Shown piece by piece: positions 1-64,000 of a DNA stretch of 64,000 nt (within the stretch, counting starts at the first letter, position 1; each line of letters starts with the position of its first letter). The DNA is from Polytrichum commune (taxonomy: Eukaryota; Streptophyta; Polytrichopsida; Polytrichales; Polytrichaceae): the NCBI GenBank assembly GCA_950295325.1, contig OX485806.1, forward strand, positions 4,216,001 to 4,280,000, read 5' to 3'. Position numbers and translations under genes: made by a program. The notes under the pieces are model-generated. The model worked only from the letters and a program-made list of their open reading frames with translations. It did no database searches and was not told the DNA's origin.

Positions 1-2700
1 GCAATCCATGTCTAAGAATAGTTGCTATCATTTCTATCATAAGATGTGCCCATAGAAGTGCAGATATAAAATTTCAATTTGTCCAAAATACATGAATAAG
101 TCTAGATTTGCTTAGAATATAGTTTTTATGCTATTTGTGCATGGAGACGATTATTTTCAAGTGAACTCCCGGCTAAGGGAATGAGACTACTAATTTCTAT
201 TGGACTATCCATGTTGAAGGTGTCCGTATTTTTTAATTTATTTTTTGGTTTTTTGTTTTTGTGATTTTTTTGGACGTTATATGGAAGAAATCGTGTAAGT
301 AAGAAACTTGTAAATCCATTATACATGATTTAAGATGAAATGAAAGGTAGATTCTGGTTGTTGGGGTCTACAAGCATGTGCATATACCATAATAACAGAA
401 AATTGGATTAATAATTTTGGACATTATCAAATTTTGTTCTACAACCAAAATGAGAAGAATGTTAACGCATGTGGATGTGCATCATCGTGGCTAATAATAT
501 GATATGGTCCTAAGATTCTATTGCTAGATGAGTTGAATTTGGTACAAGAGCTTTGAATCTATACTCTAGATCTAAATCTTTGTACAGATAAGATTTTAAC
601 TTAATATTGATATGAACTACTTATTAAAAAAAAAAATTGACATATGCAAGGGGCATCCAACTTAAAGGAGTTTGGTGTTAAACATCACATGGCACCCATC
701 TAGTTTCATCTTCAACCCATAGTGGATAACCTCTCTGTAAGCCTACACCCATAATATCTACCTATTCCACAACTTATGCAACCCATTGGCTACCCAAGTA
801 GTGGGGGTCTCTCCAATGAGTTGACATCAACAACAACACAAACAATGAACCTTTCATAGGTGTACTTATGCAACAAATACCCATATTTTAGTGAGTATTT
901 TAATGGAAATGGTGGTTTTAGCTAGAATAACTGAGCATGCAAAGGCTTCCATCAACCTTGTCCAAGGTTTATTTGGACATGTTTGCCTCTAGTGCGTTGA
1001 GGACTCCACATGAAAGACTTGGGTAGGAGAATATGATAGAATATCAATTTTGGTTGCTAAGGAAGCAAGCGTATCAATGAAGAATCTTTTTGTTTGTGGA
1101 ATACCGCCACCTTTCAGTGATGGATAGTATGTGGACTGACCATGCTTTGTAAACTATTGTAGGTAAGGAAACCATGATAGAACGGGTAGACTAGATATGA
1201 ATGTTTAGGAAGTGAAACAATGCTTTGTTTTGCCAATGGAAAATTGGGCACGGAATCTCATCCCCCGTTTGCTTGCCAAAAAACAACGTACCACCCAAAA
1301 TTGACTTGCGGGGCAATGATTAAAGAGGTGGACTACATGGAAGGTGTATTGGAAGGCAACCTCAAAACCTAAAGTTGAAGACTTGAAAACCATATTCCAA
1401 GTTACATGTTGGGGGATTGATAAAATGTATCCTCTCATATGTTGGCCATCCTAATCCACATGTAAGTGCTTCGCCAACAATATGCCTAAACATATTGGCA
1501 ACAACTTTGTTGATGTCGACGAACTCTATTTTGTTTGCCTAAACAATTGACACATGAAATTGTGCTCTAATTTAGGTAAGAAAACCCTGAATAGATCCTT
1601 TGGAGGGCATTCGCATTTCTTTGTTAGTGTTCTTACAATGAAATATCATAACTTATTGGACCCACAAAATAGCAAGTGTTAAAACCAACAACCCCTCAAA
1701 ACTATCACTCTAAAGTCTTCATTAAAAGTGAAGTGTATATGTTTTGAAAATGTCCCATGTTAGTTTTAGATCACCTATCAACGATCTTTTGAGCTCTAAT
1801 GACTTTAGACCTCTAATGACTTTGCATACGGGCTTCACATTTGACATGCTTTGGTGCATCAGAATCCCTGTCGATCACTCACAAGAATCATTTAAGACTT
1901 TTTAAATCCAACAATAGTATCCATGCTCAGTGCTTAAAGTGATGGTTTTAGCAGCATCTACCTTAGTAATCTGTATGGACTTCCAACCACCATTCCCAAG
2001 AGGGTTAAATAACTGAAAAATGTGCAAAGGTCTCCCACATGAAGAGTGACGTGAAGGTCATTTAAGGTAAACCCTGAAAGGAGCAGAGAATAAGGTGACC
2101 TCAAATTGACTATATGTTATAGTGAAGTGTTAGTTTGATGATAATAATAACGATGATACTGATGACTTCCTGAAGTATGACTCGAGGACCTAAATTGGAG
2201 TTGACATAGAAGATAGGAATTGTGAAGGGTTATGTTTTGGTTGAGTTTCTAAAATTGCAACCATTTTTTATTTTGATCTCCACAAAACCACTAGAGGAGC
2301 AGTTTCCTTTGAAAAAGACCTTAAATCCAAATACGACCACAATCACTGCAGACACACAAGGTAATGAAGCTTGTGAAATTCACCTCTGGATTAAGTTACA
2401 AGTTGATGGGTGGGAAAATGATCCTCTGCAACTTAAAAGACTTTCAAGGATCAACAAAGTGGTGGACAGACGAGAAGGTCTCCCTACACATACAACCCAG
2501 TGCATAAACCTGGGACACCAAAAGATGTCATCAACACTACCTGTCACACTTACTCTAACCTTCTATCCCACTAACTCCAGCCCTGTCACACTTCCTCTAG
2601 ATCTGCTAGCACTTACTGCTGTCATGTAATTGAACACCTCTTTGTCATTTACACATATTGGGTTCACTGAACAGAAATCAAGGCAAAAAATACAAAAAAA
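1..2700. other. No gene recognised; AT-rich intergenic or decayed repeat
   Basis: I see no convincing coding exon or intact repeat in this stretch. The longest open frame, about 135 codons on the plus strand at 2222-2629, has no domain, no matching exon and ordinary composition. A short segment near 1925-1970 resembles a segment near 51785-51835 (both contain a CTTAAAGTGA core and end in CATCTACCTTAG), which suggests an old dispersed repeat. Nothing else could be supported. Confidence 0.5.
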
Positions 2701-2766
2701 CACAAGCATCTAGCATATAAGACTGCCGTGTTTGATTTACAGTTTTCGGCACCGATGCAACCTAAC

Positions 2767-4586
2767 TTAGACAGCGCCTGCAGGCCCCGGAACCTTGTTG
2801 GCAGTTCCATACATGGGAGCACCCTGGGCAGGGTACCCATAGGCAGGCTGCCCTTGGGATTGCATGGGGTACTGTGTTTGCTGCATGGGGTATTGAGCAG
2901 GGTATGCGACATTTTCTTGAGGATAGCGTCTGTACCTGTTCCGGAAACATGTTAAGCACAGGCATAAGAGTAAAAGTGCCCCTATGATAGACCCAATTAT
3001 GGACAACACCAGACGCCATGTTGCGAACCTCCTTCGCGTGCCTGCATGACATACATGGAAAGCAATTAGCGACTGAGGTAATAAGCAGGCTCAATTCGGT
3101 TACTTATCTTGGTTGGACATCTATATTGAAGTGATGTGTGTTTAGGTGTGGGATTAAGATTAGATACCAAAAAAACTTGTGTAGAAGGCATTGGACTACA
3201 TGCTCAAAATCTGTTAACTATTCAGGCACTGTTTTTAGGTTCAATAGTCAACATAATTAAGGGAACCACTATGACCATTTAAACAAGAGAATCATCTTCA
3301 CTTTGATATTGAAGAAGATATTCATGAGCTCCAGAAATTATGAGGAAAATGGCTGCAGCCGTATCTGGATTAGGTAACCATCATGTACTAAACGGGTGGT
3401 TGATAATCAACTACCTGATATCCTAAGAAGAGTGGACTAATAGGAAATATGTCTGGTGTCTTAATCTTAAGACCCGTCTACTTTCATGAGAACCTCGCCA
3501 TGAATCCCTGCACCAAAATTAATGGTCTTCTCACTTCTTGTACTCAGGGAATATTGACCAGGATTCCCGCACCTAGCTTTCTGTTTCCTACTAAATTGTT
3601 TGTAATGGGCAACAGAAGACCTTTGTTTTTCCACTTCCTGCAGAACAGCGTTCCAAAATTCACAAAATGGGGTCATTTGATATTGGTTTGAGTGAAGTTA
3701 AGTTTACTCACATCCTGAGCCAGTCATTGTCCCATCTCCATAATAACCGCGCCTACAATAGCAGTAGTAGGAGCTTTGCGTATTGTAGCAGTAAGCATTT
3801 GTAGCACAGTTGTTTGTTGTCGAACATTCATCGGTAGCTGTTCACACCAACGACAACGACAACACTGGGAAACATTAATTACTCAAAATACACTAATGTC
3901 AGATATAATCTGCGTTATCTTTTTAAGTACACTAATGTCAGATATACCAGGTTGCCCCCTATTTATGCTCAAAGTGCTCAGAAACAGGTCAAATCTATGT
4001 ATTTCCTCCTTTCCATCTCCACTGGTCCAATTGTTGCACTGAAATTATATTGACAAGGTATGGTACCAATTGAGGGAGATAATACACAAAAGTGGAGAAT
4101 AAATTACAGTAATATAGAGATGGTCAGTATCACAATTAATAGATGTAAAGAGAGTCAAGGAAAGGAGGAAGCAGTATAATTATAAGTCGTAAGCCTTAGT
4201 GTTTCAGCAGACGGCAAATATAAATAGGTCTTTGAAACAGCCATGGATTTGACCGACAAAACTTTGACCTTTCTTTACACAACAATTATCTACAGTAAGA
4301 CAATTTCATTTTTTTGTCAGAGTATATTTTGGTCTCTCTAGAAACACTTTGGCAAACAAACTTCCACGAAAGAACTACATACACAAGACATAACCCATTA
4401 AACAAGACATAAACCCTTAACCACTCACAGGGGTTAACTTCCAAGGGTTTCCACATGCTACACCACCAAGTTTCTTTCATGAGAGAGATTCTTACATTGA
4501 GCCTCCACAATCTGAACTGCTAAGATTGAAAGCAAAGCTAGTGAGGCTACCAACCCCAACATCCGCCACGTGGTACCTCCTGTCAT
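2767..4586 (-). CDS. Secreted/type I membrane protein: signal peptide, EGF-like module, one TM helix, Tyr/Pro/Gln-rich tail (3 exons, 163 aa)
   Basis: Rebuilt from splice sites: exons 4586-4496, 3837-3712 and 3041-2767, both introns phase 1 with GT-AG ends (donors T|GTAAGA and T|GTGAGT, acceptors ACAG and GCAG); total 492 nt. Residues 1-30 are a signal peptide ending near VEAQ. Residues 31-73 form one EGF-like module opening with TDEC and containing six cysteines; the last one (C73) is split across intron 2. Residues about 84-101 form a transmembrane helix (LSIIGSIIGALLLLCLCLTC), followed by a basic stop-transfer patch (RNRYRR). The tail (about 107-163) has repeated YP[AM]Q and YGYPAQ motifs. 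The topology suggests an extracellular EGF face and a short cytosolic tail without a kinase, unlike wall-associated kinases. The family is not recognised. The ATG was chosen for the signal peptide; an AG just upstream (CGCAG/GGGTAATG) suggests a 5'UTR intron. Confidence 0.82.
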
Positions 4587-6589
4587 TACCCCTGCGAAAT
4601 CAACCTGGAGTTATTAGCCCTCAAACAACCCAGCCTCCACAGCACATGAAAAAAAAAATCTTTGACGGCATCTCTACCTTGCTGCATGCGCAGAACTCTT
4701 AACAAAAAGATGTACAGCGAAGAGCTAAACTTGGCCTCGGCTTTGCGTTTCTGTCTCAAAAGAAAGGAAATTTTTAATAACTAAACCCCATCCGCCTCCA
4801 CCAAAAAGCAGTAGGCGGAGTGAACCTGGATGACATAGCTGAAATTCTGAACTCAGATGATGCAGAAAACTGACAGGGAAGTTGCCATAAACTCATAGGC
4901 AAAATTCAGGGATAACTCATAAACCCCTCTTAACTTCCGGAACAGAGTTTTCCATCCACATCTTGCAATCAAAAAGCACAAGAAAAGATATCTGACCCAC
5001 CCGCGGTGGAATTCGCCCGAATTGGCGAAACTGAGAAACCTCAAAACCCGACAAGTGGAACAGGAAATCCACAATTCAAAGCTGGAAATCACTGGACTGG
5101 CGAGAACTGGTGATGGGCTGCAGCGCTTGAAGATGAAGAAGGCAGGGACGGAGGTCGATGTAAGTGAGGTGGCTTCTGTCGGTCCTCCACCCGTCATACG
5201 TGCAGAGAACTTGCTGTTGACGTTACCCACGTGGCGGGTTTCTACAAATGAGCGGCGAAAAGGTCCACGAAGAGTGCTGACTCGGCAGTGCCAACTGGCA
5301 AGTGAAGACTGCATTTAGCAGGAGTAGGTACGGGTGGTAGGTGACTGTATATTATTGAGCAGCGTGACCGAGCAGCAAATTGAAATTGCCAAAACCCACG
5401 AGTCACCATCATTGACCTCGTGAACAATCATTCCCTTCATAAATCTGGGCTATCTGCATTGACAATTCAGATGCGGCCTTTGCTGTTGTGATTGGGATTC
5501 GAGAGTCCTCCATTTGCTAATTGAGGGAACTGGCAATTCTGCATTGCGTTGACCACCAACGCTACACTAACGCCAACGAGAGGCCGGGAGCACAACATCT
5601 TTGTGGCCTTTACAAGCAGTCTCGCGTGCGTTCATCGCAGGAGCTTGTAGTTGGCTGGCAATAATTCAAGTGTCGGATCAGAGTTTCAAAGAAAGCATGT
5701 TTGTTCACCATCCAGTTCAACCTATTCATGGTTCTATTGTGTAACGGTGACAACAATATTCATGAGCAAACTGTGTCTTCTATGAATATTTGCAACATTC
5801 GATTAACAAAAATTGGGTGTCTGGTGTTTCAGAGACATGGAGTAACGCCAGACCCTAAAATTCTACCCAAAAACACTTTGGGCACCCTCATCATCACGTG
5901 CGTTGAGCAGATTGCATCACGAAACTTGTCCTGGCAACTGTAGGTTTAAATAATCTTGACAGTTCAAGGGGCTGTTGTCTTGGAGAAATTAGTGCTTTGG
6001 CGCCACTGCCAAGACGATTAGCAAAAGAATCCTTGAATTACCACGAATGTAGGATCTCTTTCAGCATGGGGGGTCAGAAAGGCATGTCCTATAAGGAAGC
6101 TTCCGATAGGCATATATTGTCGTGCAGATTGCAGATGGAGGCTGTGAATTTGGCTTGCCCTAAAGTCAGAAATCTCTTACTGAGGAACAATAATACTGTG
6201 CACTTGGGTTTTTAAGAGGTGGCATTTTATTTCTCAGATCACGTTACACATGTCACTAAACAGACACTAAAAAAGTTCAAGCGATCGATGAGCCTCTACA
6301 CTAAGTGGGAAAATAGGTAACACTAAACTGTAATCCCATCAACTTCACCTCGCTCCGCTTCGAACTGCTTGCAGCGTGTCTCTTGCAGCAAAATCACAGT
6401 GAACTCGAAATGAAGAGTGCCGGGAGGCATGGCCGAGCCGTTCTTATTTTTCACGACTTGCAGCCGACAGCTTCTACCTGGGATGTTGTAACTGAAGGCG
6501 AGTTCTACCATCAGGTCTAATCAGTGCAGGTTTACTCTTGGATACTGGTATCTACAAAGGGGGAAGGGAGGGTTGGGGGAGCAATCAGT
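4587..6589. other. Gene 1 upstream region and gap between the two genes
   Basis: This holds the presumed promoter and 5'UTR of the EGF gene. About 4980-5320 is distinctly GC-richer than its surroundings and open on both strands (98 codons plus strand, 153 codons minus strand), but neither frame shows a domain. It may be a non-coding first exon of the EGF gene. At 6323-6511 a 62-codon minus-strand frame lies just past the stop of gene 2 and is discussed as a possible alternative last exon. The rest shows nothing recognisable. Confidence 0.4.
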
Positions 6590-8558
6590 TCAGTCGGACT
6601 GGCCATCATCAAAGAGATCGACGCACACATCGTCCTGGTTACCGATTCCACCACAGCCGTTCACGAACTCCTCCGTGTCGTCTTGAGCTGAGAAAAATTG
6701 TTTTGCTTTCATCATGAGGACCCTCTTCACCTTCACCGGGAGTTTCTTTTGTCCCTGCATTCAACCCAAGAATTTCTCTTGCAATAAGAAGTACGGAAGA
6801 GCAGGTCCAGTGTAGGCTTCAATTTCTCTTCAAGCTCATCACAATTGGGGATTAGAGTGTTGTTAAGAAAACCCTAACCTAACCTAACCGATCCTCCTGA
6901 GTGATGGATTTTTTTGGCAAGAAGGTAAATTATTATGGAGAAAGGTTTAGGGTACTAGGAATGAGGTTACCTCAAATTCGGCAAACTTGCAGTCTGCGGC
7001 AAGGATGCTGGAGGTAAGATAATCATCCTCGCTACCATCGATGAACACCTTGGCGGCTTGGGCAGGGCTCATCCCATGAGCCTGGTGCAGCTTCACGTAC
7101 ACCTCCTTCGTCTCTTGGTACGTTTGCCCTTCACAGTGAACAACAATTTCACCCGTCAAATTGGTAGTGTCCTATGAAGCCATATATTAGTCATATTCCT
7201 GTCTCTTTCTGTGGCATAACATCGGAGTTGACGAAATGGGTTTTGAGTTTCTGTGTATTTTTAATCAATAGACATCAGTATGAGGTGGTGTACCTAGAAT
7301 GCCATGAACCACTGGAGAGACCTTGATCTGGTTCATTTTGAAGTTAATCTGTGATGTCCACAAGAAGTTCTTAAAATGTCAGAAACTCACCTAAATTCAG
7401 AAGTGAAATCCACACATTCAGTTTTTGACCGATACATTAGTTTTGGTTTTGACCTGAAAATCTTCATGATCAACTTACATAATTGGCTCCAGATCCATGT
7501 TGTCCCGTCGTGGCCTTCATAATAGTAATGTTGAAGTCAAGAACCCCAGGCAACAAGATATGTATGCTGGTGGGGAAGTGGCTGATGGTCAAATCGTTCG
7601 CGGCACTCTTAAATTCGTGAGCTTCAGGTAGCTCCACCTACACAATCGAAACATATCCTCGTCTTGGTAAAAATATGAGATGAATTTTCACTATAGAACT
7701 CAAAGCTGAGCTTCTGAGAGGTATCTCAAACATTGCAGGAGAGGAAATTTCACAGTTGTAGCTCCACATTTTCCTAGCCATATAGTACGGAGAGTCAGGT
7801 GCTAATTGATCTATCACTGACATATCCAACTGTTTATGTTACTCCTATTCGTAATCTTGTCTCTCGACAGTTTTAATTGCAAATTATATTGATTCACATC
7901 AGCTTTTACTAAGTTCTACTACGAGAAACTAGAGTGAGATTGAGAAGTTGAATTTGACAGAGATATGATGATCTTCTAGGTGGTACGGTATTTTGCACAT
8001 TATTAATATCTTTCTCAATTTCCACCATGGCTTACATTGTTAATAAGAACCGCCGGTTGTGCAGAGAATCGGCTTGCATGGGGATGGGCTTGCGCATTGA
8101 CAAGGATGTTATAATCCTCATAAAGGAAAGCAAGCATCGAGATAAACTGTATCACCAGGAGGTCAGATAATTAAATACCACCCAGTCTCTTATTCATGGC
8201 AATTAATAGTTCAACTTCATTGTCTACTGGGTGCATTTCCAGTCGTTAAAGTAGTAAACATCGATCAACTCTTTCGCTTCGTTGAGCCAGATCAATTCAA
8301 TTCTAACATTGTAGTATTTGGGCTAATTTGAAACTTCTTAAAATGGCCACAATGGGTAGTAAAAGTGACTCCTTGATTGTATTGTATTATAATATTTTCA
8401 CTCACTGAGCTGTTCTTATGAAGCCCACGGAAGAGCTGCATGTTGACTTGCAGCTGCTTGTCACTGATGACACAGTAGTCACGGTTTGGTTTCCCGTGGA
8501 AGTCGAACCTCTCCCCATGCTTTCCGAAGAAATGAGGGTCTCCCTCCACAAAGCCCTT
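6590..8558 (-). other. Root-cap / vWD-like C-terminal domain of the chimeric gene (end of exon 13 to exon 18)
   Basis: The segment opens with KGFVEGDPHFFG and RFDFHGKPNRDYCVISD, close to the vWD-like start typical of plant root-cap/LEA-related proteins. It continues through short exons to HGILGQTY and DDYLTSSILAADCKFAEF, which match the family's C-terminal block. Between them the sequence is divergent: the segment of exon 15 and exon 16 lacks the usual Cys/His pattern before the LGQTY motif. The last exon (54 aa) is acidic at its end and has two cysteines (NGCGG, DVCVD). The molecular function of the family is poorly known; a secreted location is inferred from the signal peptide. Confidence 0.75.
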
Positions 8559-11500
8559 GGGCTTGTGTTTATGGGGCTTAGACACTGGGCAATTACATTG
8601 GCAAGGTGGAGGTGCAGCTACTGTGGGTGGTGGGGGAGCAGGCGGGGCATTTTCAACCTGAGCCACTGGAGGATGTGCTGTTGGGGGCGGTCTTGCTAAT
8701 ATGGGTGTGGGCATCGGGATTGGCTGTGGTGCAGGGACTGGCTGTGGTGCAGGCACTGGGACCATCACAGGTGGGGGTGGAGATGGTGGAGGTGGTGATA
8801 GTGAAGGTGGAGGAGGTGAAGGCGGTGGTGGAGAAGGTGGTGGAGGTGAGAGTGGGGGTGATGAAGGTGGAGGTGGAGGTGAGGGAGGAGGGGGATGTGG
8901 AGGAGGGGGATGGCGGGCATGATGGGGGTGAGGTGGATGGGGGCTTGGTGGAGGTGGAGATGGAGATGGTGGGGGTGGTGGAGGAGGAGGAGAAGGTGGG
9001 GGTGGAGATGGAGGAGGGGGGCTAGGCGGGGGTGGAGAAGGAGGAGGTGGCGATGGTGGTGGAGGGGAAGGAGGGGGTGGCGATGGTGGAGGAGGGGAAG
9101 GTGGGGGTGGAGATGGAGGAGGGGGGCTCGGTGGGGGTGGTGAAGGAGGGGGTGGAGATGGTGGTGGAGGCGATGGAGGAGGAGGTGAAGGTGGTGGTGG
9201 AGATGGTGGGGGTGGTGATGGAGGTGGAGGGGAAGGAGGGGGTGGTGATGGAGGTGGAGGGGAAGGAGGGGGTGGAGATGGTGGAGGAGGTGAAGGAGGG
9301 GGTGGAGATGGTGGAGGAGGTGAAGGTGGAGGCGGAGATGGAGGTGGGGGTGAAGGCGGGGGAGGCGATGGAGGGGGAGGTGAAGGAGGCGGGGGAGATG
9401 GCGGAGGAGGTGGAGGAATTGCACATTCCGGAGGTACCCAGTCACACAGCGGAGCTGGTGGATCGGGACATGTTGTGCCTGCAGTACGAAGACCCAACCA
9501 CGAGCAGTTAGGACATCAAAACTCATGGCACACATCAAACGGCATGTCATTCACATCGGAGCCTGGACCATAATCCCAAGGAATTACTCACTCGACAGCG
9601 ACAGCTTACCGTTCAATGGGTTGTCGAGGAACAAATCATCAGAGGGTAAAGTCTGCAACACAATGCACATTGCACACACCCGCTTTGTCTTAGAAAAACA
9701 ACACTCTCATGTAGCAACAATCATCACGGCAATATTGTGAAGAGGAGATTATTGAGATCCCGATAATGTTGTTTGATTGTGATTGTCGAAGTGATTGAAG
9801 GTAGATTCAGAGTTCAATATGCATACGGAGTATTGCGCTTCTTTGCTGGGGCAGAAGTCGCACCGTCGCCCACCGCACAAGATAGCCCAGTCACTCTGGA
9901 AAACACAGCGAGTTCTCACAATTGTGATGATTTCCAGATTCGATCGTGGCAAGCATGGTTGATGATTTTGAAGAACTTTCACTGTCAGATTATACAGCAA
10001 AAGCACTCATGTGATTCTGGAAAGCAATTTGGTCACGTGAGCTCGGTTAAGGCAATGCATACCAGTGCTCTACAGCGAATGAAGGTGGCACTGGCGTGGT
10101 GCTTGACTGCAACCGCGTGGCCATTCTGCAAGCACAAAGGCCGTGGTGGAAATACATCATCAGCTCATGTCAGATTCAGCCGATCATCGTCGGCAATGTA
10201 TGTGAATGACATTCACTGCAATGTGGTCTGGAATTGCCGATGCATGCTCACCTTGTCCATGGTCATGCCGGAGAATTTGGTCATGTAAGCTTTGAACACA
10301 ACCCCTCGCGTCCGACCACGCCCTGCTTGCAGTTCCACGTCCCCGCCGGACATCTGTATTCGGACTACGAGATGGTTAGGTATTTTGATGCAAATCAGCT
10401 TCAAAGATTTTGGGTTTCATCATCAGAGACATAATTGGGGAATTGATTGGGAGGATGGAACAGTATGGTGTACCCCAGCTGTGTTATTCACGAAGCTCGT
10501 CATCTTCACTTGGCCGATCGCACCGCTTGACAGCCAGGCCAGTAAGATTGCCCCTCCGTCTACCTGCATAGCTCAAATCACCCAGTGTCAGACACCCAAT
10601 TCGCCGAACATTGACTAAATGAGCAAAGTACTTCATCAAAAAAACATGGATATTAAAAAAATTATTTCAACTCTTTGGGCATGTTGCATGTTGTGTTTCA
10701 GGAATTGCTGGGATTTGTGGACTTTACTGCGGCGGTGTTGTTGACGAAACTGCAAGTGGTGCACTCAAATTTGGCACCGCCCTGACGCATGCACTGCGGT
10801 GGAGCATCGTCGACGTAGACTGCACCTCCCCAGCTCGCATTGTTGCTCCAGAAAGCAGTGTTCACCACTGTCACGCAGGTGGTGAGGCCGCACTCCTCTT
10901 GCATCTCCGGTGTCTTGGGCATCACATACTCCTCGCTCGATCCCACAAACAGCGCCGCGCCCCTGGAAGCCTGCATTGCGCACATCCATGGACGATTATA
11001 ATTTAGGCCACATACACCTAAATTCAATCAAGTAGGAGGAGGGCATTCAAATGGCTTGTGATCAGGTATCTGTTCAAGTCGCCAAAGGTAGAAAATCGAA
11101 ACTTGCCATGTTCTTCTCGAAAACGCAGCTGCGGATATGGGCCAACGCTCCTGCCTTCACCATCACTGCTCCTCCGCTCCCCTGCTCACATAAACCCCAA
11201 GATCCATACCCACAATATATAAGTTCCTCATAAGTTCATGGCTCCATGGAGAATTTCATATTATATAGGAGGTCAAATCCTGGAGTTTGACAATAAATGC
11301 AGCACTTGGGAGCAGGCACATGCAGATCGAGGAGTGATGATGAGGAGGAGGAGGGTGACTTACAGAGGCAGTGTTGTTGTAGAAGAGGACGTTGAGAGCC
11401 AAGAGCCGGCCACCGCCACCGAGGACGTTGCCTGCCACCAGCACTGCAGATCCTTCACTGCACATGCCTCCGGTGATTTCCAGGTTTTTGAGAGTCAGTG

Positions 11501-12920
11501 TCCCGCTGATGCCTACCACGAAGATCTGGCCCATTCCCTTCCCATCGATCACACATGGGCCGTCAGTGCACGCACCCATGATTGTGATCTTCACGGTCAC
11601 CTCCGGAAGCGGCAACGAGTCTGCACACCAAACTCACCAACACTAAGAATTAGATACCCTCGTTGTGCCAAATTGATCTTTCCATCGATTCATATACAGT
11701 TTGCATAGCTTCAGCAAATATTTGAGAAAATTATATACTACCTGAAACATCGATGTCGTGTTGGATGACAATCTGGGGCTCCATGTCGAGGATGGCCTGT
11801 ACCAGGCAAAGCGCATCCGAGCACTCCGCTGGCCTCGGCCATATCGTCGTAGCTGGAGCATCTGCAAATCCAAAAGAGGTCATACATCAACCTTCACATG
11901 TGATCGTCGTAACCTTCAGAATTGATGAGCTTCAACATAACATCGATCAGATTACCATGTCACCCTATAAGCATGACCAGCGACTTATTCGTTTACGAGG
12001 ATTAATCCATGGAAAAGGCAAGTTACAGCAATGTCAGGATATGACTACGGATTCACCAGTGCTGAAAAACTCCGGTTTAACTGCCTCGCCTTCCTGGTGC
12101 AAAGTGACATGGCAGCCGGCTGTGTGTGACAGCACGGGATAGAACACATGGTTGTAGTGCTTCGAGATGGGCTTCACCAATGCCAGCTCCTTCGAATGGT
12201 GATGATGGCTTTCGATTTCTTTGTAGTCCTGCAGACCAAGCTCAAACACAAGTGATTACGCAGCTGTAAAGGTGATGAAATCATGTCAAATCATAATATC
12301 TTCTTCCCCAACTGCACTAAGTAATCATTTAATCACCCTTGAAACCCATATCTCAAGATATATACGATAATCTGCATAGAGTTTAGAAAAAAAAATTCAA
12401 CGGTCATGCAAAGAGAGAAACCACCTACACAGGTATAGCTGATTCAAAGCTTCCTCTCACCTTATGGTTGTGAGCAGAATTACTTGGCACAGCTTCACGG
12501 TGCAATATGTTAGCGTTGTCCTTCACCGAGTCATGCGGATTCAGCCACGATGCCTCTTGCGGGACAGCTGCACAGGTTTATCAATGTGGAAGATATTTCA
12601 GTGAATTGCGCAAACAGTTCATGGCACTAATTAAGAAGCGAGGTTGCGTCGAAGGGAATGTGTAATATCAAATTGCAGGTCATCAATTCGGCACTGAAGA
12701 ATGCATTCCACACTGGTATTTTGTGCTGAATCAATCAAGGCAAGGTTAGAACATCGACAACTGTTTGTAGTGACAGAAATTCACGCTGTGCCATCGGGAT
12801 AGCAAGCAAGTTGACATTATTGGAAGTGAGATTTTGTGCACCTTGAGCAAGCAGAAGGGTGAAGAGTATCCCAAGTGCTGCTGTCTGTCTGCTGCCTGCG
12901 GCAGCTCGTAGAGGCCCCAT
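6590..12920 (-). CDS. Chimeric secreted wall protein: signal peptide, Pmp-like beta-helix, Ser-Pro4 extensin stalk, root-cap/vWD-like domain (18 exons, 1046 aa)
   Basis: Exons (minus strand): 12920-12842, 12567-12461, 12228-12057, 11861-11742, 11620-11364, 11181-11107, 10970-10728, 10563-10474, 10353-10252, 10125-10063, 9895-9827, 9652-9610, 9478-8406, 8146-8036, 7637-7479, 7348-7294, 7128-6971, 6754-6590; 3141 nt with every phase consistent. Residues 1-26 are a signal peptide (LGILFTLLLAQ). Residues about 120-460 have repeated GGA[VI] and FxxN motifs of a right-handed beta-helix. Residues about 495-710 are tandem SPPPP, the motif hydroxylated and arabinosylated in extensins. Residues about 781-990 match the plant root-cap/LEA-related family, with GDPHFFG, RFDFHGK, CVISD, HGILGQTY and LAADCKFAEF. 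The product is probably an extracellular-matrix protein. Intron 6 uses a GC donor (ATG|GCAAGT). Exon 17's start was chosen because it restores the GILGQTY motif. Exon edges are inferred, not shown by transcripts. Confidence 0.82.
6868..6889. repeat. Short telomere-like CCTAA run inside intron 17
   Basis: The intron between exons 17 and 18 of the chimeric gene carries AACCCTAACCTAACCTAACC, close to the plant telomere unit (CCCTAAA) but with CCTAA spacing. With about three units it is too short to be a telomere tract. It could be a chance run or an intronic telo-box-like element. Confidence 0.6.
8771..9416 (-). repeat. 15-bp coding minisatellite encoding Ser-Pro4 repeats
   Basis: On the plus strand this reads as GGTGGAGGAGGTGAA-like units (15 bp). 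On the coding minus strand it gives about 27 almost uninterrupted SPPPP units, then a degenerate His-containing stretch and a second short SPPPP block. No stop interrupts the run, so purifying selection on the frame is likely. Long Gly/Val/Glu-rich open frames on the opposite strand and in other frames come from the 15-bp periodicity and are not genes. Such arrays are prone to length variation between individuals. Confidence 0.9.
10063..11861 (-). other. Beta-helix portion of the chimeric gene (exons 4-10)
   Basis: Seven small exons encode a repeating pattern. FxxN occurs as FYNN, FEKN, FWSN, FVNN and FVNN; GGA[VI] occurs as GGAVMV, GGAVYV and GGAILL, with SGGDVEL as a variant. The spacing of about 30-45 residues between FxxN motifs fits coils of a right-handed beta-helix, and the GGA[ILV]/FxxN pairing is the known signature of chlamydial polymorphic membrane protein repeats, also found in some algal and plant proteins. 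The region ahead (exons 2-3, residues 28-119) has a four-His run and no recognised fold. Exons 9-12 (residues 382-474) carry further coils and a Cys-rich turn (CGGRRCDFC). Confidence 0.7.
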
Positions 12921-15580
12921 CCTCTTGTGATGGAAGGCCTGCAGCTCCTCAATTCTTCCCCCTTTTCGCAGCTACATAATAATTTTGACAATTTCCCCAC
13001 CAATCCTTACTAACTCCCCCCCTACCTCGCAAAATGAGAGAATGAAATTTCCAGCTCGATCAGCTGCTGAATGAATTATGAACCAGGTGCTCGACACGCA
13101 GTGCTCGATCAAGCGTCACGAGCAGATTATCAGTTGCAAAAGTTAAAAACTCATCAAGTATGAAAATCTGACCAGGACAGCCTACCCCCCAGAGTTGAGC
13201 TTGGGACCCCTCATTTCATCCCACCATATTTGTGGGTAACTTCAATGGGAACTATGCCCAACAGATCTATGCAAAATCCACTCTGAACAATCAAATCAAC
13301 ACCCATAGCTAAAGTCTTCGGCTACCATCCTGGATTATTCCAAACTTGCTAATTGGTCAACAACCTTGCTCAATCATGTAGTCGCTATAGAATATACACA
13401 CTGCAACTAATTAAACTGAAATTGATGTGCTTCCATGGAGGCTTCACCATGGTGGATCAGCATTGCCGAGAAGCACTGTCTAATTGAGGTGCAAAACTTC
13501 AGGAGCCTATCGAAAGGGGAAGGAGTGAGTTTCTCTAAACTAAGTTGAGAGAGTTGAGAATGGGAGACAATTAAAGCTTATGAGGGGCTAAGGAGGGGTA
13601 AGCAATTGAGGCGGAGGAGCTTTTAACTAACGGCGGACGTTGTGTGCAGCCTGGAGGTAGCGGTTGCCAGTAACTGTCCGTGGAGCCACAACCAACCCCA
13701 GCCCCTCCTCGTCCCCCCCTAACCAGAATTCAGGAACTAACCACATGTTTACCTGACTACCCCATCCTTGTATACAGGCACTTCAATCACTGCTTCTCAT
13801 ATAATTCATCCACTCCACACAGACAGACCCAACATGACATTCATAAATTCCATCATCCAGCACATCTTGGATGTCTGCTTCTGCTTCCATAGGCTCATCA
13901 TCCCATGTGAGTGTCATCTCTATACCTTATGGCAATGACAAGATCATCATTTGACACTCCCCAGGTCTACATTGTAGTGGCCACTATTGCAATGAATCCA
14001 TGACTTGGCTACATTTCAATTCCTTTGCCCTCCTCATCCTTACCATCCTCTTGATGAGATTCTGCGCAATCAACTTCTGGACTCTTTCAATGCAGATGCA
14101 CACCTTGCAACTGGTACAAATCCAGAGCAGCAACAGATGCATTCAAAGCATCAACTCAGTGCCAGATTCTAGTGTACTTCCGGTGGACTTGCATGTTTGA
14201 GGCAAGCTGACGAGGATGATGATTCTGGAATTATGACACATTGTCCAGACTTCAACCTTAAAAGAAGCTCGTGCTGCTGCTTCAATTTGAAGCCTTTCAA
14301 GCTCCCATAAATGTAAAACAAAATGTTTGAATTAACATGTGCTGGAAAACCTGGATGTGTGTTGGGGTGAATGGATGAAAGTGTGTTACAACCGCAGCAG
14401 GGGTACTACCTCATCAGCATTAACCGCCGCCCTGTTGCCCATACTTTCCAGCCTTAACATATAATTCATCCTGCAACTCCTTGAATGAACAAGTGTTCAT
14501 CACTGGACTCCAGCCGTTCATCCCAAGCCTACAAAAGTTTGATTCTGGTTAAATGCTGGCTTTGGTTCCATTTCTTTGTCTCAAACGTAGATTCATCATA
14601 AGTCACTTATCACTCATTCTCATACCCGGCGAAGTTCAATGGGAGCCATCTTGCCAATTCGGGCAAACCAACCCATATACTTGTTCTTTGTTGGATGCCT
14701 AAACCCTTGCCTCCAAAGAACCAGTGTACGGGTGGGTTCGTCCCAGCCCATCTTGCGGATGTGGCAGCGGCCTAAGATTCACTACAAGGAAGCCAATTGT
14801 TCTCATTGAGATGAACGAATATGATAGCATGGCTTCACCAATGTATGTGGGTGACATTTGGTTTGTTTTTCATGTTCTCCAACCTCTACCGATTAGATTA
14901 ACACAACAAAACTCATGTTGCATTAGCAAATCTACGATGAAACATTTGCAAAAACCGTATTGAAATCAGACGTCCCTTGATTTAGTTATGGTTATTGGAA
15001 GTGCATATTTGTTGATTTCCTAATTGGATACATAAGTGCCCCCAGTGGTGTTCACTATTGAGTGTAGAGTATTTGTTAATATTTGAAGACGTACTCGAAT
15101 TCTCTTTTATTTAACATGTGTCTTTATGATGTATTGATCTTTGATCCTCACCAAACCACATACCAATCAAATATAAGGTCCGATTAAGAAAATGGTTGGG
15201 GGCCGGGTACTTCAATTTCGTCAAGATGTGGCTTTGGTTTTTCTTTTCCATTTGCTAAATCTCTTTATTACAAACTTCCATTGAAAGAGTGGTATACAGG
15301 ACAATTACTATTGCACCTAGTGGTGTATAATGTGTTATATATATAGAGATGTAGATGTAATTTCCATATTAACAATCTACTTTTTGATATGTATAATATG
15401 GCACAAGAACTCAGTAGTGTATTTATCACAACATTATTATGAATGAATGATGTAACATCAACATTTTCTTATTCTGAAGTAGAAATTTAGCCTCTAGAGA
15501 CTTCACATTTGTGATGTGCGGCATGGGCAAATGGTACTAGAATCAATGATTTAAGTTTTGATAGGGGACTCAACCACAAT
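12921..15580. other. Upstream region of the chimeric gene; no further gene seen
   Basis: This should hold the promoter and 5'UTR of the minus-strand gene starting at 12920. No unambiguous TATA box or transcription start could be fixed by eye. An upstream ATG at 13003 opens a different frame overlapping the start, so it would act as an upstream ORF if transcription begins beyond it. Open frames at 13680-13892, 14000-14200 and 14724-14963 lack domains and are probably chance. Confidence 0.4.
14915..15195 (+). repeat. Dispersed repeat, copy 1
   Basis: About 280 bp shares colinear blocks with 60215-60480: TTGCATTAGCAAAT, GTTATGGTTAT, TTTGTTGATTTC, TGTGCCTTTATG-like, TGATCCTCACC and CAATCAAATATA. 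Identity looks like 70-75% with several indels, so this is an old repeat. No terminal structure or coding potential was found, so the class is unknown. Confidence 0.6.
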
Positions 15581-16866
15581 CATCTATGAGGGCCATTTTA
15601 CACACATGACCAAGAGCCACGACGAAAAATGATTTAGAATCTTTGGTGGTCACAGGCCCATCATGGCCCTTGGTCCGGAGCTATGACCAAGAGAATACTG
15701 ACATCGGTTTTAAACACCTTGGTCATATGTAACACAATGTAAAGCAAACTTGGACACAATGAAAAGGTGGACATCTTTCTAATGACCATGATCTTAAATG
15801 AGTGTCTTTGATTGACATAAAATGCAATACCTCAATTTCCAAGGCTTTGGGTTGTTATTAAATGTAATTTTCATTATATACCCCGCTCCCCCACCCCTTG
15901 GTTAATTTTTTCAATTTAGTTTGAAATTATGGCAAGGTTTCTTCCCCAAAGGTCGCCCTCCTTTTATGTTGAGACCACCTAATTGGATCCCTTGCCGCAA
16001 AATCCGGATGACCACCAAAAATTATTCACTTCATGTTATGTAGGATTTCAAGTCACTTTCTTTCTTGTCCACATAACAAAGGGTGTGGGTTCTATGGGCG
16101 TGGGGTCTAGAGCGACATATTCAGGCATCAAATAACACAATTCCATCATGTTAGGTCGGGTTAGCTTGAATGGCGACTGTCTAAGCAAGCCAAAAGCTAG
16201 GTTATGTTTCTTCCCTCTAACTCTGCATAGTTGGGATAACGAAATGGATTTAACTCCAAAATGTAAGTTCATAATGCTTGTATCCCTTAATTTTCAAGTT
16301 CAAATTAAGCACGATACATATAAAATGATGCCGTTGGACACACTAGTTGATAAACAACAAATCATGCAATTTTTTTGTTGCTACAAAAGATGCATATAAT
16401 ATGTTAGGTTAAGATACTTATGCCGAGATAATGCTTGTATAACCCCAACGCAGCATGTAAAGGTGGGGTAGGGATTCTCCTTGTCAACAAATATGCGAGG
16501 CTAGTCACCGCTTGTATTCTGTTTCAAGTGCTAATAATTGAGCACATTATGTGAAATACTGCCATCGCTGGACACACTGGTTAGTATACATGAAACAGGT
16601 CGATCTCACAATTTTCCTGCAACTGCAGTAAGTGCATAGTAATATCAATTCTTGTTAAGGATTATGCCCATTTGATCATGGGTTGTAATCCTTTGCAGGC
16701 TCTAATAATTGAGCATATTGTATGAAGCCGATTTGATGGTGCTGGAAGCACTGGTAAGTCCGGTTTGGCCTTCCGTTCTAAAAATATATTAAAAAAACAA
16801 ACAAACAAACAAACAAACAACTTGGTAGGTATCATACAAATTTTGCAAATTTCCTGCAACTGTAGT

Positions 16867-16867
<1 letters not shown>

Positions 16868-16914
<47 letters not shown>
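16868..16914. repeat. (AT)n microsatellite
   Basis: An uninterrupted run of AT dinucleotides of about 46 bp. It is simple sequence, often length-variable, with no gene nearby. Confidence 0.97.
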
Positions 16915-16917
<3 letters not shown>

Positions 16918-17017
16918 TTTGGATTATGGGCAGCTAATCCTAGTTGCAGTTGAAGATTGTAAAGTTCTATTGTGCCACCTGCTACTTACATTTTAGGGTA
17001 ATCGTGTCCACGAATTA

Positions 17018-17547
17018 GGGCCACTTTACACTTAGAGGCCGGGCCAATTCGTTGTGTAAGACGCTTGAAATCATCACTTGTGATTGGCCAAAAGGTTGAA
17101 ATTGGCCCCAACTCCTTTACACCTAGAGGCCGGGCCGATTTGGTGGTATGAATTTTTTAATCAAAAATTGCATGGTATGACACGGCCCGAGCTCATTGAA
17201 TTGGGTGCACCAAAAATGGAGGGCCAATTCTTGACCTTGGGACTAATGTCACATTTCAATAAAAATAAAATAAAATAAAATATGTTTTTTTTCAACGAAC
17301 TATATCCATTGGATTATGTGGAAATATGAACGGCTCTGTGCTAGATTATGCTAGATCTATTGTATTATGCTAGATTTATTGAATGGGCTTAGCTTCTTGG
17401 CCCTAAGGCCTTTACATATGGGAAAATTGGCCCCCATAATCTTATTATAATGTGTAGTTGAGGTTGGCCTCAAATCCAAAAGAGGCTAAAATTTCATGCA
17501 ATCGGCGTGAAGGGGAATTGGCCCGGCCTCTAGGTGAAAAGCAACCC
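17018..17547. mobile_element. Tourist/PIF-Harbinger-like MITE, family E (530 bp)
   Basis: It starts GGGCCACTTTACACTTAGAG and ends with the inverted CTCTAGGTGAAAAGCAACCC, flanked by TTA on both sides (17015-17017 and 17548-17550). A 3-bp TTA duplication plus GGGCC-type ends is the hallmark of Tourist-like elements mobilised by PIF/Harbinger transposases. The phrase ACACCTAGAGGCCGGGCC recurs internally near 17120, like a subterminal repeat. There is no transposase gene inside, so it is non-autonomous. Confidence 0.8.
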
Positions 17548-17605
17548 TTAGAGAAGATCTTCACAGAGAGCGGCAACAAACTGCTGACATGATTAGCTTA
17601 ACTCA

Positions 17606-18742
17606 GGGCCGGTTTACACTATGGACCATGAAGTTCGACCAGGGCGCTGCAAGGCAGCTGATTGGCTGTTGAAGTTCTCCCGGAACAACTTTGATTTACA
17701 CTAAGGAAAAAATGGCAGAAGGACCATGGAGGTCGAGGTCCCAAAAACATAATTTTTAAAGCCTAATAAATGCACTGACATGGTCCAACAAGTTTTGCAG
17801 CGAGAGAGGCAAGAGAGGTGGTTTGGAAGGAAAAGGCAAGGGCCATGTCAAAGAAATACAATTTCAATCATTTTTAATGAATCTACCTTTCATATGCCTT
17901 AATTATACCATAGTCCATGAGACATACCAGCACTACCTTGCCCTACCCCTTAAACCGGCTCACACGTGTTTCACCAAACAACGTGGGACATCTAGAACTC
18001 AAGAATTCAAGTGCAGATTCGTTTTTTTGTCTACCAAATGCAATATTTGGAATTTTGGGTGTGTAATATACCGTTGGAAAGGTCTTGAAAATACCTTTCC
18101 AACGGTATATTACACACCCAAAAATTTTAAAAATTTGAATTTGAAAAACAAAAAAGAAAAGTCTGTAGTGGTTTAATGACTGTAGATCAGGGTAGTCAAA
18201 AGAAGTGCAATGGGAAATCTTCTAACACTAATTATCAAAGAATTGAAAATTAGTGTTGAGCAAGGTAGGGTGGTAACAACATTAAATATAATCAAACACT
18301 AAATATTTTATTTAGTGTAGTGACAACACAAGGTACATGTCACATGTAAATTAAATTGAGCATGTACAAATTAAATTTCTCATTTTTCTTTTGTAAAAAT
18401 TGTTGTGAGAAGATTTGCAAGCCACATCTTCGACACATTTAACAAGAAGTGAAGACAAGTGATGCCCAAGAGAAGACAAGGAATGATCAAACTTAATTTT
18501 TTTCAAAATTGCCCTTTTTGGGCATGTATTAAAAACATCAGCACCTTCACTTCTTGGTGCATGGTCATTCTTCTTGGTCCACATTCGGTTTACACCTAGT
18601 GAGGGGTCCAAGGCTCTCAAAACTATTTTTTTATGAAGTCGGACCATGGAAGTCGGACCATGAACTCGGACCATTGACAAAGGCCATCTTCCATGGTCCG
18701 ACTTCATGGTCCGACTTCATGGTCCATAGTGTAAACCGGCCC
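17606..18742. mobile_element. Tourist-like MITE, family A, copy 1 (1137 bp)
   Basis: The ends are inverted copies of GGGCCGGTTTACACTATGGA, flanked by TCA at 17603-17605 and 18743-18745. The right end carries several ATGGTCCGACTTC subterminal repeats. It holds a near-perfect hairpin at 18053-18123 and a TAGTGT-type palindrome near 18293-18325. It is homologous, in opposite orientation, to 20375-21840 and partly to 38282-39093. Open frames inside are short and have no domain; the element is non-autonomous. Confidence 0.85.
18053..18123. repeat. Perfect 31-bp inverted repeat (hairpin) inside MITE A1
   Basis: The arms at 18053-18083 and 18093-18123 are exact inverse complements around a 9-bp loop; the arm core is AATATACCGTTGGAAAGGT. 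The same core with degenerate outer arms is kept at about 21236-21300 in MITE A2. A transcript would fold into a long stem, like a small-RNA precursor, but expression is unknown. Confidence 0.9.
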
Positions 18743-18941
18743 TCAAAGATGATTCCGAACTAGACCTGCACTTGTTGTTGATTTGCATTGTGCACCGGCA
18801 AACCAATTTGGCTATTGTGGTGAGTCTGGTGACCTGCATTTAGGTTTAGCTGGCTCCTCGATTCCATTTTTATATGTCACCGACTCACCGCTATTAGTTG
18901 TTTCAAAAATCTAGACTAGAATGATTCAGCCTGAATCACAA

Positions 18942-19444
18942 GGGCCACTTCACACACGATACTGAGAGCCCGTGACCATTACACTTCAAGCACTCTCATT
19001 GGTGCAAAAGGCGGAGCCCGTCCAAGTTCACTACTTCACACTACGCTTGAGGGACCAACGGAGTATGTGAATGCAAGACGGATGTAAAGTCTACATGGAT
19101 TCCTACATGGCATTGAATGGATCATGTCTCATGGTCATTTGGATTATTTTCAAAAACCACCTCTTGGAGGTAGGCCTAACACAAAACCAGGAGACCATGG
19201 CACTCTGAATGCTCACAACCGTTGAGTTATTCTATTTTATCATGTGTGAGGACTTGCATGAATAGAAAATTCAGTGACGTAGCATTTGGTTGAGAGCCCG
19301 GTCACATATGACTTCACACTACACTTAAGGGTCCGTGACCACACTAAATGGTTTTGGAGGTGTGTTGGGAGGGCCTTTGGACACTTTCTTTTGGGCTCTC
19401 ATAATTTCATGGTCACGGCTCTTGGCTCGTGTGTGAAGTGGCCC
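18942..19444. mobile_element. Tourist-like MITE, family C, copy 1 (503 bp)
   Basis: The ends are inverted copies of GGGCCACTTCACACACGA. The flanks are CAA and TAA, so the 3-bp duplication is imperfect here. The element is the same length as the copy at 35867-36369, in opposite orientation, and aligns with it end to end (shared CTTCAAGCACTCTCATTGG-type blocks). It has no coding content. Confidence 0.85.
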
Positions 19445-19481
19445 TAAAATACATGTGAACTCTATCATTTCAGACTACATT

Positions 19482-20370
19482 ACACTAAATATGATATTTA
19501 GTGTCACCAATTCTGATTGTCTTGCTCAATACTAATTGTAAACCGCAGTGTAATGTCACCAACACTAAATGTTAACCCAACATTATTTGTTGTTCCTTGT
19601 AAATTTCTTGGGGGATTATAGATTTATAGTTTTGCAATTACTGTCACTTACCAAGCGATTTTCATCCAAATTTCAATCATCCATGACAATATGTCATCAC
19701 AAGTTGCTGACAAGAGAAGGTAGAGTTTGGCCAATGGATGAATTCATCCATCACCCATGACAATATTTGTCTACTTAGGGGCGGTTTACACTATGGACCA
19801 AGAGCCATGACCATGAAATTCTAAAATTTGTGATTGGAGAGTAAAGTGCTCTTGGTCCCATTTGGCTTTACACTACCTTGAAAAAAGGAGAATGACCACT
19901 AACTTTGAGGTCCCCAAAAACTACTAAAATCTGCCATTTGGATAATGTGCCATGGTCCAACGGGTTTTCCGTTGAGGCGAGGCAAAATGCTCGACTCAAC
20001 GGAAATCAAGGGAGCCATAAGGCTGAAAATCAGCCATTGGCCGAATTTTTTTTTTAATATTTTTTTTTCCCGATTTTTTTTGACATTACTGTAGATCGTT
20101 GGGATAGAAATTTAAAAAATCAGCCCAAAGTTGTTCCGGTCCAAATCCACTTTACACTACAAGAGTGACCAAGCCACTCAAAAATCCATTTTTGATTTTT
20201 CATGGTCACAGCTCTTGGCCAAGAGCTGTGACCATGAAAATGATTTAATTTTCTTGGTCATGGCTCTTGGTCCATAGTGTAAACCGCCCCTTAATCATAA
20301 CAAGTGTCATCCAAAAAGTTACCACAATGACATAAAATACCATATGGCACTAAATATCATATTTAGTGTA
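19482..20370. mobile_element. Repeat family F, copy 1, with MITE B inserted
   Basis: It begins TACACTAAATATGATATTTA and ends with the inverse CACTAAATATCATATTTAGT; each end is itself nearly palindromic (AACACTAAATnnATTTAGTG type). MITE B (19778-20291) sits inside and splits it; without B it would be about 375 bp. A second copy of the left two thirds lies at 59450-59727. Superfamily is uncertain because no clear target duplication could be separated from the palindromic ends. Confidence 0.6.
19778..20291. mobile_element. Tourist-like MITE, family B (514 bp), nested in repeat F
   Basis: The ends are inverted copies of GGGGCGGTTTACACTATGGA, extending through CCAAGAGCCATGACCA. A TTA duplication flanks it (19775-19777 and 20292-20294). 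It has no coding content. The terminus is related to that of family A, so one transposase could have moved both. Confidence 0.88.
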
Positions 20371-20374
20371 GTTA

Positions 20375-21840
20375 GGGCCGGTTTACACTATGGACCATGA
20401 AGTCGGACCATGGAAGAGGGTCTTTTTCAATGGTCCGACTTCATGGTCCAACTTCCATGGTCTGACTTCTTTAAAAATATGTTTTGAAAGCCTTGGGCCC
20501 CTCACTAGGTGTAAACCGAATGTGGACCAAGAAGAATGACCATGCACCCAAAAGTGAATGTGCTGATTTTTTTTCATACATGCCTAAAAAGGGCAATTTT
20601 GAAAAACAAAATTCAAGTTTGACCATCTCTTGTCTTCTCTTGGGCATCACTTGTCTTCACTTCTTGTTAAATGTGTCGAAGATGTGGCTTGCAAGCCTTC
20701 TCACAACAATTTTTACAAAAAAAATGAGCGATTTAATTTGTACATGTTCAATGTTATTCACATGTGACATATACCTTATGTTGTCACTACACTAAATAGG
20801 ATATATAGTGCTTGTTTAAATTTAATGTTGTTACCACTGTACCTTGTTCAACACTAATTTTCAATTCTTTGATAATTAGTGTTAGAAGATTTGCTAGAAG
20901 ATATGTTGGAATTCTCCTTTTATCATTGTTTTTTTTTGTCATATCCTTACTAAAACTAAATTCAAACATGTAGCTTCCACATTTTACCATAGTTGACATT
21001 TAGTGTTTGATTTACATTTAATGTTACTTGCTTCCATAGGGTTATTGAAATTTAGTGTATGCATTCATATTTAGTGTATCAAACACTAAACATCCTATTT
21101 AGTGTAGTGAAAAACTATGCAAAAATGAACCGCAATCGTTTTCCCATTGCGGTTCTTTTGACCACCCTGATCCACAATCGCTAACCAACTACAGATTTTT
21201 CTTTTTTGTTTTGCAACTTTAATTTTAAACTTTTGGGGAGTGTAATATACCGTTGGAAAGGTATTTTCAAGACCTTTCCAACGGTATATTACAAGCTCCC
21301 AAATTCCAAATATTTTAGTTGGTAGACCAAAAACAAAATCTGCTCTCAAAATCTTGAGTTCTAGATGTCCCACATTGTTTGATGACACATGTGGGAGCAA
21401 GTTTAAGAGGTAGGGCATGGAAGACTTAGTATGTCTCATGGGATATGATTTAAGCACATAGGGGTGGACTTGCTTCTTAGGATTTATTACATCATATAGA
21501 TGTTGGAAAGTGTGCCTCTGAGTCTTATGTAGTGGAAAGAGTTTTATTTTTAAAGACCCAAAAAATTCATCAAAAAAGTATTATAACGGCATTTCTCTGA
21601 CATGGGCCCCTGCCTTTTCCTACCATACCTCTCTTGCCTCTCACACTGCAAAACCCGTTAGACCATGTCAGTGCATTTATTAAGCCTTGAAAATCGTATT
21701 TTGGGGACCTCGACCTCCATGGTCCCTCTGCCATTTTTTCCTTAGTGTTAACCGAAGTGGTCCCGGGACAAGTTTAGCATCCAATCAACACTCTTACAAC
21801 ACCTTGGTCTGACTTCGTGGTCCATATTGTAAACTGGCCC
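20375..21840. mobile_element. Tourist-like MITE, family A, copy 2 (1466 bp), inverted relative to copy 1
   Basis: The ends are GGGCCGGTTTACACTATGGA and its diverged inverse, flanked by TTA (20372-20374 and 21841-21843). It is longer than copy 1 partly because of about 330 bp with TAGTGT-type palindromic ends (about 20790-21112). It shares with copy 1 the hairpin (21236-21300) and blocks such as TGTGTCGAAGATGTGGCTTG. Confidence 0.85.
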
Positions 21841-23579
21841 TTACTCTCTTGTTGTTGGTTATGTATTCTAAAACCTTCAACCCCTTAACATCATGAAAGG
21901 CCCATTTTGGGCTTATAAATGACTCTTGAAGGCAAATTCGTCTAAAAGGAAGGTGCTAGGAAGGTCACATTAGTTATCATTGTGTTCCCCATGATTTTTT
22001 TGTCAATGGCTATGATCCCATTCCAATATGACATAACATTATTCAACTACAAGGTTGTGTTTCATTCTATATTTAGCATGTGAAATGGGCCTCCACTATC
22101 TTACCTTCATGGGAAGAAATTGATGCTGTTACAAATAATGAATAGTGCCGGTTTGAATAGTAAGAATATTGTGAATAGTATTGGTATTTTCAATGATAGT
22201 GTTTCTATTAATAATAGTCATAGGCGAATAACATTGGATGAACATTGTTGCTTACGAATATTCTTGGGGTGAACTATTTCTCCTACTCATAGTGCAAGGA
22301 GTATAACTCCACCCAAATTTTCAAGTTCAACTTGAATGTATGAATAATAAATGAATATTCCTAGTTTATTCGAGGGTCCTTGGAATATGATTGACATATT
22401 CCAAGGTCATGGAACCGACCCACATGGCTGAAGAATGTTATGAAATAGATTGTTGCTCAAAAGATTTTTTTTTAAAGTCAAGAATGAACTAACTTTTCCC
22501 TTTGTTAATACATTACTATATATAATATGTTATATTATTTTCATTGAAAATTTTCAATTTTCTATGGACTTTGTTTTTTAACCTCAAAAATGTATATCTA
22601 TTCTTAATATAATCTTGCATATATCTATCAAAATTTCTTGAAAAATTAAACATGAAAATAACCAAATATTGCTACTGTACTAATGTGACCGTAGACTCAT
22701 TAGCAACAATTTTTTCTAAGATACAATATAAATGAAGGTTTAGAAATCTTAGTCTTTAGATGAAACCACAATACGCTACAGGTTGTTAAGGGGCTAACAA
22801 TGTGAGTTGAAGCAAAGAGAAAAGATGGGCGTTCATGTGGGCTCCAAGGAGTGATATGCATGGTTTGATTCTCCCTCTCTTCACTTCTTTTGATGCTCAT
22901 ATCAATGAGATCCTTGCAGTGTTTGCATTCTCAATACTTTCAAAATTGAGACTTCCTTTAAGGATGTCTACGTTCCGGAAGACATTGTAGGCAACTTCAC
23001 AATCGATTGAGAGGCACTTTGAGTTCACAATATTCGGAGGTCTACAAATTACATGAATTTTACTTTATCAGTATTCATGAAGTAATAGACACCTATTTTA
23101 GGATCAGGAGGGCCTCGATCCTTGAACCAATCCTGATAAATTATGCATAAGCACGGTATAAATGAATCAATGCGAACTATTTATGATAGGGAAATAAACT
23201 TACATTTCTTAGGAGAACTTGATTTGGGGCCTAGTAATAATAACACATAGACAAGCTACGATAGCATCGGGAGGCCTTTCCATGCAAGACATGATTACTC
23301 TTGAGGAAGTATGATTGGTGAAAATTACACCAGTGGTGTATCAAATTTACATACAATTAGGTTTACTAATCACATGTACAATTAATGTCAAGCCTACCAA
23401 ACCTTTTGTAATAATGACAATGATCTTATGATATGTGCTCATGGGAGTTGCAAATACTAGGAGATGAGAACAATACACTGCATGATGCACTTCGTTTTCA
23501 TTTCTTGGCAAAAGTTCAGTTGAGGTCCACTACTTAGCAAAGAATTTCTTTCCTTTAGCTCATTGTATGATAGAGAGAC

Positions 23580-24082
23580 ATGAAATGGTCAAGAGGACAC
23601 ACCAAATCTAGAGAAAGAAACAACAAAATAATCATAATGGAGGACATTACAAGCAATGATATTGAATACACTAGCCTTAGCAACATTGAAATTCAAAGGC
23701 CTCATTATGATGCCTTAAACAAAGAAAAAATAGTGGGGGAGAATTTAGGTTGTAATCTTGATAAAGAAGATGAGCAAGCTGCTCATGCACATGGAATGCA
23801 AAGACTGAGGCTCTAAAGGGTCCGTTGGAGGAATTTTTGAACAATTCAAAGACCCCGGAGGACACAAAGTTGGAAACTAACGGAGGAGATGATGAAGTAA
23901 AGGATGAGGATGAAGACAACTCTAGATTCAATAAGGAGGAAAACCATAACACAAACGACGACTTGGATGCAAGGTTCTACAACAACAACAAAGAATATGG
24001 TGTTGTAGACAACAAAGTGCCAAAGTCGTATCCAAATCACTACACCACTTCAACATCTTCTTATTTAACTAGTGTTTCATAG
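23580..24082 (+). pseudogene. Possible remnant of an acidic, low-complexity coding sequence
   Basis: Two adjacent plus-strand open frames (23580-23816 and 23825-24082) are offset by one frame. Together they read as a hydrophilic protein: Lys/Glu-rich first, then an Asp/Glu/Asn-rich part (DDEVKDEDED, FNKEENHNTNDD). No domain is recognised. The composition resembles linker parts of transposon or nuclear proteins, but this could be chance in A-rich DNA. Confidence 0.25.
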
Positions 24083-24539
24083 AAGAATTGATCGAATATG
24101 TAGTGAATGTTGTTCAATTTCTATTGTAAGCATCTCAAAATATTTATTCTGATATATAATAAAGACTTGACGACAACTATTTTGGAGCACAATTTCAATG
24201 TTTACTGTGTTGGTTGTCTTTGAATCATCGGCTCTCTTGAATTAATAAACAAAAGCATAGTTGACATTAAGAAACCCAATGGAACTTCCCGAGTTTCATG
24301 TACATTAAGAGGACTTATGATGTTTTGTGAATCAATGTTGAAAACCATAGTACCCCTATTCACTACAAATTCAAGAATAAATTTTGTATCACACAAGTTG
24401 ACCACGTACACAATAATGTAGCATCAAGAGGCCTCCCAATGCTACATTGGACATTCATTACCTAGGTTCTCATCAGGGCTTACCAATGTTTTGTAGTGTA
24501 TTATAAAATTCCTTAGAAGAGCACCCACCCAATATTCAA

Positions 24540-24559
24540 CATCGGGAGGCCTCCCGATG
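24540..24559. repeat. Perfect 20-bp palindrome, best copy of a dispersed motif
   Basis: CATCGGGAGGCCTCCCGATG is a perfect palindrome. Diverged versions lie at 23101-23121, 23264-23284, 24422-24441, 25488-25506, 25929-25948, 27511-27530, 29330-29350, 33378-33397, 33876-33893 and 33971-33989. They share a GGAG...CTCC core and little flanking similarity. The role is unknown. Confidence 0.75.
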
Positions 24560-26787
24560 TCAATGTGTTAACCAAACAATTTCAAATTTTATAATATATA
24601 TTCACTTCATTAACCTCCTCCCCGCACCTTCTCCCATGTGAGATGAGCTGGGAGAACCTTCCAAATGTCATGACATCCATTTCTAGTCCCTTGCATCTAA
24701 TTGGGAATTTGATCAACATTCATGTCAATTATGAATCAATTGTCACATGTACCTAAATTGTTGTTGTCACATGTTTTCGCATTCCCTTAATGCTGTGGGT
24801 CAATGAATGCTTGCCATTTTTGTACCTTTGTTTGTAGGCCATGCAAGTGGCTTGAGAGATTTTATGAATTTTCCACCAAGCACAAAGACAAATGATTTTA
24901 CCGTTCAATATTATTCTTTGTCCACATCCCAAGCTCTCAATCCTACTAAAAGTTTTTTGTACCCCATTCCCTCCTTTCATCAAAGGACTTGTGATAATTT
25001 TTATTTGAAGGAGTGGGGTGCATGACTATGGAAATAGTTAACAACAAATCTCCAAACAACATTCATGAGCATTAATAGCATAAATGGATCCTACATTGAG
25101 GAGATAGCTAATTTTGGGGATCTTCTCTAATATCTATTTTTTCCAAATGAAACTGCAATAGGGAGTTTTTCCCACCCTACTAAAGAATATCTTCACCTCA
25201 CTGGAAGAATTTTTACGTAGAAATTCCTCAACATCAAAGAATAGAAGACCATTATCAAAACAAGTTTTTGTAAAAGGCCACAATCTCATGGACATTATCT
25301 GGTCACCATGTCTAGCCATTGCATTGATACTCATCACACCAACGTGATTGGGACCTATTTGATTCACTACAAAAACCTCATTTGGTCAACAAACATAGAT
25401 GGGACCCGTAGCCAACACAATATTTAAATTATCCTCTAAGTTGCAAATTTTATGACGCCATTATGGTCTAGAAGGATAGCAATATGCTTGGGAGTCCTTC
25501 GGGATTACCAATTCAAGATGCAATTGACTGCATCCAATGATCTTGGCATTTTAGCTTTTGATTTTAGGGATCGGTCATTTCTTCATCCTCACATTCAAAT
25601 TTTGTCCTCTCACCTAAAAAGTCAATAGATGTTTCAAAAACCTCATTGCTGCAAATCATTGAGTTATCTATAGCCCATGGAATTGGCAACCCTACACTAT
25701 CACCAATGCAATCTCCAATGTGTGGATAGTTGGTGACAAGCTAGTTGAGATCATTAATCAACCCTCAAAGCTCTGACAAACACTTGACTAGGATGTGGAG
25801 GTACACATTTTGTACTCCCACAACAATTTCTCCAATATTTACATGGACGTCATTAATTTCTAGTATGACCTTTTGATCCATAGCAAAAGCCATGACTCCT
25901 ATACCAATTTTGTCAACTCAAATGCAACGATTGGGAGACCTTCCAATGTAAGCTTTGCTTTGACAAACTTCTAGGACTTTAGTGTATGACATATGCATCT
26001 GAAAACCTCATGGTCCAATGTCTACACATAAGACGTGAAGGATTTAAATTGTACCTTGTTGTGAGCCCAAAATGATGCCCACATGTATTCTTAACCCTTT
26101 GAAACTATTAGAAGTTATGTTTTGATGTTTATGATTATTCACAAAAATATAAAAAGAATGAGGTTTGAATGAAGTTATGTTTAGACCTTAGGTTGATTAG
26201 AATTTTAGCGGTATGAAGAAAGTTCCTTAGTTAGGTGAGCATAGTGTGTGGTGAACTAAGGGTGGCTCCTTGAGTTAAATGTTTGAATTAAGATCTATGT
26301 TGTTGGTTTAAGAGTTGAAGGCTTAAAGGATAGGATGAGAGCTTACAAAGTAGGAAATGATCAAAAGGTTTATCTTGAGCCTTAGGGGTGCTCACCTACT
26401 CCCTTTTACCTCAATATATAATCCTCACTCTCCCCTCTCCCTCTCTCTCTTTCCTTCGTGCTCCTTGGCACCCCATGTGTTTTAAGTGTGGGTGTGTGGG
26501 AAGCAAAAGAGGAGCACGTGTGTGTGCAAGGTTTCAAGGTGAAGGACCAAGACTAATTAGTCTTGAAGTTAGCTTCACATTGTTAGATGTAGTCTTGGAT
26601 TTAAGGCACTTGGAAACAAGAGCTTAGCTCATAGCGTTCAATTTCTAGCATTTAGTGTTATAGTATTTAGATTTATAGCATGTAGACTCATGGTATCTAG
26701 CTTTATGACATTTAGATTTATGTTGGATCATTAGTACTTAATTTTGTGGGTTTTAAGCCGGGTTAGGCCTAAGCTAGGTCTCGGCCA

Positions 26788-26935
26788 TTGCTACTGTTGG
26801 CCGAAGCCCTCTGCTACTGTTGGCCGACGCCCTCTACTACTGTTGGCCGACGCCCTCTGCTAATGTTGGCCGAAGCCCTCTGCTACTATTGGTCGAAGCC
26901 CTCTGCTACTGTTGGCCGAAACTCTGCTACTTGTG
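26788..26935. repeat. Tandem repeat, about 23-28 bp unit, about six copies
   Basis: The unit GCCCTCTGCTACTGTTGGCC(GAA) recurs six times with substitutions (ACGCC/AAGCC, GCTAATG, GCTACTATTGGTC). It is followed by shorter AGGCTAGTTAGTTA-like repeats to about 27070. The unit length varies, so no frame is kept and coding is unlikely. Confidence 0.85.
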
Positions 26936-29585
26936 GTCTAATATGAGTTCGGCCAATTAAGTTACAACTAGTTTAGGCTGAGTTCGTAGTTAGTCTAGTT
27001 AAGAGGCTAGTTAGTTAGGCTAGTTAGTTAAACTAGATTGTTAGGCTAGTTGGGTCAAGCTAGTTGGTTAGTGGTCGCATTAAGGTGTGAACTTGTGAAG
27101 GAGTTGTGGGGAAATCATGGAAAAGAAGACGATGACAAGTGTTTTTTAACAGTTGTATTAAAGACTAACGTGCCTCATGGAATCAACACTCCAAAGCCTC
27201 AACGAGGTGTCATGCACCAGTGAAGAATTGTCAGCCAGGACCAAGCTCGCAAGGGGGAAATCCTTGAGGGCATGCGTAACAAAGGCGGTGGGGTGGACTC
27301 TTGAGAAAGCCAATGATGTACCTATGCAAGAGGATCACATTAATAAAATGGCATGACTTGAAGTAAGTTGTGAGTCCATCAATGTGGAACGTACAGTTCA
27401 TGTTACTACAAGTTTTATGCTACACATGTGATCTCCAAACCCATCACTCGGACTAGGACGCTTAAGGGTGGTGGGTTTGGCCTCACACTTGCACTAAATA
27501 AAATACATGGATCGGAAGCCCTCCCAATCCTAAGCAGTATTAGATATCAAAAACTCTGACATTAGATGACATCTAGAGACAACTATAAAAGTAATGATGT
27601 CACTCTGGATGAAAATTGGACAAAATTAATAATTGAAATGATAGATGAACATATGGATGATCTATGTTGGAATAACTACAAATGTATCAGTTTGTGAGGA
27701 TGAGGGCTATAGAAGAAAATACATGCTACAACAGCTAAAAGACATACAAACTATGTAGTGGTGTAGAGCGACATACATCCGCCGAGGAGCGGGAGATTCC
27801 AAAGGTTGCAACTTCAAAATGAAGTGCTCTGAATTGACTTCTATGGAGGTCATTTTCATATTGACCTCATCCTATTCAAGCCTTTAGTGCCAATGGCCAG
27901 GGAGAGCCGGTATTTAATGTAATGGCGGTTGGTTGGTTTTGTGAAAAGTCCGGTTGAATTGGGAAAGTGAAGGATGTGAAACCGGTGCTTTAAAAAAGAA
28001 AATGGATTTCAACCAGCAACCATTTTGAGGAGGAGGATTTTTACCCGGATGAATTGTGAAATAGGTGGATTTCATCCAGTTTGATTCATCTAGGGCCATA
28101 TATCATTTGGCTCTAGGGTTTAGGTTATGTGTTTGTTGTAGGCTTGTAGCGATTTGGTGAATGGCAGACAAGCGAAGCTTTTGCTTCATTATTGCATTTC
28201 ATTGTTGACGGCTAGCGTTTAGAATGTATTATGAGTGTGTTTACGGAAGATCTTCGTGGTAATCTTGATAATGTACTAATGGAAGCCATAGCTTTATGAA
28301 GGAACTCTACAAAGTTTAAATGATTGTTTTCACATCCACAGAGTTACCTTTCAGGGCGTTTTCCTCTTGAAGGTGAAGATGATACTGCTGATTTTGACTC
28401 TAACAGTTGATGAATTTCATTTTTGTATAGAGTATGGTATGTTAGGTTACTCTTTTATCATGATGTGGTCTCAAATATAATATGAGGTTTTAAGACCTAG
28501 GTATGATAGAAGAATAAATCCGTGGCCATCAACCGGTTGATGGGTTATTTTAGGTTCAACTCTTGGTTATGGATAAATTGTTGATCATTGTTGTTGTTTC
28601 TTGTATGGAATGAATTGTTGATCATTGTTGTTGGATGTTGATATCATTACATATTATTGTTGTATGTTGATATGTTGTTTGGATGTTGTTGTTGAATGGT
28701 GTATGTTGTTTGTAGATATAATTTTGCTACATTGGAAAACTGGCTTACTTATCAATGCCCAAGTTTTTGGTTGGTTGTCATTACAATGGAGAGGAAATTA
28801 GCCAGCACTTGAAAAAATATATAGGATATTGGCTGGTCCAAATTAATGGCAAAAAGTTTGCAACCGGTCAAATCCTGAAAAAACCAATAGAAGTTGTGAA
28901 GGGGCGGATTTTAGCTGGTTGAGCTCAAAAATCTCCCGAACCATGTTTAGTGCTCCTCCATTGACTTCATAACATCTCCTCCAATTTCTTAGATAGAATT
29001 GTTCTCCCATGATTCTTATGTGTGTTGTGAAACTTCAATAGCAATACCTATTTTATCATTGATGTTTATCATAAATGTTTTTCATTCTAAATGTCATTCA
29101 ACCTCTACCATTCTTGTCCCTTCAAAAGGGACAAAAAATGACAAATCAAAATCAAACATGAGTACCTACATTCAATCAAAGTACTCAAAATCAATTTTTA
29201 GTATTTGTTATATGCAACTGCATTCTTTAGAGTGGGTACACCTAAAATTTCTAGAGTTATGAGGTGGATTTTGCACACATTTATTTTTTAGCTCACTTGT
29301 AGCATACAAAAAAACTTGAAATGTTTAAACATCGAGAGGTCTTCCGATATTGTGGGAAGCATCAATATAGGGGTGACACCTTCATTGTAACAGTGATTCA
29401 CAAAATTACAACGTGTAATTTCTATAATGGAGATAAAATATGACTATATTTAATTCACCTATGAGAATCACATTTACGTCAAGTGTTTGGATTGACATAC
29501 TCAAAATGGCATTCTGGGGTACACAAAAAGACATTGATACATGCTAATGAAAGTTGTGGAGGGAGTAGCAGTTTGATTTTGCACC

Positions 29586-29932
29586 GCAGGCTCGGGGGGG
29601 TAGTCATTGGTTGGAGTAGCAATATACGTGCGAACAAATGATAGGGTATTTTAAAAACATGGGAGCAAAAATTTATAATTGGGCTTAAGAGTAATATAGG
29701 GTATCAAAAATGGCACTGGACATCTTTAAAGTACTATAGGGTATGGAATAATAGGTAATTTGAAATTATAAGTAATGCAAGCCATTTTTCTATTAACCCA
29801 AAGTAGAAATTTACATAATGATAGCATGTGAAAAAAAGAAGAGAATTGAAAGTAATACCCCCCTATAAAACAGTGGTTGTTCGCACCTATGTCCTTAACT
29901 TTTAACACACTGCCCCCCCCGAGACCGCAAGT
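29586..29932. mobile_element. Possible small inverted-repeat element with G/C-run ends
   Basis: The left side has GCAGGCTCGGGGGGGTAGT and the right side the approximate inverse (CTGCCCCCCCCGAGACCGC). Inner pairs GTGCGAACAA...TAGGGTAT and TTGTTCGCAC also match inversely. A related GCGAACAAGGGGTATTAT segment lies near 51074-51100. No target duplication is clear. Confidence 0.35.
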
Positions 29933-30911
29933 GTGATATTGACAGTGTATACATTTCATGAAGTCTTTGTAAAATGTATTGTGGATGTGGGTTGTTAGCA
30001 TTGTCATAACATGATCATTAATGAAATGCCCACACCAAATTAGCAATCTAATCTCTTGAATGGCAATGACAGACAAACAATTTTGATAGCAACTACTCAT
30101 AACACTAAGTGTCTACACGTTATCTACATAGAGTTGTGATTTGTTAAGGTAGTGTGATCATGTTGGGAGTAGTATATATGGGGAGCTCTCGTAGAGCCAT
30201 TTTCATTTCTAATTCCACGGCAAAGCCATGTTGCATTGTGGAGTGAACATAAATCCCTCACGGCTTTCCACATGATTTAGTTTACCATCCTCTTTGGTAG
30301 TGTGATATACCCGGATTAAAGGATTTAATTTTGGATTAAGCAAGAGAGAAAGACTAACCATATTTTGATGTACTTAGCATGTGAGCAGATTGTGTTTGGA
30401 ATCGGGCAACTCCAAAGAAAAAATTGGGTCAAACAACCCAAGAGAGAATGGTGCACAAGGGCTAGACAACCAATGAAGGAATTGTGCACGGGAGTTACAC
30501 AACTCCAACTAGGAGTTAAGCACCTCCTTTTGGAAGATCTTTGTGTTGGAGTTAGATAACTCCCAACAAATGGATGTTATTCATTGGAGCTAGACAACTC
30601 TCAATGAATAAATCTAGTTGAAATAAGACAGTTCCAACTAGAAGAATGAATGATTAGATCAAGTTGGAATTAGACAATTCTAACTAGAAGAATAGATAAA
30701 TGCATCGAATTGGAATTAGACCTTATACATTACAAAAGCTCTACAATTTAATTACAAATTGATTAAGTTATAAATCTTTTGTAATGTACGAAGTTTGAAA
30801 GTTCTTGATAGTGGTGTCTCATATGCATTCATACTTTTATTATTCTTGTGTAAAAGAGGAACGTGACAATTTGATATCAAAGCGGGACATTGAACTAAAA
30901 TTGTAGAAATC

Positions 30912-32010
30912 GTGGCTGACACCACAACCACCATGGTTATAACTCATGAAGTGAGAGAACAAATTTTGGGAATGATGCGAGAGGTGATGGCTCAGGAACT
31001 AGGAAGTGGGGAGAGGCATGCTAATGGTGATCGGGCGGTAGTACTCACATAACCCTAGCGACCTTGATACACATCAACCATCTCTTACCCTATTAAAGAG
31101 GTATAGAAGGCATTCACAATATTCTAGCATGCCGCAACATAGTCATGGCAACATATCAAAATCTAGGAGTTGTAAGAGGTAAAGAAGATTTCATCGATCT
31201 AGATCAAGAAGAAATTCTCCATCGGCCTCGTCGTCTAGTGAGAGGCCTAATTCTTCATCTCGTAGCAACTCTAGCCAATTTGCTCCTTCTTCTAGGTCTC
31301 GTAGACCAAAAAACAATAAAAGGCGCATTGATGTCATGAGTGATGTAAGGATTTTTGGCATCAAGACTAGTTTTGGAGGGTGTAATTATAAACATGAAGA
31401 GACTTTGTTTTTTAACCCACTATCGAGGATCTTTTCTCAAAGGAATATACAAAGAGGGATACAATAAGGACGATGGTGGTTTTTTTAATTGATAGAGCCC
31501 GTGTCTAGTATGACACAATTAAAAGCAATAGAGAATGTCGGGGGTTACATCTTATTAGAAGGTGGAAGGATTTTAAGTAGTTATTTCTTGATAAATTCCT
31601 TTCATTCGGTTTCCAATCGCAAATGCGTTTAGAAATGTACAAGCTTAGACAACGAGAGATGTTTGTCATAGAACTTAAATCTAAGTTTGATGAACGATCT
31701 GCCTACTTTCCTTCATGAACAAAGATAGATCAAGTGGAGTTTTTTTGTGGAAGTTTTGAGGGTTTAAAAGTCAAAGCATGCACCCCTGTCCTATTGAGTG
31801 AAGCATATCGTTTGGTTGCAAACTTTGATAAACAAAATAGGATAACAAAGTTTGGTCGACTTGGAAAGAGGCCTATAGGATCCAATTTTGAAGGTAGCAA
31901 GACTATTAGATTGAGTGAAAAAGAGCAAGAACAACATCGTCATAAGGGACTTTGTTTCGTTTGCCATGAACTTGGATATAGATCCTTCGAGTGCCCCAAG
32001 GGATAGAAGC
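30912..32010 (+). pseudogene. Ty3/gypsy gag remnant
   Basis: The stretch just after the primer site reads ADTTTTMVITHEVREQ and EMAQEL-like text typical of gypsy Gag starts, then loses frame. The end (31734-32006) is open and carries CFVCHELGYRSFEC, a CCHC-like knuckle whose histidine is replaced by arginine. The motif would be unlikely to bind zinc normally. Several stops and frameshifts lie between. Confidence 0.6.
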
Positions 32011-32789
32011 GACAAATGATAGCTTGAGAAGTGGAAAATTTAGCAGAGGCCCAAGAGCATGATGAAGGTGGCTCAATTACGTTTCTATTGCGGTGATGAA
32101 CATGAAAGTAGAGCAAGAACCAACAATAGTTGAAGTTAAAAGTACTTGAACTCCTCCCATCCATGCATGATCATGGTTGGCTCGAGAAGCGCGCATAATA
32201 TGATTTGGCTGATTTTGCAAGCAAATTGGAACTTATCCTAGTTCTAGTGTTGGCGTATTATGTTTTACTATCGAACAATGGATGCAGTGCTATCAACCAA
32301 CATATGTTGAAGGTGCCAATGGACATTTAAGGAGTCAACATTATAGCCAACTTCAAGGTTTAATGTGTAGTGCAATACAACGTCATCTGAGTCAAGAATG
32401 ATATGACTATGTCAAGTGGACACACACATTGCGTGTAAAGAATGCGCAATACAAAAACTTTCAATTGAAAAATCATTTCCCATCAAAGGTAAATGATCAT
32501 CACCAAAGATTCTTATATTTTTCATTTAAAAATGAAAATGTCAATAAATCTTTTTAGTATATGTGGTAGAAATGCAAGAAGAAACCAAAGTCAACAAGGA
32601 AGAGGAGGTTGCCTTGGATGGTATGTTATTTTTTGATGAATCTAATGATGTATTTCCTAATGAAATAACTGAATTACCACTAGTAAGGGAAATCGATCAT
32701 GCCATAGACTTGGTCACTAATGCAACTCTAGTCTCAAGAGCTCTATATTATCTTTCTTCGCTCAAAATGAGAAAATAGAAAATTAATTG

Positions 32790-33129
32790 ATGGATTTGTA
32801 AACAAAGGCTACATTCAACCTTGTAAGTCTCTATGGGATGCGCCACCCTCTTCATGGAAAAAAAGGTTGGATCTTTGAGATTGTGTGTGAATTACAATGG
32901 GTTGAGTAATTGACCATAAAGAACAAAAATCTTTTACCATGAACAAATGATCTGTTTGATTATTTGTATAGAGCAAAGGTGTTTTCTAAAGTTGACCTAA
33001 AGAGAGGTTACCACCAAATAGAAGTGAAAGAATCCTATATTGGAAAGACTACATTTTGGTTGCAGTTAGGACATCGTGAGTATGTTGTGATGCCTTTTGG
33101 GTTCACAAATGCTTCAACACATTTATGAT
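32790..33129 (+). pseudogene. Ty3/gypsy reverse transcriptase fragment
   Basis: Frame-shifted pieces read as GYIQPCKSLW, then NDLFDYLYRAK, then FSKVDLKRGYHQIEVKE and YVVMPFGFTNAST. This is the conserved order of the fingers/palm start of gypsy RT, including the D of motif A (KVDLKRGYHQ) and the MPFG[FL]TNA block. A stop follows directly, and the YxDD block is absent. Confidence 0.85.
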
Positions 33130-33138
33130 AACAATACA

Positions 33139-33178
33139 TGTATATATCTATATATATATATATCTATATCTATATCTC

Positions 33179-33213
<35 letters not shown>

Positions 33214-33214
33214 C
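33139..33214. repeat. TATC/TA/CA compound microsatellite
   Basis: Runs of TATATATC, TA and finally CACACA lie directly after the break of the gypsy fragment. Slippage or repair at this simple repeat may mark the truncation point. Confidence 0.95.
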
Positions 33215-34674
33215 ATAGATGGGCAACTTCCAATTCTACGCTATCATAAATGATTTGGGTTGTTTGTGATTGTCATTTGCTTGCCAAACTCAATAGAATC
33301 TCATAACACATTGAATGAGTACTTTCCAAGCTCTCTCTAAGTTCATGTTAAATTTTCTCTTTCTGGTACTACCATGGACCGGGAGGTCTCCTGATTCATC
33401 ATTTCTATGATCCATTCTTTTATCTATTTAATTGCATTTACACACTATAATTTTTGCTTTTTTTTGTATTAGATGTTTATTTATGGCACCACATTTCTTA
33501 AACCTAGGAAACCTTCAAGGAGTGTGTGGATTTGTGACCCACGAAGCTATCAAAGTGTACCTCCTATGTTGCTTACCACCTAAAGCAAATCATTGTAGTT
33601 GATTCTTCTTTGTCACAATGTAGGAGGTTGCATGTTAGACGACATCTACAACTTTCGGGAGGTAGTCAATTTTTTTGTTTTGTAGCACTCTTCTTTTTGT
33701 TTTTCTCTCCTCTGGCAATACACTGATGTAAGCTCACATCTTTTGTTTTCTCTCTTTCATAGGCTTAACCAACTCATCTCGTTCTGAGCTCTCATTTGCT
33801 TCCCACTCCTCAAGGTTTTGCCTGAACAAAATTCAACCAACTGTACAAAAGAGTCACTAAGGACTACCAAGACACTAGGAGCTCTCCCAATCCTCTCCTC
33901 ATTCCACATAGAAGGCATGAAATTCATTAGGAGGCTTTAGAAACGGTGGCCGATTCAAGGCTACTCAGCCATCAGGAGCCTGCCCAATCTTTTGCTCATA
34001 TAGTAGTAATATGTAGTCTAGAATTCCTATATTTTTTTAGATTATACTTTATTTTATGGTTTACTGTACATTGCTTGATACAATGTACCACTTGTGTTTT
34101 AGACTTTGTGAATAAAGTTGTATTTCCCAACTCCCGTTTTTTTTATCTCCACATGTGCTTCATTTTATATTTTTTTGTTTAGTGTAATCTATTTCTAGTG
34201 CTATAGATGGGGACACCTCTCAATGCTTTTGGAAATTAACTAGTAGAAATAGTTTGTTGTGAAATTTGTAGTACGCTTTACTACTTCTCATTTTCTTTTA
34301 AATACTTGTTCTTCAAATTGAAGCCAAGAATGTTTTGAGCGTTAGGAATGCATAAGGTCCCACTCTTGTTTACTAGAATGTGCTAGAGCTTTTATTATTA
34401 ATTTCCTAATTAACTCAAAATTACTCATCATTAATTAAATTGAATATAAAATGAGAATCCTTAATCTCAATTTCGTTAAATACTTGTTAATTCTCTTTTG
34501 CAAATATTATCAACAAACCCTTGGAAATGTCACTCAATAGCATACCCCTAATGATGGGTTAAATGCATGTAGGTAGGTGTGTCTACAGTAAATTGTACAT
34601 GCACAAACCTAAACCTTCCTTTGCCAACCTAAAGTTAGAAAATTAGTTGAGAGTTGTTTCCAAGTACTTACTAA
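33215..34674. other. No gene seen
   Basis: AT-rich, with frequent stops. It contains three of the diverged GGAG...CTCC palindromes (33378, 33876, 33971) and a T-rich stretch near 34130-34180. Nothing else could be supported. Confidence 0.5.
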
Positions 34675-35028
34675 GGGCCACTACACACGAGAGAGCTTCA
34701 GGGCCCTTGACCCATGATGTAAAACCTAAAGTGATTGGTCAAGAAGCATGAGATGGTCCTAGTTCATTTTACATTAGACATTGAAGGCCGAAAGGAGCAA
34801 AGAAATTTGAACGGATGAGAAATTTACATGACATCCTACATGGGGACTCAAACCTAAACATATGTTGCATACGGTCCCTCAACATGGCCCACTTTCACTT
34901 TACACTAAACCTGTGGGCCTATGAATTGCAAGTTGAATTTCTCTTTCTTCCAATACGACCTTTGGAGGACTTCCAAGAGCCCTTAGATTTTCATGGTCAC
35001 GGCTCTTGGTATGTGTATAAAGCAACCC
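34675..35028. mobile_element. Tourist-like MITE, family C related, diverged (354 bp)
   Basis: It begins GGGCCACTACACACGAGAGA after TAA and ends with a degraded inverse (CGGCTCTTGGTATGTGTATAAAGCAACCC) before TTG. It shares TTTTCATGGTCACGGCTCTT with family C's right end. The imperfect flank and short length suggest an older or internally deleted copy. Confidence 0.6.
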
Positions 35029-35567
35029 TTGAACTAACTCAACTCCCACCAAATCGACGGTTGCCACGACTTCTACACCAACATGTGAAAACTAGATTGC
35101 CTTCAGGAAAAAGTTGCCTCTTAACGAATCCAAATTACCGGAGATAAAGACTAGACCACAAACACTTATAACTTTGTTTATTCATCCGTATAGCAACCCC
35201 AGTAGGAATAAGTTCATTGTATATCACCACCGGTTCATTAGTGGGAGGCAACTAATTGCACATATCGGTGTACACATGGTACCACTAACTAAACTAACAA
35301 GATTCTGGGCCACACTTCTTACACTTAGATTCATGCGAATCCATCCACAAGATTGCTCATTAAATACGATGAATCCGGAAAACCATGCATCTCGGAAAGT
35401 GGAAAGCGGACCCTGGTCCTCGGGCGCCACATGGTTCCAAGGGAATTTCTCAAGCCCGGAATTAGATTCCTGACTCCATGGAGGAGACAGTACCTAGCTA
35501 GCTACATGCGACTGCACCATGCAACCCAAAGACGCAAGATGTATAGATTGCAAGGAGCGGGAAATCC

Positions 35568-35742
35568 AAGAAGAAGAAGAAGAAGAAGAAGAACTTTGGT
35601 CTCTGGAGGAGGCTGGAGTGAATAGAGTGTCTGTTCGTAGAACATCCTTGGCCACCCCCTTGGGCAATGGCGTTAGATGTAAAACTACTTCACCCTTTGC
35701 AGGGAGTACACACTGTATTAGTAACTAATAACCGGTAGCATG
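35568..35742 (-). mobile_element. Non-LTR retrotransposon 3'-end fragment
   Basis: This aligns with 40020-40203, the presumed 3'UTR of the restriction-endonuclease-type element there. Shared blocks are GTGTCTGTTCGTAG, ATCCTTGGCC, GGCGTT(A/G)GATGT and ACTACTTCACCCTTTGCAGG. On the minus strand it ends in a (TTC)n tract, as does the other copy. It is 5'-truncated, as expected for non-LTR insertion, with no coding content. Confidence 0.7.
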
Positions 35743-35866
35743 TGAACGTTGTTAGTGGGGTTTATCCAGTGTAGTGGCATTGTTTTACAGGGTTATAAGT
35801 GTGTTTATTTCGTTATGCTAGGTCATGAAGGTTTGTGATCCAACAAACTAGTATATAGTGAGCTAA

Positions 35867-36369
35867 GGGCCACTTCACACACAAGCCAAGAGCTGTGACC
35901 ATGAAATTGTGAGAGCCCAAAAGAAAGTGTCCAAAGGCCGTCCCAACACACCTTCAAAATCATGTAGTACGTGTGGTCACGGATTCTCAAGTGTAGTGTG
36001 AAGGCATTTGTGACCGGGCCCTCAACCAAATGCTATTCCAATGAATGCCTATTCATAAGGGTCCTCACACATGATAAAATAGAATAAACCAACAGTTGTG
36101 AGCATTCGGAGTGCCGTAATCTCCTAGTTTTGTGTTAGGCCTACCTCCAAGAGGCGGTTTTTGAAAATAGTCCAAGTGACCATGAAACGTGATCCATTTG
36201 ATGCCATGTAGAAATCCATGTAGACTTTATATCCATCTTACATTCACATACTCCGTTGGTCCCTCAAGCGTAGTGTGAAGCGAACTTGGACCGGCTCCAC
36301 CTTTTCCACCAATGAGAGTGCTTGAAGTGTAATGGTAATGGGCTCTCAGTCTCGTGTGTGAAGTGGCCC
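35867..36369. mobile_element. Tourist-like MITE, family C, copy 2 (503 bp)
   Basis: The ends GGGCCACTTCACACACAAGC and the inverse TCGTGTGTGAAGTGGCCC are flanked by perfect TAA duplications (35864-35866 and 36370-36372). It is the same length as copy 1 at 18942-19444, inverted, and highly similar. Non-autonomous. Confidence 0.9.
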
Positions 36370-36448
36370 TAAGTCCCATGCATTGCGGTTCATTAATGTT
36401 CTCATTCCGGCTTGAAACAGCCAAGTTGAAATCCAAGGTTAATCGTAT

Positions 36449-36674
36449 CAGTGATTGGGGAGATTTTTGGGCATAATCGGTTGAGATCCTAGTGTTTGCA
36501 AGTCCAACCGGTGACATGTTGACATCCTTCGGTTTTCCTTTATTAAATTCGGGCATATGTTATAAACTCCTCTGAAATGGTCAGTAATTTTCTTGCATGC
36601 TTGAACTTCAACCGGTTATTTCTCAAACTCAATCAGTTCATCTATAACTAACTGCCGGTTTTCTCCGATCATAG
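36449..36674. mobile_element. hAT-type MITE, family H, copy 1 (226 bp)
   Basis: The ends CAGTGATTGGGGAGA and TCTCCGATCATAG are inverted, flanked by the perfect 8-bp duplication AATCGTAT (36441-36448 and 36675-36682). An 8-bp duplication with CA...TG ends is typical of hAT elements. It has no coding content. Sister copies lie at 38782-39008 and 61027-61252. Confidence 0.88.
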
Positions 36675-36682
36675 AATCGTAT

Positions 36683-38281
36683 GATAGAAGGAATTTTGGG
36701 AGGGAATTGTCCATAATTAATCAAGGGTCTCAATAGCATGTCTGAAGCCAAGTAAAAATTCACTACTAGCATACGAGTCCTACACAATCGTCCCATGTCG
36801 ACGAAAGGACAATGCAAATCTACCACTGCGCTAGATTTGCGAGTCTTTCAATTATATAGGACATGTTTCCTTTGATGTAAGTCAATTGCCTAGGACTCAT
36901 ATGCTTGTACGCTAGCGATTGCTCCATACTTGAATTACTTGTCCTATGGACATTGGAATTTATCCTACCACATGAATTGCGGGGAGGCCCACTTTAAAAA
37001 ACTACAGGCCTTGTCGACCTGGTGCCTATAATGAAATGCACTGAAATGAATTTCGAAGTCCATAAAGTCAAAAGTGTAAGGAACTAGAAGAACATTAAGG
37101 TGGAGTAAAAATTGCTACTTCTCTAGAGTAACATAATGCAGTTGCTATTGTGGAATAATATCAACATGATGATAGAGTTGTTAGAAAGAGCTAAGACTAC
37201 TACAGTCCAACTGTACATCATGATATGATGATCCCTTGCAAAAAAAAATTAAAAATTAAATATAAATAAAAACTAGTTGCTTTTGAAGAAAATGAAATCA
37301 CCAATTGCATTTGCATGCAAGGAAGGAAGGAACATGTAAAGTTAAGCTAAGTAATATTTGGAATGATTTATAAGAAGTTTGAATTTGTATCAATGACATA
37401 GAATGTACCACATACATCTAGTTGAGCCGCCCGGGGAGTTCATTGGGCGGAATGTATCAAACTACTTGAGTTAAAATAGAGGATATGCTTTATTTCTTCA
37501 AGACAATTATTACATGTGGGGTAGAAGTAACGTTGTGTCGATTAAAATCCCAATTATTAAATATATGTAAATTACTAGCATTCTACACATTCCAATAATT
37601 TAGGTTTATATTTTTTCTTCTTCTAATGTAGTGTCTATATAAAACTTAGTTTTTTCTTGCAATAGGTTTAATGGAGATGGATGAAAATTTTCTATATTTA
37701 TGTCAAAATGTTGATGAATACTAGATGACAAGGACAAGACCTTGGTCATTCCGGACCTCGTAATGTGGAAATTCTCTTGCATGAGGGCATTTTGTCCCAT
37801 TGGAGACATGCTTATTTTCTAGTGAGGGGATGGGTTTGGGACTTTTGAAGTTTAGTGAGACCCTTCTCCTATCAAGTTTCCCAATCTCTCTCATTTGATG
37901 TGTTTGATACGTATTTATAATCAACGTAAGTTCCAATAATAACACATAGATAGAAAAATATGGATACTAGTAGGGTGTTTAGAAGTACTTGGAATATCAC
38001 TTCAATACAAAATTACGGTCAGTTACATTCTTAAAATCTTCACATCAAAACACCATGAAATACCTAGCTAATGTATGTGTACACAAAATATAAAGCCATG
38101 TGAATTCCCCAGGAATCTTTGTTGTCACATATGACTTTCTTTTCAAGTCCTCTTTATAACAGGGTGTGATAAAGATTCAATAACTTAGACCAAACAAATA
38201 TCAATTTGATACTTTTTAAGGGTTTGCACAAATTGTCACTTATCCCGTATACGTAAACACACACTCGTTCCATTTAGCTTA
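36683..38281. other. No gene seen
   Basis: AT-rich DNA with no convincing open frame or repeat boundary. A run of A with AAATTAAA-type sequence lies near 37239-37270. Open frames of about 70 codons (37606-37945, minus) have no domain. Confidence 0.5.
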
Positions 38282-39093
38282 GGGCCGGTTTACATCAAGG
38301 ACCATGAAGTTGTCCCAAGGCCCTATAAAATTTGTGATTGGTTGTTGAACTCGTCCTGAGATGACTTCGGTTTACACCAAGGAAAAAATGTCAGAGTGAC
38401 CATGGAGTTTGGGGTCTCCAAAAGACATATTTTAAGACCTACATTATCCGCTGACATAGTCCAACAAGCTTTGCAGTCGGAGAGGCAAAAGAGGTGCTCT
38501 AGTAGAAAAAAAGGCAAGGGCCCCATGGTAGAGAAAGGATGTTATAATATTTTTTGAATGAAATGTTTTTTGGGGAAGAGAAGATGAAGACAGGAGAGAA
38601 GACAAGAGAATGGTCAAACTTGAAAAAAAATCAAAACTGCCCTTTTTGGGCATATATTATAAAAATAAGCACATTCACTTTTTGGTGCATGGTCATTTTT
38701 CTTGGTCCACATTTGGCGTACACCTAGTGAGGGGCCCAAAGGCTTTGCAAATTGATTTTTTAAAACATCAGACCATGGAAGCAGTGATTAGGGAGATTTT
38801 GGGGCATAATCGGTTGAGATCCTAGTGTTTGCAAGTCCAGATGGTTACATGTTGACATCCTCCAGTTCTCCTTTACTAAATTGGGGGTATATTCTATAGA
38901 TTCCTCTAAAACGATCAGTAATTTTCCTGCAAACCTGAAATTCAGCCAGTTATTCCTCAAACTCGACCAATTCATTTGTAACTAACTGCCGGTTCTCCCC
39001 GATCATTGTGTGGAAGTTGGATCATGAAATCGGACCATGGGAAAAGGCCATGTTCCATGGTCCGACTTCATGGTCCATGATGTAAACTGGTCC
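38282..39093. mobile_element. Tourist-like MITE, family A, copy 3, diverged, with hAT MITE H inserted
   Basis: It begins GGGCCGGTTTACATCAAGGA after TTA and ends with the inverse CATGATGTAAACTGGTCC before TTG. It shares TGGTCCACATT and GTGAGGGGCCCAA blocks with copies 1 and 2. The hAT MITE at 38782-39008 sits inside, dating H's insertion after A's. Without the insert it is about 580 bp, so it is also internally deleted. Confidence 0.8.
38782..39008. mobile_element. hAT-type MITE, family H, copy 2 (227 bp), nested in MITE A3
   Basis: The ends match copy 1 (CAGTGATTAGGGAGA ... CTCCCCGATCATTG). Flanks CATGGAAG and TGTGGAAG agree at 6 of 8 positions, consistent with an aged 8-bp duplication. The element interrupts the family A sequence. 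Confidence 0.82.
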
Positions 39094-40019
39094 TTGGTCT
39101 TGTTGACCTCAAAGTAACTGGGGTGAAGGTCTATGGTGTGGGGTCTCTAGGCAAAGGCAGAGAGCAGTGCAGAGAGTGCGTTAGCTAAGGACTAAAACTA
39201 CCACAATTAATGAGCGACCCACTGCACAAGCAACTCAACTAATTACCGGCACAGCAGATAGCTATATATATAGGACACCAAAGTGACCAAACCATTCTAC
39301 TGGACCTCTTGTGGACTCATAAGTATACGACTGTGCCCTTACGTCCTATGTATAAGATGTCTGCTCTGGTTCAAGCTTTGCTACCTCACATTGCAAGTAA
39401 CAAATTTAAAGAAAAGAAAACAAATTCTCCACTTTGTGAGTTTCCTATATATAATCTGTCACTGATGCACTTGGTTTTGGAATCTTCACAAGTAGTGTGT
39501 CTGGAGTGGTCACTTTCCTTAATTGGACACCTATATTTGAGTGGTATATGGCAAAGCTTGTACTCAAGAGCAGACATCTTGATGTCGACTAAACTGTATG
39601 CTTGGAATATAACACCATTCAAGGTCCAAAAGTTAATGCAGTTGGGAGTATATGTGTGATTGCTTAAAGAAAAGGGAATCTTCACTTTAACCTTTTTATA
39701 CGCTCGCATCTCAACTCTAGTTTTGTGAACCTGAAATGACAATGAGTGTTTGTGATTTGCGATTGCTTTGATGGATGAGACAATTTCCGGTCCAATTTAA
39801 TAGTCAAAATTATATGTGGAATTGGAAGTGCCCACAATTATGTCGCACACCTTAGATGATTCCAATGGGGCATTGTTTTCCTTTTCTTGTTTTGTGATGG
39901 AATTACGTAGCATTGAAGTCCATTGAAGAGTGCAAAATACAACTCACAAGTTGCACCCAATTATCTCAAGTTGGGCTCAAGATTAGCCTTTTTCTTTTCT
40001 TAGGTAAGACCCAACCCAA

Positions 40020-41000
40020 CCAAGAAGAAGAAGAACTCCAATCCGTGTGGGGAGGGGCCGGAGTGAATAAAGTGTCTGTTCGTAGGATATCCTTGGCCAT
40101 ACCCCAAGGTAGTGGCGTTGGATGTCATACTACTTCACCCTTTGCAGGGAGTAGACACTATGTGAGTACCTAGTGGCTTTACCGGTTAGCCGGTAACATG
40201 GACTATGGGGGGGGGGGGGGGGGGGGGAAGGGGAGTGTGTTGGGCTTTTAGAGATTTATATATGGTTTTGTAGGTCAGTGGCGGGTTGTCTGTTTTCTAT
40301 CCTTCTTTTATGGATTAATATTGAGTGTGCATATTGTGTGGCGATGATGTTAATTTGTCTAAATGTGTTCCTAATTTGTGATGTAGGGAGTTTAAGTTTT
40401 GTCTCTAATTTTGTCATCGAGGGTATGTGAGTTGTGGCTCTGGCACCTGATGCTAGTACTATGAGTGGGGTTGCGTTCCATCCTCTTGCTTTGATATTGT
40501 TAATGAGTGGTTGATATTTGGTAATTTTTCTTTCTAGTGTTTTTGCAGAGAACCTGTCGTTGCAGTATGTGAATTCTATGAATTGGATAGTGATTTCCGG
40601 TGTAGGTGCTTTTGGTGGTGGGGAATTGTATGGATGGCCTATAATGCATAATATATCGGGTTTGAGCCTGGCATTACAATGACATCTTTGGGTGCCGCAT
40701 GTGCATGGTAGTAACCATGGTGGTACTGTATTTTCTTGGGGGAGTTCATTATATGTGCTTGCATTCATAAGTATGTAGTGTCTTGTTATTTTGTTTGAGA
40801 CGAGGAGTTTGCGTATTTCCCATACCGCTTTGTTGTGTCTGTTTGTTATTAATGCGTGGGTGTGTTGTTGTTTACATTTAAAAAGTACATGTAACCATGT
40901 GTCTGCTTCTAATGAATTGCAAATGGGACCACAATAGATGAATGATGTTCGTGTCATACAATCCGTTTGGTTGTCGAGAGTTCAAGGAGATGATTTTATA
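40020..41000 (-). mobile_element. 3' part of a non-LTR retrotransposon with restriction-like endonuclease
   Basis: On the minus strand this is the C-terminal coding part (40957-40256), a 3'UTR with a run of about 21 C, and a short (TTC)n tail at about 40022-40035. The 3'UTR recurs alone at 35568-35742. Nothing recognisable as reverse transcriptase remains upstream, so the copy is strongly 5'-truncated, as is usual for target-primed insertions. Confidence 0.7.
40256..40957 (-). CDS. C-terminal restriction-like endonuclease region of an R2-type non-LTR retrotransposon (partial, 233 codons)
   Basis: Residues 9-28 form a CX3C-X9-H-X4-C zinc finger (CGPIC...HVLFKC), followed by RHN at 40-42 and an amphipathic segment, then KPD at 99-101 and E128 in IEFTY. 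This order (CCHC finger, RHN, PD, then D/E) is the known signature of the restriction-like endonuclease behind reverse transcriptase in R2-type elements, which nicks the target DNA. An extra CXC-X4-CXC (residues 85-94) precedes the PD motif and could bind another metal. The frame is intact to its stop but is open only about 7 codons before the first Met, so this is a fragment, not a full gene. In an intact element it would be fused to RT. Confidence 0.72.
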   Translation of the reverse strand: MTRTSFIYCGPICNSLEADTWLHVLFKCKQQHTHALITNRHNKAVWEIRKLLVSNKITRHYILMNASTYNELPQENTVPPWLLPCTCGTQRCHCNARLKPDILCIIGHPYNSPPPKAPTPEITIQFIEFTYCNDRFSAKTLERKITKYQPLINNIKARGWNATPLIVLASGARATTHIPSMTKLETKLKLPTSQIRNTFRQINIIATQYAHSILIHKRRIENRQPATDLQNHI

Positions 41001-41372
41001 TCCTCAAGCTAATATATTTTATTTCCTCTTCATTATGAAGATTGAAAGGTATTTAAAAATAACCAAAGTGATGCTTAGTCCTTTGGGTGAAAGTATGCAT
41101 ATTGAAGACTCTAGAATACTAACCATCATGCTTCATAAATAGGCAGTCTCGGTGTAGGCGCATGGGGGTCACTGGGTGCAATGAGGGGGGATGAGCAAGA
41201 AGCAAGGAGGGGGGCATGACCAAGAGCGGAAAAGAAGGAAGTTATATAGAGAGGGACTTGAGACTAGGGAAACACTCGAGCTAGGTGGAGCTTGTGTCAT
41301 ATGTAAGAATGCTAGTTCACATGGAACAATTAGTCATGGTAGTGCTAGTACAAGTGGGGGAAGTGGGGAAGC

Positions 41373-41795
41373 CTAAGACAAAGGTCCCAATCTAATGGGT
41401 GCATCTTGAGGTGCCAAAATTGTTGGTTGCCTTTGGTATGTTGTGAGTTGCTCCTTTGGTGGAGAGATGCAAAGTTGGTAAGCTACTTCGTCCCATGAGT
41501 AGGCGGTGAAGGCATCTTGGGTTTGCTCACACAATCGGTCGATTAGTTGGTCAAATGCATGATTGATTGTGTGAGGGTTCCTAGTGTGGTATACATCAAG
41601 TTGGCCTCTGGCGTTAACGATGTCTAATTGCATAATTGCATAGTCATTCATGCAATGGCTAACTTCAATGGGCCTGGGTAGTGTGTGTAACTTAAAAGTC
41701 CTCTTTTGGGGTTGTTTATTGGCGTAGATAATTGTAGTTAACACGATATTCAATATTTTGAGAGAGTGGGATCCTCTCAAAATAATATTGGCCAT
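41373..41795 (-). CDS. Unrecognised 140-codon open frame
   Basis: The frame encodes a polar protein with no membrane segment. Parts such as HCMNDYAIMQLDIVNARGQ, NPHTINHAFDQLIDRLCEQ and YSWDEVAYQLCISPPKEQL look like real helical protein rather than random translation. It ends 0.4 kb upstream of the endonuclease fragment on the same strand, so it may belong to a transposable element or be a retained piece of another gene. No family could be named. Confidence 0.4.
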   Translation of the reverse strand: MANIILRGSHSLKILNIVLTTIIYANKQPQKRTFKLHTLPRPIEVSHCMNDYAIMQLDIVNARGQLDVYHTRNPHTINHAFDQLIDRLCEQTQDAFTAYSWDEVAYQLCISPPKEQLTTYQRQPTILAPQDAPIRLGPLS

Positions 41796-41850
41796 TTGGA
41801 CACCTAAAAGTCATGTTAGGTTGATAAATACTAGATTATACTTCAGACGT

Positions 41851-42380
41851 GTAGTTTCCATTAAAATGAGAGTATGTTAAGCTGGGAAATCGACTCATTT
41901 AGGTTGAGTCGACCTAGATGAAGACAACATTTTGTCAATTTAGGTTGAGTCGACCTAAATGAGGACATTATGTTGTCAATTAAGGTTGAGTCGACCTAAA
42001 TGAGGACAATATTTTGTTAATTTAGGTTGAGTCGACCTAAATGAGGACATTATGTTGTCAATTTAGGTTGAGTCGACCTAAATGAGGACATTATGTTGTC
42101 AATTTAGGTTGAGTCGACCTAAATGAGGACAATTATGTTAGTCAATTTAGGTTGAGTCGACCTAAATGAGGACAATATGTTGTCAATTTAGGTTGAGTCG
42201 ACCTAAATGAGGACAATTATGTTAGTCAATTTAGGTTGAGTCGACCTAAACGAGGACAATATGTTAGTCAATTTAGGTTGAGTCGACCTAAAAGAGGACA
42301 ATATGTTGTCAATTTAGGTTGAGTCGACCTAAATGAGTCGATTTCCTAGCTTAACATACTCTCATTTTAATGGAAACTAC
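41851..42380. mobile_element. Foldback-type element: inverted ends around eleven 41-bp palindromic repeats
   Basis: The left end GTAGTTTCCATTAAAATGAG and the right end CTCATTTTAATGGAAACTAC are perfect inverse complements. The match continues inward through GTATGTTAAGCT and AATCGACTCATTT for about 50 bp with one or two mismatches. The centre is a tandem array (about 41901-42345) of eleven units, each with the inverted motif TAGGTTGAGTCGACCTA and a short ATGAGGACA(A)TATGTTGTCAA-like linker. No target duplication is obvious and no protein is encoded. Confidence 0.8.
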
Positions 42381-42807
42381 GGCGGACTTTACGGCAGAAA
42401 ATCAAATGTTATTTTTTTACTTGTACTCTACAACTTTCCAGTGGTTTTCATTTCATTCTTGGATTAATAGTTTGCTTTATGTACTCTCAATTCAATGGAA
42501 AACTCTCATTTTAATGAATATTGTGTTAGTTATGCAATTATGCAAGTAGATGTCGTTATGCAGTTATGCAATTAGACTTTAAAAAATTCATTACAAAAGA
42601 GTCCACATCTAACCATTGGCTATCTACTAAGGGGAGCGTCCCAAATGCAAGTGTAAGAGGGTTGGTCCCCCACCTATGAACTAAGAAGTTTGTGGTATGG
42701 GGAGCTAACCATTCGCATGGTGGAATACAAAGGGTTAGCGCTCGTGACCCTTGCTAGAATTGACAAATGGTTTAGATAACTAAGGGGCACCACAAGGGTT
42801 GCGACAG

Positions 42808-43180
42808 TAGTTGTCTCTTTAAGCTCAAGTGTTACTTTCAAGCATTGATCTAGATCTTGTTAACTTCCTCTCGTGTATCGTAGTGTTGTAACTTCTTCAT
42901 GTGCCGCAGTTGTCTCTTTAAGCGCAAGTGTTACTTTTAAACCTTGATCTAGATCATGTCAACTTCTCCTCGTATGTTGTATCATTGCAACGTCTTCATG
43001 TGTCGCAATTATCTCTTTTTCTTTCTCAAGTAGCTAGTTAACTAATATCTTAAGTAACTACGTAGCCAAGTAACAAGTATCCAAGTAACTCTCTTATGAG
43101 TTTAACCAAGTGATCAAGTAACTGAGTAACAAGTTAACTCTTCCTCCAAATCGCTAAGTAGCCAAGTAACTAGGTATCAA
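42808..43180. repeat. Two tandem repeats: 99-bp unit, then AAGTAAC-type degenerate array
   Basis: From about 42808 a unit of about 99 bp (beginning TTGTCTCTTTAAGC, containing TTGATCTAGATC) is repeated at about 42910 and begins a third time near 43009. It then runs into a degenerate array of AAGTAACTAAGTAACAAG-like units to about 43180. Both are non-coding. Confidence 0.75.
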
Positions 43181-44560
43181 GTTAACAATTTTTAGAAAAA
43201 TAAAATAAAATAACTATTTTGGCAATATATCCATATACTCAATTTTATCATGGCAAAGGTTATATCATAACACCTTTAATATTCATACCACTTGATGCAT
43301 TTAATTTCCTTAGGCAATCAATCAATTATGAATCTTAGATACCATAAGTTCAAGAATCATTATAATATGAAGAATGTTAGCGGAATGAAATAGATACGCA
43401 AGGAATGAATTATTTATGTTAAGAACTTGATAACACTTAGACTCATAACGATATTGATATAGGAAGATACATGTATTTAATTATCAAAGTCCTTGCATGC
43501 AACCTCATACATTCTAATTCCAATATCTTTAATTTCTTCAATGCCTCTAAAGTATCCAACTCCACTCACAAACTTTGTAGTGCAATTATTTCTCACCTCA
43601 TGTGAGCTTTTATGATCTCTCATTACACAATTGTCTTTCAACACCTACAATTTCTCTTGCCACATGTGCGTCTCCATAATTCACTCCTTACACAATTGCC
43701 TTTCAACATTTATATTTTCTCAATTACACTTAACTTCCAACTCATATGACTATCTCACCTCATGTGAGCTTCTAACCATAGCACTTGTCAAATCTCTCAA
43801 TCATAATCAACTTGATGATGTCCATGCTCTCAAATTTACCTTGCCTTTACCTTGATTAACTAAGAAGAAGGTTTAAGCTTGAAGCTCTTGTGTTCCCAAA
43901 TGATGAAGATACAGAAAAACTAGCTCTCGTGTAATTCGTGTAGCCTACCGTCGTGAATAAGGTGTGCTAACATTAATCCTAACTCTACACATAGTGGAAG
44001 ATGACGCCTAATATGTGTCTTTCTCCTAGATTGCTATATCTTCTGTTACTTCAAGAAGAGGTAGAATACTCTTTTGAATTCTCAAAAGAGAGAACCTAAT
44101 CCTCATCTCATTTTTCATACATAGTGTGGTAGATTACGCCCTAGGATCTACTTATTACTATGTAGGTAATGGGAAGTTTTAAGAGTAGTCCAAGAAGTCA
44201 TTTCTTGGCTCTTGTCCTCTTCTACCTCCGGTTTCTTCACCTATGTGGCCAAAATGGTATTTTAATCATATGAATCATAATAATCCTAAATGGCTTGCTA
44301 TTTGGCTCACTAATTCCAAATAATCTACTAATTTCAAGTGACTCACTAATTCCAAGTAGTGGCTCACTCATTGGCTAACCGCCCATAGTCCATTGAGCTC
44401 CCTTATCTTCTCCTAAATTAACTCTTACCTAAATTACGTAGGTCCTAGTTCTATAATCTTGTGATGTTGGGTCGACGCCTTGACCGTATACCCTCGTAAT
44501 ACCCGGCCTATACCTAGATCGATGGTCGGCTCTTGGTCTTTTCATTATATGATCCCCCCT
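43181..44560. other. No gene seen
   Basis: AT-rich DNA. Around 43580-43775 short phrases (CTCACCTCATGTGAGCTT, TTACACAATTG(T/C)CTTTCAACA) occur twice each, a loose local duplication of about 60-180 bp spacing. No coding potential. Confidence 0.5.
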
Positions 44561-44595
44561 TCTTCGTTGTCTAGTTGTTGGTTGGCTAGCTTTGG

Positions 44596-45154
44596 TTATT
44601 TTCTATCGTTGTTGCCTAGATGTTGATGGCTGGTTAGACAATGTTGGCTCGGTGTTGGCTGGCTAGTTGTTGTTGGTATGTTTGTTGTTGATGGCTTGCT
44701 TGTTGCTACTGATTCGTTGCTGCTAATCTTTGGTAATGTTGGAGTGTTAACAATAACGATTATGGTTGTTGGCTTCGGCCAGTGCGTCATGAAGCTAGTT
44801 GGCGTTGGTTTAAGTTGCTTCCATGCTTTCATTAACCTTGATGAATGCCTCCATGGCATGGCGTTCATATAGGTCATAGCAAACCTTTGGTGGCCCGCCG
44901 TTTTCTACGTTGATCCTATTGCTTCACCTCTATATGGTCGAGTCATTTTTAAAACAACCGCATATGTTCCTAGGTGAGCTCCAATTGATGTTTCCATGTG
45001 TAGCCAGTCGCAACACTAATGTTGATGCCCCAAAGGCTTCAACAAAACGTGATAGCCAGGGTTTGAGATCCTTGGGAGTGACCGGAAATAGTTGGTATTC
45101 CTCTAGGACAGTTTGATACTGGTTGATGTTGGGACCAAGACCATGGGGGCTCAT
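44596..45154 (-). pseudogene. Degenerate coding remnant, possibly retroelement Gag
   Basis: Read with frameshifts on the minus strand, the pieces give coherent helical protein text such as LYERHAMEAFIKVNESMEA and LHDALAEANNH, and upstream PWLSRFVEAFGAS. Several stops interrupt it. The 3' part is GTT/GGC-rich simple sequence (44600-44720). The family is not certain; a Gag-like or transposon protein is a guess. Confidence 0.3.
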
Positions 45155-45533
45155 CTAAATTGGTTGAGGGGGATTCAGGAACGTTGTCACTTGGTTGTAT
45201 GGGCTACTAGTAGCCGGGGTGTCAACCAGTATGGCTAGTAAGGGGCCACACTTGCCGCTTGGATCCACCCTCCATCAATCCCATGTGGAAGTGTAGACAA
45301 CTATGGTCAAGGAGGATTGTAGGTCCGCAATATGTTATAACTTGGTGTATTTGGTTGGCTATTGGCATACGAATTGAGGGTTGTGCGCCTGGTACCATAT
45401 GGCGGGGATTGTTGAGGGTTGGTGGTGACAAAACCTTGGTGGGTGAGGAAGCACATTGTGATGACACACGTGCACTCCACCAATTGCCCAAAGGGTGTTT
45501 ATGTTTGTGGACGACTCTGAGGTCAAAGGGATA

Positions 45534-46269
45534 GTCTTGTTCTCCCTCTTTAGTATGACACGTTTGGGAAACACAAACAAATCATATTATCGAGGTGTCG
45601 TCTTTTCATTAATATGACAAATGGCGTAAAATTATCGTATTATTGAGGAAATATGAAAAATAAGTAATATGAGCTTAAAAATATATACAACGAGTTTAAG
45701 CAATACTATAGATGGTATGAATTAATACCTTATAACTCCAAACAAATACAAATATTCTCAAGAACTCTTGAAATAAGAGTTCAAAGATCTCTAGTGTTGC
45801 CTACCCAAGTTAGCAATTGTCATCTTATCTAAATTCCCTACTGACTTTTGTCAACACCAAAATATAAAGAATTGGAGACAATATTGAAAACTACAAGATT
45901 GTAAGAGAGTGCACAAGATAATGATGATACTATATCACCATGAGCACAAGACAACATACTAGGCATGAGGCCACTCTAACCCTAACCATGTCCATTCTAC
46001 ACTAGTGTCCCCAATTCTCATTAAGTTTCCAATGATAAGTGGAGTTCCCAAGTAGTTCCCAATTGAAAATAAATGTATTTTAGATGTACATAACATAGAT
46101 GAATTTTTTTAAAACATTAACTACCTCTTTAATATGACAAAACAAAGATTCTAACTGTCGCATTATCAAGTGTCGAAGTCGTGTAAAAGAGGCAGTTTTG
46201 TACTAAAAAGTTTGGTCTCACAAAAATGTGTTGTAATATCGAGGATGTTGCATTAAGGAGGTTAGATTG
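45534..46269. mobile_element. Possible pogo-like MITE
   Basis: The right end, read inverted, starts CAATCTAACCTCCTTAATGC after TA, resembling the terminus of the pogo-type element at 52052. The left end (GTCTTGTTCTCCCTCTTTAG after TA) matches only loosely. Internal phrases TTAATATGACAAA and ATTATC(G/A)AG recur near both ends. It has no coding content. Confidence 0.35.
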
Positions 46270-46584
46270 TAGAACTAAGGGCAGCTAGTATTTGGTTGAC
46301 TCATCATGCCAATACGCATTATGCATATACTCAAATGTCAATATGCCCAATACTTAGTAAAACCTTTTGGCCCACCTCCTACTAACATGCACATCCTAAT
46401 TTATATCCTAACATGCACATCCTAAGACACAGAATAAATAGAGACAATAAAACGATCTTCACATACTAACACACGCTACTTTACCCTCATCAACGCATAC
46501 ACAAATCTAGATAAAAAATTTATGTTGAAGGTGTAGCATTAGATTGCTCATAGTCATAGAAATGTAATGAAAGCGGTATGAGAA

Positions 46585-46796
46585 TCAATAAGGTTAGAAT
46601 AAGGCCACAACTATGGTCTGAGAGGGATAAGAATTATCCCATATCGTTAATATGAACCAAAGAAAAGAAGAAAAACAATAAAAGACAAAGCAAGGAGTGC
46701 ATGAGACTATTTCACTTCAAGCATTGTTCATATATGCATTTGTGTATGTGTAATATGCTTGTGCAATCTCATCTCTAGTCCTATTAACTTCCAATA
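46585..46796 (+). repeat. 5' LTR of the Copia element
   Basis: It shares about 85-90% identity with 50492-50700, including CAATAAGGTTAGAATAAGG, GGGATAAGAATTATCCCATA and TAATATGCTTGTGCAATCTC. The outer boundary is unclear; the 3' copy may begin at TGTTAGAAAC (50453), typical of Copia LTRs, but the same start is not clear here. It is followed by GGTTATGGGCCCATGC, a degraded primer site. Confidence 0.75.
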
Positions 46797-46799
46797 GGT

Positions 46800-48130
46800 T
46801 ATGGGCCCATGCATACAAGTGTAGTGCCTAAAGATTTGGAGGTTAGGAGCGTTGGATGTGTCCGAGGGTGCATTTGGTTGTTGTAAGTGTTTCTTTGTCT
46901 TTTGCTTTTGCTTGAATGTATGTTTGATGCAAGAGCATGTGACTTGAGTGTCTTGAGTGTTGAGAGGCTTATTTGAGAGGTTTCAAGGTGTTTAGAGTTC
47001 GAAAACAATTGACTTGAGTGTTTAGAGCATTTAAGGGTTTCTTTGAGAGGCTTATTTGAAGATGTTTAGACTCTAAGAGCAGATGACTTGAGAGGCTTGA
47101 GTGTTGAGGAGTTCATTTGAGAGGTTTGAAGGTGTTTAGACTTCAAAACATATGACTTGAGTGTTTTGAGTGATTTAAGCTTTATTTGTGAGGCTTGAGT
47201 GTTGTAAGGTTTGTTTGAAATCATTCAAGGTGTTTTGAGTTGAAGGAAGTGTTGTTTGAGTGCCTTGAGTGTAGGAGATTTGAGTTGAGGTATTTGAGAA
47301 TGTAAGGCACATTTGAGGTGAAGAAGATATTGTTTGAGTAATTTGAGTACCTTAAAACTTATTTTGAATTGTAGAAGATTTGACTTGAGGTATTTGAGAG
47401 TGTTAGATACATTTGAGAGAAAATTCATTCATTTGAGTGAAACAAGATCTAACTTGAGTGATTGGAGAGTGCAAAAGGCACATTTGAGAGAAAATGCATT
47501 TATTTGAGTGAATCAAGATCTAATTTGAGTGATTGGAGAGTGCAAAAAGCACATTTGAGAGAAAATGCATTCATCTGAGCCAATCAAAATCTAACTTGAA
47601 TGATAAAAGAGTTCATAATCTACATTTGAGAGGAAGTGGACTCATTTTAAATGCAAAGATCTTACTTGAGTAATTAGAATGTCTTTAGGCACTATGAAGG
47701 GTGTATTAAATCTTAATTGAGTGTTTGAGGGCTTCTTTGAAGCTTTGAAGGCATTGAACGTACGTGAAGTTTGAGATCATCTAACTTGGGTCATTTTTAT
47801 GATGAAACGTTTACTTGAGAGATAGGCTAGCCATTTGAGCTAAAGAGGAGTATACTTGAGTGATTTGGATAGTTTGAGTGTTGGAAAGCACATTTGAAGA
47901 ATAAGGCTAATTAGTCTAAATCGAGAGGAGTATAATTGAGTGTTTTGAGTGCTTCAAGCGCCATTTGAAATAGAGGTTTGTTATTTGACCTCAAGTAAAT
48001 CTAACTTCATTGGTTTGAGGGTAAGAGTGTTTTATTTAAGGTGTTGAACTACAATAATACATTAGTGGTGCATTTTAGGTCCTAAGGGCTTGATTTGAAA
48101 ATTTTGAGCGTACAAACCCATTCTTCAAAC
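46800..48130. repeat. TTTGAG/ACTTGAG-rich leader of the Copia element
   Basis: About 1.3 kb between the 5' LTR and gag is built of loose tandem units with (A)CTTGAGTG, CATTTGAGAGA and AGTGATTGGAGAGTGCAAAA motifs; the clearest stretch (about 47405-47560) repeats a unit of about 75 bp. It has no open frame. Such long leaders are unusual for Copia elements and could be expanded packaging or regulatory sequence. Confidence 0.7.
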
Positions 48131-48159
48131 ATTTTTTTGAGAGCGAAAGGGCTAGAGTC

Positions 48160-48858
48160 ATGAACAAGTTTCACAAAGAAAAATTTAGCCTTTGGAAGTT
48201 CAAAATGGAGATGGATTTGGTTTCTATGGACCTTTGGGACATTGTGGATGGATCCGGGAAGGCTCTACCTTCCAATGCGGATCCCAAAGTGTTGAAAGAC
48301 TACTAAAGGCATGTCAATAAGGTCATGTCCATTATCGGCCTTAACTTGGCGGATAACCAACTTCCGTACATCAAAAGTTGCAAAGGATTGACGAAGGCGT
48401 GGAATACCCTTTGCAATATCCACGAGATGAAGAGGTTGTTCATTATCCTTTTCATTTCCCGCAAGTTCTTCATGTGCAAGATGCGAGAAAACAACGACTT
48501 GTTGGACCACGTCAACAAAGTCAAAGCACTTGTAGACTAGCTCGCGTGTTTGGAGGCACCCATGCGGGAGAAAAACATTGTCATGACTTCACTCTAGAGT
48601 TTGTTGGCATCGTACGAGTATTTGATCATCACCTTGGAGACGATGCTCATGAAGGAGCTGACGATGGAATATGTGACAACTCATTTGATGTACGAGATGT
48701 TGAAACGCAAGGAAAAAAAACCCCAATGCGAAGACGCGGTAATGGTGTCGCGTCAAAGCAAAGTGGACAATATGTCTTCGCGACAAGGCATAAGGACGTA
48801 CTTTTGTTATGCAAATCGGGTCACATTGCGAGATTTTGCTACACAAAATAAACAATGA
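48160..48858 (+). pseudogene. Copia gag remnant
   Basis: From the ATG at 48160 one frame reads through typical Copia Gag (FSLWKFKMEMDL, WDIVDGSGKALP, CKMRENNDLLDHVNKVKAL, LKRKEKKPQ) with three in-frame stops, at 48304, 48538 and about 48597. The zinc-knuckle part is out of frame: the sister frame reads LCKSGHIARFCYTK, so a small indel lies shortly before 48800. The protein would be about 230 aa if intact. Confidence 0.88.
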
Positions 48859-48925
48859 GAAGGAAAATACCACAAATGCAGATGATGAGGAAGAATTTGC
48901 ATTTGCAACGTAATATAAAACGCAT

Positions 48926-50230
48926 TTGATGAGCATTTACAAATGGATTATGGATTCGGAAGCCACAAATCACATGACTTTGCATAAGATGACATTTGAC
49001 ATCTACGAGGTAATTTCTCCATGTAACATGCGCATGGGTGATGATAGCATGACCGAAGCCATCAGAATGGGGTCCTTTGTCATTGGAGTTGAAATGAGAG
49101 GCAAAATGACTAGAATTTGTATCATGGATGTACTTCACGTGCCTAAGTTGCAAGTCGACTTGCTCTCAGTGAGCAAGTTTTTGTCGAATGGGTTGAAGGT
49201 GCAACTTCATGTAATTGTTTGCATTGTGGGAGGTGAAAATGGCAATGTGGTTGCAATAGCTCGACGTGAAGGAAATAAATACCAAATGAACTTCATGGAG
49301 GTGTGCGGAGCGGATGCGGCCAACTTCATGCGTTCATGTGTGGGAGGCGATCCGATGGAGCTTTGACACTGCCAACTCAAATATTTGAATGTGATGAGCA
49401 TTTATGCACTTAAAAGCATGGTGATAGGCATGAATCTAGGTAAAACCTCTCATTCCAGCTCTGCATTGGTTTGAGGATCATGCATGGAGGGTAAGCAATA
49501 TGTGGTTAAATTGTTTGATGATTTGGAGAGGCAAGCAACAAAACCCTTGGAGATTGTGCATTTGGTTGTTTATGGCCCCATGAGAAATATGTTTGTGGGA
49601 GGGACAAGGTGTTTCGTTACTTTCATGGATGATTTTCTGAGTAATGTGTGAGTTTATATGACGAAATTCAAAGGAGAGTGGTTTGAGAGGTTTAAGGATT
49701 TTTTAGCATTTGTAGAAATTCAATCAAAGCATGAAATCAAGGATTTTTGGTGGATAAGTGGAGGGGATTCCATTTCAGAAGATGTTGAAGTATTTTTTTA
49801 TGAAACACAATATTGAGAGCATGCATTGGACCAATGGAGTGTGCAATTTGAACCGTTATTGTAATGGCAAAGCGTATGTTTGAAGCCTTAAAACTCAAAA
49901 AAAATCTTTGGGCAGAAGCGATGACAAATGCAGTTTACACACTAAACCAATGTCCAACGAAGGCCTTATGCTTTGTTACACCCGAAGAAAAGTGAAGCGG
50001 GAGGAGGCCTTGTGTTGCACACATGCGTGTGTTCGGAAGCATTGCTAATGCAATAATTTCATACGAAGAGAGGGGCACGCTCAATGCAAAAGGAAATCAA
50101 ATGCATATTTTTCGGATATTGCAAGGGTATGAAGGCGTATAGATTGATGTATTTGGAGACAAAGAAAATCATAAAATGTAGAGATGTTGTGTTTATGGAA
50201 AATAGTGGGAGCATTAAAAACGATTTGGAG
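48926..50230 (+). pseudogene. Copia protease and integrase remnants
   Basis: 48926-49366 is open and carries the protease: WIMDSEATNHM, where the usual DSGA active-site glycine is Glu, and VLHVPKLQVDLLSVSKF. A pre-integrase block follows (HCQLKYLNVMS, about 49369). Integrase pieces follow to about 49930 with stops and frameshifts (VYGPMRNMFVGGTRCFVTFMDD). The C-terminal SH3-like block (FFGYCKGMKAYRLMYL) ends near 50215. The mutated active site and stops make it inactive. Confidence 0.85.
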
Positions 50231-50491
50231 TGGGAGAAATGAATGTCCTACGGTGGTGCTAGTGGACGAATTTTCCAAATCAATGTTTGATGATGGCCAT
50301 GGACAATTCGTGGATGGCAACGTGCAAGTGTGAGGTAATGGAGTTGCAATCGGAAAGGCACATGTTGTGGAATGCGCCAATGTGGCAATATTTGAAGGTC
50401 CTTTAAGTTGGAGTAAAACAATTAGGCATAATATGGGGAAACTTATGGGCAATGTTAGAAACTCACTATATGGGGTTGAAAAACTGAGAAA

Positions 50492-50700
50492 CAATAAGGT
50501 TAGAATAAGGCCACAACAATGGTCCGAGAGGGATAAGAATTATCCCATATTTTTTGTATGAACCAAGGGAAAGAAGAAAAACAATAAAAGACAAAGCAAG
50601 GAGAGCATGACACCCTCTCACTCCAAGCATTGTTCATATGGCTTTGTTTATGTATAATATGCTTGTGCAATCTCATTTCTAGTTCTATTGACTTCCAATA
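50492..50700 (+). repeat. 3' LTR of the Copia element
   Basis: Direct repeat of 46585-46796; see that entry. A possible true start is TGTTAGAAAC at 50453. It ends in ACTTCCAATA, as does the 5' copy. The sequence after it (ATTTCAAGAC) differs from the primer-site side, as expected for an LTR boundary. Confidence 0.75.
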
Positions 50701-52040
50701 ATTTCAAGACAACACCACATTGTCTTGGCTACCACAATGCGATTGCAGAACCCAAAGATCATGCACATGCTTAGCCTGTCTAGGGCCACAACCAACTTCA
50801 TTATCCAAGAAGTTTATCCCCCCCCCCCCCCCCCCCGCTCTCCTACCCACCCCAACGACCACCATACAATTCACATAATTACCTTTTGCCACGACTAGTT
50901 CAAAGAAAACTCTGAACGAAAAAAAACAAAAAAATTAAATAATAACATCATGCTCATAGAAATTCTTCAACATTGATGAAAACAAATCCGCTTGTTGTCC
51001 TAACCCATCCAATCCCCAACCATGGGGGGCGGGGGGGAGGTACTAGCTACTTGGGGAGGGATGTATACACATGCGAACAAGGGGTATTATTGCAGGCAAC
51101 ATTTTGATTGACCGGACTAATTAAATGAACCCTTCATGGTGTTTTACAGATTTCATGTACTTACTTCCAAATTATCAAGGAGGTAACTTTTTAGCCCCTT
51201 AATTTATCATAGAAAAATGAAGTAAATATATTAAAAAATTATATATTTTAAATATGCTTTAAAATGATGAAGCCCAAATAGGGCCCAACTCTTAAAACAT
51301 AGGTAATCGCAACTTACCCATTTTGTCACATGAAAGTTGTTCCTTGTAACATCTACTAAGGATGGGGTCCCTTATTGAAGGGTTTGGGAACTTGGGAATG
51401 GGTCATGTGCTTTAAAGGGACACATCTACCTTAGTATTTATCACAAATGATTGGAGGAGGTGATTTGAACAACTTGAAACTAATATAATATTGCTCCTTT
51501 GTGTATGTAGTTAAAGAGGTATATAACAAATATTAACATAGATGGAACTATCACACTACCCAAGGCCAAAACTTTAAAATATTGCAAAATAAATACATAT
51601 TGATTATGGGAAATGTCCACCACCTTAACACCGAGCTCATGTGGTCGGTTTGAGTCATCTACCAATAAAACTTTAAACCCTTATAACTTTTGCATATGAA
51701 ATTCGAATAAGACGTAATTTAATATGTTGAAATCCCTTGTCAATTGCTAATGAAAAACATGTACATGCCTTTGAATCTAATAATAGAATATGCTAAGCAC
51801 TTAAAGTGACGGTCCAGCACCATCTACCTTAGTGCAAGGATTTGATTTTGGCTCTTAAGTATGTCACTTATCTCAAGCTTTCATTACGGCAGGCTAGTGA
51901 CTGAGCCATAACAATAGTGTCTGCACCATATGGCCTGAAATAAACCTCTCCTTGTATGAGGTGGATTACAATATTGCTAAAAACTTCAAGAAGTAACAAC
52001 AGTGGCAGGAATCAGGAATGAGGCTTTTGGCATTGGGACG
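50701..52040. other. No gene seen
   Basis: A run of about 17 C at 50820-50836 and G-rich tracts at 51025-51060 lie here, with a GCGAACAAGGGGTAT segment related to 29640. A short phrase near 51785-51835 matches 1925-1970. The rest is AT-rich without open frames of note. Confidence 0.5.
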
Positions 52041-52051
52041 ATCAACACGTA

Positions 52052-53508
52052 CAGTCTAACCTTGATAATGTCACACCATCCGTTTCACCCAAAAGAGTGA
52101 CATAAACAAGGTGTGACATATTTCATAATGTCACATTTTGAAGATTTGTGCATAATGTGATATTATCAAAAAAAGGTAGAAAATCAAAATAAAATTACAA
52201 TGTAAAAAAGAAAATAACAAATACGAGACTTCAATGTTTTTGAATGTAAAATCTAATTCAAAATTGTGAATAACAACAAGAGTACATCATAATGTGTCAT
52301 TGAGATCAGGTAAAGACCTCTCACTAGAGACAAAGAAGCTTCTAATGTCACATTGTTTTGTTGATGTTAAATGTGCAACACCAATTCTAATGAGTTTGTC
52401 ATGGATTTTTTCCATTCCTAACAACTCCAGAGTGTTGAAAATCTGAGAACCTTGGCTAGCCATAAAATTCAAAACATCTTTAGCATATTTTTGTGCATCG
52501 CTTAGCTTCACTACTTTAGACTCATCATCACTGCTATCAACAATCAATGGGTCTACTTCCATGGAATCAAGAACCTGTTCGTCATCTTGCACTAATTGCA
52601 CAAGCTCCTCAGTAGAATATTCCACCTCAAAATCATCTCCACCTTCCATGTTTATGTACTCCAAAGGACAAAGCATTTCTACAGGTTTGCCTTCGACATC
52701 CAAACCCAAATTCAATGCGGCGATGAGATTGCCCAATTCCAAAGCTGCTTCCTTCATTTTGGACTTCATATGTTCATCAAAATTGTTGATATATGCATTC
52801 CACTCTGTAGGCAATATGGCGGACTTTCTCCAACAATTTATAATGGTTTGATCATCTAATTCATGCCAGAAACAGAGCCGAGAAGGTTATCTCCAAAACT
52901 AGGAAACGAATCAGATGGGCGCCCAAACTAATAAACCAGTGATAAACAACCCTCTAACTTAGTTTATAGATTCTGCTAAACAAAATTGGGGATCTCCCTC
53001 TACTTCCCAAATGTGAGTACCTTCCAGAAACCCCAATTCTAGCTCCGTGAAGCAAAATTCCTTGGTTTCTTCTTCTTCTTCTTGTGCCCACATGCGTGAA
53101 CACCGTGAAAAGACACACAGCTGAACACATGTGACAGAAGGTGGGGTGCATAGGGCCGAGAAGTCTTGACAACACCGTGAAAAGACAACACCTTTGAGTG
53201 TCGTGTATAGACAACACCATTCAGGGGTGGTGCACGATCAAGTTCCAAGAATAGCATTGCATTTATCACAGGGGTGGCGCATGACCCTTTCGGCTACTAC
53301 AATCTGTCCATCCAACCATCACATACAATCCATCCATACTTGGTATTATCACATTTACACTACGGATTTTGGAAAAAAATAGTGACATTACCAAGGGTGA
53401 TAGGGATAATAACGAGGGAGTTTTACACTATGAAAATCGGTTTCAAACTTTTAGGTGACAATATCAAGGTGTTCTATTAACAAGGGTGACATTATCAAGG
53501 TTAGACTG
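52052..53508. mobile_element. pogo/Tigger-type (Tc1/mariner superfamily) DNA transposon, internally deleted (1457 bp)
   Basis: The ends are inverted copies of CAGTCTAACCTTGATAATGT(CAC), flanked by TA on both sides (52050-52051 and 53509-53510). CAGT-starting ends with a TA duplication are typical of pogo/Tigger elements. Subterminal GACATTATCAAGG-like repeats lie at both sides. The interior codes only the last part of a transposase on the minus strand; the CENP-B/HTH and catalytic DDE parts are gone, so it is non-autonomous. Confidence 0.85.
52287..52860 (-). pseudogene. C-terminal fragment of a pogo/Tigger-like transposase
   Basis: The frame begins with DQTIINCWRKSAILPTEW, like the post-catalytic INCWRK block of pogo/Tigger (DDE_1) transposases, and continues for about 180 residues to a stop at 52287. 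The tail is acidic (VQDDEQVLDSMEVD, DSSDDES) and ends SSERSLPDLNDTL. No stop interrupts it, so deletion rather than slow decay removed the catalytic part. The start codon is not meaningful. Confidence 0.75.
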
Positions 53509-54061
53509 TAACGTCATTGAATGTTGTCCTACAATCGTGGAAATGAGGAGTATTATAAAAATGTAAAGAATGCGGGATCGGTGTTTTAGCAAAAAGGCAT
53601 TGTGATCGATGTCGAAGAGAAGAATTGATTTGCCTGGAGGCTTGATTGCTGGACTGATTGTTTGATTGATTGTTTGATTGTTGTGGGCTTGACTTTTAGT
53701 CAAATCTCGACAAATGCAGCTCAACTCCTAGCAATTGCAGCCTTGATTTCGTTGGGCCACTTCTGCTTCGTAGGCAGGCTGCAGGGAACACCGAGGCTAA
53801 TCAATGATCACATGAGGAGAGCGCTTAATGTTTGCAACTTTGTCAATGTAATCGGTCTGGAACTGAAATCAAACTTCGAGAAGAAGTAAACACTTGTCTG
53901 TGGGGCTTAATCCATCCCTTAAAGGCGTTGGTATCAGCGACTTTTTTTTATCACTTGTACTGTGGCGGTGAAGTGGCCATTTTATGGTCTGTGAACATTG
54001 TGGTCAAGGCTATGTGGACAATACTTTTCGTATAAACTTCTGCGAATAATATGGAGGAGCT

Positions 54062-55539
54062 CAGGCCATAAATTTGACACCCTAGCCAAATTTCCAGGGG
54101 ACACCCTGCTCCAATTTTTGGGTGTCCACATAAATTTCTCTTAAATTTTTTTTTTGTCAAAATAGGTACAATTTTGAAAAATATATAATATCATTTCAAA
54201 ATTTCAATTAAAAATCAAAAAAATCACTACATATCATAACTTGCAATGCAAATCAAACCTACAAGCGGCGGCCTTTCATAGCACACCACTTTACCCATAC
54301 TTGTTCAAAGTCAATGGCCTCTATGGGGATTTTTGCCATTGCAACTCTCATTTGTGCTTCCAAAGTCTTTAATACCAAACTACACTGTAAAGTAGATTTA
54401 ATATGATTTTGAGTAGAAAATCCTCTCTCACAAGAAGCTGTACTAGCAGGAATTACAAGAACAGCTTGCCACAACTTTGTCATATGAGGATATCTTCCAA
54501 CATAGTCCAAATTGGAAGAATAAACCATCCAAGCTTGGTGCATTTTAAGACCACCACATGAAATATGAAGTGTATCCAAAAAACCTCGAAGCTCTGATTT
54601 TAAACCACGCTCATCAAAAAGATTCCCTCCATTAATGCAGAAGTGGTCAATGAAACTCTGAAGCCATAAATGAGCATTTCGATGAAGAAGTGTCAAGTCT
54701 GTTGAAAAACAGACAGGGCTAAATAGCTTAGTTGCATTGAAGAGCTTCAAATCAGGAAATCGTTGCTGCAATGATTCTATCACCTTAACCACATAGGCCT
54801 GTGCAATTAAGTCAGACTTGCAAAGAAAGAATGGACAAGGAATACTAAGCTCGAAAGTCTGGATCTATCACCCACCGTCAAAATATCAACAGATATGTAG
54901 AAGCATGTGATTCAAAGGGAATTGCTCAAAACAGTTTTGGTTGAAAAGCAAGAAAAACTCACATTGGTTGGAAGCAAGAAAAAACTCATATTGAGTGGAG
55001 GATGTGGAGGCACCACGGTGATAGAAACATTTGCCTCGCCATGTTCCTAGTTAGTCTCGCTCTCCATTCACCGTCCTAGCTCCCGGTTACAAAGGAAATT
55101 GCAAGAGCAAAGTTGAACTTAAGTATGTGAGTGAGTGTAGGAAGTTCTCCTACTGTTATGGGTTATGTTTTCCGGATACTTGAGCTGCACTTTATAGTAC
55201 TCAAGTAATACATATCATTTCAGTTTCTAGTGTGTCAATTGACGTGTGATTTTTTTCTTCACAAGTCACAGTACGTGTCAATTTCTAGAATGTGCGTGTC
55301 AATTGACGTGCATTTTTTTTTGTGCAAGTTTTTGCGTGTCAAAAAAGAAAAACTTGCAAAAACTTTGTCAAACATATACGCTGATAGGCCCTACAAGTAT
55401 AGGGGACACCCTGAATTTTTTTTGGGTGTAAAAAGGACACCCTTGTAGGATTTTTGGGTGTCCCCTGTTTGAGATTTGGGTGTCCTAGGACACTCTAGGA
55501 AGCAAAATACACCCCCCAGGGTGTCAATTTTATGCCCTG
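54062..55539. mobile_element. hAT DNA transposon with intact ends, internally deleted (1478 bp)
   Basis: The ends are inverted copies: CAGGCCATAAATTTGACACC at the left, and at the right (read inverted) CAGGGCATAAAATTGACACC. A perfect 8-bp duplication GAGGAGCT lies at 54054-54061 and 55540-55547. Subterminal GGGGACACCCTG / GGGTGTCC units are repeated near both ends, as expected for transposase binding. Only the transposase C-terminus remains inside. Confidence 0.93.
54259..54792 (-). CDS. hAT transposase C-terminal fragment with dimerisation domain (177 codons)
   Basis: The frame is intact for 177 codons and ends 0.2 kb inside the element. It holds the hAT dimerisation block: YPHMTKLWQAVLVIPASTAS, then CERGFSTQNHIKSTL, then the VKWC end. 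It lacks the BED finger and catalytic RNase H-like core, so it cannot be a full transposase; such C-terminal pieces could still bind partner subunits. It resembles the zinc-finger-862-like branch of hAT proteins. Confidence 0.85.
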   Translation of the reverse strand: MVKVIESLQQRFPDLKLFNATKLFSPVCFSTDLTLLHRNAHLWLQSFIDHFCINGGNLFDERGLKSELRGFLDTLHISCGGLKMHQAWMVYSSNLDYVGRYPHMTKLWQAVLVIPASTASCERGFSTQNHIKSTLQCSLVLKTLEAQMRVAMAKIPIEAIDFEQVWVKWCAMKGRRL

Positions 55540-55898
55540 GAGGAGCTGATGAGTATTTAAGTTATTTGAAATGTGGATAAAGCATAGGGAATGCGGAGAA
55601 AGATAGCATGATTGAAGCATAGTCACCAGAAACAAACCTTCAAGGTAACTATTCAACTCAGAAAAGGCAGCCCAATGTTTGCAAAAATGAATCTATTTAC
55701 AATTTCATACACACAAATGTAGGAGAACACTTCTTTATTCGGAAAGGCATGCATTGCAATTTTCCTTTTAGTCATGTGAGAGATATTGGCAAAAAAAAAA
55801 CCATATATTTTAGGTAAGTTGCTTCTATTTTTTAACTTTGTTCAAGGCAATGTGAAAAACCCCTAAGTAGGTTTGCAATGTATATAATTCTATGTACT

Positions 55899-58500
55899 TC
55901 AAACACTTAATGCATATCTACCCCGCTTCGGCTTGCAAGCTCTTGAATCTAATACAACTCCCTTGCATGGAAATGATGTCAATGTGAAGTTTTTATGTGC
56001 GAACATGGTTGTAACAAAAGGCAAGTGCTCCATTAGTCGGTTGCGGAGTTTGTTCTTCAAGAACGACACATTGGAGAATGTTCTTTCATCCTCTACGCTC
56101 CCAGGCACCTGCACAATAAGGAGCAATGAAACAAAGTCAGCAAAGAGCCATCATCCACATCAACACGAAGAAATGCATGAGTGATATGGAAACAAAGTAA
56201 AAAATAAATACATAAAAACACCATACCTGGATCATTGCAATTTTTGCGAGTTTAAAGAACTCCGGAAAATTTTCTTTCAAAGGACCATATTGCGCCAAAT
56301 CTTTCTTATGGGATGCACATGTGAGTTAATCGCATGCGAACAATTATTCATCATTGCCGATATGAACTAGTGCAATTGTTGATCAAGCCAACTACATTAA
56401 ACACTATTGGACTAGTTTCATACACAAGTGGTCCGCTTGAAATGTTCATGGGGTGACCAAATATGGCTTTCAAGGTGTTCATGTGAGTTGTGAGAAAATC
56501 GGCATGTCCCGGTTCAAGCCAGAATTGAGGGTACACAATGGAAAGCGCATCCATTACATTTCTTGGTGGAAACCAATTTTCCAGTTCCATCACCATCATT
56601 GTTGCCACATCTATAGTCAACAACCCAATCAATTAGATTTACATACATAGAAAGAAGCAACTAAACTCAAGTTTCTACAAACACAAAAGGGACATGAGAG
56701 AAAGAAGGAAGGAAAAAACACAAAACAAAAAACAAAAAAGGTTTTAGGAATATATATATATACACATATACCTACAACCCAACCTTCATCTCGGCGATGG
56801 CAATATTGAATAACTCATGTGTTACAAATGTCCTCATGTGAGTGACATGATCAATGCATGTTGCATTGAGGTGTGGCCTCACTGAAGGGGACAAATGAGC
56901 CTCAAATACCAAATTCTCAACACAATCATTCACATTTGGATGCCATCTCATGCACATGCTCTCATGTGAGAGCTCATAAATCCTTTTGAAGCATGAAAAT
57001 GCATCACACATGGATGCATTTGGAGAGCAATACAAATCTTGCACATCTTGTACACATAAGTTCAAAACCCTCGTGAAATCACAAACATACATGGAGGGGG
57101 ATTATGCAAAGACAACCAAAGTCTTCACAACCTCTAGAAAGAGTTCCACCCAAACCCAAGTCAATGAACATTTGATGTCAGCCATTAGTTCATATTTTAC
57201 CCTCACAATTGGATTGTTGGCTTCACAAACTTATCCCGTACATCATCACCAAAAGGGTGCGGTATACGGACAAAACGCGTTTTTAAGGGACTTAGTACAT
57301 TGATCCACCTAGTTTTTACAAATTGAAGTATTTTCCTTAGTTTAGAGTCAAGCAATTCAACAAGTTCTTGGAACTCTAAATGAAGTTTTGGAGACTTATT
57401 GAAATGCATGTGCAAGGCAACTAGTAGGGTCTCTATCCTAGACACCATCTTCAATTATGATAGACATTGCAGTGCGAGGTTGTTTCAATGCACCACACAA
57501 TGCATTCCTTGCATGTATGACATATGAAAGAACTACAACTTGGTAGTGATGTCATTCCTCTTCCTTTGTAGCATCAAGGCGTCATTTGCTCCAAATGCCA
57601 CGAATCGGTCCCTAATTTGGTGGGGGTCAGCCCACCTTGGTTAGTAAGAGGACCAACAATCAACATTACAGCCCTTGGTGACATGCTCCAAGGTGAGGAT
57701 TGATGACATTCTTTCCCAATTACAAATCGTGTAAACATGAATGGATATCCATGATTGGTTGTTTAATGTTATTACCTGATCATAAGAGGCCAAAAATATG
57801 AGGCAACACTTACTAATTTCGTTGTCTTTTCTTGCACAACATTTAGCAAATTGTCTGCCATTTATCAACCGGACCCTTTGGTCCAATGCTTTAATGGAAC
57901 CTACCAAGATATTGAACATACATTAGCTAGTAGGTGGATGTTGCAAAACAAAATGGGAAGAATTCTATAACTAGCAAGGAAAGAAGAGGTTATGTTTTCA
58001 CTTTAGGAACGCCAAGGAATTGTAGCATTTCCTTCAAGGAAGGATACTTGGTCATTGGCCTCCCGTATTGCAGTAGGCAAAAGACAACTGCCATTTGCAC
58101 CTCTTTGTGTTTTGGGAGCCCCAACTACATCTAGTGTGGAAATGTTACCCATTGGCATTGCTACAAATGCCTTCTCATCTTTCTTGAGGGTGGAGTCCAT
58201 ATCCCAAAACCACTATCATTTCTTCACTTTCAAGGTTGACAAGTCCATGAGGGCTTTCTCCCAACCTTGGTTTTTTTTTGAGTTGTCATCCTTTGCATGT
58301 ACAATCTTGTCTCTTCTGTTAATCTTGGAGCAGACAATGCACCTCACTTTGTCAAATTTTCCATCACACTCTGGCTCTTGCTCATACCAAGAGTATTCTG
58401 TTGCCCATGTCTTTTGGAACTTGCACCCAAACTCCACAAGGTTAGAGAACAAGAGCAACAAGACCATCCACGGAACCAACAAGATCACCAAGAAGACCAT
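55899..58500 (-). pseudogene. Decayed hAT-like transposase gene
   Basis: Minus-strand pieces in the right order: a zinc-finger-like block (WATEYSWYEQEPECDGKF, then VRCIVCSKINRRDKI) at about 58440-58216; NQSWISIHVYTICNW near 57770; LLDSKLRKILQFVKTRWINVL near 57330; and the dimerisation end SVEDERTFSNVSFLKNKLRN at 56090-56020. Pieces at 57092-56772 and 56632-56351 lie between. Frames change repeatedly. No ends or duplication were found, and it differs from the hAT remnant at 54259. Confidence 0.75.
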
Positions 58501-58735
58501 GAAGACAACCATGAAGACGACCATCGGGAAAAGCATCAATATGACTAGCAACAAAAGCATCAAGATGACAAGCAACAAGAGCATCAAGAAAATCATCAAG
58601 ACAACCATGAAAAAAATCACCAAGATGAGCATCAGGACAACCAAGAAGAAAAACATCAGGAAGAGCATCAAGACGACCAACAACAAGAACGTTAAGACAT
58701 CTAGGATAAAGAACATCAAGACAACAAAAGCGCGA
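58465..58735. repeat. AAGA/ATCAAGA-rich minisatellite
   Basis: Loose 15- and 30-bp units such as AAGACCATGAAGACAACC and AGCATCAAGATGACAAGCAA repeat for about 270 bp. It is open in several frames on both strands (Lys/Thr-rich or Leu/Val-rich), a product of the period rather than a protein. It lies directly upstream of the hAT-like remnant's finger block. Confidence 0.85.
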
Positions 58736-59449
58736 TCAACTTGAGCAAGGTGGCAACGGCCAAAAACCCCTATTTGCAAACCCTACCACCCAATGTCCAA
58801 AGCCAATTCCAAAGCACACAACTTAAAGCCACAATTTTGAAAGAGACATCTAGCAACAAACAAATTCAAGGTGAGCATCCAACGTCCACTCACCTAGATT
58901 CGAAGTTTCGTTCTTGAACTCACGCATTAGCTCTCCATAACTCCCACACTACCATGCACCTCCAAATCCTTGCACCCAACCACACCCACATTAATGCACA
59001 AAAATTCAAATCTACAATCCCAAGTATCAACAACCCCTACCTTAAAGTTACAACCATTGCCCATTCAAGCAGGGTTGGATGATGGAAGAGAAGCGATGGA
59101 TGGGGGTAGTGAAATCGATTGTGGTGGCGATGCATGAGCAACGAGGGAGACGCAACGGGCAAACTTTAAGTGGAGACAAGAGGCAGGGGCCACAAAGGTG
59201 GGCCTGCCACGCGACAGTAGGGGGTAATTTAAAATCCACTAGATCCTTTATTTAATAAGCGGGATTTCGTACCCCATTTTTAGATATAACACTAATGACG
59301 AGATATCGCCCAAATAAGCTTTGTTGGTTGGTATACTTTCTAAGCCCAATGTGATAGTTTGCACAAACCCACGACAATTATCCGAGTCAAAATTTACTTG
59401 CCACTTGATCTATATGACTGAATGAACATTCAAATATATAATCTACCAA

Positions 59450-59727
59450 CATGGGTTCATCCAAAATTGAATCATCCATCACTTACATTCTTTCATTTGA
59501 AACATACATACATATCATCATGGACGATTAACATTTGGATGAAAATCGCTTGGTAAGACAACAATTCCAACAACATAAATCTATAGTCCCCCCAAAATGT
59601 ACACAGAATGACAAATAATGTTGGGTTAAGATTTATATTCGTGACACTACACTACACTACAGTTTACAATTAGTATTGAGCAAGATAGTTGGAATTGGTG
59701 ACACTAATATCGTACTTAGTGTAGCTC
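59450..59727 (-). repeat. Repeat family F, copy 2 (partial, inverted)
   Basis: The minus strand begins CTACACTAAGTACGATATTA and follows family F copy 1 (19482-19760) through CTTGCTCAATACTAATTGTA, AACCCAACATTATTTGT and TACCAAGCGATTTTCATCCA. The second half is missing or diverged. Confidence 0.7.
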
Positions 59728-60214
59728 CCCATTCATTGTTCCAATGGGTGAGCTTACCTAGACAGCACGAAGCTCCAACCCCCCCTGCCATTGACATTGG
59801 GTGTGGCTGGCTGGCTGGCATGTCAGTGTGTGGCGCAAAAGTCTTGAACAAGTTTTGGCTGCCGTTGTCAAGTTCAACAATTCACTTCTGAGTTCATGGA
59901 AGTCAAGCTAGCTAGCTTAGGCTTCCACGTGCGAAAAGGAGCTTGTTTTGCTCCTTCACAGAAGACTTTCTAAAAAGTCGACATTCATTTTTTGCCTTTC
60001 AACTGTAGATAAAGTGAGAAATTTTTCCCAAACCTAGATAAGAGGAATATAAGGTACCTAATGCCCTGCATGCCACCTGGGCAGGACCAAACCTTCTGAT
60101 ATACGTAGGTGCTGTAGATATCTACAACTGTTTAAGGTATGCGGGCGTTCTTTGATGCATTTTTGTTGTACGATCTACCTTCTATTGATCAGGTTTGAGA
60201 TTGTAAGTTTGTTT

Positions 60215-60480
60215 TGCATTAGCAAATTTGAATGAGACATCATCCAAAATCAGATTGAGCATTGAACTTCCCAATTTTTGAGTTATGGTTATCGGAAATA
60301 CATGTTTGTTGATTTCTTAACTGAATACAAAGGTCCTCCCATATGTGTTCAACGTTGAATATGAAATAGTTACTAAACTTTAAAGACATAGTCCAATCTT
60401 TTTCAAACATGTGCCTTTATGGTGTTTTGTTTTGTGATCCTCACCGACCACACAACAATCAAATATAGGTGTATGATCAA
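60215..60480 (+). repeat. Dispersed repeat, copy 2
   Basis: Homologous to 14915-15195; see that entry. The shared blocks are in the same order and orientation. Confidence 0.6.
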
Positions 60481-61026
60481 GAAGAGAAACCAAATAACAA
60501 CTACATGTCGTACATGTTGCAAACCCTCAAATGCTACTTAACAACATTATGATTAAGGTAGATGAGGCTAATGTCGACACCTCTAGCTTTGTGGAATCAT
60601 CCTGCCAATGAATTTGAGCACTAGAAGAGTGAGTAGGTTAGTGATTGCGAAATTGGGAATGAAGAATTTGAAATCCTTGAAATCAGAGTTGAGGAAGGTG
60701 TTGATCTAGGCTCTGGAATCAAAGATTTTCTACTTACCAATCTTGTGTTATAAGGGGGAACTCTTTTATCGTTCAATGTTGAGTAAGTGAACAAAATCAT
60801 TAGCAAATTCTACATGGTCATTGCCGATGAACACCAAGTTTAATGTCAATATTGGTTGTGTCATGTCTCTAAAGTGGTCACATGTCAGATAAAATGTTGC
60901 CGAATTGCTTATCATTATAGAATACCCACAATACAAGTTGGTTAGCACCTCACAACCACATGCCACCTCCTAATTTGCCCATCTCGCGCACAAAAATCAA
61001 GCTTGTCGTAGCTTAGTGGATGACAC

Positions 61027-61252
61027 CAGTGATCGGGGAGATTTTTGGGCATAATCGGTTGAGATCCTAGTGTTTGCAAGTCCAACCGGTTACATGTTGA
61101 CATACTTCGGTTTTTCTATATCAATTTGAGGTATATTCCATGAATTCCTCTAAAGTGATCGGTAATTCTCCTGAAGTCTTGAGCATCAATCGGCTACTTC
61201 TCAAACTCAACCGGTTCATCTGCGACTAACTGCCGATTCTCCCCGATCATAG
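61027..61252. mobile_element. hAT-type MITE, family H, copy 3 (226 bp)
   Basis: The ends CAGTGATCGGGGAGA and TCTCCCCGATCATAG are flanked by the perfect 8-bp duplication GATGACAC (61019-61026 and 61253-61260). It is the same length as copy 1, and most internal blocks are identical (CATAATCGGTTGAGATCCTA, GTGTTTGCAAGTCCAACCGG). Intact ends and duplications suggest fairly recent movement. Confidence 0.9.
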
Positions 61253-61796
61253 GATGACACTCCTAATTATGGAGGATGATGGGTGTAGTTTGACTATTGC
61301 AAAGGTGACTAACCCAAATATCATCAAGGTGGCAGCTAAATCACCATGTATTAGGGTGGGTTTCCATATAGGCCGCTCGCTAATCATATTCTAGTGTGAA
61401 TAAGGACAAACCCGCCCAAATGTAGAGGGAATCTAGTGCGGTAGGGTTCACATGTGCCAACTAGCTACTCTCATCTTCTCAAATCTAGGTGTGCCTACTA
61501 ACCTCCACCTCCCAGTTATGAGGGATGGAGTTCTAGACCAACATTGGTTCTCTTGAGTCTTCAACCAGGACTCAATCCTTCGGTGACCGGCACTTGTAGG
61601 TATAAGATTATTTTAATGGGCGCATGAAGTCTAGCAGCATGTGTCCGCATCCCACCACATTCTAGGAGACCGCCAAAATGTAGTTGGATGGTGACTTGTG
61701 CTTAACTACATGAGAATACCTCCGACCCACTATCATCTAAAATGTAGTGAGCAAACAACCTACATGGAAACTCACCCTTACTCACCCACCAAATTA

Positions 61797-62169
61797 GGGC
61801 TAGTTCACACATGGTCCCAAGTCCTAAGTCCCAAGTCACTTGAGGTCAATTTGTGCAATCTTAGCCATTGAGAGCATGGAAGTTGAAACTTGCCACTTCA
61901 CACGGGGTCCCAAGTCTTAAGTCCCAAGTACGACATGGATGCCCACATGGCAACACTTTTTGGAGGTGAGGCTTGGGACTTGTATTGAGAGTTGGATCGA
62001 GCAAAAAGCTAGACCCTACTACTCTCAACACAAGTCCCGTGAATATTTTTGCATAAATTAATCAAGATTCATCGTATTGATAATTAACCATATTTTAATG
62101 GTTTCTTGAGGCTCAAAAGTTGGGACTTGCTAACATGAATGGGACTTGGAACCCCATGTGAACCGGACC
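61797..62169. mobile_element. Tourist-like MITE, family D (373 bp)
   Basis: It begins GGGCTAGTTCACACATGG and ends with the inverse CCATGTGAACCGGACC, flanked by TTA (61794-61796 and 62170-62172). AAGTCCCAAGT and GGGACTTG motifs recur inside near both ends as subterminal repeats. It has no coding content. Confidence 0.82.
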
Positions 62170-62172
62170 TTA

Positions 62173-64000
62173 AACAAATTGTACTGCCAATTAGGAGCCA
62201 AAAATAAATATCCAATCAAGGAAGCTCACTGAACTAGCCTCATCTACCGTAGGTGTTATAAGCACCCCCTAATTAAACATAATTCAGAATTACATATACT
62301 GTAAGGGAAATGGTGTTTGGGTTGGTTAATATCTCCTTATCAGGGTCATGTGAGTCAATAGGTCATGACTCATGGTCCATTTTGTTGAGATTTACCCTTC
62401 TACATAAGTAAATGCTACTTGAATATCTATTGCTATTTTGTAAATAAATGCTATCTAAGTAACATGTTTCCACATGTAATTACCACTTATTAAAATTTTA
62501 AGTTATAACTAGTAGTCACCAGATATGTTATGTATGTCATTCATGATTAGCACGTATAGGTTTTTTGAAAATTTTCGGTACCACTTATTATATTTTAAAG
62601 TCATAAGTAATAATGTGGTAATAATAACCATATATGTTATATATATTATTCATGATTAGCACATATAATTTAATTAATTTACAATGTTTTGTCTGATGTT
62701 TTGTCATGTTATGGATTGATCTTCTAGAAAATTAGTTTGGTACCTTTCTACCTAGTTACCTAGATTAATCATTATTATGTGAAATTCCAATTTTAAATAA
62801 ATAGTTATTTAACACCCATATATCAACCTCATGTTATTTGTAGCCATGCATGAAACTAGTACTTATTTCACCCAATTGCATGAAAACCAATCCTCAATCC
62901 CTCCAAAATAGGTCTTGGTTAGCCACTAGTATCCTTCTAACCTCTCCATAGCCTCGACAAGCAACATGGTTATAAATCCATTTGTCCTATAAGCATTTTC
63001 AGGGCTTTGGAGGGGTTAAGAAGTATACATGAACGTGCCTCCTAATTCATCATTTTTTGATGTTGAGCTATAATCTTTGCATAGTTTTTGGGTGGCTATC
63101 AATGAATATAAGACTACCATGCAAAATTATTTATGAAAAGCCAAAGCGCAAAGCATTCTTTGTATTAACCCCATATAAGACTAGCTAAGAGGAGAATTAT
63201 GTCACCATATGTGATGCAAAGGATGAAACTAAATGTGAAAGCAATTTGATCTTCATGTGCATTTATTACAATCAAAAGAACACATTCAACCCCAAAAAAT
63301 AATAAACCTGTTTCAAACACTTCCTTATTAACCTTTCATCCTAGAAACAGAGTAGCAAGGATCATTCCACTTAGAATTTAGTGATAGTTTTAGAAAAAAA
63401 ACTTGATACAATTATATAATATCACATTTTCAACACATAGAGTATGGATTTACCATACATTATCACCCATATAATTATATGTATCGCACACCTTGATTTG
63501 ATTATTAGTGATGAGGATGATTTAAATATGGCCACAATACCTTGGGATGTGGCTCACATTTATAGATAGACTAGTAGATGATTCTATACTTTTAAAAGAG
63601 GGAGGTGAATAGGTTTTAAGATGATAGTCAAACTAAGAAATCATAGAAGTTCCCTTACCTAATGATCGATCAACAACAAATGAGAGGAAGGCTTGTGCAT
63701 GGCTGATTCAACTTAGCATGGGAATTGGATGTCACCACCCCCACACGTTAATTAGGGCATGGGTCAAATGGGGGAGACACATTCAGTGCTGGTTAGATTT
63801 ACAAAACACGACTAGGATCATTTCCAGTGTGCAACAGACCCCACCCCCAATAGATTAGACCACATCACAACTCAAGTACACCATAATTATGTATGTAATT
63901 GGAGATAAACTCAATTCTCCAGAAGGAGCTTGCCACATGTCGTTACCTCGGTGGTTGAGACCTGTGTAGGTTCCCATGTGGAAATCGTTTTCAGCACTTC
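62173..64000. other. No gene seen
   Basis: AT-rich DNA without long open frames, element ends or clear repeats. Around 62510-62660 the phrase ATATGTTAT(A/G)TATGTCATTCATGATTAGCAC-like sequence occurs twice about 120 bp apart, a small local duplication. Confidence 0.5.

Follow-up and report, generated by a model that had tools for sequence, protein, structure and literature searches.

A predicted secreted protein of Polytrichum commune combines a Pmp-like repeat region, a proline-rich rod and a root-cap domain

The window analysed here is a 64,000-nucleotide stretch of Polytrichum commune DNA. On its minus strand lies a gene that begins with a start codon at 12920 and closes with a TGA ending at 6590, the span that a sequence-only reading had proposed, and ORF and splice modelling gives a spliced frame without interruption. 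The 18 exons, 3141 nt and 1046 aa of that reading have been revised: with a second copy of the gene as a guide, the model has 16 exons and 15 introns (3012 nt, 1003 aa), with a GC donor at one of the 15 introns, that between exons 6 and 7. From its N-terminus, the encoded protein comprises a signal-peptide-like start, a Cys-rich Pmp-like repeat region, a Cys neck, a proline-rich rod and a DPH/root-cap domain.

All exons are on the minus strand. Exon 1 (12842..12920) carries the start codon and the signal-peptide-like segment (MGPLRAAAGSRQTAALGILFTLLLAQ), in keeping with the signal peptide proposed earlier. Exon 2 (12461..12567) encodes an N-terminal region for which no match was found, and exon 3 (12057..12228) a His-rich segment with one Cys (AGCHVTL). 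The Pmp-like region, about aa 120-417, is divided among exons 4 (11861-11742), 5 (11620-11364), 6 (11184-11107), 7 (10970-10728), 8 (10563-10474) and 9 (10353-10252), which together span 10252..11861, and is followed by a 43-nt micro-exon 10 (9610..9652; TLPSDDLFLDNPLNG). Exon 11 (8406..9478) contains the Cys neck (CPDPPAPLCDWVPPEC) and the proline-rich stalk (together aa 432-722), a CQCNC motif and, from 8543 down, the beginning of the DPH domain (GDPHFFGKHGERFDFHG). The remainder of this domain, which is spread over five exons, is encoded by exons 12 (8146-8036), 13 (7637-7479), 14 (7348-7294) and 15 (7128-6971), together spanning 6971..8146. Exon 16 (6590..6754) adds a C-terminal tail, with two Cys that are matched in the second copy, and the stop codon; no hydrophobic membrane segment was seen in this tail by eye. 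The acceptor of exon 15 was placed at 7128 (VHGILGQTYQETK; counterpart in the second copy, VHGLLGQSYQETK), which yields a Root_cap (PF06830) match of 35 bits, over the cut-off of 27. A candidate acceptor at 7171 was rejected: the frame is lost, and the protein joined by hand scores 24.2 bits, under that cut-off.

The Pmp-like region was identified by its repeats and by profile matches. A Pfam scan of the window protein returned Chlam_PMP at 37.7 bits against a cut-off of 20.6, and both Chlam_PMP and POMP_repeat exceed their cut-offs in both copies of the gene. Within aa 120-431 (312 aa, the helix plus exon 10), there are three GGA[ILV] motifs, six FxxN motifs, the sixth being in exon 10, and four pairs in which FxxN is followed by G[GA]A[ILVF]. 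Shuffling this segment 20,000 times gave means of 0.10, 0.52 and 0.004, respectively, and the observed counts were reached in 2, 0 and 0 shuffles. The helix of the second copy (301 aa) has five, five and four, reached by 0, 1 and 0 shuffles. The spacing between an FxxN and the GGA-type motif that follows it is 8-10 residues in the window protein and 8-11 in the second copy; distances between rungs vary. The GGA/FxxN repeats described in the sequence-only reading are thus confirmed, as GGA[ILV]/FxxN coils beyond shuffle expectation.

The assignment of these coils to a beta-helix is a putative one, made from profile matches and not from a fold. A search of the PDB with the region of exons 4-9 gave a weak match to Rhombotarget A (E 0.0014), and Pfam Beta_helix scores 16.4 and 14.7 bits in the two copies, under its cut-off of 25.9. 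Structure predictions of single exons were of very low confidence, with a mean pLDDT of 40.3 for exon 7 and 50.7 for exon 5, and AlphaFold2 is described in the available text of PMC11795689 as a method that may give confident yet unrealistic beta-solenoids. Searching the whole genome with the Chlam_PMP profile gave zero matches and missed the window gene itself, so that this 19-position model is uninformative on absence. A bacterial origin of the helix was also considered and rejected, a scan of prokaryote contigs having produced 54 pattern matches and zero relatives.

The stalk contains 35 units of SP3 or longer, all within exon 11, including 28 consecutive perfect SPPPP units (aa 458-597; 8979..9398), previously put at about 27, that are also seen as a DNA repeat array. 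Under the published definition of a chimeric extensin, at least two localised SPPP repeats together with a non-HRGP domain (available text of PMC5073881), the window protein belongs to this class, with Chlam_PMP and Root_cap lying outside exon 11. The 291-aa linker has no Tyr and hence no YXY motif of the kind found in cross-linking (classical) extensins. Because Tyr is absent, Tyr cross-linking through the stalk is not supported, and the proposal that an extensin stalk anchors the protein in the wall is weakened as far as anchoring by YXY-type cross-links is concerned.

The C-terminal domain opens with DPH at aa 744-746, from where 260 aa lead to the C-terminus at 1003, about 55 residues of them beyond Root_cap; it corresponds to the C-terminal region of about 280 aa, opening with DPH and including Root_cap, by which DPH/Root_cap proteins are defined. 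Profile-profile comparison matched it to three plain root-cap proteins of the same genome over 198 columns (probability 98.7, E 2.7e-16), and its vWD-like start matched Fc-gamma-binding protein (E 1.4e-4 for the whole chain). The root-cap/vWD-like domain proposed for this end of the protein is therefore borne out. Plain root-cap genes gave seven matches in this genome, six of them in open frames of 262-275 codons and the seventh in one of 152, whereas the domain of the window gene is split by introns.

The second copy, on contig C3, has the domain order of the window gene. Its Root_cap match, at 24.6 bits, is below the cut-off of 27. Intron phases agree between the copies for exons 4-9 and 11-16, the exon borders of the second copy having been chosen with the window gene as guide, and 22 of 22 cysteines are matched. 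Identity is 57% in the helix (164 of 289 residues) and 46% in the C-terminal domain. Between the copies, dN is 0.35 against a dS of 1.31 in the helix; in the C-terminal domain dS is saturated, so we judge selection there by the matched cysteines and a dN of 0.45 and not by a ratio. The N-terminal exons of the second copy are less clear. Its candidate start exon (MERHSSAQFRGASATLVILLTLFSEG), fourth of the six candidates listed by hydrophobicity, is comparable to exon 1, exon 2 was not identified, and exon 3 is weakly matched. Identification of exon 10 is also weak: the best of 110 candidate exons, which has a GC donor, scores 25 and the next 16. In the alignment, one Cys-bearing loop varies from copy to copy, in sequence as well as in length.

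The linker of the second copy is 106 aa long, PAPAP-type and free of SPPP, so the SPPPP stalk is a trait of the window copy and the pair as a family cannot be called chimeric extensins. Between the copies, the rod ranges from this PAPAP linker to the 28 perfect SPPPP units of the window copy. Within this genome, the helix-linker-DPH core exists as two diverged duplicates. The extensin stalk, listed by the sequence-only reading as an element of the architecture, falls outside this conserved core of beta-helix, linker and DPH; the SPPPP rod was either gained in the window copy or lost in the second.

Judging from these sequence features, we think that the locus probably holds a single gene, whose product would be secreted into the plant cell wall or mucilage as a two-headed matrix protein and would function there as a scaffold or adhesin. 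The rungs would stack into a right-handed beta-helix, a stiff head with long Cys-bearing loops that may bind a ligand, be it a wall polysaccharide, another matrix protein or an extracellular surface. Polyproline rods of this kind rise about 0.3 nm per residue. If its prolines are hydroxylated and arabinosylated, the stalk would be stiffened into a rod tens of nanometres long that keeps the helix head apart from the DPH domain, and the SPPPP run of the window copy may set its length rather than act as an extensin-type cross-linker. The DPH domain, with its vWD-like start and the beta-sandwich predicted in its relatives, may self-associate or dock in the matrix. In the alga Penium, root-cap-type proteins have been reported from the fraction of extracellular polymers (available text of PMC6027541).

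Besides serving as a plain scaffold, a Pmp-like helix can have enzymatic activity. GH28 enzymes and pectate lyases have a right-handed beta-helix fold, and the head could accordingly be a carbohydrate-active domain that cleaves or binds pectin or another polysaccharide and is tethered in the wall by the proline rod and DPH domain. The extensin-GH28 chimera PtEXT31, listed in the same table as PtEXT30 below (available text of PMC5073881), offers a published parallel. We nevertheless consider this unlikely, as Pfam scans at E up to 1 link the helix to no enzyme family and the matches that it does have (Chlam_PMP, POMP_repeat, Rhombotarget A) are to adhesin-type or surface repeats. Alternatively, the protein might be a surface receptor or decoy for microbes, its Pmp-like head either recognising microbial partners or being recognised by them. 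The Pmp coils of Chlamydia have been proposed to place binding loops on one face (available text of PMC10715098), and the variable Cys-bearing loop would suit such a role, but Pfam scans show no kinase or other signalling domain and no membrane segment is visible by eye, making this quite improbable.

The gene model itself could also join two neighbours in error, with exons 1-10 coding for a beta-helix protein and exons 11-16 for a proline-rich root-cap protein. At 599 nt, intron 9 is longer than any of the other 14, exon 10 is found weakly in the second copy, and root-cap genes do stand alone in this genome. However, both parts recur at the second locus, on another contig, with order and strand kept, and the phases entering and leaving exon 11 match in both copies. 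Elsewhere, the helix occurs only as dispersed-repeat fragments among the scored candidates (18 at E 0.01; 12 at E 0.05). Moreover, the frame of exon 11 (ORF 8292..9515) has no ATG from the upstream stop to the proline block, so a separate gene would need its start and signal peptide from elsewhere. Because the second copy repeats the domain order, the intron phases (exons 4-9 and 11-16) and the 22 cysteines, we regard two adjacent genes as very unlikely and retain the single gene with Pmp-like coils, proline-rich stalk and root-cap domain first proposed. Least probable is a freezing-tolerance protein resembling the ice-binding protein of Ancylonema, which shares the general plan of a beta-solenoid (putative here) followed by a DPH domain and has an ice-binding face described as TxT rows (available text of PMC10796529), since Pfam scans find no DUF3494 match here and the helix region has one TxT.

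Proteins with a root-cap/DPH domain are widespread in streptophytes, and an adhesin-like head fused to DPH in a rootless-looking genome argues for a role of the domain in the extracellular matrix rather than in the root cap itself. With like heads on a short and a long rod, the duplicates amount to a natural experiment in which the extensin rod is the changeable part. Tentatively, these genes may represent an old, previously undescribed family that carries a Pmp-type adhesin helix at one end of a proline rod and a DPH/vWD-like oligomerisation domain at the other. The rod would be free to evolve in length and chemistry, and its length would serve as a tunable ruler in the mucilage or walls of rootless plants.

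For each pairing there is a published near-precedent. The sequence-only reading knew of no protein pairing Pmp-like coils with a root-cap domain, and neither that pairing nor the triple appears among the titles and abstract starts listed, which come mostly from outside subscription journals; extensin with Root_cap and beta-solenoid with DPH, by contrast, are already published. The former is PtEXT30 of Populus, whose best Arabidopsis match is AtEXT51; like the window protein it combines SP-type repeats and Root_cap in a secreted protein, but it has 467 aa, five SP3 units and Root_cap as the sole Pfam domain given, compared to 1003 aa, 35 units of SP3 or longer and a Pmp-like head here (available text of PMC5073881). 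The latter is AnIBP of Ancylonema nordenskioeldii, which has a DUF3494 head where ours is Pmp-like. In both proteins a repeat region precedes DPH, a beta-solenoid in AnIBP and a putative beta-helix in ours, and they share with the DPH/Root_cap proteins of streptophytes a C-terminal domain that opens with DPH and includes Root_cap (available text of PMC10796529); relative to those proteins, ours adds a proline-rich rod between head and DPH and about 55 residues past Root_cap. Chlamydial Pmp proteins (PF02415/TIGR01376) likewise pair FxxN with GGA[ILV] at near-constant spacing, although their long insertions fall between FxxN and GGA and those of the window protein between GGA and the next FxxN (available text of PMC10715098). 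The window gene differs further in being spliced, in belonging to a plant and in its many matched Cys, and because Pfam scans of the two protein ends (E up to 1) show no C-terminal autotransporter barrel PF03797, we do not file its product as a Pmp. With the LRX, PERK and formin extensins (available text of PMC4769139), finally, it shares the union of a globular part and an SPn stalk, while the globular domains differ.

We solved a spliceable frame for the minus-strand gene of the window, which corresponds to C4:4216001-4280000 in a 407.8-Mb assembly of 64 contigs. The frame runs from an ATG at 12920 to a TGA ending at 6590 and contains 16 exons (3012 nt, 1003 aa); the 18 exons and 1046 aa of the sequence-only reading were not reproduced. 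Its 15 introns measure 120-599 nt; all end in AG and start with GT, except for a GC donor after exon 6. The last intron holds a short telomere-like run, CCCTAACCTAACCTAACC, at 6872-6889. Exon 1 encodes a signal-peptide-like segment, and inspection of the predicted sequence revealed no membrane segment at the C-terminus.

Residues 120-417, encoded by exons 4-9, match Chlam_PMP from Pfam (37.7 bits, cut-off 20.6) and POMP_repeat from NCBIfam (25.1 bits, cut-off 15), and the top sequence match to this head among solved structures is Rhombotarget A (E 0.0014). Each of the five FxxN motifs in exons 5-8 is followed 8-10 residues downstream by a GGA-type motif (239/249, 267/275, 311/319, 346/355 and 376/385). 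The third letter of the latter varies, the last one being GGDV, and successive FxxN motifs are 28 to 44 residues apart. In 20,000 shuffles of the region, the observed counts of GGA[ILV], FxxN and pairs were attained 2, 0 and 0 times, respectively. Whereas chlamydial Pmps carry long loops between FxxN and GGA, as the partial text of PMC10715098 describes, we read from the spacing that the long, Cys-bearing insertions of the window head lie between GGA and the following FxxN.

At the other end of the protein, the tail scores 35 bits against Root_cap (Pfam cut-off 27) when exon 15 is given the acceptor favored by the second copy described below. From GDPH onward, it aligns over 198 columns (probability 98.7, E 2.7e-16) with a profile built from three of this genome's seven plain root-cap matches; the open frame is 262-275 codons long for six of these matches and 152 for the seventh. 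A similarity to vWD domains of Fc-gamma-binding protein covers roughly the first 22 residues of the tail, with an E of 1.4e-4 for the whole chain that sums over repeats, none of them significant singly. Plain root-cap genes occur as adjacent pairs on opposite strands, at C5:28162648-28162818 (+) and 28164224-28164394 (-) and at C4:15866005-15866175 (-) and 15870323-15870493 (+); identical scores in the C4 pair suggest a recent inverted duplication.

Searching the assembly with both the head and the tail identified one other locus holding the two. It lies on C3 (59.2 Mb) and reaches to 33743162, its start falling at 33734256 if a candidate start exon is included and at 33735770 if counted from exon 4. 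The window gene guided our placement of the copy's exon borders; two of these choices are doubtful, namely a GC donor for exon 4 and the placing of exon 10, exon 2 was not identified, and exons 3 and 10 matched weakly. Domain order and strand agree between the loci, as do intron phases for exons 4-9 and 11-16. The second head scores 41.5 bits for Chlam_PMP and 33 for POMP_repeat, its FxxN-to-GGA-type distance is 8-11, and 20,000 shuffles equalled its GGA[ILV], FxxN and pair counts or more 0, 1 and 0 times. Pfam's Beta_helix stayed under its cut-off of 25.9 in both heads (16.4 in the window, 14.7 in the copy), and the second tail reached 24.6 bits for Root_cap (cut-off 27). Identity is 164/289 residues in the helix and 125/270 in the tail, and all 22 window cysteines in aligned parts, one of them inside the weak exon 3 match, face a cysteine in the copy. 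A simple Nei-Gojobori script gave a dN of 0.35 and dS of 1.31 in the helix, and a dN of 0.45 with saturated dS in the tail. Two neighboring, unrelated genes would hardly be expected to keep such a pattern at two loci. The repeated order and phases support the earlier proposal of one gene joining Pmp-like coils to a root-cap domain.

The two loci differ in the stretch between these domains. The window neck and linker span 291 aa, with 190 Pro and 40 Ser beyond the first 20 residues, and the stalk in exon 11 has 28 SPPPP units in a perfect run among 35 units of SP3 or longer. The same stretch in the copy is 106 aa of PAPAP/PPPP type without any SPPP unit. By eye, the linkers end alike, in VAQ, a PPPP-T stretch and CxCNC. 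The SPPPP block was therefore either gained and expanded in the window copy or lost in the other and is not a defining feature of the pair. Tyrosine, through which extensins usually cross-link, is absent from the window stalk, and because of this the suggested wall-embedding extensin stalk is possible but unsupported here.

A piece of the window gene also occurs in six dispersed repeat copies (C3:24088212, C2:45042480, C3:2291207, C4:20769082, C4:52344228 and C1:49189853), which contain roughly 82 bp from exon 7 (about 95%) together with the last part of intron 7 and the first part of exon 8. This fragment, derived from window positions 10538-10640 and 10819-10900, is unspliced and has an internal deletion. 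The other five copies are 97-98% identical to the first across its 556-base core, one of them across 402 bases only; the same search matched three partial copies (C5, C6 and C7) and the window gene twice. A mobile element seems to have picked up an unspliced piece of the gene, which was then copied. Outside the gene, the window contains transposon remains, with a Pol_BBD (retroelement) domain at 48914-49366 and a hAT transposase C-terminal dimerisation region at 54259-54864. Reading frames at 40256-40981, 52287-52886 and 58007-58744 (241, 199 and 245 codons) had no Pfam match at E 0.01.

Domain order, a secretion-like start and conservation are established for the window protein, whose location we infer; we consider a secreted matrix protein with two heads the likeliest reading. 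The head would bind, the proline rod, possibly glycosylated, would act as a spacer, and the tail may self-associate or dock. AUX/IAA gave one locus, with two exon matches, from eight candidates scored, and Radial_spoke_3 gave four matches above cut-off at two places, which we take to fit a land plant of bryophyte grade whose sperm swim. In such a genome, "root cap" is likely merely a family name.

Among the literature matches listed, none reports Pmp-like coils with a root-cap domain, nor the triple combination. In the portions available, PMC5073881 describes two near-precedents for single pairings, PtEXT30, an extensin with Root_cap, and PtEXT31, an extensin with GH28. For Penium, a streptophyte alga, PMC6027541 places root-cap-type proteins in the extracellular polymer fraction. 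The excerpted text of PMC10796529 names the tail-type domain the DPH domain, predicts a beta-sandwich and reports it in streptophytes only. It also describes an ice alga protein with this domain behind a DUF3494 beta-solenoid, a published near-precedent for the pairing of a beta-solenoid with DPH.
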